Source: Fusobacterium mortiferum ATCC 9817 | GTDB taxonomy: Bacteria; Fusobacteriota; Fusobacteriia; Fusobacteriales; Fusobacteriaceae | DNA: 64,000 nucleotides | Reading direction: 5' to 3' | Assembly: GCF_000158195.2 (NCBI RefSeq) | Contig: NZ_GL987994.1 | Span: 430,343-494,342 of the forward strand | Shown here: piece after piece, positions 1 through 64,000 of the stretch | Position numbering within the stretch: the first letter of the stretch is position 1 | How the letters are laid out: every line of letters starts with the position of its first letter | Position numbers and translations under genes: made by a program | The notes under the pieces: generated by a model | Told to the model about the DNA's origin: nothing | The model's input: only the letters and a program-made list of their open reading frames with translations | The model's database searches: none

Positions 1-79
1 GGTTAAAAAAGAGTAATAAATTTTTTATTAATTTATAATTCAGAGAATAATCCTATATTTTTCTAATACAGTATGATAT

Positions 80-110
80 ATTGTACCATACTTTTCAAAG
101 AATTGTAAGC
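80..110 (-). promoter_or_regulatory. Predicted sigma70-type promoter firing leftward off the window edge
   Basis: On the minus strand TTACAA (-35-like) is followed after 17 bases by TACAAT, preceded by GTATGG. It closely matches the sequence upstream of the gene at 7393-7716, so it probably drives a leftward gene beyond the left edge. Inferred from sequence only. Confidence 0.45.
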
Positions 111-170
111 TTTTTTATTTTTTTTACAATTTTTTTACAAAAAAAGTGTTTAAAAATCGTGTGTTTATAT

Positions 171-713
171 TTAGAAATTTATCTCCATTAAAATATTCTC
201 ATCTAAATCTTTAATTTGAAATTTAGTTTCATCTAAGATAGCAAAGCTATGATTACTATTATTTTTAGGAAGAGATATGGAACCAGGATTAAAGAAATAT
301 CTCTCATCTTTTTTTTCAATCATTGGAATATGGAAATGTCCATATAGTAGTATATCTCCTTCTGACATAGGAAGAGGATTATCAATATTATAAATATGTC
401 CATGAGTTAAAAAAACTCTTTTATTTCCTAAATATATCATAGAATAATCGCTCATAATAGGATAACTCAACACCATTTGGTCTACTTCGCTGTCACAATT
501 TCCTCTTACTGCTATGATTTTATCTTTATATTTATTTAAAATTTCAATTACCTCTTTTGGAGAATAATCCTTAGGAAGAGGATTTCTAGGACCATGATAT
601 AATTCATCTCCAAGTATTACAAGTTTATCATAGTTTTCTTTTTCAAAAATTTCCATCACTTTTTTTAAATAGTATAAAGAACCATGAATATCTGATATAA
701 TAAATAGTTTCAT
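171..713 (-). CDS. yfcE: YfcE/MJ0936-type metallophosphoesterase
   Basis: Calcineurin-like phosphodiesterase of the small YfcE family, which hydrolyses phosphodiester model substrates with two bound metals; the physiological substrate is not settled. The metal-binding motifs appear in order: SDIHGS near residues 7-12, GDELYHG, RGNCD, THGH and YGHFH. The length (180 aa) is normal for the family. I start it at the ATG at 713 because AGGAGG lies just upstream and the protein then begins MKLFIISDIHG; a longer reading from 749 adds 12 residues without homology. It is the last gene of the leftward nadD cluster but is separated from nadD by a foldback element. It is cytoplasmic, with no signal peptide. 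Confidence 0.88.
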   Translation of the reverse strand: MKLFIISDIHGSLYYLKKVMEIFEKENYDKLVILGDELYHGPRNPLPKDYSPKEVIEILNKYKDKIIAVRGNCDSEVDQMVLSYPIMSDYSMIYLGNKRVFLTHGHIYNIDNPLPMSEGDILLYGHFHIPMIEKKDERYFFNPGSISLPKNNSNHSFAILDETKFQIKDLDENILMEINF

Positions 714-742
714 AAATTTCCTCCTAAATAATATAAAAATAA

Positions 743-898
743 AATTCAAGAATGATGAAGATTGAAGAGAATAAATAGAGCAAGTCAGCGAAAGCGAATG
801 CTAAAAAACACAACTGTTTGAGTGAAACGAGTTTTGTGTTTTTAGTGAGCTAAGCCATACTTGCTCTTTATTCTTTGAACGAAAGTCATTCTTGAATT
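743..898. repeat. Foldback (long imperfect palindrome) intergenic element
   Basis: Nested inverted arms span the whole gap between nadD and yfcE. 743-755 pairs with 886-898 (13 bases, perfect). 765-784 pairs with 859-876 (near perfect). 799-815 pairs imperfectly with 830-850. The inner part carries the motifs GCGAATGCTAAAAAA and GAGTGAAACGAG. It shares a core motif with the element at 57170-57520. No coding potential seen. It may be a dispersed non-autonomous repeat, and as RNA it would form a long hairpin. Confidence 0.7.
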
Positions 899-899
899 A

Positions 900-1466
900 T
901 TATCTATACAATTTATTTTTTTGAATAAAATCAGCTACTTTTTGAGGAAGCAGGTCATCAACTTTTTCATTTTTTTTCAACCTCTCTCTCACTAAAGTAG
1001 AGGAAATATTGTAGAGTGGAGTATCTAAATAGATTATATTATTATGAGAAACACCACCATTATAACCCTCTCTACGAAAAACAATAACTTTACTTAACTC
1101 TAATATTTTTTTATAATCTTTCCATTTAGAAAAGTTATAAGCAGAATCTTCTCCAACTATTTCATAAAATTCATGGTGTCCACCATAAAAAGATATTATT
1201 TTTTTTAAGGTATCAATAGTATAAGAGGTTTTTTTACTTTTTATTTCAATATCAGAGATAATTATTTTTTCATTTCCTTCAAAGGCTAATTCACACATTT
1301 TTTTTCTAAGTTCTCCACTTAGCATAATATCATCTCTATGAGAAGCTTTTCCAACAGGAATAATAATTATTCTATCTAATTCTAGTTTTTTAAGAATAAA
1401 TTTTACTATTTCAACATGAGCTTTATGTATGGGATTAAAGCTTCCACCATAAATTCCTATTCTCAT
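900..1466 (-). CDS. nadD: Nicotinate-nucleotide adenylyltransferase
   Basis: Adenylates nicotinate mononucleotide to deamido-NAD, the penultimate step of NAD synthesis. The N-terminus shows the nucleotidyltransferase signature GGSFNPIHKAH (residues 7-17) with the HxxH-like ATP site. The C-terminal ISSTLVRERL is the second family motif (ISST-x-hR). At 188 aa the length is typical. The start codon overlaps the stop of the upstream PTS EIIA gene by three bases, implying translational coupling. Cytoplasmic. Confidence 0.95.
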   Translation of the reverse strand: MRIGIYGGSFNPIHKAHVEIVKFILKKLELDRIIIIPVGKASHRDDIMLSGELRKKMCELAFEGNEKIIISDIEIKSKKTSYTIDTLKKIISFYGGHHEFYEIVGEDSAYNFSKWKDYKKILELSKVIVFRREGYNGGVSHNNIIYLDTPLYNISSTLVRERLKKNEKVDDLLPQKVADFIQKNKLYR

Positions 1467-1912
1467 TTTAACTCCGCAATAGCTTCTAAAAGCTCTTGAT
1501 AGTTAGAAGCACAAGTTACAGCTTCTCTTAATTTTTTATTTCTAAAAGTTCTCATAAGTTCAGAAACAAGAGATAGATATTCTCTATTTTTTCCTTTAGG
1601 AGCACCTACTAATAAAATAAGATTTACTCCTTCTCCATCTGGAGAATTAAAATCTATTTTATTTTCAACTAATCCAACTGCTACTACTATCTCTTCTATT
1701 TTTTCACTTCTAGCATGAGGAATAGCAATTCCTTGACCTATACCAGTACTTCCTAATTCCTCTCTAGCCATTATATTTTCATAGAAATGCTGTTCATCTT
1801 TTAAGACATCAGTGTTTTCTCTAATTAAATCTACTAATATTTTTAAAACTTCCTCTTTTGTATGTTTTCCATTAATATAGGTAATCAGTTTGCTATTAAA
1901 ATACTCTAACAT
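1463..1912 (-). CDS. PTS EIIA type-2 domain protein (PtsN/fructose-like)
   Basis: A stand-alone phosphotransferase EIIA domain of the mannitol/fructose/PtsN class. The phosphorylatable histidine lies in GIAIPHARS (about residues 64-72), preceded by the REELGSTGIGQG segment typical of the family. Length is 149 aa. No EIIB or EIIC gene is nearby, so it may be a regulatory EIIA of the PtsN type rather than part of a sugar transporter. I place the start at ATG 1912 (AGGAGG six bases upstream) rather than the GTG one codon earlier. It overlaps nadD and follows the unknown gene at 1922-2716, so it is probably co-transcribed with lpxK and nadD. Confidence 0.85.
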   Translation of the reverse strand: MLEYFNSKLITYINGKHTKEEVLKILVDLIRENTDVLKDEQHFYENIMAREELGSTGIGQGIAIPHARSEKIEEIVVAVGLVENKIDFNSPDGEGVNLILLVGAPKGKNREYLSLVSELMRTFRNKKLREAVTCASNYQELLEAIAELK

Positions 1913-1921
1913 CACTACCTC

Positions 1922-2716
1922 CTATAAAAAACTCTCCAAAAGTTTTTTTTCTACTTCTCTAAGTGGAGTATAATCTTTTATATTTTCTATCATATATTTT
2001 AATTTTCCTAAGACTTTTTTCTTATTAGATATATCTATATTCTCTACTAATTTTAGGGAAGATAAAATTTCCAATCCTTCAAGGCTTTCTAAAAGATTTT
2101 TATTAGATTTTAAAATCTCTTTTATCTCCTTAGCTTCTCCTTCATATTCACTAACTTTTTCATATATCTCTGTATTATCTCTAAATTTTACCATATATTG
2201 TATGAAAATATAGAAAATATTTTCATTGTATTCAGACATAAGTTTATTTAAAGCTAATACCATAAGAGGTTTTATATTGTTAGTTCCTATTAGAGCAAAA
2301 TTAGAAGAGATTTTAAAAAATTCTTTCCTATCTCTTAAGAATAGCTCTTTTCCATATCTTTTTGCAAACTCAAGATTTCCATTAAAAAGAGTTTTAATAT
2401 AGTTAGTCTTTACTTTTTCTATATCCAAACTAGAATATCTTTCAATTTTGTCTAAATTTTGCCTCTCTTTTATATCACAAGAGTATAGTAACTCTTCTAC
2501 AAAAAGGTTATTATCATTTAAAAAAGCTATTACTGGAAGAGCTATACTTCCTTTTTTTCTTTTTAGATTTCCATTTGTATCAATAGTGATATATGCTCTT
2601 TTATCTAAAAATTGAGCACATTCACTCAAAACTTCTATCTTACCTTGACTTTCTAAAAGATTGAAAAGTTCACTGGCTTTCTTTTCTTTTATTATATTTA
2701 GCATATCACATTGCAT
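1922..2716 (-). CDS. Conserved hypothetical protein, helical, soluble
   Basis: A 264-aa protein I cannot assign. It has no signal peptide or clear membrane segment, is Lys/Glu/Leu-rich and is predicted mostly helical. An N-terminal segment reads like a short beta-rich patch (AYITIDTNGN), followed by helical repeats. The start at 2716 has GGAGG 11 bases upstream and overlaps the 3' end of lpxK by 11 bases; an in-frame ATG at 2704 is an alternative. Its position between lpxK and a regulatory EIIA domain suggests co-expression, but no function follows from that. Confidence 0.7.
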   Translation of the reverse strand: MQCDMLNIIKEKKASELFNLLESQGKIEVLSECAQFLDKRAYITIDTNGNLKRKKGSIALPVIAFLNDNNLFVEELLYSCDIKERQNLDKIERYSSLDIEKVKTNYIKTLFNGNLEFAKRYGKELFLRDRKEFFKISSNFALIGTNNIKPLMVLALNKLMSEYNENIFYIFIQYMVKFRDNTEIYEKVSEYEGEAKEIKEILKSNKNLLESLEGLEILSSLKLVENIDISNKKKVLGKLKYMIENIKDYTPLREVEKKLLESFL

Positions 2717-3728
2717 TATTTATATTTCCTCCAATTCCTTTTAAACAATTATCCTCTAAAACTGTAAACTCTATTTTTAAGACAAAGAAATTTTCCATAG
2801 GTATATCAGTAGGAAGTTTTACTAAGTCTTTTTCAGTCATTATTATAAATGAAGCTTTCATACTATCAGCACGTCTTTGTATAAGTTCGATATCTTTTCT
2901 TTTAAAATTATGATGATCCATAAAATCTACTCTTTCAATATATGAAGGCTCTAATGAGATCACTGTTTTTTCAAAATTTAAAGGGTTAGCTAATCCAGAA
3001 AATAGTAAAACTCTTTTTCCTTTTACCCAGAAAAGAGGTTTTTGGTTTCCTTTTAAATCACAAAGAGATGTAACACCATGCTTTGCTATAGAAACCTCTT
3101 TTCCTAATTTCTTTTTAAGATATTTTTTTATTCTCTCAACTTCTCTTTCACTTACTAAATCAGATTTTGTTATAATAAATTCAGAAGCTCTTCTTGCTCC
3201 TTTTTTAAAATCTTCACGGAGCATTCCTTTAGGAAGAACCTCTCCCCAACCAAATGGATTAGTAGCATCTATTAAAACAATATCTCTATCTCTATAAAGC
3301 TTTCTATGTTGAAATCCATCATCTAAAACAATGGTATCTACACCAAAATGTTTTTTAGCAAACATACAACCTTTATATCTATTTGAACTGACAACAATGG
3401 GAACTTTTAAATTAAGAGCATGTATAAATGGTTCATCTCCACTCTCTCTAGCAGTAGCAAAAATTTCATATCCATCACTTACTAAAAGAGGCTCTCTTTT
3501 TCTCTTTCCTCTATATCCTCTTGAAACAACAGCTACTTTTCTTCCCATTTTTTGTAATCTTTTTACAAAATATTGTACAGCGGGAGTTTTACCAGTTCCT
3601 CCTACTGTGATGTTACCTATACAGATAATCTCTACTCCCTCTACCCTCCTTATAGGAAGAATTCTCTTATCATAGAGAAAGTTCCTTAAAGATGTGATGA
3701 GGTAATATATATATGCTAATATCCTCAT
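2706..3728 (-). CDS. lpxK: Tetraacyldisaccharide 4'-kinase
   Basis: Phosphorylates the 4' position of the lipid A disaccharide precursor at the inner face of the cytoplasmic membrane. The P-loop GGTGKTP lies near residues 43-49, followed by the family segment DDGFQHRKLYRDRDIVLID (around residue 135). The N-terminus (YIYYLITSLRNFLYD) is a likely membrane-association helix. Length is 340 aa, normal. It shows the organism makes lipid A and so has an outer membrane, although many other genes here look clostridial. Downstream genes overlap, so it sits inside the operon. Confidence 0.95.
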   Translation of the reverse strand: MRILAYIYYLITSLRNFLYDKRILPIRRVEGVEIICIGNITVGGTGKTPAVQYFVKRLQKMGRKVAVVSRGYRGKRKREPLLVSDGYEIFATARESGDEPFIHALNLKVPIVVSSNRYKGCMFAKKHFGVDTIVLDDGFQHRKLYRDRDIVLIDATNPFGWGEVLPKGMLREDFKKGARRASEFIITKSDLVSEREVERIKKYLKKKLGKEVSIAKHGVTSLCDLKGNQKPLFWVKGKRVLLFSGLANPLNFEKTVISLEPSYIERVDFMDHHNFKRKDIELIQRRADSMKASFIIMTEKDLVKLPTDIPMENFFVLKIEFTVLEDNCLKGIGGNINNAM

Positions 3729-3829
3729 TATTACTCCTCAAATAAAAATGTTCTACTCTATATTTTACCCTTAGTAAAAGTAAAAAGTCAAGGAATTTTC
3801 CATTTTTTAATTCTCTTCACACTCTATAT

Positions 3830-6800
3830 TTAAAATTTTACAGGAACAATTTTAGATATTCCAATCTCTTTATTCATAGTTACTCCAAATATACTTTCAG
3901 ATTCTCTCATAGTATCCTTATTGTGAGTAATCAATATAAATTGAGATTTATCTGTAAATTCTTTTAGTTTACCTATTAATTTTCTAGTATTTTTTTCATC
4001 AAGTGCTGCTTCTATCTCATCTAAGAATGTAAATGGACTAGGTTTGAACATAAATATTCCCATAATAAAGGCAATAGCAACCATAGATTTTTCTCCACCA
4101 GATAATAAAGATAGAGATTGTCTTTTCTTATTTCTAAATTTAACAAATATCTCTACTCCACACTCATCAAAGTTATCTGGGTTATTTAAAATTAATTTTC
4201 CTTCAGCATTATTTATAGTTTCCATACACATCTTATTGAAATTTTCATCAATAGCTTTATAGGCAGTAAAAAATCTACTGTGTATAGTTTCGTCTATCTC
4301 TTTTATTAAATCTAAAAGTACATTTTTTCCCTTAACTAAATCCTCTTTTTGTGAAGAAAGGAAAGTATACTTCTCATTTAATTCTTTAAACTCCTCAATA
4401 GCTAGAAGGTTTACAGCTTGGAAATTTTTTAATCTGTTATCTAAAGATTTAAATCTCTCTTTACACTCTTTGATATTTTCTATACTAATTTCAACACTCT
4501 CTATTTCTTCTAAAGACTCAAGATTTTCTTTTAATCTTTCCAAATCACTTTTTAATCTTTCAATTAAATCATTTAATTTGTTCAGAGCATCTCTTTTATG
4601 AAGTAGAAAACTATCTATCTCTTTTCTTTTTTTAATTAATTCTCTTTCCTCTTCACTTAACTTTTCATTTATTTGTTTTTTCTCTGTTATCTCAATATTT
4701 TCACTTTCATATTTTTGAAGTCTTTCATCAATCTCTTGAGTAAGAGCACTTTCACTCTTTTCTAATACTTCTACCTCTTTTCTCAATAGGGAGATTTTTT
4801 GTTTTATATCCTCTTTTTCACTTAAAAGAATTTTATACTCTTTCTCTTCTCTAGCTTTTTCTCTTTCAATTTGACTTATTCTATCTTGAGCATTTAAGAA
4901 AATTATTTTTTTATCAGAGAACTCCTCTCTTTTTTGAGTGATTATACTATTTATTTTTTGAGCTTTTAAAATATCTTCCTCTTCCTCTTTTTTAAGTTCA
5001 TTAACAATAATTTGTATCTTATCCATCTCGTTGTTAGAGTTTGTAATTTTTTTCTCAAACTCCTCACTGTATTTTATCTCTTCATCTAGCTCTATTTTAA
5101 TAGTTCTAATCTCTTTACTTACTCTTTCTACTTTAGAGTTACACTCTTCAAAATACTCTGAAGCTAATCTTACTTGTTTTCTAAGCTCCTCTTCAGTACT
5201 GTCTATTCTATCTATTTCATTTTCAAAATTTTCCAACTCTTTATTAATTTTATTTTGTTCTTCAACACTCTCTTCAATTCTCTTTTTCAAAATTTCTACT
5301 TGCTCTTTAAGTTGTTTTATCTCTCTTTTTCTCTCAAAAAGTTGACTAGCAGTAGAGTTACCAGAATCTCCACCTGTAATTCTACCTCTTGAGCTAAGAA
5401 GTTCTCCACTTAAAGTAACTACGTTTCCAGCAAAAAGAGAGTTTTTTATTATCTTAAGAGCTGTATCCATATTTTCAACTACAAGAAGATTTCCTAATAT
5501 AAATTCTGCTACTATTTTATATCTATCTTGGGTTTCTACTAGGTTAGAAGCTAGTCCAATAACTCCATCTAATTTAATATTTGGCTCTTTTTTAGGAGTT
5601 ACCTTGATAGTATCCAATGCTAAGAAAGATGCTCTTCCTACTTTTTTCTCTTTTAAAATATTGATAGCTTTTTTTGCTACATCACTTGTTGAAACTATGA
5701 TATCTTGTATATTTCCAGGGACTCCAGCCTCAATAGCCTTCATATATTTTTCAGGGACATTGACAAGAGAGATAAAAACTCCCTCTACTCCAGGTATCTT
5801 ACTATTTAATACCTCTTTTACTCCCTTAAAAAATCCCTCATTATTTTCTTCCATTCTAAGTAGAGCTTGTAATTTTGACGAATATCTTTTTTCATCATAA
5901 TCAGAACTTCTAATTATTTCAGAAAGCTTGTTCATTCTTTGGCTACATCTACTAATCTCTTTTTCTAAAAACTCTCCTCTTCCCTTTATATTTTCGAGAC
6001 TTAAAGTTTTTTCCTCTTTAGATTTTTTAGCACTAACTAACTCTTTTTCCGCTTCAAAAATCTTTTTATTTGCTGCTTCTAGTTCCTCTTTTAAAGAGTT
6101 TATCTTATTAGTGCTTCCCTTTACCCTTCTGTTAGAATTTTCAATCTCATTAATGAGTTTCATTTTTTCTAACTCAAGTTCCATCACTTTTTTCTTTTTT
6201 ATCTCTCTAGCTGTTTCAAAATCCTCTTTAGATTTCTCTAAATCCTTTATCTCTTTTTCAAAGATTTGATTTTCTTCAGATAGTAACTCTATTTTTTGTG
6301 CAACAAGAAGAGATTCTTTATCTAATTCAGCTAAACTTTTTCTTTTCTCCTCAATTTTACTTTCTCCAGCTGTAACTCTACTTTCTCTTTCCTCTATCTC
6401 CCTTTTATAGCTAGCACATCTTTCACTTATTCTTACTTTTTCTTTTTCCTTACTTTCAATCTCTCTTTTTAATTCTTGATTTTTATTTCCGTTTTCCTCT
6501 ATATATTTTTTTAACTCTATTTTTTTTTTATCAATTATTTCTAATCTATTTTCAATTTCTTCAAACTCTGTTTGTAATTTATTATTTTCACTATCTAGGT
6601 TTTCTTTACTTTGATTACTTTTATCTAGCTCACTGTTTTTATTATTGTACTCACATTGATATATTCCCTTAGCAAGTGAATCCCTTTCTTTTTTTAACTC
6701 TAAATATTCTTGAGCTTTTCCAGCTTGTTTTTCTACTTTATCTCTATTTTCTCCCACTTCATTGAGAATTAAATCTATTTTTTCAAGCTCTGTATCTACA

Positions 6801-7348
6801 TTTTCAAGATTTTTTACAGCTTCATTTTTTTGCCCTTGGAATTTTTTTATTCCAGCAGCTTCCTCTATAATACTTTTAATCTCTTTAGAAGAGGAACTGA
6901 TTATTCTTTCTACTTTTCCCTGTCCTATTACAGAATAAGCACTTTTTCCAACTCCTGTATCTAAAAATAGATTAGCTATATCTTTTAATCTTGATTTAGA
7001 ATCATTGATAAAATACTCATTTTCACCAGTAGAGTGCAACTTTCTAGTTATTTTTATCTCATCATTTTCCACTGCTAAAAAACTATCACTGTTATCTATA
7101 TAGAGGGAAACCTCAGCAAAATTCATAGCTTTTTTATCTTTTCCACCAGAGAAAATCACATCAGAACTCTCTTTAGCTCTAATGTTTTTATAGGATTGCT
7201 CCCCTAAAACCCATAATACAGCATCAAGAATATTGGATTTTCCACTTCCATTGGGACCAACTATTGAAGTAAGTCCTCTATTAAACTCTATATATACCCT
7301 TTCACCAAAGGATTTAAAACCGAATATTTCAACTGCTTTTAAAAACAT
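3830..7348 (-). CDS. smc: Chromosome segregation ATPase SMC
   Basis: Structural maintenance of chromosomes protein (1172 aa), which condenses and segregates DNA together with ScpA and ScpB. Walker A is GPNGSGKS near residues 32-39. A coiled coil runs to about residue 490, and the hinge spans about 500-660 (GVEGVFISLVNV through GRITGGDSG). A second coiled coil follows, then the C-terminal signature LSGGEKSMVAIAF and Walker B FTFLDEIEAALD near 1085-1115. The start is ATG at 7348. The gene lies between the small Cys-rich gene and lpxK, with a gap of about 100 bases before lpxK. Confidence 0.97.
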   Translation of the reverse strand: MFLKAVEIFGFKSFGERVYIEFNRGLTSIVGPNGSGKSNILDAVLWVLGEQSYKNIRAKESSDVIFSGGKDKKAMNFAEVSLYIDNSDSFLAVENDEIKITRKLHSTGENEYFINDSKSRLKDIANLFLDTGVGKSAYSVIGQGKVERIISSSSKEIKSIIEEAAGIKKFQGQKNEAVKNLENVDTELEKIDLILNEVGENRDKVEKQAGKAQEYLELKKERDSLAKGIYQCEYNNKNSELDKSNQSKENLDSENNKLQTEFEEIENRLEIIDKKKIELKKYIEENGNKNQELKREIESKEKEKVRISERCASYKREIEERESRVTAGESKIEEKRKSLAELDKESLLVAQKIELLSEENQIFEKEIKDLEKSKEDFETAREIKKKKVMELELEKMKLINEIENSNRRVKGSTNKINSLKEELEAANKKIFEAEKELVSAKKSKEEKTLSLENIKGRGEFLEKEISRCSQRMNKLSEIIRSSDYDEKRYSSKLQALLRMEENNEGFFKGVKEVLNSKIPGVEGVFISLVNVPEKYMKAIEAGVPGNIQDIIVSTSDVAKKAINILKEKKVGRASFLALDTIKVTPKKEPNIKLDGVIGLASNLVETQDRYKIVAEFILGNLLVVENMDTALKIIKNSLFAGNVVTLSGELLSSRGRITGGDSGNSTASQLFERKREIKQLKEQVEILKKRIEESVEEQNKINKELENFENEIDRIDSTEEELRKQVRLASEYFEECNSKVERVSKEIRTIKIELDEEIKYSEEFEKKITNSNNEMDKIQIIVNELKKEEEEDILKAQKINSIITQKREEFSDKKIIFLNAQDRISQIEREKAREEKEYKILLSEKEDIKQKISLLRKEVEVLEKSESALTQEIDERLQKYESENIEITEKKQINEKLSEEERELIKKRKEIDSFLLHKRDALNKLNDLIERLKSDLERLKENLESLEEIESVEISIENIKECKERFKSLDNRLKNFQAVNLLAIEEFKELNEKYTFLSSQKEDLVKGKNVLLDLIKEIDETIHSRFFTAYKAIDENFNKMCMETINNAEGKLILNNPDNFDECGVEIFVKFRNKKRQSLSLLSGGEKSMVAIAFIMGIFMFKPSPFTFLDEIEAALDEKNTRKLIGKLKEFTDKSQFILITHNKDTMRESESIFGVTMNKEIGISKIVPVKF

Positions 7349-7392
7349 TTATGCCCCCTATTATCTGTAAATTAATATTATTAAATAGTTTA

Positions 7393-7716
7393 TTACTCTT
7401 GAAATTCATCAATAGCTTTCCAAGTTATAACTTTCACATTTGAATAATCTTGGGATTTAGAACAACAACTTCCACAACTACTATTAGACTTAGAACAAGT
7501 ATTACAGTTAGAGTGTGAAGAACACTCTTCTTTCTCTCTTTTTTGATACTCTTCATAAGTTTCTAAATAACCCTCTTTTAAAAGATTCTCGTAGGATTTT
7601 TCTAACTCTTCATAGGTTATTCCAAGATTTTTTGTAATTGCTAAATCACTATATACTCCAGCTGATAAAAGAAACTTTATAACTTTTTTATCTATCTCAT
7701 TAATATTTTTATTCAT
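7393..7716 (-). CDS. Small winged-helix-like protein with a Cys/Ser-rich tail
   Basis: A 107-aa protein. Residues 1-55 look like a helix-turn-helix (DLAITKNLGITYEELEKSYENLLKEGYLE). A linker rich in Lys and Glu leads to a tail with seven cysteines, including CNTC and CGSCC, before a short hydrophobic end. The tail could bind a metal or Fe-S cluster, so a sensor or regulator role is possible. A strong SD (AAGGAGT) precedes ATG 7716, with a predicted promoter at 7760-7789. It lies 44 bases ahead of smc in the same direction. I do not recognise a named family. Confidence 0.75.
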   Translation of the reverse strand: MNKNINEIDKKVIKFLLSAGVYSDLAITKNLGITYEELEKSYENLLKEGYLETYEEYQKREKEECSSHSNCNTCSKSNSSCGSCCSKSQDYSNVKVITWKAIDEFQE

Positions 7717-7759
7717 AAAATACTCCTTATCTCTAAATAATAAAAATTTCTATTAAAAA

Positions 7760-7789
7760 ATTATACCATACTTTTTTAAGAAATTGTTA
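7760..7789 (-). promoter_or_regulatory. Predicted promoter for the 7716-leftward smc cluster
   Basis: The minus strand reads TAACAA, an 18-base spacer ending GTATGG, then TATAAT. The extended -10 context (TATGG before TATAAT) recurs at several other promoters in the window. Confidence 0.55.
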
Positions 7790-7824
7790 GAAAAAACTGG
7801 ATATTTAAGTTACTTTCTTTTTTC

Positions 7825-7854
7825 TTTACCTAAGAGCTATATTTATGTTATAAT
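7825..7854 (+). promoter_or_regulatory. Predicted promoter for the cob operon
   Basis: TATAAT at 7849-7854, preceded by TTATGT, with a weak TTTACC 18 bases upstream. The leader to cobU is short and shows no cobalamin riboswitch core, so B12 feedback through a riboswitch is unlikely here. Confidence 0.5.
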
Positions 7855-7886
7855 CAGAGTAATAGAAGTTTTTAGGAAGTGAAAAT

Positions 7887-8450
7887 ATGGGAAGAATAAT
7901 ATATTTTACAGGGGGAGCAAGGAGTGGAAAAAGTGCTCAAGCAGAGCAATATATATTTGATAGAGAATATACTAAAAGAATATATATAGCTACCTCGATT
8001 CCCTTTGATGATGAGATGAAGCTGAGAGTGAAAAAACATAGGGAGCAGAGAGGAGAGGATTGGATAACAATAGAAGGGTACAGAGATTTAATAAAAAAAA
8101 TATCTCCTTATGTGGCAAAAGATGGAGTAATACTACTTGATTGTCTAACTAATATGGTAACTAATCTTATGATAATGGATAAGGATATAGATTGGGATAA
8201 TCTTCCTATGGAAAGTTTAGAACAAATAGAAAAGGAGATATCTCAAGAAGTAAATAAACTTTTTGATTATTTTAGAGAGATACCAATGGATACAGTAATT
8301 GTATCTAATGAGTTAGGAATGGGAGTGATACCACCTTATCCTTTGGGAAGATATTTTAGAGATATTTGTGGAAAAGTAAATCAAATGGCAGGAAAATATT
8401 CTGATGAAGCTTATATGGCAGTATCAGGTTTACAATTAAAATTGAAATAA
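7887..8450 (+). CDS. cobU: Adenosylcobinamide kinase / guanylyltransferase
   Basis: Bifunctional enzyme that phosphorylates adenosylcobinamide and transfers GMP to give AdoCbi-GDP, the activated form for nucleotide-loop assembly. The P-loop GGARSGKSAQAE is at about residues 8-19. The KKHREQRGEDW segment carries the guanylylated histidine region, and LLDCLTNMVTN matches the family. At 187 aa it has the usual length. It is the first gene of cobU-cobS-cobC-cobT, which can finish cobalamin from salvaged cobinamide; no corrin-ring genes are present here. Confidence 0.95.
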   Translation: MGRIIYFTGGARSGKSAQAEQYIFDREYTKRIYIATSIPFDDEMKLRVKKHREQRGEDWITIEGYRDLIKKISPYVAKDGVILLDCLTNMVTNLMIMDKDIDWDNLPMESLEQIEKEISQEVNKLFDYFREIPMDTVIVSNELGMGVIPPYPLGRYFRDICGKVNQMAGKYSDEAYMAVSGLQLKLK

Positions 8451-8466
8451 TAATGGAGGAAAATAT

Positions 8467-9240
8467 ATGAACGGAATAGCACTACTTTTTAAATTTATGA
8501 CAAGATTACCAATTGGATTTGAACCAAAATTTGATTCTGATTCATTGGGAAAGAGTATGAAATTTTTTCCAATAGTTGGAATGGTAATGGGATTAATATT
8601 GCTAGCTTTTTTCTGGGCTCTTAGCTATGTAATATACTCTCCAATGGTAATGGTTGTTACACTTGTAATTATAGAGGTAATACTTACAGGGGGATTACAC
8701 CTAGATGGACTAGCTGATACCTTTGATGGAATCTTTAGTTATAGAAGTAAGCAAAAAATGTTAGATATAATGAAGGACTCGAGATTAGGGACTAATGGTG
8801 GATTAGTATTGATACTTTACTTCATATTAAAAGTGGCTTTAATATATGAGTTGGATATGATAGCAGGAATACCATCAGGTATAGTATTGTTATTGACACC
8901 AGCTATAGCGAGATTAAATAGTGTAATAAACTGTGCTTCTGCTCCTTATGCTAGAGCAACAGGAATGGGAAAAACTTTTGTAGATAATACTGATGGTTTT
9001 GGAGTAGTAGTAGCTACAATACTTACATTAATATTTAGTGGTATAGTATGTTATGTATTCTTTATACCTCTTACTATACTTATAATTATTCCTGTTGTGA
9101 TGTTATTAGGATTTATTTTTGCAAAACTTATGACTAGAAAAATAGGGGGAGTAACTGGAGATACACTAGGAGCTGTGGTAGAGCTTTCAGAAGTTTTAGT
9201 TCTTTTCTTACTATATATAGGAGCTATGTTGTTAGTATAG
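8467..9240 (+). CDS. cobS: Adenosylcobinamide-GDP ribazoletransferase (cobalamin synthase)
   Basis: Integral membrane enzyme that joins AdoCbi-GDP to alpha-ribazole (phosphate). The acidic motif GGLHLDGLADTFDG, typical of CobS and needed for metal-dependent catalysis, lies near residues 75-88. Multiple hydrophobic segments follow, about six or seven. The length (257 aa) is standard. It starts 16 bases after cobU with GGAGG upstream. Confidence 0.95.
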   Translation: MNGIALLFKFMTRLPIGFEPKFDSDSLGKSMKFFPIVGMVMGLILLAFFWALSYVIYSPMVMVVTLVIIEVILTGGLHLDGLADTFDGIFSYRSKQKMLDIMKDSRLGTNGGLVLILYFILKVALIYELDMIAGIPSGIVLLLTPAIARLNSVINCASAPYARATGMGKTFVDNTDGFGVVVATILTLIFSGIVCYVFFIPLTILIIIPVVMLLGFIFAKLMTRKIGGVTGDTLGAVVELSEVLVLFLLYIGAMLLV

Positions 9241-9248
9241 GTGTAAAT

Positions 9249-9830
9249 ATGGGAAAGCTTATTTTAGTACGTCACGGACAAACAGATATGAATGTAGAAG
9301 GAATATACTTTGGTTGGTTAGACCCAGCTCTAAATGAAAAGGGAAGAGAACAGGGAGAGAGAGCCAAAGAGGTTCTAAGAAAAATATCATATGATAATAT
9401 ATATTCTAGTGATTTAAAAAGAGCCAGTGAAACAGCAAGATTAGTTAATTATTTAAAAAAAGAGTTAGTTTTAGATAAAAGGCTAAGAGAATTAAATTTT
9501 GGAATTTTTGAAGGACTTAGTTATGAAGAGATAAAATCAAAATATCCAGAAGAGTGTAAAGAGAGTGAAAAAGATTGGCAGAATTTTAATTTTATCACTG
9601 GAGAAAATCCAAAAGATTTGCAAAAAAGAGCTGTTGAGTTTGTAGAGAGTTTAGATTTAGAAAAAAACAATTTAGTAGTTACTCATTGGGGAGTAATAAA
9701 CTGTATATTAAGTTGGTACTTTTCTAATGGAATAGAAAGTTACTGGAAATATTCAGTAGAAAATGGTGGAATATGTATAATAGAGTTTGTAGATAGATTT
9801 CCAATATTAAAAGGATTAAATATAGGGTGA
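9249..9830 (+). CDS. cobC: Alpha-ribazole phosphatase, histidine phosphatase superfamily
   Basis: Phosphoglycerate-mutase-like phosphatase predicted to dephosphorylate alpha-ribazole-5'-phosphate or adenosylcobalamin phosphate. The catalytic RHG motif is in [10 protein letters not shown] (residues 7-16), and the second histidine is in VVTHWGVIN near residue 150. Length is 193 aa. The family is broad, so the assignment to CobC rests on position between cobS and cobT. Its stop codon overlaps the start region of cobT. Confidence 0.88.
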
Positions 9831-9835
9831 TTAGT

Positions 9836-10888
9836 GTGGAAGATATAAAAAATATTTTGGGAGAGCTAAGAGGTTTAGATATAGAGAGTATGCAACTTGC
9901 TCAAGAGGAATTGGATAGAAAAATGAAACCTCAAGGAAGTCTTGGAGTATTAGAAAAAATAGTGGTAAAGATGGCAGGAATATATGGTTACCCTATAAAA
10001 CAGGTAGATAAGAAATGCCATATAGTAGCTTCAGCAGACAATGGAGTTTTAGAAGAGGGGATTTCATCTTGTCCAGTAGAATATACAAGAATAGTTTCAG
10101 AGGCTATGCTAAATAAAATTGCTTGTATTGGTTTATTTAGTAAAAGATTGGGAGTGGAGTTTAATCTTGTGGATATAGGGATAAAAGAACCTATACCAAG
10201 AGATTATCCAAATTTATATAATAAAAATATAAAAAAAGGAACAAATAACTTTTATAAAGAGCCAGCTATGAGTAGAGAAGAGTGTTTAAAAGCTATTCAA
10301 GTAGGAATGGATATGATAAAAGAAAAATCTCAAGGGGTTACAGTTTTTTCTAATGGAGAGATGGGAATAGCTAATACTACTACAAGTTCAGCAATATTAT
10401 ACTCTTTTACGAGAGGTAATATAGATGAAATAGTAGGAAGAGGAGGAGGACTTTCTGATTCTGGATTAATTAAGAAAAAGAGAGTGATAAAAGAATCTTG
10501 TGAGAGATACAATACTTTTGAAATGGAACCAGTGGATATATTAGCTCACGTTGGAGGACTTGATATAGCTTGTATGGTAGGAATGTACTTAGGAGCAGTA
10601 AAATATAGAAAACTGATGTTAGTAGATGGGTTTATTTCAGCAGTCGCTCTTCTTACAGCATATAAGATAGAACCTAAAGTTAAAGATTTTATATTATTGA
10701 CTCATATGAGTGAAGAGCCAGGAATGAAAGTAGTATTAAATGAATTAGGAGAGAAGGCTTTTCTCAATATGGAGATGAGATTAGGAGAGGGAACAGGAGC
10801 TGTTTTGACTTATCCTATGATAGATTGTGCTTTGGATATGATAAATGGAATGAAAACTCCATCTGAAGTATATGATTTATTTAAATAG
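9836..10888 (+). CDS. cobT: Nicotinate-nucleotide--dimethylbenzimidazole phosphoribosyltransferase
   Basis: Transfers phosphoribose from nicotinate mononucleotide to a lower-ligand base such as dimethylbenzimidazole, making alpha-ribazole phosphate. The segments [12 protein letters not shown] (about residue 30), [15 protein letters not shown] and GGGLSDSG are family hallmarks. I favour the GTG at 9836, because AGGGTGA sits five bases upstream; a GTG at 9827 lies inside that SD and adds three residues. Length is about 350 aa. It completes the cob operon. Confidence 0.93.
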
Positions 10889-10912
10889 TCAATAACTATT
10901 AGGGGGATAGGT

Positions 10913-11590
10913 ATGGATAAAAAATATAAGGGACATAGAGAGAGAATAAGACAAAAATATTTACAAGGAGGTTATTCAGCCTTTTTAGAGTATGAGATAT
11001 TAGAGTTACTTCTTACTTATGCAATACCTATAAAAGATACCAAACCGATAGCTAAAGAGTTGATAGAAAAATTTGGAAATTTAGATGGAGTTGTAATGGC
11101 TTCTATAGATGAGTTGATGAGTGTTAAAGGGATAAAGCAAAATAGTGCTATATTTCTTAAGCTTTTAGGAGATACATCTAAATATCTTTATAGAGGAGAT
11201 ATGAAAAGAGATGGGATACAGCTTAGAGATAAAGAGTCTCTTTTAAAATATTTAAGAAGTGATATAGGATTTTCTAGTCGAGAAGAGTTTAAAGTTATTT
11301 TTCTTAATAATTTTAATATATTAGTGGGAAGCGAAACTTTATTTGTAGGAACTATTGATAAAAGTGCTGTTTATCCTAGAGAGATTTTAGAAAAGGTAAT
11401 ACAGTACAAAGCTAAAGGAGTTATATTTGCTCATAATCATCCTTCTGGAAATTTACGTCCATCTAAGCAGGATATTCAAATAACTGAACATATGCAAGAG
11501 GTATTAGAGATGATAGATGTAAAACTTCTTGAGCATATAATTATCACAAAAGATGGATATTTTAGTTTTTTACAAGAGGGATTAATCTAA
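10913..11590 (+). CDS. radC: RadC family JAB-domain protein
   Basis: RadC/UPF0758 family protein of unsettled function; an old link to DNA repair is disputed. The N-terminal half has a helix-hairpin-helix-like region (MASIDELMSVKGIKQ, around residue 65). The C-terminal JAB metalloprotease-like domain carries HNHPSGNLRPSKQDI near residues 170-184, giving the HxH...D zinc-ligand pattern. Length is 225 aa, complete. It is preceded by AGGGGGAT and starts 24 bases after cobT, so it may be read through from the cob operon. Confidence 0.92.
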   Translation: MDKKYKGHRERIRQKYLQGGYSAFLEYEILELLLTYAIPIKDTKPIAKELIEKFGNLDGVVMASIDELMSVKGIKQNSAIFLKLLGDTSKYLYRGDMKRDGIQLRDKESLLKYLRSDIGFSSREEFKVIFLNNFNILVGSETLFVGTIDKSAVYPREILEKVIQYKAKGVIFAHNHPSGNLRPSKQDIQITEHMQEVLEMIDVKLLEHIIITKDGYFSFLQEGLI

Positions 11591-11593
11591 ATC

Positions 11594-11622
11594 TTGTTTT
11601 GAAAGAAAAATTATGATAAGAT
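11594..11622 (+). promoter_or_regulatory. Predicted promoter for ricT
   Basis: TTGTTT, a 17-base spacer ending TATGA, then TAAGAT. A moderate match with an extended -10. Confidence 0.35.
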
Positions 11623-11679
11623 GATATAAATATTGTTTTCTTTTAAATAATATTTATTAGAGAGTAATTGGAGGATTTG

Positions 11680-12600
11680 ATGGAAGATATAAATAAAGAA
11701 GAACTTGAAATAACTCAAGAGCCAAAGTTATATAAGGTATTAGGAGTTATGTTTGAAGTTACTAAAAAAAGATATTACTTTGAAGTGATAGATGGTGTAG
11801 AGTATAAAAAAGGTGATAAGGTAATAGTAGATACAGTTAGAGGTAAGGAGATAGGTTTAGTTTATGGAGAGGCTAGAATGATACCAGAAACAGAACTAGT
11901 TCTTCCACTAAAACCTGTTATAAAAAGAGCTAGTAAAGAGGAAGAGGAAAGATATATACAATTGAAAGCTGACTCTTTAGAAGCAAAAAATATCTGTAAG
12001 GAGAGAATAGCTCATCATAAATTACCAATGAAGTTGGTAGAAACTGAATATACCTTTGATAAAACAAAATTGATATTTTATTTTACAGCTGAGGGAAGAA
12101 TAGACTTTAGAGATTTAGTTAAAGATTTAGCTAATATTTTTAGAGTGAGAATAGAGCTAAGACAGATAGGTGTTAGAGATGAAGCTAGAATTTTAGGAAC
12201 AGTGGGTGTATGTGGAAAAGAGCTATGCTGTAGGACATTCATTAATAAGTTTGATTCTGTATCTATAAAGATGGCAAGAGACCAAGGACTAGTTATAAAT
12301 CCTGCTAAAATTTCTGGGGTATGTGGTAGACTTTTATGTTGTATCAACTATGAGTATCAACAATATGAAGAAGCTCTTAGAAATTATCCTGCTGTAAATC
12401 AACAGGTAAGAACTCCAAAGGGAGATGGAAAAGTTTCAAGTATAAGTCCACTTAATGGATATTTATTTGTTGATGTAGAAAATAAAGGCTTAATGAAATT
12501 TGATGTTGAAGAAGTCAGATTTAATAGAAAAGAAGCAAATAAATTAAAAAATGAAAAAACTGCTGAAGAATTAGCTCATAAGGAGCTTGAAAAGGAATAA
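11680..12600 (+). CDS. ricT: PSP1-domain protein RicT/YaaT
   Basis: PSP1 superfamily protein. In Bacillus the homologue (YaaT/RicT) forms an Fe-S-bearing complex with RicA and RicF that affects RNase Y and mRNA maturation. The conserved core runs from about residue 20 (KVLGVMFEVTKKRYYF) to 245. It has the cysteine pairs GKELCCRTF and GRLLCC plus VCG motifs, which are the cluster ligands in the family. I start at ATG 11680 (TTGGAGG upstream); an earlier in-frame TTG overlaps the SD. Length is 306 aa, with a charged C-terminal tail. It lies directly before a methyltransferase gene. Confidence 0.92.
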   Translation: MEDINKEELEITQEPKLYKVLGVMFEVTKKRYYFEVIDGVEYKKGDKVIVDTVRGKEIGLVYGEARMIPETELVLPLKPVIKRASKEEEERYIQLKADSLEAKNICKERIAHHKLPMKLVETEYTFDKTKLIFYFTAEGRIDFRDLVKDLANIFRVRIELRQIGVRDEARILGTVGVCGKELCCRTFINKFDSVSIKMARDQGLVINPAKISGVCGRLLCCINYEYQQYEEALRNYPAVNQQVRTPKGDGKVSSISPLNGYLFVDVENKGLMKFDVEEVRFNRKEANKLKNEKTAEELAHKELEKE

Positions 12601-12602
12601 TT

Positions 12603-13283
12603 ATGTTGTATGAAAATGAGGATATGACAATACTCAGAGATAATTTTAAACTTATTCAAAAGGTAAATGGATTTAGATTTTCAGTAGATGCTGTAATACT
12701 TTCAGATTTTTTCAATCCTCATAAAGATGGGAAAGTTTTAGATATAGGAACAGGTAATGGGATAATTCCTATTTTACTCTATGCTAAAAATAAATCTAGG
12801 GATATAGTAGGCATAGATATACAAGAGGAAAATAGCTCACTGGCTATTAGAAATATAGAGTTGAATAAGTTAGAAGAATATATAGAAATAGTAAATTATG
12901 ATGTCAAAGAATATCCTTTTGGAAACTCTTTTGATTATATAGTTTCAAATCCACCTTATATGAAAGTAGATGGAAAGAAACAAAATGATTTAAGCAGTAA
13001 AGCTATAGCAAGACACGAGATAAAATTGGATTTGTATGATTTAGTAAAAAATGCAAAAAGACTTTTAAAACCAATGGGAAGTTTTACCCTAGTTCATAGA
13101 AGCTATAGATTTATTAAGATTTCAAGAGTATTAGAAGAGAGTGGTTTTTCTATAAAAAGAGTAAGATTTGTTTATTTTTCTAAGGATAAAAATTCAAATC
13201 TTGTTCTTATTGAGGCATGGAAAGGGAAAAAATGTCAACTAGAGATTGAACCACCACTTTTTCTTGAGGAGAGTGGTTATTAA
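12603..13283 (+). CDS. tRNA1(Val) adenine-N6-methyltransferase-like (TrmN6/YabB family)
   Basis: SAM-dependent methyltransferase. The SAM motif DIGTGNGIIPILL is near residues 48-60, an acidic motif follows (GIDIQEE), and the catalytic SNPPY is near residue 117, the signature of N6-adenine or N-amino methylation. Length is 226 aa. In Firmicutes the equivalent gene (yabB) is likewise close to yaaT, which supports the call. It begins two bases after ricT, with AAAGGAAT as SD. Confidence 0.87.
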   Translation: MLYENEDMTILRDNFKLIQKVNGFRFSVDAVILSDFFNPHKDGKVLDIGTGNGIIPILLYAKNKSRDIVGIDIQEENSSLAIRNIELNKLEEYIEIVNYDVKEYPFGNSFDYIVSNPPYMKVDGKKQNDLSSKAIARHEIKLDLYDLVKNAKRLLKPMGSFTLVHRSYRFIKISRVLEESGFSIKRVRFVYFSKDKNSNLVLIEAWKGKKCQLEIEPPLFLEESGY

Positions 13284-13357
13284 AAGGTAAGATATTAGTT
13301 TTAGATAACAACAAAAACAATTATAAAAATAGAAGGAGAAAATTTACACGAGCAAAA

Positions 13358-13786
13358 ATGGAACTTTTAAAATTTGTTGAACAAAATAACTTAGAAGAAT
13401 TTAAAAATAATTTGGATATGGATTCTATTGAAGAAGTAGATAATAATAAAAATACTATACTTCATCACTGTGTGGAGATGGATAAATACGACTTTGTAGA
13501 TGCTTTACTTTATAATGGAGCTGACCCTAATGTAAAAAATAGAGAGGGAAATACACCATTACATATAGCAGGACAAAAAAATTATGGAAAAATAATGGAG
13601 TTATTATTAGAGTTTGGTGGAGATTTAGAGATAAAAAATAATCATCAAAGAACAGCTGTAAATTTAGCAATAGCTTCAAAAGCTACTAGTGTACTAAAGG
13701 TTATTGAAAATAGTGGAGCAGACTATGATGGTTTAGGAGCTGGATTTGAAAAAATTAATCACCACAGAAGATTAGAGGATTTTTAG
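13358..13786 (+). CDS. Ankyrin-repeat protein
   Basis: A 142-aa soluble protein with about three ankyrin repeats between residues 28 and 125. Repeat landmarks are NTILHHCVEMDKYDFVDALLYNGADPNVKNREG, NTPLHIAGQKNYGKIMELLLEFGGD and RTAVNLAIASKATSVLKVIENSGAD (quoted in part elsewhere as NTPLHIA). Such domains mediate protein binding; the partner is unknown. The only ATG has AAGGAG about 19 bases upstream, an unusually long spacing, so the start is uncertain. The stop codon lies inside the terminator stem. Confidence 0.82.
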   Translation: MELLKFVEQNNLEEFKNNLDMDSIEEVDNNKNTILHHCVEMDKYDFVDALLYNGADPNVKNREGNTPLHIAGQKNYGKIMELLLEFGGDLEIKNNHQRTAVNLAIASKATSVLKVIENSGADYDGLGAGFEKINHHRRLEDF

Positions 13787-13813
13787 GAGGGAATTATCCC
13801 TCCTCTTTTTATT
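13784..13813 (+). terminator. Rho-independent terminator
   Basis: AGGAGGG, loop AATTAT, CCCTCCT, then CTTTTTATTT. It overlaps the stop of the ankyrin gene and separates two convergent genes. Confidence 0.85.
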
Positions 13814-14324
13814 TGTATTCTAAGTTAGAAGTAAGTAATTTTTCATAAGCAATCTTTTCTCCATCAATAAAAACAATACCACAGTACTCATAACCATTTT
13901 TATTAAAAAGATGTTTCATTGTTTCATTTTCTGGAGCAGTATCTACTCTAACACTTCTAATATTTTTACTAAGAGCTAACTTTTCAGCAAATTTAAAAAG
14001 CTCACTTCCATAACCTTGACCTCTTAACTCTTTATGTATAGCACATCTATGAATAGAAGCGTAATTACCAAAAGTTTTCCATTTTCCTTTTATATTTTTA
14101 TATACTTCATCATCAGAAAAGTCCACTACTATATAACCTCTAATCAAATTTTTAACAATAAGAACATAGCCTATATTATTTTCTATATCATTAATGATAG
14201 TTTCTTTATTGGGATAATTTTCATTCCATTGAGTGGAATTATTTCTTTTCATATACTCTTTTGCATGAGAAATGACTTCTAAGATACTCTCTATATCTTC
14301 TTTTTTAGCCTCTCTAAAATTCAT
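13809..14324 (-). CDS. GNAT family N-acetyltransferase
   Basis: Acetyl-CoA-dependent acyltransferase fold. The acetyl-CoA loop HRCAIHKELRGQGYGSELFKFAEK contains the Q/RxxGxG/A motif (RGQGYG, about residue 102). A second family segment is VRVDTAPENETMKHLFNKNGYEYCGI. Length is 171 aa. ATG 14324 has GGAGG just upstream. It stands alone, convergent with the ankyrin gene and divergent from ppx. The substrate cannot be predicted. Confidence 0.88.
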   Translation of the reverse strand: MNFREAKKEDIESILEVISHAKEYMKRNNSTQWNENYPNKETIINDIENNIGYVLIVKNLIRGYIVVDFSDDEVYKNIKGKWKTFGNYASIHRCAIHKELRGQGYGSELFKFAEKLALSKNIRSVRVDTAPENETMKHLFNKNGYEYCGIVFIDGEKIAYEKLLTSNLEYK

Positions 14325-14391
14325 TTTTCCTCCTAATTTATAGAAAATTTAATAAATTATATAATTATAAAAATTTTATGTCAATAAAAAA

Positions 14392-14445
14392 TTTACACAT
14401 CTTTTACATTAATTAAATTTTTTTTTAACAAAGGAGTATTATTAT
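14392..14445 (+). promoter_or_regulatory. Predicted Pho box and promoter of ppx-ppk
   Basis: TTTACA (14392), TTTACA (14403) and TTAACA (14425) are phased at 11-base multiples. They are followed after nine bases by TATTAA (14440), a -10-like box, and no good -35 is present. The same hexamers at the same spacing precede the operons at 17652 and 23109. The 11-base periodic TTnACA pattern is the known form of Gram-positive PhoP sites. Confidence 0.75.
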
Positions 14446-14479
14446 TAAATAAATTAATTAAAAAATTTAGGAGGTTCAT

Positions 14480-15466
14480 ATGATTTACGGAATAATAGAT
14501 TTAGGTTCAAATACAATAAGATTATCAATTTTTAAATATAATGATGGGAAGATAAAATTACTATCTAATAAAAAAGAGATAGTAGGATTAGCTCTTTGTG
14601 TTGAAAATGGAAGATTAACAGAGAAAGGGATAGAAAAAACTTGTGAAATTTTAAACAAATACAGAGAAAGTTTAGAAAATGCTCAAGTAAAAGTATATTC
14701 AGTTTTTGCTACAGCATCTTTAAGAAATATAAAAAATAAAGATGAAGCATTACAAGAGATAAAAGCTAAAACTGGAATGGAACCAGAAATATTATTTGGA
14801 GAAGAGGAAGCTAGATTAGGGTTTTTAGCAGTAAAAAGTGAGTATGATGTAGAGAATGGAATAGTTATAGATATAGGTGGTGGAAGTACAGAGATAGTTG
14901 TATTTGAAGAGGGAGAGATAAGAGAGCTTACAAGCATTCCTATTGGGGCACTTAATTTACAAGATGGAAATATACCAGGATTAGTAGCAAAAGAAAAAGA
15001 TATAAAAAGAATGAGAAGAATAGTAAGTAAAGCTTTAGATAAATTGGATTGGGAAAATAAAGAGTATTCTCAAATGTATGCTGTTGGAGGAACAGCTAGA
15101 GCAACTTTGAAAGTAGCTAAAGAATTATTTGGAGTTCCAGTAGAAAGTAAAAGTTTTAGTAGAGTAGAATTAAAAGGAATTATTAGAAAAATGAAAAGTG
15201 AGGTACATGAGGAATATAAGTCAGTATATAAAATTATTCCAGAACGTATTTTCTCTTTTGCTGGAGGAATTTCTATCTTAAGTGAGATAGTAAAGAAATT
15301 TAACTGTACTCAAATAAATATAAGTAAAGCTGGAATAAGAGAAGGGTATTTTATAGATAGAATAGTTAACTATTTAAAAGAAAACCAAAAGATTAAAGAA
15401 GCTGAAGAAAAAGTAAAAGAGGAAATTCTTGAAAAAGATGAAGCAGGTGAAAAAATTGGAGAATAA
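14480..15466 (+). CDS. ppx: Exopolyphosphatase / GppA-type phosphatase
   Basis: Ppx/GppA family enzyme of the ASKHA fold, removing terminal phosphate from polyphosphate or hydrolysing pppGpp. The phosphate-binding motif DLGSNTIRLSIF starts at residue 7, and the second nucleotide motif VIDIGGGSTEIVVFE is near residue 132. Length is 328 aa, the short form without a C-terminal HD domain. A charged Lys/Glu C-terminal tail overlaps the start of ppk. AGGAGG precedes ATG 14480. It sits under a predicted Pho box. Confidence 0.92.
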   Translation: MIYGIIDLGSNTIRLSIFKYNDGKIKLLSNKKEIVGLALCVENGRLTEKGIEKTCEILNKYRESLENAQVKVYSVFATASLRNIKNKDEALQEIKAKTGMEPEILFGEEEARLGFLAVKSEYDVENGIVIDIGGGSTEIVVFEEGEIRELTSIPIGALNLQDGNIPGLVAKEKDIKRMRRIVSKALDKLDWENKEYSQMYAVGGTARATLKVAKELFGVPVESKSFSRVELKGIIRKMKSEVHEEYKSVYKIIPERIFSFAGGISILSEIVKKFNCTQINISKAGIREGYFIDRIVNYLKENQKIKEAEEKVKEEILEKDEAGEKIGE

Positions 15467-17519
15467 GGATAAAAATTTATGTTTTGATAATAGGGAGTTT
15501 TCATGGTTAAAATTCAATGAAAGAGTTTTAGAAGAAGCACAGAAAGAGAGTGGAAATCCGATATTAGAGAGATTAAAATTTATCTCAATTTTTACAAGCA
15601 ACCTAGATGAATTTTTTATGGTAAGAGTAGGAACTCTAACTGATTATCAAAAATATTTTAAAGAGTATGTAGATAGTAGAACTAATTTAACTCTTCAAGA
15701 GCAATTAAGTGAAATATATAGAAGAAGTACAGAGTTATATATAAAATGTGATGAAGTATATGGAGAAGTTTTAGAAGATTTAAAAGAAAAAGGAATAAAA
15801 ATAATTAAAACTGATGAGTTAGATGAGGAGAAAAAGAAAAAAATACTAAAATATTATAAGAAAAATATTTTACCAATATTATCTCCCCAAATAATAGATG
15901 TTTGGCATCCATTTCCTTTTTTACAAAATAAAAAACTATATGTAACTGTTGAATTAGAGAAGAAAAAAGAGAAAAAGCTAGTTGGAATAATTCCAGTACC
16001 TGTAAAAATAAGTAGATTGTTAGAAGTAGAGGGAATGGAGAATACCTTTTTATTGTTAGAAGATATAATAGAGTATTTCTGTAAGGATATATTTTCAATG
16101 TATAAGGTTTTGGATTCTACAGTTATCTCTATAACTAGAAATGCTGACATAGATACAGATTATGATATGAGTTTTGATGAAAATGCTGATTATAGACAAT
16201 TTATGAAAAAGCTTATAAAAAATCGTTCTAAATTAGCCCCAGTTCGTTTAGAGTTTCAAAAAGAGATGAGCAAGTTTTTTACTAGATATTTTTTAAAAAG
16301 TTTTAATTTAGAAGATGAGCAACTTTTTATTTCTAAAGCACCTTTGGACTTAAGCTTTACTTTTACTTTAGAAAATATAATAAAAGTAGAAAATAAAGAA
16401 GAATTACTATTTTCTATATTTAAGCCAAAAGAAAATTTAGAAATAAATAAAAATTTGAATATAGCTAACCTTCTTTTTGAAAAAGATTTACTTCTTTTTT
16501 ATCCTTTTGAAAGTATGAAGCCATTTTTAAACCTTTTGAAACAAGCTTCTGAAGATGAGAGAGTAGAGAGTATAAAAATAACATTATATAGAATATCTAA
16601 AGACTCAAAATTAGCTAACTATCTAATATCAGCAGCAGAAAATGGAAAAGATGTAACAATACTTATGGAGTTAAGAGCAAGATTTGATGAGGAAAATAAT
16701 ATAGAGTGGGCTAAAAAATTCCAAGAGGCAGGGTGTAGAGTGATATATGGAGCAGATAAATACAAGGTACACTCTAAAATTTGTCAAATAACTTATAAGA
16801 CAGAGGAAGGATTTAAATATATAACACAGGTTGGAACAGGAAATTATAATGAAAAAACAACTAAGATATATACAGACTTTTCAATTATTACTTCTGATAA
16901 AGAGATTGGTGTAGATGCAGATAAATTTTTTAAAAATATGGCTGTAAATAATTTAGATGGGAAATATGAAAAGTTATGGGTAGCTCCTACAAGTTTTAAG
17001 CAAAATGTTTTAAAAGGAATAGAGGAAGAGATAGAGAAGTCAAAAAGAGGAGAAAAGGGAATAGTTACAATTAAATGTAACTCTTTTACAGATAAAGAGG
17101 TTATGAAAGCTTTGATAGTAGCTTCTAAAAATAATGTAGATATCAATTTAATAGTGAGAGGAATTTGCTGTATAATCCCAAAAGTGGAAGGACTTACTGA
17201 GAATATAAAGGTTGTGAGTATAGTAGGAAGATTTTTAGAACATTCTAGAATATATTCTTTTGGACAAGGTGATGAACAAAAATTATACATATCCTCTGGA
17301 GATATGATGACTAGAAATACAGAAAATAGAGTTGAAATATGCTGCCCAATTGAAGATAGAATAATTAAGCAAAAAATAAACAGCATAATAGATATAATAT
17401 TAAAAGATAATGTAAAGAGTAGAGAATTAGAAAAAGATGGAGTATATAGATATAGACATATAGGAGAGATACCTATAAATTCTCAAGAAATTTTTATGGA
17501 AGAGAGTGAAACCTTTTAA
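15438..17519 (+). CDS. ppk: Polyphosphate kinase 1
   Basis: Synthesises polyphosphate reversibly from ATP. The N-terminal domain begins FDNREFSWLKFNERVLEEA, where the SWLxFNxRVL signature lies. The catalytic domains of phospholipase-D-like fold include DKYKVHSKICQ (phosphorylated His) and FLEHSRIYSF (second His); ITLYRIS and YRHIGEIP also match. It is full length at about 693 aa. The start is uncertain: ATG 15438, or TTG 15453 with AGGTGA six bases upstream, both inside the 3' end of ppx. It is co-transcribed with ppx under the Pho-box promoter. Confidence 0.95.
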   Translation: MKQVKKLENKDKNLCFDNREFSWLKFNERVLEEAQKESGNPILERLKFISIFTSNLDEFFMVRVGTLTDYQKYFKEYVDSRTNLTLQEQLSEIYRRSTELYIKCDEVYGEVLEDLKEKGIKIIKTDELDEEKKKKILKYYKKNILPILSPQIIDVWHPFPFLQNKKLYVTVELEKKKEKKLVGIIPVPVKISRLLEVEGMENTFLLLEDIIEYFCKDIFSMYKVLDSTVISITRNADIDTDYDMSFDENADYRQFMKKLIKNRSKLAPVRLEFQKEMSKFFTRYFLKSFNLEDEQLFISKAPLDLSFTFTLENIIKVENKEELLFSIFKPKENLEINKNLNIANLLFEKDLLLFYPFESMKPFLNLLKQASEDERVESIKITLYRISKDSKLANYLISAAENGKDVTILMELRARFDEENNIEWAKKFQEAGCRVIYGADKYKVHSKICQITYKTEEGFKYITQVGTGNYNEKTTKIYTDFSIITSDKEIGVDADKFFKNMAVNNLDGKYEKLWVAPTSFKQNVLKGIEEEIEKSKRGEKGIVTIKCNSFTDKEVMKALIVASKNNVDINLIVRGICCIIPKVEGLTENIKVVSIVGRFLEHSRIYSFGQGDEQKLYISSGDMMTRNTENRVEICCPIEDRIIKQKINSIIDIILKDNVKSRELEKDGVYRYRHIGEIPINSQEIFMEESETF

Positions 17520-17537
17520 TTTGAGAATTTTTAATAT

Positions 17538-17613
17538 TTAACATATATTTAACTAAAGCTTTACATTATTTTTACAGAAAATAAATTTTAAATTAACATG
17601 TGACTGATACAAT
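17538..17613 (+). promoter_or_regulatory. Predicted extended Pho box and promoter of the organophosphate transport operon
   Basis: Five hexamers are in 11-base phase: TTAACA (17538), TTAACT (17549), TTTACA (17560), TTTACA (17571) and, two periods later, TTAACA (17593). After nine bases comes TACAAT (17608-17613), a good -10. The last three hexamers and the -10 match the ppx and phoA promoters in sequence and spacing; the two upstream hexamers are extra here. Confidence 0.8.
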
Positions 17614-17651
17614 TACTTTGTAAATAAGAAATAGATATTGGAGGGAAAAGG

Positions 17652-18467
17652 ATGTATAGATCAGATTCACATGTACATAGTGAATTTTCTGGAGACTCTA
17701 AAGAAAAATTAGAAAAAATTATTGAAAAAGCAAAAGAGTTAAAAATGGATGAAATAACAATAACAGATCATTTAGACTTAGATTTTCCAATGAAACCAAA
17801 TATTTTTACTTTAGATCTAGAAAAGTATATTGAAAGATTAAAAGAATTAAGAAAAAGAGAAAAAGAGTTACAAATAAAGATAGGAATAGAAATAGGATTA
17901 CAACCTACACTTGTAAATAGATACAATTCTATTTTTGAAAATAAAGATATAGATTTTATAATAGGTTCATCTCATGCTATATCAGGAAAAGATGTTGCAA
18001 CTAAAGATTTCTTTTTAGGAAAAGAAAAAAATGAAGCACATAGAGAGTATTTTTTAGAAGTTTTGAAAAATATAGATTTGTTTCCTGAAATATCAGTTTA
18101 TGGACACTTAGATTTTATAAATAGATATGGAATTGGAGTTTATAAAGATTATAAAGATTTAGATTATATTTTACATCAAGATATTATTGATGAAATTTTA
18201 AAAAAATTAATTTCTAAAAATATAGGAATTGAAGTAAATACTTCTGGATTGAGATATGGATTAAAAAATTTTCATCCCCATATAAATATTTTAAAAAGAT
18301 ATAAAAAGTTTGGAGGAGAGATAATTACAATTGGTTCAGATTCACATAGATCAGAAGATATTATGAAAGATTTTGATATAGTAAAAAAATTATTAAAAGA
18401 ATTAGGGTTCAATTCTTATTGTACATTTAAAAATAAAAAGATTGAATATAGAGATTTAGATATTTAA
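17652..18467 (+). CDS. PHP-domain phosphoesterase (histidinol-phosphatase-like)
   Basis: PHP superfamily metal-dependent phosphoesterase resembling HisK-type histidinol phosphatase. The metal ligands appear in order: DSHVHSEFSGDS (residues 5-16), ITDHLD, GIEIG, GSSHAI, YGHLDF and GSDSHRSED near residue 225. Length is 271 aa, cytoplasmic. No histidine biosynthesis genes are near. It heads an operon with an importer and another phosphoesterase behind a Pho box, so I infer that it releases phosphate from an imported phosphomonoester. The substrate is unknown. Confidence 0.85.
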   Translation: MYRSDSHVHSEFSGDSKEKLEKIIEKAKELKMDEITITDHLDLDFPMKPNIFTLDLEKYIERLKELRKREKELQIKIGIEIGLQPTLVNRYNSIFENKDIDFIIGSSHAISGKDVATKDFFLGKEKNEAHREYFLEVLKNIDLFPEISVYGHLDFINRYGIGVYKDYKDLDYILHQDIIDEILKKLISKNIGIEVNTSGLRYGLKNFHPHINILKRYKKFGGEIITIGSDSHRSEDIMKDFDIVKKLLKELGFNSYCTFKNKKIEYRDLDI

Positions 18468-18476
18468 GGAGGAAAA

Positions 18477-19565
18477 ATGAATTTTAAGAAAGTAATGTTA
18501 GGAGTATTTGCAATAGGATTATTAGCAGGATGTGGAAATGAGAAAAAAGAGGAAGTAAAAGTAGCAACAGAAACTCCAATGACTTTAGAACAAATAATAG
18601 AAGCTGCTAAAAAAGAAGGAGAGGTAAACAGTGTTGGAATGCCAGATGCTTGGGCTAACTGGAAAGGAACTTGGGCAGATTTAAAAGAGAAATATGGATT
18701 AAATCATGTAGATACAGATATGTCTAGTGCTGAGGAGATTGCTAAATTTAAAGCTGAAGGAGAGAATGCAACAGCAGATATAGGTGATATTGGTTATGAG
18801 TTTGGAACAGTAGCAAAAGCACAAAATGTAACTTTACCTTATAAACCAACTACTTGGGATGAGATTCCTCAATGGGCAAAAGATCCAGAAGGACATTGGG
18901 TATTAGGATATACAGGAACAATAGCTTTTATTGTAAATAAAGATCTAGTTACAAAGATACCTACTTCTTGGAAAGAGTTAGGAGAGAGTGATGCCAAGGT
19001 AACAATAGGACCAGTTGGAATCGCTTCACAAGCAACAAACTCAGTTCTAGCAGCAGCATTTGCTCTAGGTGGAGATGAAGGAAATATTCAACCAGCTATA
19101 GATTTCTTTGGAAAAATAGCAGAAGAGGGAAGATTATTATCAAATGATCCATCTATTGCTGCTCTAGAAAAAGGAGAAGTAGAGGTTGCTTTAGTATGGG
19201 ATTTTAATGGATTAAACTATAGAGATCAAATAGATAGATCAAGATTTGAAGTATTGATTCCTTCAGATGGTTCATTAATCAGTGGATATGCTACAATTAT
19301 CAATAAATATGCTAAACATCCAAATGCAGCTAAATTAACAAGAGAGTTTATCTTAAGTGATGAAGGACAAATCAACTTAGCTATTGGATATGCAAAACCT
19401 ATAAGAACAAGTGTTCAATTACCAGAGGAAGTAAAAGCAAAACTATTACCAAATGAGCAATATAAAAATGCAAGACCAGTTAAAGATTTCGATAAATGGA
19501 AGAAGACTTCTGAAAATATAGCACAAATGTGGCAAGAAGAAGTAGTATTTAAAATGAATAAGTAA
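18477..19565 (+). CDS. ABC transporter substrate-binding lipoprotein (family 1)
   Basis: Extracellular solute-binding protein, 362 aa. A lipoprotein signal ends in GLLAGC (Cys about residue 19), so it should be lipid-anchored. The mature part starts with TLEQIIEAAKKEGEVNSVG, typical of the AfuA/PotD/PhnS-like branch of family 1 that binds iron complexes, polyamines, phosphonates or phosphate esters. It starts nine bases after the PHP gene with AGGAGG upstream. The Pho box and the two adjacent hydrolases favour a phosphorus-containing ligand over iron. Confidence 0.9.
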   Translation: MNFKKVMLGVFAIGLLAGCGNEKKEEVKVATETPMTLEQIIEAAKKEGEVNSVGMPDAWANWKGTWADLKEKYGLNHVDTDMSSAEEIAKFKAEGENATADIGDIGYEFGTVAKAQNVTLPYKPTTWDEIPQWAKDPEGHWVLGYTGTIAFIVNKDLVTKIPTSWKELGESDAKVTIGPVGIASQATNSVLAAAFALGGDEGNIQPAIDFFGKIAEEGRLLSNDPSIAALEKGEVEVALVWDFNGLNYRDQIDRSRFEVLIPSDGSLISGYATIINKYAKHPNAAKLTREFILSDEGQINLAIGYAKPIRTSVQLPEEVKAKLLPNEQYKNARPVKDFDKWKKTSENIAQMWQEEVVFKMNK

Positions 19566-19585
19566 TAGGATATAAGGTGAAAAGA

Positions 19586-20350
19586 TTGAAAAAATTAATA
19601 TTTGTACTTTTAGATGGATTAAATAATAAACAAAGTAACTTAATGGGGTATATGAATGCTCTTGTAAAATCAGGATTAGCAATAAGAGGAAGGGTATCGT
19701 CAGAGATGCCCTCTCTTTCTAGACCATTATATGAAACTCTTTTAACAGGTAAGACTCCTGTTGAGCATGGAGTTGTAAATAACTCTATATCAAGACTATC
19801 AAGGGAAGAAAGTATATTTTCATTATGTAGAAAAGCAAATTTAAAAACAGGAGCAGCTGCTTATTATTGGGTAAGTGAACTTTATAATAGTACTCCATTT
19901 AATAGAATAGAGGATACATATACAGAAGATTCAGATAAAAATATTCAACATGGAATATTTTATACTTTAGATCATTATCCAGATGAGAATGTATTTTTAG
20001 ATGGAGAATATATTAGAAGGAAAAGCAATCCAGATTTTTTAATGATTCATTCTATGAATATAGATGATAAAGGACATAAAAATGGTTCGGAAAGTTCTCA
20101 ATACAGAAATGCGGTAAGAAATGTTGATGGAATACTTTCAAATTTTGTTCCTAGATGGATAGAAGAGGGATATACAATAATAGTAACTTCTGATCATGGA
20201 ATGAGTTATGATGGAAATCATAGTGGAAGTGCAGAAGAGGAAGCAGAGGTTCCTTTTTGGTTAATAAATAGTAGTGAAATGGTAGAGGCAATTGATCCAA
20301 TACCACAAGTTAAGATAACAGAGATAATGAGAAAAATTTTAAATATATAA
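19586..20350 (+). CDS. Alkaline-phosphatase-superfamily phosphodiesterase (nucleotide pyrophosphatase-like)
   Basis: Compact (254-aa) type I phosphodiesterase/nucleotide pyrophosphatase-like enzyme. First metal motif is FVLLDGLN, the nucleophile region is MPSLSRPLYETLLTG with Ser in the usual Thr position, then GVVN, then DDKGHKNG and TSDHGMS, with a further His in GNHSG. No signal peptide, so it acts in the cytoplasm. I favour TTG 19586 (AAGGTGA upstream); GTG 19577 lies inside the SD. Lying between the binding protein and the permeases, it probably splits the imported compound. Confidence 0.85.
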   Translation: MKKLIFVLLDGLNNKQSNLMGYMNALVKSGLAIRGRVSSEMPSLSRPLYETLLTGKTPVEHGVVNNSISRLSREESIFSLCRKANLKTGAAAYYWVSELYNSTPFNRIEDTYTEDSDKNIQHGIFYTLDHYPDENVFLDGEYIRRKSNPDFLMIHSMNIDDKGHKNGSESSQYRNAVRNVDGILSNFVPRWIEEGYTIIVTSDHGMSYDGNHSGSAEEEAEVPFWLINSSEMVEAIDPIPQVKITEIMRKILNI

Positions 20351-20364
20351 AATTAGGAGAAAAA

Positions 20365-21201
20365 ATGAAACAACATGATAAAGAAAGATTAAAATATGGA
20401 TTACTTTTATCTCCTTTGGCTATTATAGCTTTTTTAGTTTTAATAGTTCCAATAATTTCAATAGTATTAGGAAGTTTAAAAGAAGATGGGAGTTCAACAT
20501 ATTCATTATATAACTATATGTATATATTAGGAAGTAAGTTTTATAAACAAAGTTTTACAAATAGTATAAAGATATCTTTAATATCTTCAATTTTAGGGAT
20601 AGTTATATCTTTTCAATTAGCTTATTCAATAAGTAAACTAAATAATAGAATAAAAGATGTTGTTCTTTTATATTCAAATATGATGTCAAACTTTTCAGGA
20701 TTACCATTGGCTTTTGCTCTGATAGTTATTTTAGGAACAAATGGAGCAATAACTCTTATATTACAAAAAATAGGTATATCAGAGTTTAATATATATGCTC
20801 AAGCTGGATTGATACTAGCTTATACATATTTTCAAATTCCACTAGGAACATTATTACTTTATCCAGCTTTAGATGCTTTAAATGAAAGTTGGAAAGAAGC
20901 TTGCAGTTTATTAGGGGGAACAAAAAAAGATTTCTGGTTGAGGATAGGATTACCAATATTAAAGTCTTCTATAATAGGGACAACAATAATTCTTTTTACT
21001 AATGCAATAGGAGCTTATGCTACTGTTTTTGGGATAATGACATCTAATTATAATGTTATTCCAATTAGAATTGGAGCTTTGATTTCAGGGGATGTTATAT
21101 TAAAGCCAAACATGGCTTCTGCATTAGCGATAATGTTAATCATAATTATTTCCGTAGTTTTCTTTGTAAATGAGAAATTTATTCAAAGAAGGAAATATTA
21201 G
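20365..21201 (+). CDS. ABC transporter permease, first subunit
   Basis: Integral membrane permease of the binding-protein-dependent type (278 aa) with about six hydrophobic helices. The EAA loop that contacts the ATPase is visible as NESWKEACSLLGGTKKDFWLRIGLP (about residue 175). Similar to PotB/PhnU-type subunits. The start has AGGAGAAAA upstream, 14 bases after the phosphodiesterase gene. It forms the channel with the next gene product. Confidence 0.92.
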   Translation: MKQHDKERLKYGLLLSPLAIIAFLVLIVPIISIVLGSLKEDGSSTYSLYNYMYILGSKFYKQSFTNSIKISLISSILGIVISFQLAYSISKLNNRIKDVVLLYSNMMSNFSGLPLAFALIVILGTNGAITLILQKIGISEFNIYAQAGLILAYTYFQIPLGTLLLYPALDALNESWKEACSLLGGTKKDFWLRIGLPILKSSIIGTTIILFTNAIGAYATVFGIMTSNYNVIPIRIGALISGDVILKPNMASALAIMLIIIISVVFFVNEKFIQRRKY

Positions 21202-21214
21202 TTAGGAGAGAAAA

Positions 21215-22006
21215 ATGACAAATAAGAAACACTATTTTATAGTAGGGATAATATTATTGTTTTTATCAATTCCAGTTTTAGGGACAATATTATATTCATT
21301 TAGCTCTAGTTGGGGAGCTACTGTATTACCAGATGGATTGAGTTTAAAATGGTATAACCAACTTTTTTCTGATACAAGATTCATACTTTCGTTACAAAGA
21401 AGCTTACTTTTAGCAGTGGTTTCTTTAGTAATAAGCCTTATAGTAATAATTCCATCAATAGTTATATCAGCTTATTATTTTCCAAAAGTTTTAAAAGTAA
21501 TAGAGCTTTTATCATTACTTCCATTTATGGTTCCAGCAGTTGTTTTAGCAGTAGGGCTTTTAAAAGTTTATTCAGGACTTAATATCACAATATTTGGAAT
21601 TCCAATTATAATATTGGGAGCATATTTTTCAGTTGCGTTTCCCTTTATATATAGAGGGGTAAAAAATGGATTAGATTCCTTGCATTTACAAAGTTTAGTT
21701 GAAACAGTAAATATTTTAGGAGGAACAAATTTAGATGCCTTTAGATTTGTAATTCTACCTAATTTAAAGAAAGGAATAACAAGTTCAGGAATTTTAAGTT
21801 TAGCTATACTTTTAGGAGAGTTTATGTATGCGAACCTCTTAATTGGAGGAAGATATGAAACTCTTCAAATTTATTTAAATAGTATGAAAGGAAAAAGTGG
21901 ACACTTTACAAGTGCAATGGTTAGTTTATTTTTCATTTTCATATTTGTAGTTACATATATTGCGATTAACATGGAAAAAGTTGTAAAAAAAAGAGAGAGG
22001 AAATAG
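21215..22006 (+). CDS. ABC transporter permease, second subunit
   Basis: Second channel subunit (263 aa), PotC/PhnV-like, with six predicted helices. The degenerate EAA loop is VNILGGTNLDAFRFVILPNLKK near residue 168. AGGAGAGAAA precedes the ATG, 13 bases after the first permease. It ends three bases before the ATPase gene, so the three transporter genes are tightly coupled. Confidence 0.92.
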   Translation: MTNKKHYFIVGIILLFLSIPVLGTILYSFSSSWGATVLPDGLSLKWYNQLFSDTRFILSLQRSLLLAVVSLVISLIVIIPSIVISAYYFPKVLKVIELLSLLPFMVPAVVLAVGLLKVYSGLNITIFGIPIIILGAYFSVAFPFIYRGVKNGLDSLHLQSLVETVNILGGTNLDAFRFVILPNLKKGITSSGILSLAILLGEFMYANLLIGGRYETLQIYLNSMKGKSGHFTSAMVSLFFIFIFVVTYIAINMEKVVKKRERK

Positions 22007-22009
22007 ATT

Positions 22010-23014
22010 ATGGGATTTGTAGAAATAAAAGATTTGGTAAAGAATTTTGGAGATACCCAAGTTTTAAAAAATATAAATATAAGTATTGAAGAGGGAGAGT
22101 TTGTAACATTATTAGGACCTTCAGGTTGTGGAAAAAGTACACTATTAAGATGTTTAGCTGGTCTAAACTCAATAGATGGAGGTAAAATATTTGTAAATGG
22201 AAAAGATATCACAGATATGGAGCCAAGAAATAGAGATATAGGAATGGTTTTCCAAAACTATGCACTTTTTCCAAATATGACAGTATGGGAAAATATAGAG
22301 TTTGGATTAAAAATAAAAAAAGAGAAAGATTATGAACAAAGAATAAAAGATATGATTGAAATGGTAGGACTTACAGGAAAGGAGAAACATTATCCTTCAG
22401 AGTTATCAGGAGGGCAACAGCAAAGAGTAGCCTTTGCAAGATCTTTGATAACTAGACCTACTATACTTCTTTTAGATGAATCACTATCAGCTCTAGATGC
22501 TAAAATAAGAAAAAGCTTAAGAGATAGATTAAGACAGATACAAAAAAAATTAGGAATAACAACTATTTTTGTAACTCATGACCAGGAGGAAGCTCTTGCA
22601 ATCTCAGATAGAATTTTTGTTTTAAATAAAGGGGAAGTATCACAATCAGGAAATCCAGAAGAGATTTACACTAATCCAGCTAATGAATTTATGGTTGACT
22701 TTATAGGTAGCTACAATATTTTTAAAGGAGAAGAAGTTGAAAAAGTACTAGGAATAAAGGGAAATAAAGTAGCAGTGAGACCAGAATCTATCTATGTAAG
22801 AGAAGAGGGAAGAAATTATAACGAAGAAAATTTCTATACAACTTCAAGTGTAATAAAAGATAGAATTATAATAGGAAGTGTAATAAGATACACAGTTGAA
22901 AAAAATGGAGTAGAATTTTTAGTTGATTTATTAAATAGAGGAGAAAATAAAGTCTTTAACATAGGTAGTGAAGTTGAACTGATGTTTATGAAAAAAGAGA
23001 TAAAAGTATATTAA
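22010..23014 (+). CDS. ABC transporter ATP-binding protein (PotA/FbpC-like)
   Basis: ATPase subunit (334 aa) energising the importer. Walker A GPSGCGKST is near residues 36-44, the Q-loop is in MVFQNYALFP, the signature is LSGGQQQRVAFAR, Walker B ILLLDESLSALD, and the H-loop VTHDQEEALA. Walker B ends DES rather than the usual DEP. A C-terminal TOBE-like domain (KVAVRPESIYV onward) is present. It is the last gene before the phoA promoter. Confidence 0.94.
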   Translation: MGFVEIKDLVKNFGDTQVLKNINISIEEGEFVTLLGPSGCGKSTLLRCLAGLNSIDGGKIFVNGKDITDMEPRNRDIGMVFQNYALFPNMTVWENIEFGLKIKKEKDYEQRIKDMIEMVGLTGKEKHYPSELSGGQQQRVAFARSLITRPTILLLDESLSALDAKIRKSLRDRLRQIQKKLGITTIFVTHDQEEALAISDRIFVLNKGEVSQSGNPEEIYTNPANEFMVDFIGSYNIFKGEEVEKVLGIKGNKVAVRPESIYVREEGRNYNEENFYTTSSVIKDRIIIGSVIRYTVEKNGVEFLVDLLNRGENKVFNIGSEVELMFMKKEIKVY

Positions 23015-23016
23015 AA

Positions 23017-23070
23017 TTTACATATTTTTTACATTAAATAAAGGTTAATTTAACATACAAGAGTTAGAAT
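23017..23070 (+). promoter_or_regulatory. Predicted Pho box and promoter of alkaline phosphatase
   Basis: TTTACA (23017), TTTACA (23028) and TTAACA (23050), then nine bases and TAGAAT (23065-23070). Hexamers and spacing are identical to the ppx and transporter promoters. The region where a -35 would fall (AGGTTA) is poor, as expected for activator-dependent transcription. Confidence 0.8.
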
Positions 23071-23108
23071 AATTTTGTAAGGAAAATTAAAATACTTGGA
23101 GGGATAAA

Positions 23109-24488
23109 ATGTTAAGTAGAAAAAAATTAATGTTAGCAGGAATGACTTTAATGGCAGCAACAAGTTTTGCACAAGCAAAATATGTATTCTATTTTATAGG
23201 AGATGGAATGGGAGCTGGGCAAAGACAAATTACTGAAGAGTTTAAAAAGGGAGTATTAAAAAAAGATGGAAAATTATTATTAAACTCTTTACCATTTGCT
23301 GGAATAACAACAACATATTCAGCAGATACATTGATAACAGACTCAGCAGCAGCAGGAACAGCTTTAGCTACAGGACATAAAACAAATAATGGATATATAG
23401 CTAAAGATGTAAATGGAAATAATCTTCAAACTTTATTAGAAATGGCTCAAGATAAAGGAATGGCAACAGGACTTGTTTCTACAACTAGAATAACTCATGC
23501 TACTCCAGCTGTATTTGCAGCTCATAATTTAGATAGAGATGATGAAAATGGAATAGCTGAGGACTATGTAAATAGTAATGTAGATTATTTTGCAGGTGGA
23601 GGATACAGACACTTTGTAGGAAAAGATAGTGGCCTTACAAGTAAAAGAAAAGATAACAGAGATTTAGTAAAAGAGTTTGAAGCTAAAGGGTATAAAACAT
23701 TTATAGGAGAAGATTCTACAAAAGCATTTGAAAAATGGACTCCAAAAGATGGAGAAAAAGTATTTGCAGCCTTTAGAGCTTCACATATGCCATATACAGT
23801 AGATGATATAAATGAAAAACTTCCTACTTTAAGTGAAATGACAGAAAAAGGAATTGAGCTATTATCAAAAGATGAAGAAGGATTCTTTATGATGGTAGAG
23901 GGAGGAAGAATTGACCACGCTTCTCATGCTCAAGACGTAGTAGGAACAATATATGATACACTAGCTTTTGATGAAGCAATAAAATCAGCTTATGAATTTT
24001 ACCAAAAACATCCTCAAGAAACACTTATAGTAGTAGCTGCTGACCACGAAACAGGAGGAATGGGATTAGGATTTGGAAATAATTATTTTATGAATCTTGA
24101 AGAGTTAAAAGGTGTAAAAGTTTCTATAGAAGATACTTTACAAAAAGCTTATAATGGAAATAGAGATGAGTATTTTAAATATATAGCTAAAAATATGGGA
24201 TTAAATAATTTAACTGAAAAAGAAAAAGAGAGCATCCTAAAAGCTATGGATTTAGAAGATAGTGAAGCTGACACAACTAACCTTTATGCAGAGTATAGTC
24301 CAACAGCTATTACAGTAGCTCATATACTTTCAGAAAGAGCTGGAATGCAATGGACTACATTTGCTCATACAGGAACTCAAGTTCCATTAGCAGCTGTAGG
24401 AGCAGATTCAGATAAATTTATAGGATTTAAAGATAATACTGATGTTGCTAAACTAATAGCAGAAAGTATAGGTAAAAAAATAAAATAA
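23109..24488 (+). CDS. phoA: Secreted alkaline phosphatase
   Basis: Classical alkaline phosphatase (459 aa) that releases phosphate from many monoesters outside the cytoplasm. An N-terminal signal peptide ends near SFAQA/K (residues 1-22). Metal site FIGDGMG, catalytic serine in TDSAAAGTALATGHKT (about residue 78), then EGGRIDHASHAQD and AADHETGG, and the final His near FAHTGTQVP. GGAGG precedes the ATG. It has its own Pho box, directly after the phosphate-ester importer. Confidence 0.95.
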   Translation: MLSRKKLMLAGMTLMAATSFAQAKYVFYFIGDGMGAGQRQITEEFKKGVLKKDGKLLLNSLPFAGITTTYSADTLITDSAAAGTALATGHKTNNGYIAKDVNGNNLQTLLEMAQDKGMATGLVSTTRITHATPAVFAAHNLDRDDENGIAEDYVNSNVDYFAGGGYRHFVGKDSGLTSKRKDNRDLVKEFEAKGYKTFIGEDSTKAFEKWTPKDGEKVFAAFRASHMPYTVDDINEKLPTLSEMTEKGIELLSKDEEGFFMMVEGGRIDHASHAQDVVGTIYDTLAFDEAIKSAYEFYQKHPQETLIVVAADHETGGMGLGFGNNYFMNLEELKGVKVSIEDTLQKAYNGNRDEYFKYIAKNMGLNNLTEKEKESILKAMDLEDSEADTTNLYAEYSPTAITVAHILSERAGMQWTTFAHTGTQVPLAAVGADSDKFIGFKDNTDVAKLIAESIGKKIK

Positions 24489-24507
24489 CCTTAGGGGGAT
24501 AATTAAG

Positions 24508-25659
24508 TTGAAAAAAATAGGGATTATTATAGTGATAATCTTCCTAGCCCTTCTAGCTTTTTCTCAGAAGCTAGAAGGGTATATTTTTAAAAGGGAGAGT
24601 ATTGGAAGAGTATTAGTAGTAGATAATAGTAATGCAATAGTTCAAGGAGTATCTAAAGTAGGTAGTCAAGCTTTAACTGTTGAAGTTCTTACTGGGAAAA
24701 ATAAAGGGAAAGTTTTAGAGATAAATAATCTATTAAATGGAAGTATGGAATATGATGAATTTTATGAAAAAGATGATAAAGTTCTTATGTATGTAATGGA
24801 GAATGATGGAAAATTAGCTGGAAAGGTTTTATCTCTTCTAAGAATTGATAAAATTATAGGATTAGGACTTATATTTATAACTTTATTATTAGTTTATGCT
24901 AGGAAAGTAGGATTTCAATCTCTTTTATCTTTTGTAGGAAGTGTAGTTATTATTTGGGAATTTTTGATACCAGCTTTAAAAGAGGGAGAAAATATCTTTT
25001 TAATAACAATTATAACTTTAATCCTTTTATCAGCTTTGATTATCTTTTTAGTGGCTGGTTTTACAAGAAAAGGTTTTACAGCTTTTTTAGGAACTATGTC
25101 AGGACTTTTTACAACTGCTAGCTTGACATTTTTATTTGGAGATATATTTAGAATAGATGGAATGAGCCAACCTTTTGCTCAAAGTGTTATATTTGCAAGT
25201 GCAATGAAGATAGATATTTTAAAAATATTTTATGCTGCTATTGTGATAGGAGCTAGTGGAGCAGCAATGGATATTGCTATGGATATGTCAGCTACAATAG
25301 AAGAACTAAAATATCATAATCCAAATCTTAACAGAAGAGAATTAGTAAAATCTGGATTTAATGTAGGAAGGTCAGTTATAGGAACTATGACAACTACACT
25401 TTTATTAGCTTATTCAGGTGGATTTTTAACTCTTATGATACTATTTTTAGAAAGAGATATGACACTTTTACAAATCTTAAATATGAAGATGATAACTTCA
25501 GAGATTATCAAGATAATCATAGGAAGTATTGGATTAGTTGTAGTAGCACCAATGACAACATATATAGGGGCTTTTATCTATTCATTAGAAGAGAAAAAAA
25601 TTCTAAGAATAAAAGAGAAGATTTCTTTGAAAAGAGTTGTTAGTACAATAATCAAATAA
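24508..25659 (+). CDS. YibE/F family membrane protein
   Basis: YibE/F-like protein (383 aa) of unknown function. It begins with a membrane helix, then an extracytoplasmic beta-rich domain (residues about 30-115, VLVVDNSNAIVQGV...). At least six helices follow, including the family segment GASGAAMDIAMDMSATIEEL. TTG start with AGGGGGAT upstream, 20 bases after phoA and with no terminator between, so it may share the Pho-regulated transcript. The family link to phosphate is not established. Confidence 0.88.
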   Translation: MKKIGIIIVIIFLALLAFSQKLEGYIFKRESIGRVLVVDNSNAIVQGVSKVGSQALTVEVLTGKNKGKVLEINNLLNGSMEYDEFYEKDDKVLMYVMENDGKLAGKVLSLLRIDKIIGLGLIFITLLLVYARKVGFQSLLSFVGSVVIIWEFLIPALKEGENIFLITIITLILLSALIIFLVAGFTRKGFTAFLGTMSGLFTTASLTFLFGDIFRIDGMSQPFAQSVIFASAMKIDILKIFYAAIVIGASGAAMDIAMDMSATIEELKYHNPNLNRRELVKSGFNVGRSVIGTMTTTLLLAYSGGFLTLMILFLERDMTLLQILNMKMITSEIIKIIIGSIGLVVVAPMTTYIGAFIYSLEEKKILRIKEKISLKRVVSTIIK

Positions 25660-25688
25660 ATTTTTGTTAAAATATAAACAGAATATTT

Positions 25689-25741
25689 AAAGAGGGACTT
25701 TTACTTTACCTTAAAAGTAAGAGTTTCTCTTTTTATTTTTA
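25689..25741 (+). terminator. Probable rho-independent terminator
   Basis: AGAGGGACTTTTACTT pairs imperfectly with AAGTAAGAGTTTCTCT, followed by TTTTTATTTTT. Separates yibE/F from uvrB. Confidence 0.7.
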
Positions 25742-25781
25742 TTGCCATATTTTTAATAAAAGAAAATATAATATATCAAAA

Positions 25782-25795
25782 AAGTATGTTATAAT
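25782..25795 (+). promoter_or_regulatory. Predicted extended -10 promoter of uvrB
   Basis: AAGTATGT immediately before TATAAT (25790-25795); no clear -35. Same AAGTATGn-TATAAT form as other promoters here. Confidence 0.5.
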
Positions 25796-25827
25796 GAAAG
25801 AGGATAATGAAAGATACAGGTGATAAA

Positions 25828-27810
25828 ATGTTTAAACTACACTCGAAATATACTCCTATGGGAGACCAGCCAGAAGCTATAAAAAAAATTGTTGAAAATA
25901 TAAATGATGGTATAGCTGACCAAGTATTATTAGGGGTAACAGGTTCTGGAAAAACTTTTACTATTGCTAATATTATAAAAGAGACAAATAGACCAGCACT
26001 AATATTAGCTCCTAATAAAACCTTAGCAGCTCAATTATATAGTGAATATAAGAGTTTTTTCCCTGAAAATGCTGTAGAGTATTTCGTATCTTATTATGAT
26101 TATTATCAACCAGAGGCTTATATAGCAGTAACAGATACATATATAGAAAAGGATTCCTCTATAAATGATGAGATAGAGAAATTAAGACAAGCAGCAACGG
26201 CAGCTCTTATAAATAGAAGAGATGTAATAATAGTGGCTTCTGTTTCAGCTATCTATGGGTTAGGGTCAGCAGAGACTTATAAAAAGATGACTATTCCAAT
26301 AGATAGACAAACAGGAATAGGGAGAAAAGAGTTAATTCAAAGACTTATAAGTATAAGATATGAAAGAAATGACTTAGCTTTTGAAAGAGGAAAATTTAGA
26401 ATAAAAGGTGATGTAATAGATATCTATCCTTCGTATATGGAAACTGGATATAGACTTGAGTTTTGGGATGAGGATTTAGAAGAAATTTCTGAAATAAATA
26501 CTCTTACTGGACAAAAAATTAGAAAAAATCTAGAGAGAATAATGATATATCCAGCAACTCAATATCTTACTGAAGATGGAGATATAGAGAGAATTATAGC
26601 TGAGATACAAAAAGATAAATTAGAAGAAGTAAAAGCTTTTGAAGATAAAGGAAAACTTTTGGAAGCTCAAAGATTGAAACAGAGAACAGAATATGATATA
26701 GAGATGATAAGAGAGATAGGATATTGTAAGGGAATAGAAAATTATTCTAGATATCTTTCAGGAAAGAAACCTGGAGAAACTCCAGATACTTTGTTAGAGT
26801 ATTTTCCAAAAGATTTTGTAACATATATAGATGAATCTCATATATCTATTCCACAAATAAGAGGAATGTATAATGGAGATAGAGCTAGAAAAGAATCTCT
26901 TGTAGATAATGGATTTAGACTTAAGGCAGCATTGGACAATAGACCACTTAAGTTTGAGGAATTTAGAAAAATAACTGGACAAACAGTTTTTGTATCAGCT
27001 ACACCTGGAGATTTTGAGATACAAGAGTCAAATGGAAATATAGCAGAACAACTTATTCGTCCTACAGGAATACTAGACCCAGAAATAGAGGTAAGACCTA
27101 CTAAAAATCAGGTTGATGATTTAATGGAAGAGATAAGGATAAGAGTAGGAAAAAATCAAAGAGTACTTGTTACAACTCTCACTAAAAAAATGGCAGAAGA
27201 GTTAACAGAGTATTATTTAGGTTTTGGACTTAGAGTAAAATATATGCATTCAGATATAGACACTCTTGAAAGAATAGATATAATCAAAGGACTTCGTAAA
27301 GGAGAGTTTGATGTACTAGTGGGAATTAACCTTCTTAGAGAGGGATTAGATATACCTGAAGTATCATTAGTAGCAATTCTTGAAGCTGATAAGGAGGGAT
27401 TTTTAAGAAGTAGACGTTCTCTTGTACAAACAATAGGAAGAGCAGCAAGAAATGTAGAGGGAAGAGTTATACTCTATGGAGATATTATTACTGATTCTAT
27501 GAAAGAGGCTATTGATGAAACTAATAGAAGAAGAAAGATACAAAATCAATATAATATTGAAAATGGAATAGACCCTAAAACTGTAATTAGAGAGATAAGT
27601 GAAGATATAATAAATCTTGATTATGGATTACCAGATGAAGTTGTAAAAGAAAAAGATAAAAAGGTATTCTCATCTAAGGCAGATATAGAGAAAGAGATAG
27701 CTAAACTTCAAAAAGAGATTACTAAATTATCTAAGGAATTGGATTTTGAAAAGGCTATTGTAAAAAGAGATGAGATGATAAAATTAAAAAAATTACTGCT
27801 AGAGTTTTAG
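25828..27810 (+). CDS. uvrB: Excinuclease ABC subunit B
   Basis: DNA-damage-verifying helicase-like subunit of nucleotide excision repair. Walker [11 protein letters not shown] is near residue 38, followed by the beta-hairpin region [11 protein letters not shown], DExx-like YIDESHIS, helicase motif [11 protein letters not shown] and a C-terminal UVR motif ([21 protein letters not shown]). I choose ATG 25828 (AGGTGAT upstream, protein begins [10 protein letters not shown] as in homologues) over ATG 25807. 660 aa, full length. First gene of a repair/recombination run; uvrC is at 50669. Confidence 0.96.
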
Positions 27811-27822
27811 ATAAGGAGATTT

Positions 27823-29025
27823 ATGTTTGAAGAGAGAACTTACACAGTAAGTGAATTTAATAGGATGGTAAAAGGATATATAGAGGAAAATCCTAGCTTG
27901 AGAGAGTTTTTTTTAGAAGGAGAACTTTCAGGGGTAACTTATTATAAAAGCGGGCATCTATATTTTAATTTAAAAGATAAAGATGCTCAGATAAAGTGTG
28001 TAGCTTTTAAATATAAGTTTAAAAGAATAGCTGAAGATTTAAAAGATGGAGATTCAGTAAAACTTTTTGGAGATGTGGGATTTTATGAAAATAGAGGAGA
28101 TTTTCAAATTTTAGTGAGACATATTGAAAAGAAAAATATGTTGGGGGATATGTTTGCTAAGTTAGAAGAACTAAAAAAAACAATGGAGAGAAAGGGATAT
28201 TTTTCTTCAATTTATAAAAAGCCTTTACCTAGATACCCAAGAACCATAGGAGTAGTTACAGCTATAACAGGGGCAGCTGTACAAGATATAATAAAAACTG
28301 TAAAAAAGAGAGATAATACTATAGATATATATATCTATCCTGCTAAAGTACAGGGAGTAGGAGCTAGTGATGAGATAGTAAGAGGGATAGAGGTATTGAA
28401 TAAAATTCCAGAGATAGATATGATAATTGCTGGAAGAGGTGGAGGAAGTATAGAAGATTTATGGTCATTTAATGAAGAAAAAACTGCTATGGCTTTCTTC
28501 AATTCTAAAAAACCTATTATCTCAGCAGTAGGACATGAGATAGATAATCTTCTTACAGACTTAGTAGCAGATGTGAGGGCAGCTACACCTACTCAAGCTG
28601 TAGAGCTTTCAGTGCCAGAGAGAAGAAAAAGTATAGAAAGCTTAGAGGATAGAGAGAGGTATCTGAAAACCCTTATGAAAAATATTTTAGTATCTAAAAG
28701 AAAAGAGTTAGAAAGTAGAAAGGAAAACTATTATCTGAAAAACTTTTCTAAAGTAATAGAGGAGAAAAATAATTTATTAATAGAGAGAGAAAATAGGTTA
28801 CAAAGAGTAATTGAATATTATATGGAGAGTAAAAAAAATCAACTTGAAAATAGGGTACATAGACTTATAACTCTCAATCCGTTAAAGACTTTAGAGAGAG
28901 GTTATAGTGTAGTAACTAAAAATGGAGTTGGGGTAAAGAGCGTTTCTCAGTTAACAGCAGGAGATGAGATAAATATTAAAGTAAATGATGGAAATATTAT
29001 AAGTGAAGTAAAAAAAATAGTTTAA
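27823..29025 (+). CDS. xseA: Exodeoxyribonuclease VII large subunit
   Basis: Large subunit of single-strand-specific exonuclease VII (400 aa). The N-terminal OB-fold (about residues 8-100, LEGELSGVTYYKSGHLYFNLKD) is followed by the catalytic domain with RYPRTIGVVTAITGAAVQD and GRGGGSIEDLWSFNEE, then a long coiled coil and a C-terminal segment ending LERGYSVVTKNG. No xseB small-subunit gene lies next to it. It starts 12 bases after uvrB with AAGGAG. Confidence 0.95.
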   Translation: MFEERTYTVSEFNRMVKGYIEENPSLREFFLEGELSGVTYYKSGHLYFNLKDKDAQIKCVAFKYKFKRIAEDLKDGDSVKLFGDVGFYENRGDFQILVRHIEKKNMLGDMFAKLEELKKTMERKGYFSSIYKKPLPRYPRTIGVVTAITGAAVQDIIKTVKKRDNTIDIYIYPAKVQGVGASDEIVRGIEVLNKIPEIDMIIAGRGGGSIEDLWSFNEEKTAMAFFNSKKPIISAVGHEIDNLLTDLVADVRAATPTQAVELSVPERRKSIESLEDRERYLKTLMKNILVSKRKELESRKENYYLKNFSKVIEEKNNLLIERENRLQRVIEYYMESKKNQLENRVHRLITLNPLKTLERGYSVVTKNGVGVKSVSQLTAGDEINIKVNDGNIISEVKKIV

Positions 29026-29073
29026 TAACTTTTTTAATTTAAAAAATTATAAAAATTAATATAGGAGTGTTTG

Positions 29074-29772
29074 ATGAAAAAAATAATAGGAGTATTTATA
29101 TTACTTACAAGTTTAGCTTATGGAGAAGGTTTTTTATTTTTTGGAAATAATTCAGAAGAGAGGGAAAAATTAGAAACTCAAAAACAAGAGATGGCATTAA
29201 GATGGGAGAAAATAAAAGAGCTAGATAAAAAGATATCTTTTGATAAAGATAAAGAAAATTTAGAGAAAAACTACAAAGAGTATAAAAAAGAGTTTGATAT
29301 ATATATGGAATACCTAAAACAAGATAGTGAAGAGTTATTCAAAGTTGGAGATTACTATTTTAGAGATGGAAGATACGAAAAGGCTTATGAAGTTTTTTTA
29401 CAAGATAGTACAAACTTAAAAAATGTTTTTGGAGCAGCTACTACAGCAAGATTTTTAAATGAATATGACAGCTCTTTAAAATTGTATACCCAAGCAATAG
29501 ATATGGCACCAAATTTTTATGAGTCATATTTAGGAAGGGGAATAGTAAATAGAAATATAGGTAATTATTCAGAAGCAATAAATGATTTTAAAAAATATAT
29601 GGAATATAAAAAAGATGAATCAGTGTATACAGGTCTTGGAGATGTATATATGGTAACTGGAAACTATGAGGAGGCTAAAAAAATATTAGAGGTAGCTAGA
29701 AATAGATATCCTAATTCTAAAGTAATAAAAGATATGTTGATTAGAACATATGCAGAATTAAAAAATAACTAA
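29074..29772 (+). CDS. Exported TPR-repeat protein
   Basis: A 232-aa protein with a signal peptide (MKKIIGVFILLTSLAYGEG) and no Cys lipobox, so probably periplasmic. A charged helical stretch (residues 30-85) precedes about four tetratricopeptide repeats (GDYYFRDGRYEKAYEVF, YTQAIDMAPNFYESY, RGIVNRNIGNYSEAINDF, GDVYMVTGNYEEAKKI). TPRs mediate protein binding; partner unknown. ATG 29074 is preceded by AGGAGTG; the TTG one codon earlier is less likely. Confidence 0.85.
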   Translation: MKKIIGVFILLTSLAYGEGFLFFGNNSEEREKLETQKQEMALRWEKIKELDKKISFDKDKENLEKNYKEYKKEFDIYMEYLKQDSEELFKVGDYYFRDGRYEKAYEVFLQDSTNLKNVFGAATTARFLNEYDSSLKLYTQAIDMAPNFYESYLGRGIVNRNIGNYSEAINDFKKYMEYKKDESVYTGLGDVYMVTGNYEEAKKILEVARNRYPNSKVIKDMLIRTYAELKNN

Positions 29773-29794
29773 TTTACCAGAAGAGGTGGGGGCT

Positions 29795-30856
29795 TTGGAG
29801 TGGTATAGATTAGCAGTAAAAAAATTAAAAGATAGTAGTTTTAGAAGAGTTTTAGAAAAATTTGAAAAGTATGAAGATATTTTTAAATTAGATAAAATTT
29901 ATCTTAAAAAATATTGTAATTTAGATGAAGAAGATTTAGAAAAAATATATTCTTCAAAAGATGTCAATATTTTAGATGAGTTAAAAAAATTGGAGAAAAA
30001 TAAGATATCTCTTCTTTTTATAAAGGATAAAGAGTATCCAGAAGAGTTGAAAAATATAACTAAACCACCTATTTTCTTGTACTATCGTGGAGATATTTCA
30101 CTTTTATCAGGAAAGAGAATAGGAGTAGTTGGAACAAGAAGAGCAACCTCTTATGGAAAAATAGCTTGTGAAAAATTAGTAAGAGAACTAGTAGAAAATG
30201 GAGTTACAACAGTTAGTGGTTTAGCAAATGGAATTGATGGAATTTGCCATAAAAAAACTTTAGAATTTCAAGGAAAAACAATTGCTGTAGTAGGAAGTGG
30301 ATTAGATATAATATATCCCTATGAAAATAGAAAAATATGGGAAGAGATTGGAGAGAAGGGATTGTTATTAAGTGAATATCCAATGGGAACTGAACCTTTT
30401 GCTTATAATTTTCCTATGAGAAATAGGATAATAGTTGGGATTTCTCAAGGGATAGTTGTGATAGAAAGTAAAGCCAAGGGCGGAAGTTTAATTACGGCAG
30501 AGTTAGCTTTAGAAGAGGGAAGAGAAGTATTTGCTGTTCCAGGAGAGATATTTTCTCCAGCTTCTGAGGGGTGCAATACTCTGATAAAAAATTCAGGAGC
30601 AAAATTAGTAACAGATGTTGATGATATATTAGTGGAATTTGGTTGGAATAGGGAGAAAAAATTAAAAGAGGAAAAATTAGATTTGACAGATTATGAAAAA
30701 AAAATATACAATACTCTTGTAAAAGAGAAAAATTTAGATGAGATTATAGAGGAAACTTCTATGAAAGCTAGTGAAGTATTATCAATTTTAATGGATTTAG
30801 AGGTAAAAAAGATAATAGTTAGTATAGCTGGTGGAAAATATAGAAGAAAATATTAA
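29795..30856 (+). CDS. dprA: DNA processing protein DprA
   Basis: DprA/Smf loads RecA on incoming single-stranded DNA during transformation. The Rossmann-like core carries KRIGVVGTRRATSYG, SGLANGIDG, VVGSGLDIIYPYENRK, FPMRNRIIVG and ESKAKGGSLITAELALEEGREVFAVPG. A C-terminal winged-helix-like domain follows (residues about 300-353). I favour TTG 29795, because GAGGTGGGGG lies just upstream; GTG 29786 falls in that SD. Directly precedes topA, a common dprA-topA arrangement. Confidence 0.94.
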   Translation: MEWYRLAVKKLKDSSFRRVLEKFEKYEDIFKLDKIYLKKYCNLDEEDLEKIYSSKDVNILDELKKLEKNKISLLFIKDKEYPEELKNITKPPIFLYYRGDISLLSGKRIGVVGTRRATSYGKIACEKLVRELVENGVTTVSGLANGIDGICHKKTLEFQGKTIAVVGSGLDIIYPYENRKIWEEIGEKGLLLSEYPMGTEPFAYNFPMRNRIIVGISQGIVVIESKAKGGSLITAELALEEGREVFAVPGEIFSPASEGCNTLIKNSGAKLVTDVDDILVEFGWNREKKLKEEKLDLTDYEKKIYNTLVKEKNLDEIIEETSMKASEVLSILMDLEVKKIIVSIAGGKYRRKY

Positions 30857-30926
30857 ATATTGATTTTTTTAATATAATCTAGTAGAATAAAACGGGAAAG
30901 AAGAAAGAGCAACAGGGGTGAGAAAA

Positions 30927-33198
30927 TTGGCAAAGGCAGTAGAGAAAAAAAACTTAGTAATAGTTGAATCGCCTGCAAAGGCTAAAACCATTGAAAAAAT
31001 CTTGGGGAAGACATTTCAAGTAGTAGCATCTTTTGGACATGTAAGAGATTTACCAAAAAGTAAATTAGGAGTTGATATAGAAAATAACTTTACACCTTCA
31101 TACTCTACGATTAAAGGTAAAGGAGAGGTAATTAAAAATTTAAAAGCTTTAGCTAAAAAATCAGATAAAGTATATCTAGCTTCCGACCCTGATAGAGAAG
31201 GAGAAGCAATAGCTTGGCATATAGCTCATGCACTGAAATTAGATGAGAATGATGCTAATAGAATAGAGTTTAACGAAATAACTGAGCATGCAATAAAAGA
31301 TTCTATTACTCATCCTAGAAAAATAGATATGGATAAAGTAAATGCTCAGCAAGCTAGACGTATTTTAGATAGATTAGTGGGATATGGTATAAGTTCATTA
31401 CTATGGAAAAGCGTTGCTTCTAATACTAGTGCTGGAAGAGTTCAATCAGTTGCACTAAAACTTGTTTGTGATTTAGAGCAGGAGATAAAGAAATTTATTC
31501 CAGTAAAATTTTGGGAAGTAAAAGGAGATTTTAGTGATAATTTAAAACTTTCACTCTATAAAGTGGAAAATAAAAAAATAGATAAACTCACAGATGAAGG
31601 TATTGTAAAAGAGAATAAAAAAAATAGAAAAGAAAGAGTTTGATATTACAGAAGCGAAGGTCACTAAAAGAACTAAGAACTCTCCTCTTCCATTAAAAAC
31701 TAGTACATTACAGCAATTAGCTTCATCATATTTAGGTTTTTCAGCTTCAAAAACAATGAGAATAGCTCAGGGATTATATGAAGGAATAGATGTAAATGGA
31801 ATTCATAAAGGGCTTATTACTTATATGAGAACTGACTCAACAAGAATTTCTGAAGATGCACAAGAAATGGCAAAAAACTATATACTTGAAAACTTTGGAA
31901 AAGAGTATTTAGGTGTAAAGAAAGAAAGTAAGAGTAAACAAAAAATTCAGGATGCCCATGAGGCAATTCGTCCAACAGATATTAATCTTGCTCCAGATAG
32001 TTTAAGTAATTCATTAGATAAAGATCAACTAAAGCTATATAAATTAATATGGGATAGATTTTTAATCTCTCAATTAGCACCGATGAAATATGAACAATTT
32101 GAACTAGTAGCTACTTATGATAAGTTTGATTTTAGAGGAACAATCAATAAAATAATTTTTGATGGATATTATAAAATTTTTAAAGAGGAAGAGGATTTAC
32201 CACTTGGAGATTTTCCAGATATAAAAGTAGGAGATAAAACTAAATTGGAAAAACTTCATATAAAAGAGGATTTTACAAAACCACCTTCAAGGTTTACAGA
32301 ATCATCTCTTGTAAAAAAATTAGAAGCTGAAGGGATAGGAAGACCATCTACTTATGCTACTATAATAGAAACATTGAAAAAAAGAGAGTATGTAAAGATA
32401 GAGGGAAAAAGTTTTATACCAACAGAATTAGGATTTGAAATCGAAGAATCTTTAGATAAAAACTTTCCTAATATAATGAATGTAAAATTTACAGCTGAAA
32501 TGGAAAATGAATTAGATGAGATAGCTGATGGAGAAAAGGACTGGGTAAAACTTCTTTCAGATTTTTATAAAGAGTTGAAAGAGTATATAGATAAATTTGC
32601 CAAAAAAGTAGAAGAGGAATCTAATCGTATTGTTGAATCAGATGTCCCTTGCTCTTGTGGAAAAGGTAATATGATTTTAAAAACAGGAAGATTTGGAAGA
32701 TACTTAGCTTGTCCACATGTAGATGAAGAAACAGGATGTCAAGAGAAAATATCTTTAAAAGGAATAGAGATACCTGCTGAAGATATAAAAAATGGAAAAA
32801 TTTTTGTGAAAAATAAAGTAGAAGAATTGGTAAAAGCTAAGCAAGGAAAACCAACAGATGTAAAAACAGAAAATGGTGATAGATATCTTCTAAAAACAGG
32901 AAGGTTTGGAAGTTATTTAGAGAGTGAAAAATACTCTGAAGATAATCTAAGAATGCCATTACCACCGGAGATAAGAAAAGCTCTAGCTAATAATCAAGTT
33001 ACAGAAAAAGATGGGGTAGTATTAATTAATGCTGATCTATCTAAATTGCTAGCTGAAGATGAAAAAATACTGAAAGAAGCTGGAGTTTGTGAAAAGTGTG
33101 GAAGACCATTTAAAATTGGTAGAGGTAGATGGGGAAAATTCTTAGCTTGTACAGGATATCCAGAGTGTAAGAATATTAGAAAAATAGAGAAAAAATAA
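30927..33198 (+). pseudogene. topA: DNA topoisomerase I, reading frame broken at an A run
   Basis: Type IA topoisomerase relaxing negative supercoils. The first frame (to 31643) holds the Toprim domain: [31 protein letters not shown]. It then ends in [11 protein letters not shown]. The second frame is open from about 31629 ([11 protein letters not shown]...) to 33198 and carries the active-site YMRTDSTRIS and two C-terminal zinc-finger repeats (CSCGKGN..., CEKCGRPF...). The break is at an eight-A run, 31617-31624; seven As would restore one 750-residue protein. It may be a sequence error, a true mutation, or slippage. TTG 30927 with AGGGGTGAG upstream is the likely start. Confidence 0.9.
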
Positions 33199-33208
33199 GG
33201 AGTAATTA

Positions 33209-34522
33209 ATGACATATAATAAAGAGGTAGTAGTAGTTGGAGCTGGACTAGCTGGAAGTGAAGCGGCTTATCAATTAGCAAAGAGAGGTATAAAAGTAAA
33301 GCTTTATGAGATGAAAAAAATAAAAAAAACAGAAGCTCATAAAAGTGATGATTTTGCAGAGTTAGTTTGTAGTAACTCTCTAGGAGCTGATAATTTAGCT
33401 AATGCTTCTGGACTTATGAAAGAGGAGCTTAGAAGATTAGGTTCTTTAGTAATAAAGAGTGCTGATAACAATAGAGTTCCAGCTGGGCAAGCACTTGCTG
33501 TAGATAGAGATGGTTTTTCTCAAGAGATAACATCTACACTAAGAAAAATGGAGAATATAGAGATAATAGAAGAAGAGTTGATAGAGATACCAGAGGATAA
33601 AATAGTACTTATAGCTTCTGGACCTCTTACATCTGAGGCTCTTTCTAAAAAAATAGGGGAGCTTACTCACAGTGATTATCTATATTTTTATGATGCAGCA
33701 GCACCAATAGTTACATTAGAATCTATTAATATGGATATAGCTTATCGTCAATCTCGTTATGGAAAAGGAGAAGGAGAGTATATCAACTGCCCTATGGATA
33801 AGGAGCAATACTATGCTTTTTATAATGCTCTTATTACAGCAGAGAGAGCTCCACTTAAAGCCTTTGAAGAGGAGAAAATTTTTGATGCCTGTATGCCAGT
33901 TGAAAGAATAGCTATGACAGGAGAAAAAACTTTAGTTTTTGGTCCATTAAAACCTAAAGGACTTATAAATCCTAAAACTGATAAGATGGACTATGCTGTA
34001 GTTCAACTTAGGCAAGATGACAAAGAGGGAAAACTATATAATATAGTAGGATTTCAAACAAACTTAAAATGGGGAGAGCAAAAAAGAGTATTTTCTATGA
34101 TACCAGGACTTGAAAATGCTGAGTTTATAAGATATGGTGTTATGCATAGAAATACTTTTATAAATTCTACTCAGCTATTAGATGAAACATTAAAATTAAA
34201 GACAAAAGATAATATTTATTTTGCTGGACAGATTACAGGTAGTGAAGGGTATGTTTCTTCAGTGGCAACAGGAATGATGGCAGCTATAAATATAGCTCAT
34301 AGATTGGAAGAAAAATCTTCATTTATATTAGATGATAGAAGTGCAATAGGAGCAATGGTAAAATATATTACTGAAGAGAAGAAAAATTTTCAACCTATGG
34401 GACCAAATTTTGGAATAATTAGAAGTTTGGATGAAAGAATAAGAGATAAAAAAGAAAGATATAATAAAATTTCTAACATAGCTTTAGAGTATTTAGATAC
34501 AAAATTAGATGAGATAAAATAG
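33209..34522 (+). CDS. trmFO: Methylenetetrahydrofolate--tRNA-(uracil-5-)-methyltransferase
   Basis: Folate- and FAD-dependent enzyme making 5-methyluridine at position 54 of tRNA. N-terminal FAD motif VVGAGLAGSEAAYQLAKRG (residues 8-26). Conserved FAELVCSNSLGAD holds a family cysteine. QITGSEGYVSSVATGMMAA near residue 340 closes the FAD site. 437 aa, full length. It follows topA by 10 bases and precedes the recombinase, the same topA-trmFO-codV-clpQ order known in Bacillus. Confidence 0.96.
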   Translation: MTYNKEVVVVGAGLAGSEAAYQLAKRGIKVKLYEMKKIKKTEAHKSDDFAELVCSNSLGADNLANASGLMKEELRRLGSLVIKSADNNRVPAGQALAVDRDGFSQEITSTLRKMENIEIIEEELIEIPEDKIVLIASGPLTSEALSKKIGELTHSDYLYFYDAAAPIVTLESINMDIAYRQSRYGKGEGEYINCPMDKEQYYAFYNALITAERAPLKAFEEEKIFDACMPVERIAMTGEKTLVFGPLKPKGLINPKTDKMDYAVVQLRQDDKEGKLYNIVGFQTNLKWGEQKRVFSMIPGLENAEFIRYGVMHRNTFINSTQLLDETLKLKTKDNIYFAGQITGSEGYVSSVATGMMAAINIAHRLEEKSSFILDDRSAIGAMVKYITEEKKNFQPMGPNFGIIRSLDERIRDKKERYNKISNIALEYLDTKLDEIK

Positions 34523-34543
34523 TTTATCTATTAAAGTAGAAAA

Positions 34544-34572
34544 TTGAAAAAATAATAAAAATAAGGTATAAT
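34544..34572 (+). promoter_or_regulatory. Predicted sigma70 promoter for the recombinase-hslV operon
   Basis: TTGAAA, 17-base spacer, TATAAT, 12 bases before the start codon. Confidence 0.65.
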
Positions 34573-34583
34573 TATGGAGTGAT

Positions 34584-35462
34584 ATGGTAGAGATGGCAAA
34601 CTGGAATATAGAAAAAGATATAAAAGATTTTTTATATTTTGAAGAGTTTGGTAATAATAAAAGTCCAAATACTATAAAATCTATGAAAAAAGATTTATTC
34701 CAATTAGCAGAATATTTAAATGAAATTGAAAAAGTGGATAATTGTATGGCTATTGATTCAGTAATGATAAGAGGATTTATAATAAATCTTCAAGAGAATG
34801 GTATTACTAAAAGAACTATAAATAGAAAGTTATCATCGCTTCGCTCATTTTTTAAGTATTTAGTAAGAGAAAAACGGATAAATCAAAGTCCAGTAGAAGT
34901 TATAGCATCTCCAAGTTTTTATACTCAAAAACCAGATATACTAACTCTTGAAGAGATAAATAAATTGAGAGAAGTAATATCGTTAAAAAATGCCAATGGT
35001 TTAAGAGATAGGTTGATATTAGAATTACTATATTCAAGTGGAATTACATCTGTAGAGATGCTTGGAGTAGGAGAAGGAGTTTTTGATTTAGATAAAAGAG
35101 AGTTATATGTATCTAATGGAAAAAGTAGAAGAGTAGTATTTTTTAGCGAAAGAACAAGAGAATTTTTCAAAAGGTATATTAAAGCAAAAAAAGAAAAATA
35201 TAAGGAGAAATATAATCCTGATATATTGTTTGTAAATGGTTCTGCTACGAGATTAAGTGATAGATCTTTACGTAGAATAATAGATAGGTATGCTGTTAAA
35301 GCAGGAATAGAAAGAGAGATTAGTCCATATAGTTTTAGGCATACATTTGCTGTCCATATGCTTTCTCATGGGATGGATATTCTCTATTTGAAAGAGTTAA
35401 TGGGACATGTAACTTTGGAAAGCACAAAAGTCTATCAAGAATTAATAAAATTAAAGATATAG
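34584..35462 (+). CDS. Tyrosine recombinase (XerC/CodV-like) with a degenerate active site
   Basis: Phage-integrase fold protein of 292 aa. The N-terminal SAM-like DNA-binding domain spans residues about 8-95 and the catalytic domain 110-290. Position between trmFO and hslV matches Bacillus codV. Several catalytic residues differ: the first Arg, normally in LYATGLRVSEL, is replaced ([12 protein letters not shown] has Thr), and the His of HxLR is Tyr (SPYSFRH). The second Arg, the GH histidine ([10 protein letters not shown]) and the nucleophile Tyr (KVYQEL) remain. Strand-exchange activity is therefore doubtful. ATG 34593 is an alternative start. Confidence 0.85.
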
Positions 35463-35481
35463 AGCAATGAGGAGAGAGATT

Positions 35482-36015
35482 ATGATAAAAGCTACTACTA
35501 TAATTGCAGTAAAAAAAGATGGAAAGGTTGCTATGGCTGGTGATGGGCAGGTAACTTTTGGTGAAGTAGTATTTAAAAGTAATGCTAAAAAAATTAGAAA
35601 AATAGAAAAATATAATATAATGGCTGGATTTGCAGGTGCAGCGGCGGATGCTTTTGCTCTAATGGATAAATTTGAAAGTAAATTAGAGGAGTTTGGAGGA
35701 AATCTAAAAAAATCTGCTGTAGAATTGGCTAAAGATTGGAGAAATGATAAAGCATTAAGAGTTTTAGATGCTATGCTTATAGTAGCTGATAAAGATACTA
35801 TATTAGTACTTTCAGGAAATGGAGATGTAATAGAACCTGATGGAGATATAGCAGCTATAGGAAGTGGTGGAAGTTATGCTTATGCAGCAGCTAGAGCCCT
35901 TCTACTACATGGTAAGGATATGCCAGTAGAACAAATAGCTATTGAAGCAATGGCAATAGCAGGAGAGATGTGTATATATACTAATTCAAATATTACCTAT
36001 GATGTAATAAAATAG
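35482..36015 (+). CDS. hslV: ATP-dependent protease proteolytic subunit HslV
   Basis: Proteasome-like peptidase (177 aa) that works with the HslU ATPase. After a four-residue propeptide (MIKA) comes the N-terminal catalytic threonine, [38 protein letters not shown] near residue 125 is conserved. I use ATG 35482 (GAGGAGAG upstream) rather than 35467. The next gene is yqeH, not hslU, so the partner ATPase must lie elsewhere or be missing. Confidence 0.95.
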
Positions 36016-36030
36016 TGAGGAGAAGATATT

Positions 36031-37146
36031 ATGAGTAAGAAAATTTGTATAGGTTGTGGAATTGAACTACAAAGTGATTACCCAGAAAAAAATGGATACC
36101 TTCCAGCAGCAAAATTAGAAGAACCTGGAGAACACTATTGTCAAAGATGCTTTAAAATAAAAAATTATGGGAAATATATGCCTGTAAGACTTACAAGAGA
36201 TGACTATAGAAAAGTTGTTCAAGAAGAAATGGTAAATTCTCAAGTGGCGATAGCTGTTTTTGATATAATAGACTTTGAAGGTTCTTTTGATGATGAGATA
36301 TTAGATGTATTAAGAGAGATGGATTCAATAGTTGTAATTAATAAACTAGATCTTATTCCAGATGAAAAACACCCTTCAGAAGTTGCTAACTGGGTAAAAG
36401 TTAGACTTGCTGAGGAGGGAATAGCTCCTTTAGATATAGCTATTGTAAGCAGTAAAAATGGGTATGGAATTAATGGAATCTTTAAGAAAATAAAGCATTT
36501 TTATCCAGATGGAGTAGAGGCATTAGTTTTAGGAGTTACAAATGTTGGTAAATCAAGTATAGTAAATAGACTTCTTGGACTTAAAAAAGTAACTGTTTCA
36601 AAATATCCAGGAACAACTTTAAAAAGTGTAAGAAATCAAATTCCACATACTAAAATTACTTTAGTAGATACTCCAGGACTTATTCCAGAGGGAAGAATAT
36701 CTGATTTAGTATGTGAAAATTGTAATTTAAAAATGGTTCCAGCTAATGAAATTTCAAGGAAAACTTTTAAAATGTCTAAAGGAAGAGCTTTAATAATAGG
36801 AGAATTATTATGGTTTAGAATTTTAAATGAAGATGAAATGAAACCAATATTTTCATTATATGCAGCCAAAGATGTAACTTTCCATGAAACTAATGAAGAT
36901 AAATTAAAGGAATTACTAAAAACAGACAGAGGAGATTTATTAACTCCACCTTGTGAAAATTGTATAGATGAATATAGAAAGTTAGAAAAAATAAAACATA
37001 GAGTTACAGTTAAAACAGGAGAGGAGCTTGTATTTAAAGGATTAGGATGGATATCTGTAAAAAGAGGTCCTTTAGAAATAGAGATAACTGCTCCTAAAGA
37101 AGCAGGAATTGTTATTAGAGATGCTTTTATCAAACCAAAGAGATAA
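36031..37146 (+). CDS. yqeH: Circularly permuted ribosome-biogenesis GTPase YqeH
   Basis: GTPase for 30S subunit assembly. An N-terminal zinc finger (CIGCGIELQ...HYCQRCF, residues 6-52) is followed by permuted G motifs: NKLDLIP (G4), SSKNGYG (G5), GVTNVGKSS (G1), then DTPGLIP (G3). A second Cys-rich stretch (LVCENCN, PPCENC) and a beta-rich C-terminal domain follow. 371 aa. Starts 15 bases after hslV. Confidence 0.95.
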   Translation: MSKKICIGCGIELQSDYPEKNGYLPAAKLEEPGEHYCQRCFKIKNYGKYMPVRLTRDDYRKVVQEEMVNSQVAIAVFDIIDFEGSFDDEILDVLREMDSIVVINKLDLIPDEKHPSEVANWVKVRLAEEGIAPLDIAIVSSKNGYGINGIFKKIKHFYPDGVEALVLGVTNVGKSSIVNRLLGLKKVTVSKYPGTTLKSVRNQIPHTKITLVDTPGLIPEGRISDLVCENCNLKMVPANEISRKTFKMSKGRALIIGELLWFRILNEDEMKPIFSLYAAKDVTFHETNEDKLKELLKTDRGDLLTPPCENCIDEYRKLEKIKHRVTVKTGEELVFKGLGWISVKRGPLEIEITAPKEAGIVIRDAFIKPKR

Positions 37147-37155
37147 GATGTGAAT

Positions 37156-37641
37156 ATGAAAATAGATAAAAAAAATATTAAAGGAAATCTCATTACAGCA
37201 GTCTTATATGTGATAGTTTTAATAGGAGTAGTTATTTTAGGTGGATATAATGTTAAGGATTTGAAAGAGGTTAAAAAAGCAGAAAAAACATTAAATAATT
37301 TAATGGAATTAAGAGTGGCATTAGAAACTTATTATCAGTTAACAAATAGCTATCCTGAATTGACAAGAGATGGGGTAAAAGATAACTTAAAACTTTTAGA
37401 CTATATAAATGAAAAAGGAGAGTTAATATCTTTTGCTCAAATTTATGGGCATGATTCTATTCCAAAAACTTCTGGGACAGAAGAAGTGTTAGAAAATAAT
37501 AATGTTTATGATGTTTCAGATTTTACTAAGGGAAATAATAACGGAGGATGGAACTTTGATTTTTCTGGGCATACTGGAGAAATTCATGCTAATCTTCCAA
37601 ATAATATATATTTCCAAGGTATCAATTGGTGTGAATATTAA
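37156..37641 (+). CDS. Pseudopilin-like single-pass membrane protein
   Basis: About 161 aa. A Lys-rich N-terminus is followed by one hydrophobic helix (ITAVLYVIVLIGVVILGG, about residues 13-30), then a helix reading LNNLMELRVALETYYQLTNSYPEL, the kind of segment seen just after the helix of type II secretion and type IV pilins. The C-terminal part resembles a pilin globular domain (GGWNFDFSGHTGEIHANLPN). No prepilin-peptidase site of the form G-F/M-x3-E is visible before the helix. The start could be GTG 37150 or ATG 37156; neither has a strong SD, which suggests coupling to yqeH. Confidence 0.7.
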   Translation: MKIDKKNIKGNLITAVLYVIVLIGVVILGGYNVKDLKEVKKAEKTLNNLMELRVALETYYQLTNSYPELTRDGVKDNLKLLDYINEKGELISFAQIYGHDSIPKTSGTEEVLENNNVYDVSDFTKGNNNGGWNFDFSGHTGEIHANLPNNIYFQGINWCEY

Positions 37642-37671
37642 TTAAAATAAGTTAAAGAGAGGAACAAAATT

Positions 37672-39060
37672 ATGAAGTATGATATCATTTTTTTAGGTGG
37701 AGGGCAAGCTGGAATTTTTGGAGCTTATGAAGCAATAGAAAAAAAGCCAGACTTAAAAATTTTAGTACTAGATAAAGGTAAAATGTTAAAACAAAGAGTT
37801 TGTCCTAAAGAAAAACTAGGAAAATGTGTAAATTGTCCAACTTGTGCGATAATATATGGAGTAAGTGGAGCAGGAGCTTTTTCTGATTCAAAATTTAATA
37901 TGGATTATAGAGTTGGTGGAGATGTACATGTTGTAACAGGTAAAAAAATAGTAAACGATACTATTAAAGATGTAGTGGAGGTATATAGAAAATTTGGATT
38001 TAATGAGGAGCCTACTGGATTAAAATATAATCCAACTATGGAGAAAATAAAAAAAGGTTGTATTGAAAATAGAATACAATTAGTAGATACTCCAACTATG
38101 CATTTAGGAACTGATGGTTCGAGAAGACTTTATACTCAACTTATAGATTATCTGTTAGAAAAAGGTGTAGAGTTTATAACTGAAAGAGAGATTGAGAGTC
38201 TAATAGTAGAGGATAATCATGTAAAGGGGATTATAGTTACACATAAGGGAAAAGAGGAAAGATACTATTCTGATAATGTAGTAGCAGGAATGGGTAGAAG
38301 TGGAGCTAAAAAGATGAAAGAGCTCTGTCAAAAGCATGATATTAAATATGAAAATGGAGCTATTGATATAGGAGTAAGAGCTGAAATTCCAGATATAATA
38401 ATGAAAGAGATAAATGAAAACTTTTATGAAGCTAAAATGATTTATTACTCAAGAAACTATAGAGATAAGATGAGAACATTTTGTAGTAATCCAAGTGGAT
38501 TTATTGCAGCAGAAAAGTATGATGATTTTATATTAGCTAATGGTCATGCATATAAGGACAGAAAATCAACTAATACAAATCTAGCTCTACTTTGTACAAA
38601 AAAATTTACAGAGCCATTTAATCAACCATTTGAATATGCTACAGCGATAGCTAAGATGTCATCTATGCTTACTGGAGGGAAATTATTAGTTCAATCATAT
38701 GCTGATTTAAAAGAAGGAAGAAGATCAACTGATGAAAGATTAGAGAGATTAAACATTGTTCCAACAACTGAAGATTATGTTGCTGGTGATATTGCTCTAG
38801 CTTGTCCTCAGAGACTTTTAGATAATATAATGGAATTTATTGAAGTATTAGATAAAATAACTCCTGGTTTTGCTTCTGGAGATTTATTGTTATATTTCCC
38901 AGAAATAAAATTTAGAAGTACAAGATTAGAGATAAATGAGCATATGGAAACATCGATGAAAGGACTATATGCAGTAGGAGATAGTTCAGGTTATGGTAGT
39001 GGATTAAATATTGCTGCTGTAATGGGTATACTTGCTGTAAGAGACATAATTAATAAGTAA
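37672..39060 (+). CDS. FAD-dependent oxidoreductase (COG2509-like)
   Basis: Flavoprotein of 462 aa. N-terminal dinucleotide motif IIFLGGGQAGIFGAYEA (residues 4-20). A Cys cluster CPKEKLGKCVNCPTCAIIYGVSGAGAFSDSK follows at about 45-75 and is characteristic of this uncharacterised dehydrogenase group. The C-terminal FAD motif GLYAVGDSSGYGSGLNIAAVMG is near residue 430. Substrate unknown; the cysteines might be redox active or bind a metal. Ends the recombinase-hslV-yqeH operon. Confidence 0.88.
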   Translation: MKYDIIFLGGGQAGIFGAYEAIEKKPDLKILVLDKGKMLKQRVCPKEKLGKCVNCPTCAIIYGVSGAGAFSDSKFNMDYRVGGDVHVVTGKKIVNDTIKDVVEVYRKFGFNEEPTGLKYNPTMEKIKKGCIENRIQLVDTPTMHLGTDGSRRLYTQLIDYLLEKGVEFITEREIESLIVEDNHVKGIIVTHKGKEERYYSDNVVAGMGRSGAKKMKELCQKHDIKYENGAIDIGVRAEIPDIIMKEINENFYEAKMIYYSRNYRDKMRTFCSNPSGFIAAEKYDDFILANGHAYKDRKSTNTNLALLCTKKFTEPFNQPFEYATAIAKMSSMLTGGKLLVQSYADLKEGRRSTDERLERLNIVPTTEDYVAGDIALACPQRLLDNIMEFIEVLDKITPGFASGDLLLYFPEIKFRSTRLEINEHMETSMKGLYAVGDSSGYGSGLNIAAVMGILAVRDIINK

Positions 39061-39066
39061 AAATAG

Positions 39067-39115
39067 AAATGGTGTTTTGTTTTTCATTTTTTGGAGAAAA
39101 AAGCACCATTTTTTA
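39067..39115 (+). terminator. Rho-independent terminator
   Basis: AAATGGTG pairs with CACCATTT with a further weak T/A stem inside, followed by a T run. Ends the operon at 39060. Confidence 0.8.
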
Positions 39116-39125
39116 TAGCTTTGAA

Positions 39126-39154
39126 TTGAAAAAAATAAGAAATTATGGTAAAAT
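39126..39154 (+). promoter_or_regulatory. Predicted promoter of ftsY
   Basis: TTGAAA, 17-base spacer ending TATGG, TAAAAT. Confidence 0.6.
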
Positions 39155-39183
39155 TGAGTAAGAAGAGTTAGTGGAGGAAAAAA

Positions 39184-40371
39184 ATGGGTTTTTTAAGTAA
39201 ACTGTTCGGTAGAAAAAAAGATGAAGAAAAAAAAGAACCTCTAAAAATTGCAGAGGTAGAAATAGATGAGATATTAGAAAAAAATGAAGAGATTTCAGAA
39301 GAGGTTAAAGAAAAGAAAGAGACTGTTCAAGAAAGTATAGAAAAGAAAGTTGAAAAAGTTGAAGCCAAAAAAGAGATAGAAGATGATATAAAAAGTGAAG
39401 CTATTGTTGAAAAAAATAGTGAAGAAGCTCAAGTAATAAAAGAAGTAAAAGAAGAAAAAAAAGGATTTTTTGCTTCATTAAAGGATAAACTTTTTAAATC
39501 TAGAGAGGGACTTTTTGGTACATTAAAGTCATTTATTTTAGGTAGAAGTGTTATAGATGATGAGATGTATGAAGAATTAGAAGATATATTAATACAATCA
39601 GATATTGGAATGGATATGACAGTTAAGATTGTAAAAGAGCTTGAGAAAGAAGTTAAAAGAAGAGGAGTAAAAGACCCTAAAGAAGTTTATCCAGTACTTA
39701 GAGAAGTAATGGAAGGATTTTTAATAAAAGAAAATAATGAAATTCACATAGAAGATGGGAAATTAAATGTTATTTTAGTTGTTGGAGTAAATGGAGTTGG
39801 AAAAACAACAACTATTGGGAAATTAGCTTCTAAATATGTAAAAGAAGGGAAAAAAGTTATTTTAGGAGCAGGAGATACCTTTAGAGCAGCAGCCATAGAG
39901 CAACTAGAAGAGTGGGCAAATAGAGCAGGAGCGGAGATAGTTAAAAGTACTCAAGGCTCTGATCCTGGGGCAGTTGTTTTTGATACTTTAGTAGCAGCTC
40001 AATCAAGAGGAGCAGATATAGCTATAATAGATACTGCTGGAAGACTTCATAACAAAAATAATTTAATGAAAGAGTTAGAGAAGATCCATAATATAATTAA
40101 GAAAAAATTAGGAGAACAAAAATACGAATCTATTTTAGTTATAGATGGAACTACTGGTCAAAATGCTCTTAATCAAGCTAAAGTTTTTAATGAAGTTACT
40201 GAGTTAACAGGATTTATAATAACTAAATTAGATGGAACCGCTAAAGGTGGAATAGTGTTTAGTATATCTGAAGAGATAAAAAAACCTATTAAATTTATAG
40301 GGGTAGGAGAAAAAATAGAAGACTTAAGAGAGTTTAATGCAAATGAATATATACAAGCTATATTCGATTAA
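39184..40371 (+). CDS. ftsY: Signal recognition particle receptor FtsY
   Basis: SRP receptor GTPase that docks ribosome-SRP complexes at the membrane. It has an acidic, low-complexity N-terminal region (residues about 12-95, rich in Glu and Lys), then the N domain and the NG GTPase with GVNGVGKTTTIGKLA (about residue 205), DTFRAAAIEQL, DTAGRLHNKNNLM, TKLDGTAKGG and a C-terminal GVGEKIEDLREF. 395 aa. GTGGAGG precedes the ATG. Single-gene unit. Confidence 0.96.
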   Translation: MGFLSKLFGRKKDEEKKEPLKIAEVEIDEILEKNEEISEEVKEKKETVQESIEKKVEKVEAKKEIEDDIKSEAIVEKNSEEAQVIKEVKEEKKGFFASLKDKLFKSREGLFGTLKSFILGRSVIDDEMYEELEDILIQSDIGMDMTVKIVKELEKEVKRRGVKDPKEVYPVLREVMEGFLIKENNEIHIEDGKLNVILVVGVNGVGKTTTIGKLASKYVKEGKKVILGAGDTFRAAAIEQLEEWANRAGAEIVKSTQGSDPGAVVFDTLVAAQSRGADIAIIDTAGRLHNKNNLMKELEKIHNIIKKKLGEQKYESILVIDGTTGQNALNQAKVFNEVTELTGFIITKLDGTAKGGIVFSISEEIKKPIKFIGVGEKIEDLREFNANEYIQAIFD

Positions 40372-40406
40372 CAAAAATTATATATTTTATAAATTTTTAA
40401 AAAAAA

Positions 40407-40424
40407 TAATTGTAATTACAATTA
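40407..40424. promoter_or_regulatory. 18-base perfect palindrome upstream of pta
   Basis: TAATTGTAATTACAATTA, fully self-complementary, lies about 110 bases before pta. A second, looser inverted repeat (TTAACGAC ... GTTGTTAA, about 40443-40467) follows, then a TATAAT at 40495-40500. They could be operator sites or part of a weak ftsY terminator. Function is a guess. Confidence 0.4.
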
Positions 40425-40519
40425 AAATTTGTTAGTATATACTTAACGACTGTAAAGTTGTTGTTAAATTAGTATATAAAAAATTAAGATAAAATATAAT
40501 TATTAAGGAAGTGAGTGTT

Positions 40520-41518
40520 TTGAGTTTTTTAGTAAAAATTAGAGAAAAGGCAAGAGAAGTACAAAAATCTGTTGTATTACCAGAAGGAACAGATGAAAGA
40601 GTAATTACAGCTGCAGCTAAAATAGTTGAGTTAGGAGTTGCAAGACCAATTGTTTTAGGACACAGAGAAGACATGGAAAGAATAGCTAATGACTTAGGAA
40701 TTAGCTTAAGAGGAGTAGAAGTTATAGAAGCTAAAAATCCTCCAAAACTAGAAACTTATGCAGCAAAATTAGCAGAGTTAAGAGCTAAAAAAGGAATGAC
40801 AATAGAGCAAGCTAGAGAAATTTTATTAAATGACCCTAACTTCTATGGTGCAATGATGGTTAAGATGAAAGATGCAGATGCAATGGTATCTGGTTCTGAT
40901 TCTCCAACAGCTGATGTATTAAGAGCAGGATTACAAATAATAGGAACTAGACCAGGAATAAAAACTGTATCATCAGTATTTGTAATGGAATTAACAGAAA
41001 GACAAGATACTTATGGAGATGTATTATTATTTGGAGACTGTTCAGTAATTCCTGTACCTACAGCAGAACAATTAGCTGATATAGCTGAAGCTTCAGTAGT
41101 AACTGCTCACAATGTAGTTGGAATGGAAGGTAAAGTAGCGTTAATGACTTTCTCTACAAAAGGTTCAGCACATCACCCAGATATCGATGTAGTAATTGAA
41201 GCTGGAAAAATATTAGAAGAAAGAAATGTAAAATTCCACTATATAGCAGAAGTTCAAGCAGACGCTGCTATAGTTAAGTCAGTAGCTATGAAAAAATGTC
41301 CAGAGTCTAAAGTTGCAGGAAATGCTAATATTTTAATATTCCCTAACTTAGCAGCTGGAAATATTGGATATAAATTAGTACAAAGATTAGCAGGAGCTAA
41401 TGCATATGGTCCATTAATTCAAGGTTTAGCAGCTCCTATTAATGACTTATCAAGAGGATGTTCAGTGGATGACATTGTAAACCTAGTAGCAATAACAGCA
41501 GTTCAAGCAGCAGAATAA
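40520..41518 (+). CDS. pta: Phosphate acetyltransferase
   Basis: Converts acetyl-CoA to acetyl phosphate, first step of acetate and ATP formation. Single-domain form (332 aa) of the PTA family: VLPEGTDERVITAA near the N-terminus, SGSDSPTADVLRAGLQIIG (about residue 130), and VAGNANILIFPNLAAGNIGYKLVQRLA near the C-terminus. TTG 40520 is the best start (AAGGAAGTGAG upstream, protein begins MSFLVKIREKA as in homologues); GTG 40511 is too close to the SD. Followed by ackA after 27 bases. Confidence 0.95.
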   Translation: MSFLVKIREKAREVQKSVVLPEGTDERVITAAAKIVELGVARPIVLGHREDMERIANDLGISLRGVEVIEAKNPPKLETYAAKLAELRAKKGMTIEQAREILLNDPNFYGAMMVKMKDADAMVSGSDSPTADVLRAGLQIIGTRPGIKTVSSVFVMELTERQDTYGDVLLFGDCSVIPVPTAEQLADIAEASVVTAHNVVGMEGKVALMTFSTKGSAHHPDIDVVIEAGKILEERNVKFHYIAEVQADAAIVKSVAMKKCPESKVAGNANILIFPNLAAGNIGYKLVQRLAGANAYGPLIQGLAAPINDLSRGCSVDDIVNLVAITAVQAAE

Positions 41519-41545
41519 TAAAAAATTTATTTTAAGGAGATAATA

Positions 41546-42748
41546 ATGAAAGTTTTAGTAATTAACTGTGGAAGTTCATCATTAAAATATCAATTAATGA
41601 ATCCAGAAACAAGAGAAGTTTTTGCAAAAGGACTTTGTGAAAGAATAGGAATAGATGGTTCTAGAATGGAATATGAAGTACCAGCTAAAGATTACGAAGT
41701 AAAAATAGAAAAACCAATGCCTACTCATAAAGAGGCTTTAGAGTTAGTTATAAATGCGATAACTGATAAAGAGCATGGAGTAATAGCTTCAGTAGATGAA
41801 GTAGAAGCTATAGGACATAGAATGGTTCATGGAGGAGAAACTTTTGCTAGTTCAGTATTATTAACTGAAGAAGCAATGGCTGCTGTAGAGGCTAATAATG
41901 AATTAGCACCTTTACACAATCCAGCTAACTTAATGGGAGTTAGAACTTGTATGGCATTAATGCCAGGAAAGCCTAATGTAGGAGTATTTGATACTGCTTT
42001 CCATCAAACTATGCCTGCAAAAGCATTTATGTATGCATTACCATATGAGGATTATAGTGAATTAAAAGTTAGAAAATATGGATTCCACGGAACATCTCAC
42101 TTATATGTTTCAGAAACTATGAGAGAAATTATGGGAAATCCTGAGCACTCAAAAATTATTGTATGTCATTTAGGAAATGGAGCTTCTGTATCAGCAGTAT
42201 TAGATGGAAAATCAATAGATACTTCAATGGGATTAACTCCATTACAAGGATTAATGATGGGAACTAGATGTGGAGATATTGATCCAGCAGCTGTTTTATT
42301 TATCAAAAATAAAAGAGGATTATCTGATAAAGAAATGGATAATAGATTAAATAAACAATCTGGAATTCTTGGAATTTTCGGAAAATCTTCTGACTGTAGA
42401 GATATGGAAAATGGAGTAGCTGAAGGAGATGAAAGAGCTAAGTTAGCAGAAGAAATGTTTATCTACAGAATAAAATCTTATGTAGGGGCTTATGCAGCAG
42501 CTATGGGTGGAGTAGACGCTATCTGTTTTGCTGGAGGAATCGGAGAAAATGCAGCAGGAATTAGAGCAGGTGTAATCGAAGGATTAGAGTTCTTAGGGGC
42601 TAAATTAGACAAAGCTGTAAATTCAGTAAGACAAAAAGGAAATGTAAAATTATCTACTGAGGATTCTAAAGTATTAATTTATAAAATCCCTACAAATGAA
42701 GAGTTAGTAATCGCAAGAGATACTTATAGAATAGTTACAGGAAAATAA
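41546..42748 (+). CDS. ackA: Acetate kinase
   Basis: Makes acetate and ATP from acetyl phosphate. ASKHA fold with NCGSSSLKYQLM (residues 7-18), GHRMVHGGE, FDTAFHQTMP, KYGFHGTSH, and GGIGENAAGIR near residue 325. 400 aa, full length. AAGGAGAT precedes the ATG. With pta and nifJ downstream it forms a complete pyruvate-to-acetate energy route. Confidence 0.97.
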   Translation: MKVLVINCGSSSLKYQLMNPETREVFAKGLCERIGIDGSRMEYEVPAKDYEVKIEKPMPTHKEALELVINAITDKEHGVIASVDEVEAIGHRMVHGGETFASSVLLTEEAMAAVEANNELAPLHNPANLMGVRTCMALMPGKPNVGVFDTAFHQTMPAKAFMYALPYEDYSELKVRKYGFHGTSHLYVSETMREIMGNPEHSKIIVCHLGNGASVSAVLDGKSIDTSMGLTPLQGLMMGTRCGDIDPAAVLFIKNKRGLSDKEMDNRLNKQSGILGIFGKSSDCRDMENGVAEGDERAKLAEEMFIYRIKSYVGAYAAAMGGVDAICFAGGIGENAAGIRAGVIEGLEFLGAKLDKAVNSVRQKGNVKLSTEDSKVLIYKIPTNEELVIARDTYRIVTGK

Positions 42749-42781
42749 ATTCAAAAATTTAAAAAAAATATTAAATAATTA

Positions 42782-42809
42782 TTGACAAATTTTAAATATC
42801 AATTAAAAT
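42782..42809 (+). promoter_or_regulatory. Predicted strong promoter of nifJ
   Basis: Consensus TTGACA, 16-base spacer, TAAAAT, about 60 bases before the start. Confidence 0.7.
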
Positions 42810-42868
42810 AATATAGTAGAAGTAAATTTAAAAAATACTTTCATAAAAGATTTATAGGAGGAATTGTA

Positions 42869-45800
42869 ATGGTTAAAAAAATGCAGACAATGGATGGAAA
42901 CCAAGCTGCAGCATACGCTTCATATGCGTTTACTGAAGTAGCTGGAATTTATCCTATCACTCCATCATCACCAATGGCTGAGTATACTGATGAATGGGCT
43001 TCAAAAGGAATGAAAAACATATTTGGAGTACCAGTTAAAGTTGTAGAAATGCAATCAGAGGCTGGAGCAGCAGGAACTGTACACGGTTCTTTACAAGCTG
43101 GAGCATTAACAACAACTTATACAGCATCACAAGGGTTATTATTAAAAATACCTAACATGTACAAAATAGCTGGAGAGTTATTACCAGGAGTAATACACGT
43201 ATCAGCAAGAGCACTATCTGCTCAAGCTCTATCTATCTTCGGAGACCACCAAGATATTTATGCAGCTAGACAAACTGGATTTGCTATGTTAGCAACTAAC
43301 TCAGTTCAAGAAGTTATGGACCTTGCAGGAGTAGCTCACTTAGCAGCTATCAAAACAAGAGTACCTTTCTTACACTTCTTTGATGGATTCAGAACTTCTC
43401 ATGAAATTCAAAAAGTAGAAGTAATGGATTATGAAGTATTCAAAAACTTAATTGATATGGACGCTGTACAAGCTTTCAGAGAAAGAGCTCTTAACCCAGA
43501 GCACCCAGTAACAAGAGGAACTGCAGAAAACGATGACGTTTATTTCCAAACAAGAGAAGCTCAAAACAAATTCTATGATGCAGTACCAGATGTAGTAGCT
43601 CACTACATGGCAGAAATCTCTAAAGTAACTGGAAGAGATTACAAACCTTTCAATTACTATGGAGCACCAGATGCTGATAGAATAATCGTAGCTATGGGAT
43701 CAATTTGTCCTATATCAGAAGAAACAATAGATTACTTAAATGCTAAAGGGGAAAAAGTAGGAATCTTATCTGTACACTTATACAGACCATTCTCTGCTAA
43801 ATACTTCTTTGATGTATTCCCATCAACAGTTAAGAAAATCGCAGTTCTTGATAGAACAAAAGAGCCTGGATCACAAGGAGAGCCATTATTACTTGATATT
43901 CAATCTCTATTCTATGGAAGAGAAAATGCTCCAGTAATAGTTGGAGGAAGATATGGACTATCTTCAAAAGATACAACTCCAGCTCATGTAATAGCTGTAT
44001 TTGATAATTTAAAATTAGACCAACCAAAAGACAGATTCACAGTAGGAATAGTAGATGACGTTACATTTACTTCACTAGAAGTAGGAGCACCTGTAACTGT
44101 AACTGGTGACGATGTAAAAGAGTGTCTATTCTTCGGATTAGGAGCTGACGGAACAGTTGGAGCTAACAAAAACTCAATAAAAATCATCGGAGATAAAACA
44201 GATTTATATGCACAAGGATATTTCGCATATGACTCTAAAAAATCAGGAGGAGTTACTAGATCTCACTTAAGATTTGGAAAATCTCCTATTAAAGCAAGCT
44301 ACTTAATTTCTAACCCACATTTCGTAGCATGTTCAGTACCAGCTTACTTACACCAATATGATATGACTTCAGGAATCAGAAAAGGTGGTTCTTTACTAGT
44401 TAACTGTATTTGGGATGCTGAAGAAGCTGTAAAACAAATACCTAACAAAGTTAAGAGAGACTTAGCTAAAAACGGAGCTAGATTATTCATAATCAACGCT
44501 ACTAAATTAGCTGAAGAAATTGGATTAGGACAAAGAACAAATACAATAATGCAAGCTGCTTTCTTTAAACTAGCTGACATTATTCCATTTGAAGAAGCTC
44601 AACAATACATGAAAGACTATGCTAAAAAGTCTTATGCTAAAAAAGGTGACGATATAGTTCAAATGAACTACAACGCTATTGATAAAGGAGCAGAAGGATT
44701 AATCGAAGTACCAGTAGATCCAGCTTGGGCTGACTTACCAGTTGAAGAATTAAAACCAGCTGAAGAGTGTTGTTCATGTGGATGTGGACACGAAAAATCA
44801 AAAACTGAGTTATTCGTAGAAAGAATTGCTAAACCTATCAACGCAATTAAAGGATACGATTTACCAGTTTCTGCTTTCAACGGATATGAAGATGGAACTT
44901 TCGAAAACGGAACTTCTGCTTTCGAAAAGAGAGGAATTGCAGTTCACGTTCCTGAGTGGAAAGCTGAAAACTGTATCCAATGTAACCAATGTTCATATGT
45001 ATGTCCACATGCAGTAATCAGACCATTCTTAATGACTGAAGAAGAAAAAGCTGCATCTCCAGTTGAGTTAACAACTATTAAACCAGTTGGAAAAGGATTA
45101 GAAGGATTACAATATAGAATGCAAGTTTCTACTTTAGACTGTACAGGATGTGGATCTTGTGCTAACGTATGTCCAGCTAAAGAGAAAGCATTAGTAATGG
45201 TAACAATCGGAGAATCATTAGAGAAACAAGAAGACAAGAAAGCTGATTACTTATTCAACCATGTTGAGTATAGAAGCGACTTAATGTCTAAAGATACTGT
45301 AAAAGGATCTCAATTCTCTCAACCATTATTCGAGTTCCACGGAGCATGTCCAGGATGTGGAGAAACTCCATACTTAAAAACTATAACTCAATTATTTGGA
45401 GAAAGAATGATGATAGCTAACGCTACTGGATGTTCTTCAATATACAGTGGATCTGCACCAGCTACTCCATATACAACTAACAAAGATGGACATGGACCAT
45501 CATGGGGATCATCTCTATTCGAAGACAACGCTGAGTACGGAATGGGAATGCACGTTGCTGTAGAAACTATGAGAGATAGACTTCAAAATATAATGGAAGA
45601 AAATATGGATAAAGTTCCAGCAGAAGTTGCTGAGTTGTTCAAAGAATGGATTGAAAACAGATCATTTGCTGCTAAATCAAGAGAAGTATCTGATAAGATA
45701 GTTGCTGCTTTAGAAGGAAAAGACTGTGCAGTATGTAAAGAAATCTTAAGCTTAAAACAATACTTAGCTAAGAAATCTCAATGGATATTCGGAGGAGACG

Positions 45801-46444
45801 GATGGGCTTACGACATCGGTTATGGTGGAGTTGACCACGTTCTAGCTTCTAAAGAGGATATCAACGTTGTAGTTCTAGATACAGAGGTTTACTCAAATAC
45901 TGGAGGACAAGCTTCTAAATCAACTCCTACAGGAGCAATTGCAAAATTCGCAGCTGCAGGAAAATCAGTTAAGAAGAAAGACCTTGCTGCAATAGCTATG
46001 TCTTATGGACATATCTATGTAGCTCAAGTATGTATGGGTGCAAACCAACAACAATACTTAAAAGCATTAAAAGAAGCTGAAGCTTATAATGGACCATCTT
46101 TAATCATCGCATACGCTCCATGTATCAACCACGGATTAAAGAAAGGAATGGCTAAAGTTCAAAACGAAATGAAGATGGCTACTGAGTGTGGATACTGGCC
46201 AATATTCAGATATAACCCTGCATTAGAAGCAGAAGGTAAAAACCCACTTCAAATCGATTGTAAAGAGCCTAACTGGGATAAATATGAAGAGTACTTATTA
46301 GGAGAAGTAAGATATGCTACTCTTTCTAAAGCTAACCCAGCTGAAGCTAAAGATCTTTATGAGAGAAATAAAGCAGAAGCTCAAAGAAGATGGAGACAAT
46401 ACAACAGACTTGCTGCTATGGACTTCTCTGCTGAGAAAAAATAA
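42869..46444 (+). CDS. nifJ: Pyruvate:ferredoxin (flavodoxin) oxidoreductase
   Basis: Single-chain enzyme (1191 aa) that oxidises pyruvate to acetyl-CoA and reduces ferredoxin. Domains in order: pyrimidine-binding and core domains (YPITPSSPMAEYTDEW near residue 28), gamma domain (about 410-640), two 4Fe-4S clusters (CIQCNQCSYVCPHAV near 697 and CTGCGSCANVCPAKE near 755), and the C-terminal TPP domain with CPGCGET, GDGWAYDIGYGG and the extra cluster cysteines. An insertion with CCSCGCGH near residue 635 is notable. C-ending codons (AAC, TTC, TAC) are far commoner than in neighbours, as expected for a very highly expressed gene. Confidence 0.97.
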   Translation: MVKKMQTMDGNQAAAYASYAFTEVAGIYPITPSSPMAEYTDEWASKGMKNIFGVPVKVVEMQSEAGAAGTVHGSLQAGALTTTYTASQGLLLKIPNMYKIAGELLPGVIHVSARALSAQALSIFGDHQDIYAARQTGFAMLATNSVQEVMDLAGVAHLAAIKTRVPFLHFFDGFRTSHEIQKVEVMDYEVFKNLIDMDAVQAFRERALNPEHPVTRGTAENDDVYFQTREAQNKFYDAVPDVVAHYMAEISKVTGRDYKPFNYYGAPDADRIIVAMGSICPISEETIDYLNAKGEKVGILSVHLYRPFSAKYFFDVFPSTVKKIAVLDRTKEPGSQGEPLLLDIQSLFYGRENAPVIVGGRYGLSSKDTTPAHVIAVFDNLKLDQPKDRFTVGIVDDVTFTSLEVGAPVTVTGDDVKECLFFGLGADGTVGANKNSIKIIGDKTDLYAQGYFAYDSKKSGGVTRSHLRFGKSPIKASYLISNPHFVACSVPAYLHQYDMTSGIRKGGSLLVNCIWDAEEAVKQIPNKVKRDLAKNGARLFIINATKLAEEIGLGQRTNTIMQAAFFKLADIIPFEEAQQYMKDYAKKSYAKKGDDIVQMNYNAIDKGAEGLIEVPVDPAWADLPVEELKPAEECCSCGCGHEKSKTELFVERIAKPINAIKGYDLPVSAFNGYEDGTFENGTSAFEKRGIAVHVPEWKAENCIQCNQCSYVCPHAVIRPFLMTEEEKAASPVELTTIKPVGKGLEGLQYRMQVSTLDCTGCGSCANVCPAKEKALVMVTIGESLEKQEDKKADYLFNHVEYRSDLMSKDTVKGSQFSQPLFEFHGACPGCGETPYLKTITQLFGERMMIANATGCSSIYSGSAPATPYTTNKDGHGPSWGSSLFEDNAEYGMGMHVAVETMRDRLQNIMEENMDKVPAEVAELFKEWIENRSFAAKSREVSDKIVAALEGKDCAVCKEILSLKQYLAKKSQWIFGGDGWAYDIGYGGVDHVLASKEDINVVVLDTEVYSNTGGQASKSTPTGAIAKFAAAGKSVKKKDLAAIAMSYGHIYVAQVCMGANQQQYLKALKEAEAYNGPSLIIAYAPCINHGLKKGMAKVQNEMKMATECGYWPIFRYNPALEAEGKNPLQIDCKEPNWDKYEEYLLGEVRYATLSKANPAEAKDLYERNKAEAQRRWRQYNRLAAMDFSAEKK

Positions 46445-46486
46445 TAGTAAACTGTTATACTGTTAAAAAATAAAATCATTACATAG

Positions 46487-46516
46487 AAGACCGACACTAA
46501 GTGTCGGTCTTTTTTC
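46487..46516 (+). terminator. Strong rho-independent terminator of nifJ
   Basis: AAGACCGACAC, short loop, GTGTCGGTCTT, then TTTTTCTTTTTT. The most stable hairpin in the window. Confidence 0.93.
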
Positions 46517-46561
46517 TTTTTTATTTTCTATGCTAGTAATTTAAATTAATTATAGAGTTTT

Positions 46562-46611
46562 TTAAAATAAAAATACATCTTTTATCTTAATATTTAAGGT
46601 GAAAGATGTAT
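46562..46611 (-). terminator. Rho-independent terminator of the radical SAM gene
   Basis: On the minus strand ATACATCTTTCACCTTAA pairs with TTAAGATAAAAGATGTAT (16 of 18), followed by TTTTATTTT. Lies about 30 bases past the stop at 46643. Confidence 0.8.
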
Positions 46612-46642
46612 GTAGATATGTAGAGAAGTATAAAAATTAAAT

Positions 46643-47533
46643 TTATAGTGAATTACGTTGAACTTTCTCTATCACATTATTATTTTTTAAAACATAATTA
46701 ATATTAGATAAAATTTTTTCTTTATCTTCAGGAAGTGTACCTTGAAGGTTTAAATAATTTGATATATGGTTAGCTCTTAATGTAAGAGGAGAATTTTTAG
46801 AAATGTTTAAATTTTCAATCATTATTTTTATTTCATTAATTATTTCATAACTAGAAGCTTCTATAAATTTTCCTTTTTCAGCTTGTTTAGCCAATATAGT
46901 ATTTGGAAGAATATTTAAACAAAGTATTCCCAAATATTTTGGAGAAACCTCTTGAATAGCATAAGCTGTTTTAAGAGCGTGTTTTTTACTAGCATCTTTG
47001 TTTTTTCCAGCTAAGCCAGCTATAACTGTTATTGAAGTTTGAAATCCAACTTCTTTAGCTTTTTTAACTCCAACTATAAAATTTTCAACTGTACTTCCTT
47101 TATTTACATTAGTAAGAACCTCATTATCACCACTTTCAAGACCAATATATACTAATTCTATTCCAGTTTCTTTAAGTGTCCTTAACTCTTCAGGTGTTTT
47201 TAGCATAAGAGATTTGGGGCTAGCATATATAGAAACTCTTTCTTTTTCTGGAAATTTTTCATTTAAATAATTTAAAATTTCTAAAAGAGTAGAGGTTTTG
47301 ATTATAAGAGCATCCCCATCAGCGAGGAAAATTCTACGGACATACTTTATTTGAGCTCTAAAAAAATCTATTTCTTCTTTTATCTCATCAAGAGTTTTAA
47401 TTCTAAATTTTTTATCTTTATACATATTACAAAATGTACATTTATTATGAGAACAACCTAAAGTGATTTGCAAAATAAGGCTATGAGCTTCACTGGGTGG
47501 TCTATATAGTGGATAGTCGTAGATATCATACAT
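46643..47533 (-). CDS. Radical SAM protein (Elp3/MiaB-like fold)
   Basis: Radical SAM enzyme of 296 aa. The cluster motif is CSHNKCTFC (CX4CX2C, residues about 26-34), preceded by the family-type sequence YPLYRPPSEAHSLILQITLG. Later segments RIFLADGDAL, YIGLESGDNEVL and ITVIAGLAGK fit the Elp3-like subgroup of radical SAM proteins. No second cluster or substrate domain is evident. The target is unknown. Transcribed alone and leftward, with its own terminator. Confidence 0.88.
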   Translation of the reverse strand: MYDIYDYPLYRPPSEAHSLILQITLGCSHNKCTFCNMYKDKKFRIKTLDEIKEEIDFFRAQIKYVRRIFLADGDALIIKTSTLLEILNYLNEKFPEKERVSIYASPKSLMLKTPEELRTLKETGIELVYIGLESGDNEVLTNVNKGSTVENFIVGVKKAKEVGFQTSITVIAGLAGKNKDASKKHALKTAYAIQEVSPKYLGILCLNILPNTILAKQAEKGKFIEASSYEIINEIKIMIENLNISKNSPLTLRANHISNYLNLQGTLPEDKEKILSNINYVLKNNNVIEKVQRNSL

Positions 47534-47618
47534 TGTTTTACCTCCAAATATATTTATTATATATGATACCAGAAAAATATATAGAAAACAACCATAAATA
47601 GAGATTATGATAAATAAG

Positions 47619-47647
47619 TTGCTTAAAGTACAGAAATATGGTAAAGT
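47619..47647 (+). promoter_or_regulatory. Predicted promoter of the pyridoxal kinase gene
   Basis: TTGCTT, 17-base spacer ending TATGG, TAAAGT. Confidence 0.45.
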
Positions 47648-47680
47648 ATGATTAAATAGAAAGAGTTTTTTGGAGGAAAA

Positions 47681-48565
47681 ATGGAAAGTTTAGTAAAAAA
47701 AGTTGCAGCAATACATGATTTATCAGGATATGGAAGAGCATCATTAACGACAATTATACCAATTTTATCAAATATGAAAGTACAGGTTTGTCCAGTACCT
47801 ACTGCTATTTTATCTACACATACTGGAGGATTTGAAGGATATAGTTTTATAGATTTAACTGATTATATGCAAGAACATATTGCCCATTGGAAGAGATTAG
47901 ATTTAGAGTTTGATTGTATTTACTCTGGATTTTTAGGATCTCCTAAACAAATAGAAATAGTAGCAGATTTTATAGATTATTTTGGGAAAAAGTCTAAGTT
48001 TATAGTTGTTGATCCAGTAATGGGAGATAATGGGAAATTATATAGTACTATGGATAATGAAATGGTAGTAGGAATGAGAAATCTTATAAAAAAAGCTGAT
48101 ATAATAACACCTAATTTTACTGAAGTAATGTATTTATTAGGAAAAGAGTATGATAAAAATATAGATATAGAAAAAGTAAAAGAGTATTTAAAAGAATTAT
48201 CAAATATGGGACCTAAGATTGTAATAGCAACAAGTGTTCCAGAAATTGAAGAAAATAAGATGGATAAAAAAACAAGTGTGGTAGCATATGATAGAGAGAA
48301 TGATGTTTTTTGGAGAGTAAGTTGTAGATATATCCCAGCTTCATATCCTGGAACTGGAGATGCATATACAAGTGTAGTAATAGGAAGTTTACTTCAAGGT
48401 GATAGTTTACCAATGGCAATAGAAAGAGGAGTTCAATTTATAACACAATGTATAATGGCTAGTTATGGATTCAAATATCCTAAAAAAGAAGGGGTACTTT
48501 TGGAAAAAATGTTAGATGTTTTAAAAATGCCGATGATAGCCACAAATTATGAGATGTTAGAATAG
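47681..48565 (+). CDS. pdxY: Pyridoxal/pyridoxamine kinase (PdxY/PdxK family)
   Basis: Ribokinase-fold kinase phosphorylating B6 vitamers. Family landmarks: HDLSGYGRASLTTIIPILS (residues 12-30), PTAILSTHTGGFEGY, YSGFLGSPKQ, VDPVMGDNGKLYS, TPNFTEVMYLLG and the anion-hole/catalytic YPGTGDAYTSVV near residue 225. 294 aa. In this clade the enzymes may also phosphorylate hydroxymethylpyrimidine, which sequence cannot settle. GGAGG precedes the ATG; zupT follows by 11 bases. Confidence 0.9.
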   Translation: MESLVKKVAAIHDLSGYGRASLTTIIPILSNMKVQVCPVPTAILSTHTGGFEGYSFIDLTDYMQEHIAHWKRLDLEFDCIYSGFLGSPKQIEIVADFIDYFGKKSKFIVVDPVMGDNGKLYSTMDNEMVVGMRNLIKKADIITPNFTEVMYLLGKEYDKNIDIEKVKEYLKELSNMGPKIVIATSVPEIEENKMDKKTSVVAYDRENDVFWRVSCRYIPASYPGTGDAYTSVVIGSLLQGDSLPMAIERGVQFITQCIMASYGFKYPKKEGVLLEKMLDVLKMPMIATNYEMLE

Positions 48566-48575
48566 GAGGAAATCT

Positions 48576-49349
48576 ATGTTTGATGATAATAGTGTAAGGG
48601 CTTTGATTCTATCTTTTATAGCAGGAATGTCAACTTTAATAGGGACATTAGTTGTTTTTATTGTGAAACAGAGAAGTGAAAAATTAGTTAGTGCATCATT
48701 AGGGTTTGCTGGTGGAGTGATGATAAGTGTATCTTTTACTGATTTATTGCCCAACGCTAATGAGCTTTTGCAAAGTTATTCTGGAGAAAAAATAGGGATA
48801 ATTTTAAGTACAATATTTTTGTTACTTGGAATAGTTATAGCTGGAGGACTTGATAGATTTGTACCTCATATTGAGGAGCAGCAAGGGGAAGATTATAAGC
48901 ATCAAAATCTATTTAGAGTAGGATTTGTGTCAACTTTAGCTATAGGGTTACATAATTTTCCAGAAGGGATAGCTACATTTATGGCTGGTTATGATAACTT
49001 AGCATTGGGATTATCTATTACTTTAGCTATAGCTATGCACAATATACCTGAAGGAATTTCTGTGGCTATGCCAATCTATTTTTCTACTGGAAGTATAGGA
49101 AAAGCTTTTAAATATACTTTTTTATCTGGAATAGCTGAACCTATAGGAGCTCTTTTAGCTTTTTTAATTTTAAAACCTTATATAAATGATTTTTCACTTG
49201 GGGCAATTTTTTCAGTTATTTCAGGAATAATGTTATATATTGCAATAGAAGAGCTTATTCCAAGTTCAAGACAGTATGGATATATTAGGACAGCTCTTAT
49301 TTCTACTTTTATTGGAATAATTTTAATGCCACTTACTCATATATTATAA
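48576..49349 (+). CDS. zupT: ZIP family divalent-metal transporter (ZupT-like)
   Basis: Zinc/iron permease, 257 aa with eight predicted helices. Metal-site motifs HNFPEGIATF (helix 4, about residue 127) and HNIPEGISVAMPIY plus GIAEPIGA (helix 5) are the family signature. Starts with hydrophobic RALILSFIAGMSTLIG. AGGAGG upstream. Likely imports zinc or related cations across the inner membrane. The gene ends just before a bidirectional terminator. Confidence 0.93.
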   Translation: MFDDNSVRALILSFIAGMSTLIGTLVVFIVKQRSEKLVSASLGFAGGVMISVSFTDLLPNANELLQSYSGEKIGIILSTIFLLLGIVIAGGLDRFVPHIEEQQGEDYKHQNLFRVGFVSTLAIGLHNFPEGIATFMAGYDNLALGLSITLAIAMHNIPEGISVAMPIYFSTGSIGKAFKYTFLSGIAEPIGALLAFLILKPYINDFSLGAIFSVISGIMLYIAIEELIPSSRQYGYIRTALISTFIGIILMPLTHIL

Positions 49350-49356
49350 AATGATT

Positions 49357-49407
49357 AAAGGAGAAAGTTATCTTAATTAAAGTATAATTTCTCCTTTATT
49401 TTTTATT
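49357..49407. terminator. Bidirectional terminator
   Basis: AAAGGAGAAA pairs with TTTCTCCTTT, with a T run after it on the plus strand and A-rich sequence before it, serving zupT and the convergent small gene. Confidence 0.75.
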
Positions 49408-49618
49408 ATTTAGAATATTTATTTACAAAATCTGCAAAGCTTTGGAAAGTATAGATATTATTTTCTGGTTTTTCCAAAGATATTTTTTTGAAAAAGCACG
49501 AAGGTATTTCATTAAGCTGTAAACATTTTTTTACACATAGCTCACATCCTCTATCGTGATTAATAGGATTAAGTGGGCATTTGTGGTCAGTACAAGTACA
49601 AAATTCTTTTGCTGTCAT
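49406..49618 (-). CDS. Small Cys-rich protein (DUF6485-like)
   Basis: 70-aa protein with eight cysteines: CTCTDHKCPLNP, then GCELCVKKC and PSCFF. This CxC...C...CxxC...CFF layout resembles the DUF6485 family, probably a zinc- or Fe-S-binding fold. The C-terminal 25 residues are ordinary. SD AAGGAGTG upstream of ATG 49618. Function unknown. Confidence 0.75.
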   Translation of the reverse strand: MTAKEFCTCTDHKCPLNPINHDRGCELCVKKCLQLNEIPSCFFKKISLEKPENNIYTFQSFADFVNKYSK

Positions 49619-49765
49619 AAAAAATCACTCCTTAAAAGATATTAAAAAAGCTCAATTTTTCTATTTATAAGAAAATTTGAACTGGTAATAGTAAGTTAAA
49701 AATTGTTGTTTTACAGCTAGATTTTAGAATAAAGATATAAAAAAGTCAATAGCAAAAAATATTAT

Positions 49766-49779
49766 AAGTATGATATAAT
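49766..49779 (+). promoter_or_regulatory. Predicted extended -10 promoter of rapZ operon
   Basis: AAGTATGA directly before TATAAT (49774-49779); -35 not evident. Confidence 0.5.
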
Positions 49780-49817
49780 ATAAAAGAGGAAAGATTATAT
49801 AGAAGTCAGGTGAAGAG

Positions 49818-50675
49818 ATGAGTAAGAAAAAAATAGTAATTGTAACAGGGTTAAGTGGTAGTGGAAAAACAACAGCTTTAAATGTACTTGAAGATATGGG
49901 GTATTATACAGTAGATAATTTACCTTGTGAGATAGGTATTCCATTTATAAGTTCATCAATTGAAAAGATAGCTCTTGGTATGGATATACGTTCTTTTAAA
50001 AAAATAGAAGAGTTTACAAATTTTTTAAAAGACTTGAGAGGTAACCCAGATGTAATATGTTCAATTATATTTTTACAAGCATCTAAAGAAGTAATTTTAA
50101 ATAGATATAATCTTACTAGGAGAAGACACCCAGTAGAAGAGAAAACTTTACTTCAAAGTATTAGAAAAGAAAGAGAAATAATGGCAGATGTAAAGGAGTT
50201 GTCTACTGGAATAATTGATACAAGTTTTGATAAACCAAAAGAATTGACAGAAAAATTAAAAACAGTTTTAGGTTTAGATGTAGATATAAAAGATATAAAT
50301 ATTCATGTTCAATCTTTTGGATTTAAATATGGTATTCCTATTGATGTAGATTTAGTTTTTGATGTAAGATTTTTACCAAATCCTTATTATATAGATGAAT
50401 TAAAACCTAAAAGTGGGCTGGATAAAGAGGTATCTGATTATGTAATGAGTTTTGATATATCACAAGAATTTTTTAAAAAATTAATGGATATGTTTGATTT
50501 CTTAATACCTCATTATATAAAAGAGGGAAAGAAACATCTTACAATAGGAATAGGTTGCAGTGGAGGAAAGCATCGTTCTGTAACTTTTGCTGAGTTAATA
50601 TATAAAGAGTTATCAGAGATTGAGAATCTTAATGTCTATGTAAATCATAGAGAGAAAGAGAGAGGAAATTGGTAG
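49818..50675 (+). CDS. rapZ: RapZ/YvcJ P-loop nucleotide-binding protein
   Basis: Conserved bacterial protein (285 aa). In Escherichia coli RapZ guides small-RNA decay; in Bacillus YvcJ affects competence. Walker A is GLSGSGKTTALNVLEDMGY (residues 10-28), followed by TVDNLP. The C-terminal domain has QSFGFKYGIPIDVDLVFDVRFLPNP and IGIGCSGGKHRSV. No glmS-sRNA or yvcK neighbours are seen. SD AGGTGA/AAGAG upstream. The 3' end overlaps the uvrC start. Confidence 0.93.
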   Translation: MSKKKIVIVTGLSGSGKTTALNVLEDMGYYTVDNLPCEIGIPFISSSIEKIALGMDIRSFKKIEEFTNFLKDLRGNPDVICSIIFLQASKEVILNRYNLTRRRHPVEEKTLLQSIRKEREIMADVKELSTGIIDTSFDKPKELTEKLKTVLGLDVDIKDINIHVQSFGFKYGIPIDVDLVFDVRFLPNPYYIDELKPKSGLDKEVSDYVMSFDISQEFFKKLMDMFDFLIPHYIKEGKKHLTIGIGCSGGKHRSVTFAELIYKELSEIENLNVYVNHREKERGNW

Positions 50676-52465
50676 AAATTTTTGATATAAAAAAATTAGA
50701 TATTCCAGAAAATCCTGGGGTATATTTAATGAAAAAAAATAGTAAAGTTATCTATGTAGGAAAGGCTAAAAACTTAAAAAATAGAGTTTCTTCTTATTTT
50801 AACAGGGAACATGAAAGTGAAAAAACAAGGGAATTAGTAAAAAATATTGAGGATATAGAGTTTATAATTTGTAATAGTGAGCTGGATGCTTTAGTATTAG
50901 AAAATAATTTAATAAAAAAATATACACCTAAATATAATATTCTTTTGAAAGATGAAAAGACTTACCCATACATAAGGATAAGTAAAGAGAATTTTCCCAA
51001 TATAAAGATAATAAGAACAACAAAAGCTTTAGATACAAAATCAGGTCTTTATTTTGGACCTTATCCCTTTGGAGCTTGGAATTTAAAAAAGGCTCTAGTT
51101 AAAATTTTTAAAATACGAGATTGTGAAAGAGATATGAATAAGATATATCCTCGTCCATGTTTAAAATATTTTATGAAAATGTGTCCAGGTCCTTGTACAT
51201 ATAAGGATATTTTTTTAGAGTATAATGGACAGGTAGAGCGAGTAAAAAATCTTTTAAAAGGAAAAGAGAAAGAGGTAATAGCCTCCCTTAAAAAAGATAT
51301 GGAAAAAGCTGCTGAAGATATGAGATTTGAAGAAGCTATCAATTTGAGAGAGCAGATAAAAGAAGTAGAGAGTGCTGTTGTAAATCAAGTAACAGAGTAT
51401 GGGAAAGAGTTAGATGAAGATATTTTTCTTATGCAAAAAGAGGGGGAAAAGGTTTTTATCTGTGTTTTAAATGTTAGAGATGGAAAAATTCTTGGAAAGA
51501 TATCTACACATATTGATTTGAAAGATAAGATAGAGGGAAATTTAGAAGAAAATATAGTGACTGCTTTTTATTCTAAGCATCCAATACCTAAGAGTATAGT
51601 TTTTCAAGAAAAGATGGAAGATGAATTAAATCTTGTAAGAGAGATTTTAGAGTTACAAAGAGGAAAAAAAGTGGAATTTCACTTTCCTAAGATAAAAAGT
51701 AGAAGAAAAGAGCTTTTAGAAATGGGAGAGTTGAATATTTCTAGAGATATAGAGAGTTATTTTAAAAAGAAATCTGTAGTGGAAGAGGGGCTATATAAAA
51801 TATATACAGAGTTATCTTTAAAAAAATATCCAAGAAAGATAGAGTGTTTTGATATTTCAAATATTCAAGGAAAGGATGCTGTTGCTTCTATGAGTGTATC
51901 AGTAGAGGGAAGAGCATCTAAAAAGGATTATAGAAAATTTAAAATAACTTGCAAAGATACTCCAGATGATTTTGCTATGATGAGAGAGGTAATTACAAGA
52001 AGGTATAGTAAACTACCAGAGCATGAGTTTCCTGATATAGTTTTAATAGATGGAGGACTTGGACAGATAAATGCAGCTGGAGAGGTTTTTAAAGAGATAG
52101 GAAAAGATGGAATAGCTGAATTACTAAGTCTAGCCAAAAGAGATGAGGAGATATATAAATATGGAGAAGCTATCCCCTATTCATTTCCAAAGGAGTGGGA
52201 GGCTCTAAAAATTTTCCAAAGAGTTAGAGATGAAGCTCATAGATTTGGTATAACTTATCATAGAAAGCTTAGAAGTAAAAGAGTAATCTCTTCAGAGTTA
52301 GATAAGGTAGAAGGAGTAGGAGCAAAGAGAAGAGAGGTACTATTAAAAGAATTTGGCTCAGTAAAAAAAATACTGGAAGAAGATGTGGACTCTTTAGCTA
52401 GATTTGTACCTAGAAAAGTAGCAGAGAATATTTTAGATACCTTAAAAAATAATAAAGATACATAA
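50669..52465 (+). CDS. uvrC: Excinuclease ABC subunit C
   Basis: Dual-incision nuclease of nucleotide excision repair (598 aa). GIY-YIG domain at about residues 12-95 (ENPGVYLMKKNSKVIYVGKAKNLKNR in part: GVYLMKK, VIYVGKAK), Cys region RPCLKYFMKMCPGPC, UVR motif near 205, RNase-H-like endonuclease domain (ECFDISNIQGKDAV, DIVLIDGGLGQINA), and C-terminal helix-hairpin-helix (LDKVEGVGAKRR). Starts with TTG inside the 3' end of rapZ with AGAGGAAA as SD, so it is translationally coupled. Confidence 0.95.
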   Translation: MVEIFDIKKLDIPENPGVYLMKKNSKVIYVGKAKNLKNRVSSYFNREHESEKTRELVKNIEDIEFIICNSELDALVLENNLIKKYTPKYNILLKDEKTYPYIRISKENFPNIKIIRTTKALDTKSGLYFGPYPFGAWNLKKALVKIFKIRDCERDMNKIYPRPCLKYFMKMCPGPCTYKDIFLEYNGQVERVKNLLKGKEKEVIASLKKDMEKAAEDMRFEEAINLREQIKEVESAVVNQVTEYGKELDEDIFLMQKEGEKVFICVLNVRDGKILGKISTHIDLKDKIEGNLEENIVTAFYSKHPIPKSIVFQEKMEDELNLVREILELQRGKKVEFHFPKIKSRRKELLEMGELNISRDIESYFKKKSVVEEGLYKIYTELSLKKYPRKIECFDISNIQGKDAVASMSVSVEGRASKKDYRKFKITCKDTPDDFAMMREVITRRYSKLPEHEFPDIVLIDGGLGQINAAGEVFKEIGKDGIAELLSLAKRDEEIYKYGEAIPYSFPKEWEALKIFQRVRDEAHRFGITYHRKLRSKRVISSELDKVEGVGAKRREVLLKEFGSVKKILEEDVDSLARFVPRKVAENILDTLKNNKDT

Positions 52466-52481
52466 TTTTACAGGAGGAAGT

Positions 52482-53480
52482 ATGAAGAAAAAAGCACTAT
52501 TTCTATTAGCTTTAGTACTGCTTACTACAAGTTGTGGAAGTATTGTGGCAAGAAAAGATAAAAGCCAGATAGTGAAATTTGAAAATAGCAGAATAGTAGC
52601 TGATAGTTATGATATAACTTTTTATAACATATTATATCCAGAGAAACCGTATGATAAAGATAAATTTTATGAGCAATTTGATGTGTTGACTTCAAAGATG
52701 GTAGCTTATAATAAAGATATAAATTTAATTATCCCTTTAGAGTTATATAAGGATTTATTAAATTTACAAAAAAGAGAGGTAAGAGAGGGAGAAAAAATCT
52801 ATTATAAACAAGCTTACTCACTAACTGAAGAGGAAAAAGAATTTATTGATAGTAAAGTTGATGTAGAAACTCCTGATAATACAGGAAGTGTACAAAAATA
52901 TTTAAATAAGCAAGTAGCATATTGGTATGATTACTTGAAAAAACCTCAAGAGTATGATTCTAAAAAATATTACACTGAGTTAGATAAGGATAGAATAGTA
53001 GATGAGGTATTTGAAAATAGAAAATTTTTCTCAAATACAGTTTTTGCAGTAGCTAATGATTTAGTAGTAGGAGTAACTGAAGATGAATTAGAAGAGATAA
53101 AAGATTTACCTTACCCTCTTTATCTAAAAACTGATAGCATTCCAGTAGATAAACTTAAAGAGGTAAAATCTAAAATAATTCTAGTTGAAGGTAAAGTTGA
53201 AGACACTGTTATTCCAGAAAAAATTGTATTAATAGATAATTTAACAGTAGAAAATGTAAAAGATTATGAGATAACTACTAAGATATTAGATATAGATAAT
53301 CCTTTAAATTTAATACCAAACGTTGATGAGTATCAAGATTTAAAATTGAAAAATATTCAAAAATTCGATATAAAATATGTTCCAAATAGTGTTTTAAAAA
53401 AAGCTAGTGTAAGAAAGGAAGAGAGAAAGAGAGAGACTATTAACTTTGATAAAACACAAACTAATTGGAGGATAGAGTAA
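52482..53480 (+). CDS. Lipoprotein of unknown function
   Basis: 332-aa protein with a lipoprotein signal (MKKKALFLLALVLLTTSC, Cys at 18). The mature part is charged, with no recognised domain. The second half has a repeated beta-like pattern (KSKIILVEGKVEDTVIPEKIVLIDN). AGGAGG precedes the ATG. Its stop overlaps the start of the phosphatase gene (TAATG), so the two are probably translated together and may function together. Confidence 0.8.
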   Translation: MKKKALFLLALVLLTTSCGSIVARKDKSQIVKFENSRIVADSYDITFYNILYPEKPYDKDKFYEQFDVLTSKMVAYNKDINLIIPLELYKDLLNLQKREVREGEKIYYKQAYSLTEEEKEFIDSKVDVETPDNTGSVQKYLNKQVAYWYDYLKKPQEYDSKKYYTELDKDRIVDEVFENRKFFSNTVFAVANDLVVGVTEDELEEIKDLPYPLYLKTDSIPVDKLKEVKSKIILVEGKVEDTVIPEKIVLIDNLTVENVKDYEITTKILDIDNPLNLIPNVDEYQDLKLKNIQKFDIKYVPNSVLKKASVRKEERKRETINFDKTQTNWRIE

Positions 53481-54991
53481 TGATATACTTTATTTTTATA
53501 CTTGCTATAGGGTTGATGCTGTATTATTCTAAGAAAAAAGAGGAAGAGATGACAGAAGCAATGATGACTATCCTTACAAGTATCAGGAATAAAAAACAGC
53601 TAGAAGATGTTCCAGAAATCTTAAAAGAAGAGTATGAAGATACAATAAAAAATGTTATAAAGCAAGATTTAGAATTGGAAAATTCTATTGGAGAGTTGAG
53701 AGAGTACAGAAAAGAATTAGAGGAAACTTACAACTCTTTGGTACAAAAATCTACTCAGTTAGAATATAGTAACCAAATACTAGAGAGAAGGGTAGAAAAT
53801 CTATCTAATTTAAACTCTTTATCAAGAGCTGTACTTTCAGTGTTGGATTTAGATAATATTATAAATATTATATTAGATGCTTATTTTGTGCTTACAGGAG
53901 CAAAAAGGATATCTCTATACCTTTGGGAAGCTGAAGGGCTTATCAATAAAAAAACAAAGGGAGAGTGTAATTTTAAAGAGAATCTACTTTTTTCTGAAGA
54001 GGAGATAAAGGAGTTCACTAAAAAAGATTACCAAGAGATGTATGAGAAACTATCTAAAAAATTTATATTGGCGGATAATGAAGTGATAGTAATATCCCCT
54101 CTAGTAGTAAAAGAGAAACAACTAGGAGTTATCTATGTAATAGAGGATAAGAATAAATTGATTGATTTAGATGAGGAGACTATATCAGCTCTAGTTATTC
54201 AAGTCTCTATTGCTATCAATAATGCTCAAATATATTCTGAACTTATTGTAAAAGAGAGAATGTCTAACGAACTTGATGTTGCCTCAAGAATTCAAAAGAA
54301 AATTCTACCAGCAGATGTAGATGAGATATTTGGTCTTGAGATAGCTCAATATTTTGAACCTGCTAAGGAGATAGGTGGAGATTACTATGACTACACAATC
54401 TTAGATGACAATGTTTTCTCTATTACGATAGCAGATGTAAGTGGTAAAGGAGTACCAGCAGCTTTCTTGATGGCATTAGGTAGGTCAGTACTGAAAACTC
54501 TTACTTTAACTGGAGATTTTGCTCCTAATGAAAACTTAAATGAATTAAATAAAATAATCTACTCAGATATAACTGAGGATATGTTTATAACTATGATGCA
54601 TAGTAAATATAATAAGGAAAATAAAACTCTTTATTACTCTAATGCTGGACACAATCCACTTGTAGTATATAGAGCAAGTACTGATAGTATAGAGTTACAC
54701 ACTGTAAAAGGTGTAGCAATAGGATTCTTAGAAGAATATAAATATAGACAAGGGGAGATTCAACTGAATAAAGGAGATATAGTTATATTCTATACCGATG
54801 GAATTACTGAAGCAGAAAATAGTAATAAAGAGATGTTTGGGTTAGAAAGATTAAAAGAGGTAATCTATAATAATAAAAATAAATCTCCAAAAGAGTTAAG
54901 AAAAGTTATTCTTGAATCAATAAATAGATTTAGAAAAGATTATGAACAGACAGACGATTTGACATTTGTAATATTGAAAAGCAATGTCTAA
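53480..54991 (+). CDS. GAF-domain PP2C/SpoIIE-type serine phosphatase
   Basis: 503-aa membrane-anchored phosphatase of the RsbU/SpoIIE class. One N-terminal helix (IYFIFILAIGLMLYY), a coiled coil (about residues 60-115), a GAF domain (about 115-265) and a C-terminal PP2C domain with GGDYYDYTILDDN, TIADVSGKGVPAAFLMA, YSNAGHNPLVVY, FYTDGITEAE and QTDDLTFVIL. Metal-binding acidic residues are intact. No anti-sigma factor or antagonist gene is adjacent. I start at ATG 53480 with GGAGG upstream; an earlier TTG (53465) covers the SD. Confidence 0.9.
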   Translation: MIYFIFILAIGLMLYYSKKKEEEMTEAMMTILTSIRNKKQLEDVPEILKEEYEDTIKNVIKQDLELENSIGELREYRKELEETYNSLVQKSTQLEYSNQILERRVENLSNLNSLSRAVLSVLDLDNIINIILDAYFVLTGAKRISLYLWEAEGLINKKTKGECNFKENLLFSEEEIKEFTKKDYQEMYEKLSKKFILADNEVIVISPLVVKEKQLGVIYVIEDKNKLIDLDEETISALVIQVSIAINNAQIYSELIVKERMSNELDVASRIQKKILPADVDEIFGLEIAQYFEPAKEIGGDYYDYTILDDNVFSITIADVSGKGVPAAFLMALGRSVLKTLTLTGDFAPNENLNELNKIIYSDITEDMFITMMHSKYNKENKTLYYSNAGHNPLVVYRASTDSIELHTVKGVAIGFLEEYKYRQGEIQLNKGDIVIFYTDGITEAENSNKEMFGLERLKEVIYNNKNKSPKELRKVILESINRFRKDYEQTDDLTFVILKSNV

Positions 54992-55005
54992 TAGAAAGGA
55001 CAGAT

Positions 55006-55914
55006 ATGAACGAGAGAATAAGTATAGGAGGACAAGCTGTAATAGAGGGAGTGATGATGAGAAGTCCAACTTGTATAGCTACAGCGGTTAGAAAGCCTTC
55101 TGGTGAAATTGTATATAAAAAGACGCCTATTTCAAAAAAGAAAGGGAAATTAGCAGAAATTCCTTTTATAAGAGGAGCTGTTATGCTTTTTGATGCTCTT
55201 GTTATGGGAATAAAAGAGCTTACATTTTCAGCAAATGAAGCTGAAGAAAAAGAAGAGGAACAAATCAGTCAAAAGGAAGCTATTTTGACTACAGTAGTTT
55301 CATTGGGATTAGGGATAGGACTATTTATAGTTTTACCTTCATTGATAGGAAGCTTTTTATTTTTAGATAATAAACTATATTCAAATCTTTTAGAAGCTGT
55401 ATTGAGATTACTGTTTTTTATTCTATATATTTGGCTTATATCTTTTTCAAAAGATGTGAGAAGAGTATATGAGTATCATGGAGCAGAGCATAAATCAATA
55501 TATGCTTATGAAAATAATATGGAGTTAACTCCTGAAAATGCTAAAAAGTTTACAACATTACACCCAAGATGTGGAACTAGTTTTTTACTTATAGTTATGT
55601 TGATAGCAATTATTGTATTTTCAACAATAGATTTTCTATTTCCAACACCAGCTACTGTGATAGGAAGAATAGCAATGAAAGTAGTTTTAAGAGTAATATT
55701 GATGCCTCTTATAGCTGGAATATCTTATGAGATTCAAAGATATAGTTCAAAGCACTTAGATAACTTTTGTATAAAGACTCTAGCTTTACCAGGGCTTTCA
55801 TTACAAAAGATAACAACTAAAGAACCAGACTTGAAACAACTGGAAGTTGCTATTGTGGCTATAAAAGCAGCACTAGGAGAGAACGTGGAAAACGCAAGAG
55901 AGGTAAGTAAATAA
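55006..55914 (+). CDS. DUF1385 membrane protein (YqhQ family)
   Basis: 302-aa protein of the DUF1385 family, function not established. N-terminal signature IGGQAVIEGVMMRSP (residues 7-21), followed by about four membrane segments (FIVLPSLIGSFLFL, LLFFILYIWLISF, LLIVMLIAIIVFSTI, ILMPLIAGISYEI). Conserved YHGAEHKSIYAYE and TLHPRCGTSF between helices resemble metal-binding or catalytic loops. AAGGACAG upstream. Last gene of the rapZ operon. Confidence 0.9.
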   Translation: MNERISIGGQAVIEGVMMRSPTCIATAVRKPSGEIVYKKTPISKKKGKLAEIPFIRGAVMLFDALVMGIKELTFSANEAEEKEEEQISQKEAILTTVVSLGLGIGLFIVLPSLIGSFLFLDNKLYSNLLEAVLRLLFFILYIWLISFSKDVRRVYEYHGAEHKSIYAYENNMELTPENAKKFTTLHPRCGTSFLLIVMLIAIIVFSTIDFLFPTPATVIGRIAMKVVLRVILMPLIAGISYEIQRYSSKHLDNFCIKTLALPGLSLQKITTKEPDLKQLEVAIVAIKAALGENVENAREVSK

Positions 55915-55917
55915 AAG

Positions 55918-55946
55918 TTGCAAATTTTGGTATACTATGATATAAT
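55918..55946 (+). promoter_or_regulatory. Predicted promoter of the Rrf2-family gene
   Basis: TTGCAA, exact 17-base spacer ending CTATGA, TATAAT. Close to consensus with an extended -10; overlaps the stop of the upstream gene by a few bases. Confidence 0.7.
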
Positions 55947-55978
55947 AACTCATATATTAAAAAATCAGGGAGATTGTT

Positions 55979-56410
55979 ATGAGGATTAAAAATGAAATTG
56001 AGTATGTAATCAGAATTCTACTTTATTTAACAAAATATGGAGAGAATAGAATAGTATCTTCAAATGAGATATCTGATGCTGAGGATATTCCACATCTATT
56101 TAGTTTAAGAATTTTAAAGAAATTAGAAAAAGCTAGTCTTGTAAAAATTTTTAAAGGAGCTAGAGGAGGATATCAATTAACTAAACCTAGCGAAGAAATA
56201 ACATTAAGAGATGCAGTAGAGACAATAGAACCAGTTATATGTATAAAAGATTGTGTAAATGACCCTGAGTCATGTTCTTTAAGAAAAGGAGAATGTGCTG
56301 TGCATAGAGCATTTAATGGAATTCAAAGAGAATTTATTAAAGCTTTAGAATCTCGTAACTTTAAAGAGCTAGCAGAAGAAACTTATCAAGAGTGTAAATA
56401 TAATAAATAG
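55979..56410 (+). CDS. Rrf2-family transcriptional regulator
   Basis: 143-aa winged-helix regulator of the IscR/NsrR/CymR class. N-terminal HTH with RIKNEIEYVIRILLYL and the wing FKGARGGYQLTKPSEEITLRD. Four cysteines follow in CIKDC, ESC and GEC (residues about 83-102), in the region that binds Fe-S clusters in IscR and NsrR, so it may sense iron, sulfur or redox state. GGGAG upstream. Transcribed with its own promoter and terminator; targets unknown. Confidence 0.9.
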   Translation: MRIKNEIEYVIRILLYLTKYGENRIVSSNEISDAEDIPHLFSLRILKKLEKASLVKIFKGARGGYQLTKPSEEITLRDAVETIEPVICIKDCVNDPESCSLRKGECAVHRAFNGIQREFIKALESRNFKELAEETYQECKYNK

Positions 56411-56417
56411 TATTTTA

Positions 56418-56449
56418 AAAGACAACTTTTTTAGGTTGTCTTTATTTTT
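56418..56449 (+). terminator. Rho-independent terminator
   Basis: AAAGACAAC, loop TTTTTTAG, GTTGTCTTT, then ATTTTT. Lies between the Rrf2 gene and sfsA, and its T run ends just before the sfsA SD. Confidence 0.85.
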
Positions 56450-56458
56450 AGGAGAAAT

Positions 56459-57163
56459 ATGAAAAAAATATATGATATAGGAAAAATAGAGATAGGAAAA
56501 TTTGTAGATAGACCTAATAGGTTTATAGCTGAAATAGAGATAAATAATAAGGTAGAAAAATGTCACGTACATGATTCTGGTAGAATAAGAGAGCTACTTT
56601 TTCAAGGAAATGAGGTAGGAGTAAAGAGAGCTACTAATCTAGAAAAAAGAAAGACAGCTTTTGATGTTATTTCTGCTTTGACTCAAGAAAAAGATGAAAG
56701 AGTATTAATAAACTCTTCTTTTCATAGATATATTTCAGAAAATATCTTAAAAGATTTTGATATTTCTCCTTTCGGAGAGGTAGATAGTATAAAAGCTGAG
56801 GTGAAAATAGGGGATAGTAGATTGGATTATCTTTTAGCTAGTGGAGATAAAAAGATATGGATAGAGGTAAAGGGAGTATCTCTTTCAGAAGATAAGGTAG
56901 CAAAATTTCCAGATGCTCCAAGCACAAGAGCTTGTAAGCATTTAAAAGAGTTGATAAAATTAAAAGAGAGTGGAGATAGAGCTGCTGTTATGTTATTGGT
57001 ATTTAGAGATTCTGATAAATTTAGACCTAAATATGAAACTGATGAGGAGTTTTCAAAGCTATTTTATGAAGCAAAATCTAAGGGAGTGGAAATATATCCT
57101 ATACAGTTGAGATTAGAAGATGGAGCTATATATTATATAGAAAAGAAGATAGAGATTATATAA
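56459..57163 (+). CDS. sfsA: SfsA family protein (putative nuclease-like)
   Basis: SfsA-family protein (234 aa), originally named for sugar fermentation stimulation. It has an N-terminal OB-fold-like domain and a C-terminal PD-(D/E)XK-like nuclease core. Visible: FVDRPNRFIAEIEIN (residues 15-29), HVHDSGRIRELL, DYLLASGDKKIWIEVKGVSL (the D...ExK pattern) and FPDAPSTRACKHL. TTAGGAG precedes the ATG. Physiological role unproven. Confidence 0.9.
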   Translation: MKKIYDIGKIEIGKFVDRPNRFIAEIEINNKVEKCHVHDSGRIRELLFQGNEVGVKRATNLEKRKTAFDVISALTQEKDERVLINSSFHRYISENILKDFDISPFGEVDSIKAEVKIGDSRLDYLLASGDKKIWIEVKGVSLSEDKVAKFPDAPSTRACKHLKELIKLKESGDRAAVMLLVFRDSDKFRPKYETDEEFSKLFYEAKSKGVEIYPIQLRLEDGAIYYIEKKIEII

Positions 57164-57169
57164 AATTTA

Positions 57170-57520
57170 AGTAACTATCCAGCTATTTATGATTTAAAAA
57201 GAAAACTAAGAATTGCTTCATATTCTAAGAAGTTGATTAACTATGAGCTTCCAAAATTCTAAGAGCTTTAGCTCTCTAAGAATTTTGAGACACAGAAAGC
57301 AAAGCTTTAAGTGTTTCCTTAATGTAACACAGAAAATAAATTTCTGTGTTACAATAGTAGTAGTCGTTAAAACTCCGCTACTATTGGAAGGGTTGAGTCT
57401 TCGACTTATTGCATTTTTTAGCGTTCGATTTCACTAAGTTAATCTAGCTTCTCTTTATAAATTACACAATTCTTTGAGTTTTCTTAAATTAATTTACTAG
57501 CTGAATAGTTATATAATTTC
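57170..57520. repeat. Large nested foldback element filling the sfsA-corC gap
   Basis: The only long gene-free stretch (about 370 bases). Outer arms: TAACTATCCAGCTA (about 57171) against TAGCTGAATAGTTA (about 57498), continuing inward through AGAAAACT and AAGAATTG to AAGTTGATTAACT against AGTTAATCTAGCTT. Internal hairpins: 57253-57286, 57324-57352 (12 perfect pairs, loop ATAAA) and 57352-57386 (9 perfect pairs). On the minus strand it carries CGAACGCTAAAAAATGCAA, matching the core of the 743-898 element. No coding capacity seen. Confidence 0.7.
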
Positions 57521-57534
57521 TTAGATTATAACTA

Positions 57535-58875
57535 CTACTCTTCAGTTGTTTCAGTATTGAGTTCTTTATGAGCTAAAGTCAATTTTACTTTAGCAATTCT
57601 TTTATCTTTCACAGATAAAACTTCTAGAATAACATTATTATACTCCAATACAATTTTTTCCTTTTCATTTGGAACTCTTTCTAGCTCTCCCATAATAAAT
57701 CCAGAAAGGGTATCGTAGTTATCAGAATAAAGATTTAAACCTAATTCATAGTTAAGAGTATCAAGGGAGAAAAGTCCATCTACAAGATAAATATTTTCTC
57801 CAATAGGAGTTAGTTTTGGTTCTTTATTCTCATACTCCTCTTCAATAGAACCAACAATCTCTTCAATTAAATCTTCCATAGTAACTATTCCAGAAAAACC
57901 ACCATACTCATCTATGATAATAGACATAAATATCTTTGAAGCTTGCATCTCTTTGAATAAAATATCTATTTTCTTAGTTTCAGGGATAAAATATGGTTTT
58001 CTCATTATAGAACGAACATCGACATTTTCAAAGCCTTTTTTTCTAGCTTCTAAAATAAAATCTTTGATAAAAAGAACACCGACAATATTATCTATCTCCC
58101 CATCATATATAGGAATTCTTGAATGTTTTTTAGTTAAAAACTCATCAAGATACTCATCTAATGGAGTATTGATATCAATCATATAGGTATCTGTTCTTGG
58201 AGTCATAACCTCTTTTGCATATTTATTATCAAAAGATAGTACAGATGTAATCATATCCTTTTCTGTCTTATTAAAAACTCCGTGTATTTGTCCAACTTCT
58301 AATAGAGATTTTATCTCTTCTTCAGATACCTGTTCTTCAACATTATCAATTTTAAATCCAAGTATACGTAAAATTATATTTGTAGAAACTGATAATAATT
58401 TGATAAAAGGGAAAGTAAGCTTTGCTATGATATATATTGGTCTTATAGCAAACATACTTATTGCTTCTGCCTTGTGTAAGGCTATCCTTTTAGGAACTAA
58501 CTCTCCAAATACAAGAGTAAAATAAGATAGTGTTATGGTAACGATTATAATAGAAATCTCCTTAGTGTAAGGAAGATTAAAAGCAACTAATCTCTTACTC
58601 AATATCTCAGCAAAACCTGTTGCTGCAGAAGCACTGGCAAAGAATCCAGATAGAGTTATAGCAACTTGAATAGTTGATAAAAAATTAGTTGGCTCAGCTA
58701 AGACTTTCTGTATGAGTTTAGCTGTCTTGTTACCATTTTCTGCAAGTAGATTGATTTTGTTCTTGTTAATAGAAACCATAGCTATTTCTGTACAAGCAAA
58801 AAAAGCATTTGTCATAGTCAAAAAGACTAAAAATAAAAGATTTAAAAAAAGATTAAATTGGGGTCCCGTATCCAT
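57535..58875 (-). CDS. CNNM/CorC-HlyC-type membrane transporter
   Basis: 446-aa protein of the family linked to magnesium/cobalt export and once called hemolysin-like. N-terminal DUF21/CNNM membrane domain with about four helices (LFLNLLFLVFLTMTNAFFACTEIAMVS onward; key start FFACTEIAM), two CBS domains at about 210-340 (MTPRTDTYMID..., GVLFIKDFI) and a C-terminal CorC_HlyC domain (LVDGLFSLDTLNYELG). It follows the osmolyte ATPase by 26 bases, so it probably belongs to the same c-di-AMP-riboswitch transcript. Confidence 0.9.
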   Translation of the reverse strand: MDTGPQFNLFLNLLFLVFLTMTNAFFACTEIAMVSINKNKINLLAENGNKTAKLIQKVLAEPTNFLSTIQVAITLSGFFASASAATGFAEILSKRLVAFNLPYTKEISIIIVTITLSYFTLVFGELVPKRIALHKAEAISMFAIRPIYIIAKLTFPFIKLLSVSTNIILRILGFKIDNVEEQVSEEEIKSLLEVGQIHGVFNKTEKDMITSVLSFDNKYAKEVMTPRTDTYMIDINTPLDEYLDEFLTKKHSRIPIYDGEIDNIVGVLFIKDFILEARKKGFENVDVRSIMRKPYFIPETKKIDILFKEMQASKIFMSIIIDEYGGFSGIVTMEDLIEEIVGSIEEEYENKEPKLTPIGENIYLVDGLFSLDTLNYELGLNLYSDNYDTLSGFIMGELERVPNEKEKIVLEYNNVILEVLSVKDKRIAKVKLTLAHKELNTETTEE

Positions 58876-58901
58876 AAATAAATCTCCTCCTTATAAATAT
58901 T

Positions 58902-60023
58902 TTAATTGACTGTGATATCAAATTGTTGACTTAATGTAGTTACTAGACTAGTTTTAGTAATAATTCCTCTTAAAATTCCATTTTCATCTACTACTGGTAA
59001 ACTAGATAATTTATTTTCATTTACTTCTTTTAAAACATCTATTATAGAGTTTTCTGGTCCAGTAGTAAACTCTGGAGTTTCTAATATCTCTCTTACAGTT
59101 TTATAATGATCTTTCTCTTTTTGTATAAGCTTACCAGTTATTATTCCTTCAAATTTTCCTTTTCTGTCAATTACAAGAAGCGAGTCAACTCTTTCATGTC
59201 TCATTTTTCTTACACACTTAAATAGACTCATCTCAGCAGAACAAGTGATAGGGTTGTCAAGCATAATATCTTTTACTTTTATATACTCTGGAGATGACCA
59301 AATTCTATTTTTTCCAACAAAATTACTTACGAAATCATTTGCTGGATTTTTTAAAATAGTTTCAGGATCATCATGTTGAATGACTTTACCAGTACCCATT
59401 ATACATATTTTATCAGCAATCTTAACCGCCTCATCCATATCATGACTAACAAATATTATAGTCTTTTTATACTGAGTTTGGATATTGATTAGCTCATCTT
59501 GGAGCTGAGAACGAGTAATAGGGTCAAGAGCTGAAAATGGCTCGTCCATAAGAATTATATCAGGATTTGTCATAAAAGCTCTGGCTATACCAACTCTTTG
59601 TTGCTGTCCACCACTTAGCTGTTTAGGGTATCTATCAGCAAATTTTTCATAGGGTAATCCCACCATATCCATAAGCTCTTTTACTCTTTCTTCTCTTTCT
59701 AACTCTGGAACTTTTTCTAACTTAGCTACTAATTCGATATTTTCTTTTATTGTCATATGAGGGAAAAGACCTGTCTGTTGGATAACATATCCTATTCCTC
59801 TTCTTAAATCAATAATATTTTTTTTAGAAATATCCTCTCCATCTATAAGGATTTTTCCAGATGTAGGTTTGATAAGTCCATTTATCATTTTTAGTGTAGT
59901 AGTTTTTCCACAACCAGATGGACCTACAAAAACTGTAATACTTTTATCTTCTATTTTTAAATTTATATCGTGTAAAACTATATTATTTTTAAATATTTTA
60001 TTTACTCCTATAAATTCTATCAT
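58902..60023 (-). CDS. Osmoprotectant ABC transporter ATPase with CBS domains (OpuCA/ProV-like)
   Basis: ATP-binding subunit (373 aa) of a glycine-betaine/carnitine/choline importer. Walker A GPSGCGKTTTLKMINGL near residue 36, Q-loop YVIQQTGLFPHMT, signature LSGGQQQRVGIAR, Walker B IILMDEPFSALDP, H-loop VSHDMDEAVK. Two C-terminal CBS domains (about 250-370) are the osmo-sensing module of OpuA/OpuC ATPases. GGAGG upstream. The permease and binding domain are encoded just upstream. Confidence 0.93.
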   Translation of the reverse strand: MIEFIGVNKIFKNNIVLHDINLKIEDKSITVFVGPSGCGKTTTLKMINGLIKPTSGKILIDGEDISKKNIIDLRRGIGYVIQQTGLFPHMTIKENIELVAKLEKVPELEREERVKELMDMVGLPYEKFADRYPKQLSGGQQQRVGIARAFMTNPDIILMDEPFSALDPITRSQLQDELINIQTQYKKTIIFVSHDMDEAVKIADKICIMGTGKVIQHDDPETILKNPANDFVSNFVGKNRIWSSPEYIKVKDIMLDNPITCSAEMSLFKCVRKMRHERVDSLLVIDRKGKFEGIITGKLIQKEKDHYKTVREILETPEFTTGPENSIIDVLKEVNENKLSSLPVVDENGILRGIITKTSLVTTLSQQFDITVN

Positions 60024-60049
60024 TTCATACCTCCTTTTAATATCTAAAA

Positions 60050-60976
60050 TTATTTAGATATTAGACCTCTTTCGATTAAAAACTCATGAGCTACTTCTTG
60101 AGGTTCTCTTTTGTATGTATCTACTTGATTATTTAATTCTCTCATTACTTCATCTGTTAAAACATCAACAAGTGAATCAGCTATATTTTTTAACTCAGGA
60201 TATTTATTAGCAATATCTTCTCTTATTAATGGTACAGCATGGTAAGGTAAGAAAAACTCTTTATCATCATCTAAAACTACTAAATTATATGTAGATATTA
60301 ATCCATCAGTAGCAAAGGCATCTATTACATCACTCTCTTTATTAGCAATAGCCTGATAACGAAGAGCTCCATCTATAGATAGAGAGTTTTTAAATTTCAG
60401 TCCTGGATAAGCTTCTAAAAGTCCAGGTAACCCATCATGTTTATTTGTAAATTCAAATGTAGATGAGATAGTTAATTGTGGAGCAACTTTAATTAAATCA
60501 CTGATATTTTCTAAGTTATATTTATCAGCAGTTTCTTTTCTAACAGCTAATCTGTATGTATTATTAGCTGAAATCTCCTTTCCAACTAATACATCATACT
60601 TCTCTTCTATCTCTTTTTTTGATATAGAATAAACATCAGAAGATTTAACATTTTCAGCTATAGGGTTATGCTTTAACATATCAGCAAACATAGTTCCAGT
60701 ATATTCCATATACATATCTACTTCTCCTTTATTTAAAGCACCAAAAATAACTTGAGTTCCTCCTAAGGCTAACTTTCTATTAACTTTGATATCTGTTTTA
60801 TCTTCAATTAAATCTGCTAACATATTACCAAGAAGAATTTGTTCTGTATAATCTTTACTTGCAATAGTAACTACTTTTTCTTGTGGAGCTATAAAGTTTT
60901 TAACAATATTCTTTCCACTAGAAAATAAGATTAAAAAAACAGCAAGAGTTAAAATTAGTTTATGTAAGAAAGGGAT
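60050..60976 (-). CDS. Osmoprotectant-binding domain (OpuCC/ProX-like), no normal start codon
   Basis: Substrate-binding protein of the OpuAC/QAT family. Open from 60976 with a hydrophobic segment (LILTLAVFLILFSSG), then VVTIASKDYTEQILLGNMLADLIEDK and the ligand site region GGTQVIFGALNKGEVDMYMEYTGT. It ends with PQEVAHEFLIERGLISK. There is no ATG, GTG or TTG upstream of 60823, yet the domain clearly begins about 50 residues earlier. It has no lipobox Cys. It fits the second half of a fused permease-binding protein, one base out of frame with 60955-61629. Confidence 0.85.
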   Translation of the reverse strand: MPFLHKLILTLAVFLILFSSGKNIVKNFIAPQEKVVTIASKDYTEQILLGNMLADLIEDKTDIKVNRKLALGGTQVIFGALNKGEVDMYMEYTGTMFADMLKHNPIAENVKSSDVYSISKKEIEEKYDVLVGKEISANNTYRLAVRKETADKYNLENISDLIKVAPQLTISSTFEFTNKHDGLPGLLEAYPGLKFKNSLSIDGALRYQAIANKESDVIDAFATDGLISTYNLVVLDDDKEFFLPYHAVPLIREDIANKYPELKNIADSLVDVLTDEVMRELNNQVDTYKREPQEVAHEFLIERGLISK

Positions 60977-61629
60977 TTTTTATTTTCCTCCTCTCCACTA
61001 ACTATTCCTTTAGGAACAACTATTTTTTCTATAATAGCTGCTGTCCAGTCAATAAATAGAGCCAATATACAAGCTGGAATAGCTCCAGCTAAAATTTGAT
61101 ATGTATTGGCTGTTCTTATTCCAGAGAATACTAAAAATCCTAATCCACCAGCTCCTACAAAGGCAGCAATAGTCATAAGTCCAACAGCTGTAACAGCAGA
61201 GATACGTACACCTGCCATTATAACAGGAAGAGCCATTGGGATTTGAATTTTAAAAAGTATTTGTAATTTTGTAAGTCCAATTCCTTCAGCTGCTTCTATC
61301 ATCTGTGGGTTTATTCCTTCAATACTTGTATAAGTATTTTTTATAATAGGTAGTAAAGAGTAAAGTACTACCATAAAGATAGATGGCATAACTCCAATAC
61401 CTAAAAAAGGAATAAGAAAACCTAAGAGTGCCATACTTGGAATAGCTTGAATAGTATTAGCAATTCCCATAACTGTTTTATTTATTTTTTTAAAATGACT
61501 TATTAAAATCCCCATGGGAACTCCAATAAGAATAGCTACAAGTACAGATATCAGTGTAAGATTTATATGTTCTACTAAAAGAGATATAATCTGAGCTCGT
61601 TCTTGTATAATATAAGTAAAAAAATCCAT
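60955..61629 (-). CDS. Osmoprotectant ABC permease (OpuCB/ProW-like)
   Basis: Membrane subunit, 224 aa, about six helices. Family segments: HINLTLISVLVAILIGVPMGILI in part (VLVAILIGVPMGI), NTIQAIPSMALLGFLIP, EAAEGIGLTKLQILFKIQIP (EAA loop) and MTIAAFVGAGGLGFLVFSGI. Start ATG 61629 has AGGAGG upstream; a TTG nine codons earlier is unlikely. It ends GEEENKKSLSYIN; just before, an A6 run (60976-60981) lies where a -1 shift would join it to the binding domain. Confidence 0.92.
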   Translation of the reverse strand: MDFFTYIIQERAQIISLLVEHINLTLISVLVAILIGVPMGILISHFKKINKTVMGIANTIQAIPSMALLGFLIPFLGIGVMPSIFMVVLYSLLPIIKNTYTSIEGINPQMIEAAEGIGLTKLQILFKIQIPMALPVIMAGVRISAVTAVGLMTIAAFVGAGGLGFLVFSGIRTANTYQILAGAIPACILALFIDWTAAIIEKIVVPKGIVSGEEENKKSLSYIN

Positions 61630-61654
61630 AAGTAAACCTCCTAAAAAATTGTAC

Positions 61655-61686
61655 AAAAAAACACCAGGCTAGAGTCATGGTGTTTT
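61655..61686 (-). terminator. Riboswitch-controlled terminator
   Basis: On the minus strand AAACACCA, loop, TGGTGTTT and a run of T lie between the aptamer and the permease. The loop sequence AGCCT is complementary to AGGCT at the 3' strand of aptamer P1, a plausible antiterminator. Confidence 0.82.
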
Positions 61687-61713
61687 AATTTGTAAAATTA
61701 AAAATATAACAAA

Positions 61714-61825
61714 ATAAAGCCTCAACTCTTTTCAATGCTGACGAGGTTAGCTGCCGGACTCGGATTGAAAAGTATCCTATTCCATAAAGGAAATTCGCCC
61801 CAAAAAAGTGGGTCCCCCGCTTTAT
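61714..61825 (-). promoter_or_regulatory. Cyclic di-AMP riboswitch (ydaO-yuaA class)
   Basis: The minus strand contains, in order, GGGGGACCCA, TGGGGCGAAT, GGAATAGGATAC, CCGAGTCCGGCAGCTAACC and TCGTCAGC, the conserved blocks of the ydaO aptamer. P1 closes as ATAAAGC (61825-61819) with GCTTTAT (61720-61714). A terminator follows, so ligand binding should turn expression off. It precedes the osmolyte transporter, a known regulon of this class. No protein is encoded here. Confidence 0.92.
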
Positions 61826-61913
61826 ATCATAATAAAGATATAAATTAAGCAATTTGCACATGTACATTATACAAGATTTTTTATAAAGAGTCAAATTTAA
61901 AGAAAAAATAATT

Positions 61914-62690
61914 TTATTTTGTTTTATTATTTTGATATAGAGTATATAGACCTTTTATACTTAAATCTGCTTTGTATACATCTATCTCATCAATTTCAGC
62001 AGATAAGATTTTTCCAAGTCCACCAGTAGCAACTACAAAGCACTCTTCTCCTACTTCCTCTTTCATTTTTCTGATAATATGTTTTATCTGTCCAGCATAT
62101 CCATAGAATATACCAGATTGGATTTGAGAAATAGTATCAGAACCTAATGCACATTCAGGTGTTGTAAATTTTACCTTAGGAAGTTTTGCTGTGTTACCAC
62201 AAAGAGCATTGATGCTCATCTCAATTCCAGGAAGTATTGCTCCTCCAACATAGACATTTTTCTTTAATACATCAAAAGTTGTAGCAGTACCTAAGTCTAT
62301 GATGATAAGATTTTTATCAGGATACTCTTCAAGAGCTTGGACAATATCAATTATTCTATCAGCACCAAATCCAGTAGGATTCATATTACTAGCAAATGTA
62401 AAAGGTAGATTTTTTTCTAAGTCTACTATCATAGGCTCAATATTAAAATATTTTCTTCCAAAGAATTGGAAAATAGTTATAAGATTGGGAACAACTGAAG
62501 AAACAACTATTCCACTAACTTTTCTTATTTCAATTCCATTAAATTTTGAAATATTTCTAAAATAAGAGAAATATTCATCTTCTGTCAATTTATCATTTGT
62601 AGAAACTCTAAATGTAAGAAGAGTATTTCCTTTTTCATCAAAGATTCCTGTTACAATATGAGTATTTCCAATATCTATAGTTATAAGCAT
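61914..62690 (-). CDS. coaX: Type III pantothenate kinase
   Basis: Phosphorylates pantothenate in CoA synthesis; the type III enzyme is not feedback-inhibited by CoA. ASKHA motifs: TIDIGNTHIVTGIFD (residues 3-17), NPTGFGADRIIDIVQA (about residue 103), IIDLGTATTFDV and PGIEMSINAL. 258 aa, full length. No birA lies beside it. SD AGGTGGTG precedes ATG 62690. It follows the aminopeptidase by 16 bases. Confidence 0.94.
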   Translation of the reverse strand: MLITIDIGNTHIVTGIFDEKGNTLLTFRVSTNDKLTEDEYFSYFRNISKFNGIEIRKVSGIVVSSVVPNLITIFQFFGRKYFNIEPMIVDLEKNLPFTFASNMNPTGFGADRIIDIVQALEEYPDKNLIIIDLGTATTFDVLKKNVYVGGAILPGIEMSINALCGNTAKLPKVKFTTPECALGSDTISQIQSGIFYGYAGQIKHIIRKMKEEVGEECFVVATGGLGKILSAEIDEIDVYKADLSIKGLYTLYQNNKTK

Positions 62691-62706
62691 AAAACACCAC
62701 CTTAAT

Positions 62707-63822
62707 TTATTTTAAATTTTCTGGATTTAAAGCTTTTAATTCATCTAAAACAAAGATACCATCTTTTCTAATTAATATATCATCTATCCAAATCTCTCCA
62801 CCACCAAACTCTGGTCTTTGGATAAGAACTAAATCCCAGTGAATACTAGATTTATTTCCATTGTCAGCTTGTTTATAAGCTTGTCCAGGAGTAAAGTGAA
62901 TACTTCCAGATATTTTTTCGTCAAATAGAGTATCTTTCATAGGTTTTAGAATATATGGGTTTACTCCAAAAGCAAACTCTCCAATATATCTAGCTCCCTC
63001 ATCAGAGTTTAAAATTTCATTTAATTTTTCTGTATTATTAGCAGTAGCTTTTACAATTTTACCATCTTTAAACTCAAATACTATATTTTCAAAAGTAAAT
63101 CCTTCATAAACAGATGGAGTGTTGTATGAGATTACACCATTGACACTTTCTCTTACTGGAGCAGTATAAAGTTCTCCATCTGGAATATTTCTAAGTCCGT
63201 AACATTTAACATTAGGCATTCCTTTAATAGAAAAACTGATATCTGTTCCAGGACCTACTATTCTAACTCTATCTGATCTATTTAAAAGAGAACTCAAGCT
63301 GTCCATAGCTTTTTCCATTTTAGAATAATCAAGACAACATACATCAAAGTAAAAATCTTCAAAATTTTCTAATGATGTATTTGCAAGCTGTGCCATTGAG
63401 TTATTAGGATATCTTAGTACTACCCATTTAGTATTATTAACTCTTTCTTTTAAATGTACAGGTAGCATAAAGATATCTGAATACATTCTCATTTTTTCAT
63501 CTTCTACATCAGATAGTTCTGCTGTATTGTCACTACCTCTGATCCCTATATAGCAGTCCATATCTTTCATTCTTTCTAGCTCATATTTTGCCATTAGTTC
63601 TAGTTGCTCTTTAGTAGAAGATTTTAAAAGCTCTCTAGTAATAGATTGGTCTTTTAAAGTGACGAAAGGTAATCCTCTAACTAAATGAATCTCTTTAACT
63701 AATGCTTTTGCTAGATTTTTAGGAGTATCTCCAAAAATTTCTATTAAAACTTTTTCTCCTTTTTGTACTCTACAAGAGTGAGAAACAAGATTTTTTGCTA
63801 ATTTTAATATTCTACTATCCAC
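62707..63822 (-). CDS. M29 family aminopeptidase
   Basis: Metal-dependent aminopeptidase of the AmpS/PepS (M29) group, about 371 aa. Family segments: NLVSHSCRVQKGEKVLIE near the N-terminus, RGSDNTAELSD, the metal-binding ExxF/Y region PSVYEGFTFENIVFEFKDGKI, and the C-terminal IHWDLVLIQRPEFGGGEIWID with ligand His and Asp. I favour GTG 63822, since GAGGTGA lies just upstream; GTG 63831 falls inside that SD. Cytoplasmic peptide turnover is the expected role. Confidence 0.9.
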   Translation of the reverse strand: MDSRILKLAKNLVSHSCRVQKGEKVLIEIFGDTPKNLAKALVKEIHLVRGLPFVTLKDQSITRELLKSSTKEQLELMAKYELERMKDMDCYIGIRGSDNTAELSDVEDEKMRMYSDIFMLPVHLKERVNNTKWVVLRYPNNSMAQLANTSLENFEDFYFDVCCLDYSKMEKAMDSLSSLLNRSDRVRIVGPGTDISFSIKGMPNVKCYGLRNIPDGELYTAPVRESVNGVISYNTPSVYEGFTFENIVFEFKDGKIVKATANNTEKLNEILNSDEGARYIGEFAFGVNPYILKPMKDTLFDEKISGSIHFTPGQAYKQADNGNKSSIHWDLVLIQRPEFGGGEIWIDDILIRKDGIFVLDELKALNPENLK

Positions 63823-63849
63823 AGTATTCACCTCATAATATTTTTTTCA

Positions 63850-63862
63850 ATTATAGCATAGA
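63850..63862 (-). promoter_or_regulatory. Predicted extended -10 promoter of the aminopeptidase-coaX operon
   Basis: Minus strand CTATGC followed by TATAAT (63855-63850); no clear -35. The remaining bases to 64000 contain no gene that I can support. Confidence 0.5.
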
Positions 63863-64000
63863 ATATTGAAAAATAGAATAGAAGAGAAAAATAAAATTGA
63901 AGATTACATAATTAAAAAATTTAAAATAACTTAAGTTGAATTAAAAATAAGAAGATAGGAAAATTATTTTGATTAGGATAAAAAAAAGCCACTCAATAAT

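Follow-up and report, generated by a model that had tools for sequence, protein, structure and literature searches.

Riboswitches of the ydaO/yuaA class (RF00379) sense c-di-AMP and have osmolyte and K+ transport as their standard targets (PMC9960051), and members had previously been predicted in Fusobacteria, among other phyla, upstream of K+ transporter genes (PMC6488665). The full ydaO aptamer binds two c-di-AMP molecules in two pseudo-symmetric pockets (PMC5393176, PMC9481103), and the riboswitch located before kdpFABC of B. thuringiensis has been measured to be an OFF switch that acts by termination (PMC6488665). C-di-AMP also acts on the transporters themselves: OpuA is inhibited at its pair of CBS domains, such that transport is blocked, and OpuC ATPases bind c-di-AMP as well (PMC10243994). 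Here we describe a member of this class in a 64,000 nt stretch of Fusobacterium mortiferum DNA (the window), together with a half-size relative elsewhere in the same genome. Given that occurrence in Fusobacteria was already predicted in print, the class, its targets and the phylum were all known beforehand, and the window element is a new RF00379 member with a standard target, ordinary in kind. The initial annotation had implied novelty in a diderm anaerobe; the diderm host stands, since the window carries an LpxK gene (2706-3728), but the novelty is weakened by these earlier reports.

A full-length aptamer followed by an intrinsic terminator

An Rfam cmscan of the whole window identified an RF00379 aptamer at 61721-61861 on the minus strand (95.4 bits, E 2.8e-21; gathering cut-off 38 bits), with all 134 model positions (1-134) aligned by the covariance model and no second above-threshold Rfam match anywhere in the window. 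The sole other family at or near this site, a CRISPR-repeat match on the opposite strand, was rejected at 17.6 bits versus a cut-off of 35. In the Rfam alignment, P1 (61736-61851) is formed by UGCU (61851-61848) with AGCA (61739-61736), the AU-rich P2 hairpin (61821-61844) by UUUAUAUC and GAUAUAAA, and the core helix (61741-61820), which encloses P3, P4 and P5, by GCGGGG (61820-61815) with CCUCGU (61746-61741); the invariant strands GGGGGACCCA and GCAGCUAACCUCG are both present. In the crystallized ydaO RNA, CUCCUUCG can pair with CGAAGGAG (sequence from PMC5393176). At the corresponding position in the window (61728-61772), CUUUUCAA (61772-61765) in the P5 loop can pair with UUGAAAAG (61735-61728) in the 3´ tail to form a pseudoknot of eight pairs, five of which are changed on both sides relative to the crystallized RNA with pairing kept. 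Directly upstream of the aptamer, also on the minus strand, is a promoter-like site (TTGACT-17 nt-TATAAT, 61866-61894), assigned by consensus match only, with 11 of 12 positions matching.

The initial annotation had called a ydaO-class riboswitch on this strand, followed by a terminator, and the covariance-model search proposed there scored far above threshold. Its interval, 61655-61825, contains the terminator and some three quarters of the aptamer but lacks the 5´ strand of P1 as well as that of P2 (61844-61837 for the latter), such that the start needs 36 nt more upstream.

The intrinsic terminator, AAAACACCA-(11)-UGGUGUUUU-UUU, spans 61655-61686 on the minus strand, with arms AAAACACCA and TGGTGTTTT, an 11 nt loop and a T run ending at 61655. 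A simple terminator scan skipped this hairpin because its loop exceeds the scanner maximum of 8 nt, though a terminator was found at the corresponding place, between the aptamer and the Shine-Dalgarno sequence, in all 14 riboswitch copies of the genus. The Shine-Dalgarno sequence of the window locus (AGGAGG, 61637-61642) lies 7 nt upstream of the ATG at 61629. We also noted a putative antiterminator (61671-61729), in which AGAGUUGAGG (61729-61720) would pair with CCAUGACUCU (61680-61671) at a predicted -10.0 kcal/mol. Each of the 14 genus copies has a comparable pairing between tail and terminator arm, the longest being nine unbroken pairs between AGAGUUGUG and CACAGCUCU at locus L016 (-13.2 kcal/mol). 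In single sequences these energies are modestly better than those of shuffled tails (fractions 0.007 to 0.41), and a cross-pairing test within the genus gave a weak signal, with pairing to a copy's own arm (-8.7) barely ahead of cross pairing (-8.25).

Collectively, these features make it very probable that the locus is a canonical c-di-AMP (ydaO/yuaA) riboswitch that switches transcription of an osmolyte-import operon OFF; this operon comprises opu permease and binding protein genes, an ATPase with CBS domains and a CNNM gene. The aptamer, terminator and pseudoknot pairing can be read from the sequence, as can the promoter-like site, the target genes and the genes for c-di-AMP synthesis and breakdown; from these we infer ligand binding, the OFF direction, mutually exclusive pseudoknot and antiterminator pairing, and control through the CBS domains. 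At high c-di-AMP levels, two molecules would stabilize the aptamer, and the pseudoknot would retain the tail UUGAAAAG, keeping AGAGUUGAGG from the terminator arm; the arm, now free, would form the 61686-61655 hairpin and transcription would end. Upon a drop in c-di-AMP, as when K+ is scarce or cells face osmotic stress, the terminator arm would instead be occupied by the tail, allowing transcription of the operon. As the encoded ATPase has CBS domains of the kind used by c-di-AMP on OpuA and OpuC, c-di-AMP control may be doubled.

The opu operon, c-di-AMP enzymes and distribution of the riboswitch

The genes downstream of the aptamer, annotated initially as OpuC-like and CorC-like, were borne out by domain matches across 57535-61629 on the minus strand: an Opu permease part (BPD_transp_1, 60955-61629), an Opu substrate-binding part (OpuAC, PF04069, 60050-60955) that is frameshifted relative to the permease at an A6 run, an Opu ATPase of the proV family with two CBS domains (58902-60023), and, after a 26 nt gap, a CNNM/CorC-like membrane protein (57535-58875), with which the apparent operon ends. 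Among solved structures, the closest to the ATPase are chains of 7ahc/7ahd, an OpuA-type ATPase of the L. lactis OpuA series. Five relative loci encode the permease and binding protein as a single fused chain of about 525 aa. Four relative loci extend beyond the ATPase gene, and in two of them (L025 and L026, and not L023 or L027) CNNM comes next. Elsewhere in the window, on the plus strand, a topA-like gene, recognized by its N-terminal sequence (30918-31643 and 31756-33198), is frame-split at an A8 run near 31618.

The host genome appears equipped to make and degrade c-di-AMP. The search for a diadenylate cyclase, suggested in the initial annotation, returned one DAC-domain protein, which is DisA (425 bits to NF010009, the DisA equivalog, cut-off 201), encoded directly after a RadA-like gene. 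The genome also encodes a PgpH-type 7TM-HD phosphodiesterase and an NrnA-like DHH protein that scores below the NCBI cut-off for NrnA itself. A second full-length RF00379 copy (91.1 bits) is located upstream of an operon (L004:3021-9425, minus strand) encoding a sensor kinase, a response regulator, TrkA/TrkA/TrkH and a KdpD-like, non-kinase protein with the KdpD sensor domain; kdpABC is divergently oriented (L004:10373-14665, plus strand). Counterpart operons of relatives were observed to comprise kinase, regulators and KdpD (L028) or KdpD alone (L029).

Among 98 genomes of the phylum, all 12 from the window's genus have RF00379 matches above cut-off, with opu or kdp/trk genes downstream; the other 86 gave no match at that level. 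A DAC-domain protein is encoded in 94 of the 98. Because the cyclase is near-universal and the full riboswitch is limited to a single genus-level clade, other c-di-AMP receptors are presumably in use across most of the phylum.

These observations bear on three alternative readings of the locus. The break between the permease and the binding protein, which lie in different frames at the A6 run where relatives have the single chain, could mean that the transporter is a pseudogene and that an intact riboswitch governs a dead operon. We consider this unlikely, given that matching splits at A runs affect topA (30918-33198) and, outside the window, kdpB (L004), as would fit homopolymer errors in the assembly, and that the remaining opu coding sequence is intact (about 61-89% identity to relatives). 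With opu, topA and kdpB all split at A runs, a homopolymer sequencing error is the likely explanation for the opu frameshift.

It is also conceivable, though very unlikely, that the aptamer is a c-di-AMP riboswitch that turns expression ON or that controls translation initiation instead of termination. Expression platforms do differ among members, with the C. glutamicum nlpC riboswitch reported to act on translation (PMC9960051). Nevertheless, the position of the terminator in all 14 genus copies, the location of the Shine-Dalgarno sequence outside the switching helices proposed for the window element, and the OFF behavior measured for the terminator-bearing B. thuringiensis kdpFABC relative (PMC6488665) all argue against this reading. 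Drift of the aptamer to the point that c-di-AMP binding is lost is extremely improbable given the 95.4-bit score, the conserved core strands and the compensatory pseudoknot changes relative to the crystallized RNA. The canonical OFF switch remains the preferred reading.

A half-size relative before nhaC genes

Five weak RF00379 matches in four genomes of a sister genus (g5), scoring 25.8-30.5 bits, correspond to a shortened form of the aptamer; sister-genus copies scored 25.8-31.6 bits in all, below the cut-off of 38. A pattern search found eight half-size copies in six of the seven g5 genomes surveyed, with no control matches, and a model built from five of these eight (R1) recovered two more, one from the remaining g5 genome and one from the genome of the window, bringing the total to ten copies in eight genomes. 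The copies of the window's genome and of genome G035 were not reported by the RF00379 search. The leader in the window's genome is on the minus strand of contig C2 at about 873002-873155 (L050:2972-3125; R1 match C2:873155-873046) and comes with a separate promoter-like site (TTGACT-17-TATAAT) and a terminator of 10 pairs; the others are at loci L017, L018, L019, L020, L022, L047, L048 (two copies) and L049. All ten half-size copies precede NhaC-family genes, and the NhaC gene after the window-genome copy is 75% identical to the g5 query. In genomes G033 and G032 (L033, L048), nhaC and its half-size leader are doubled in tandem, about 1.8-1.9 kb apart. Upon searching 84,980 species genomes with the strict half-size pattern, we found a single Fusobacterium MAG with two copies (NZ_JARHZE010000106.1), in a collection that may lack close relatives of the window's genome, such that the form may also occur elsewhere.

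In the Rfam alignment, the half-size form has 38 model positions deleted inside P3, which removes P4 and P5, and it is without the pseudoknot partner in the P5 loop and the 3´ strand of P1. CGCUU(A/G)G, the AU-rich P2, GCGGGGG(A/G)CCCA and GCUAACCUCGUC are retained. The core strands GCGGGGGA.CCCA and GCUAACCUCGUC are kept in all ten copies with single-base departures only, namely GGGGGGCCC in one copy and GCGAGG in three. Most g5 copies have CGG..CCG as their shortened P3, compared with AAGAG..CUCUU in the window's genome and AUGAACA..UGUUCAU in G035, and in our alignment of the form (A6) all five P3 columns are changed on both sides. Over the whole half-size structure, nine pairs are changed on both sides, compared to a mean of 3.3 for shuffled alignments and with none of 500 shuffles as high, and sliding the partners destroys the signal. 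Because the model used to fit this alignment already included P3, the P3 covariation is not independent of it. As an independent check, the hairpins of the window's genome and G035 were found flush against GCUAA with five and seven unbroken pairs, respectively (shuffles as good, 9% and 6%).

In all three clades, the leader downstream of the half-size element contains sequence that could pair with the core strand GGGGG(A/G)CCCA. The fraction of shuffles as good was 0.04 in the window's genome, 0.11 in G035 and 0.04-0.22 in g5, compared to 0.16-0.99 for canonical controls, and this complementarity would fit a switch. Model R2 in turn recovers the full aptamer of the window (E 7.9e-5), and these weak reciprocal matches of RF00379 and R2 are consistent with shared descent of the half-size form and the full aptamer. 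The half-size form differs from RF00379 in two of the features tested, scoring below cut-off and having neither P4 and P5 nor the pseudoknot, and by these measures it is a relative of the family and not a member. Assignment of the leader to an Na+, Li+ or other known class was rejected after no Rfam match above cut-off was obtained at L017-L020 and L022; at L047, L049 and L050, a search at E up to 2 gave just sub-threshold RF00379 and implausible families.

The title of one ydaO structure paper describes the aptamer as internally pseudo-dimeric, and the ligands are reported in that study to bridge both halves. If so, a lone half could not bind c-di-AMP in the usual way and would have to dimerize, bind differently or sense another ligand. 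The identity of the downstream gene does not fix the ligand, since some members of the NhaC family are putative lysine transporters controlled by lysine riboswitches (PMC5584792). We give even weight for and against the idea that, in the window's genome and the sister genus, a half-size ydaO descendant functionally regulates an NhaC-family antiporter. In this view, the single half would either sense c-di-AMP, through one site or by dimerization of the RNA, or have come to recognize a different ligand, for instance an ion.

Significance and comparison with known systems

The window locus extends c-di-AMP control of osmolyte import, as a prediction from sequence, to a diderm Fusobacterium relative. 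Its host carries a complete set of components, comprising a cyclase, a phosphodiesterase, an importer with CBS domains and two full riboswitches at osmolyte and K+ genes, and the genus offers a compact test of whether c-di-AMP osmoregulation in diderms is the same. The half-size variant, if working, matters more than the window element: a natural one-half aptamer would show what a single half binds and whether a symmetric aptamer can be reduced or re-aimed.

Compared to RF00379 ydaO/yuaA riboswitches in general, the window element is alike in its full aptamer, P1-P5, pseudoknot, terminator, osmolyte and K+ targets and associated c-di-AMP enzymes, and unlike in its LpxK-bearing diderm host and its restriction, above cut-off, to one genus-level clade (12/12 genomes, 0/86 others). 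The B. thuringiensis kdpFABC riboswitch (PMC6488665) similarly has an aptamer and then an intrinsic terminator before an uptake system, and the second copy in the window's genome is likewise at a kdp locus, though the operon it precedes is the kinase-regulator-TrkA/TrkH-KdpD one, divergent from kdpABC, and not a kdpFABC operon. With regard to the L. lactis OpuA/BusA and OpuC systems (PMC10243994), the window operon differs in its extra CNNM gene and the split frame in the assembly, whereas the CBS-bearing ATPase and, in relatives of the locus, the fusion of permease and binding protein are shared.
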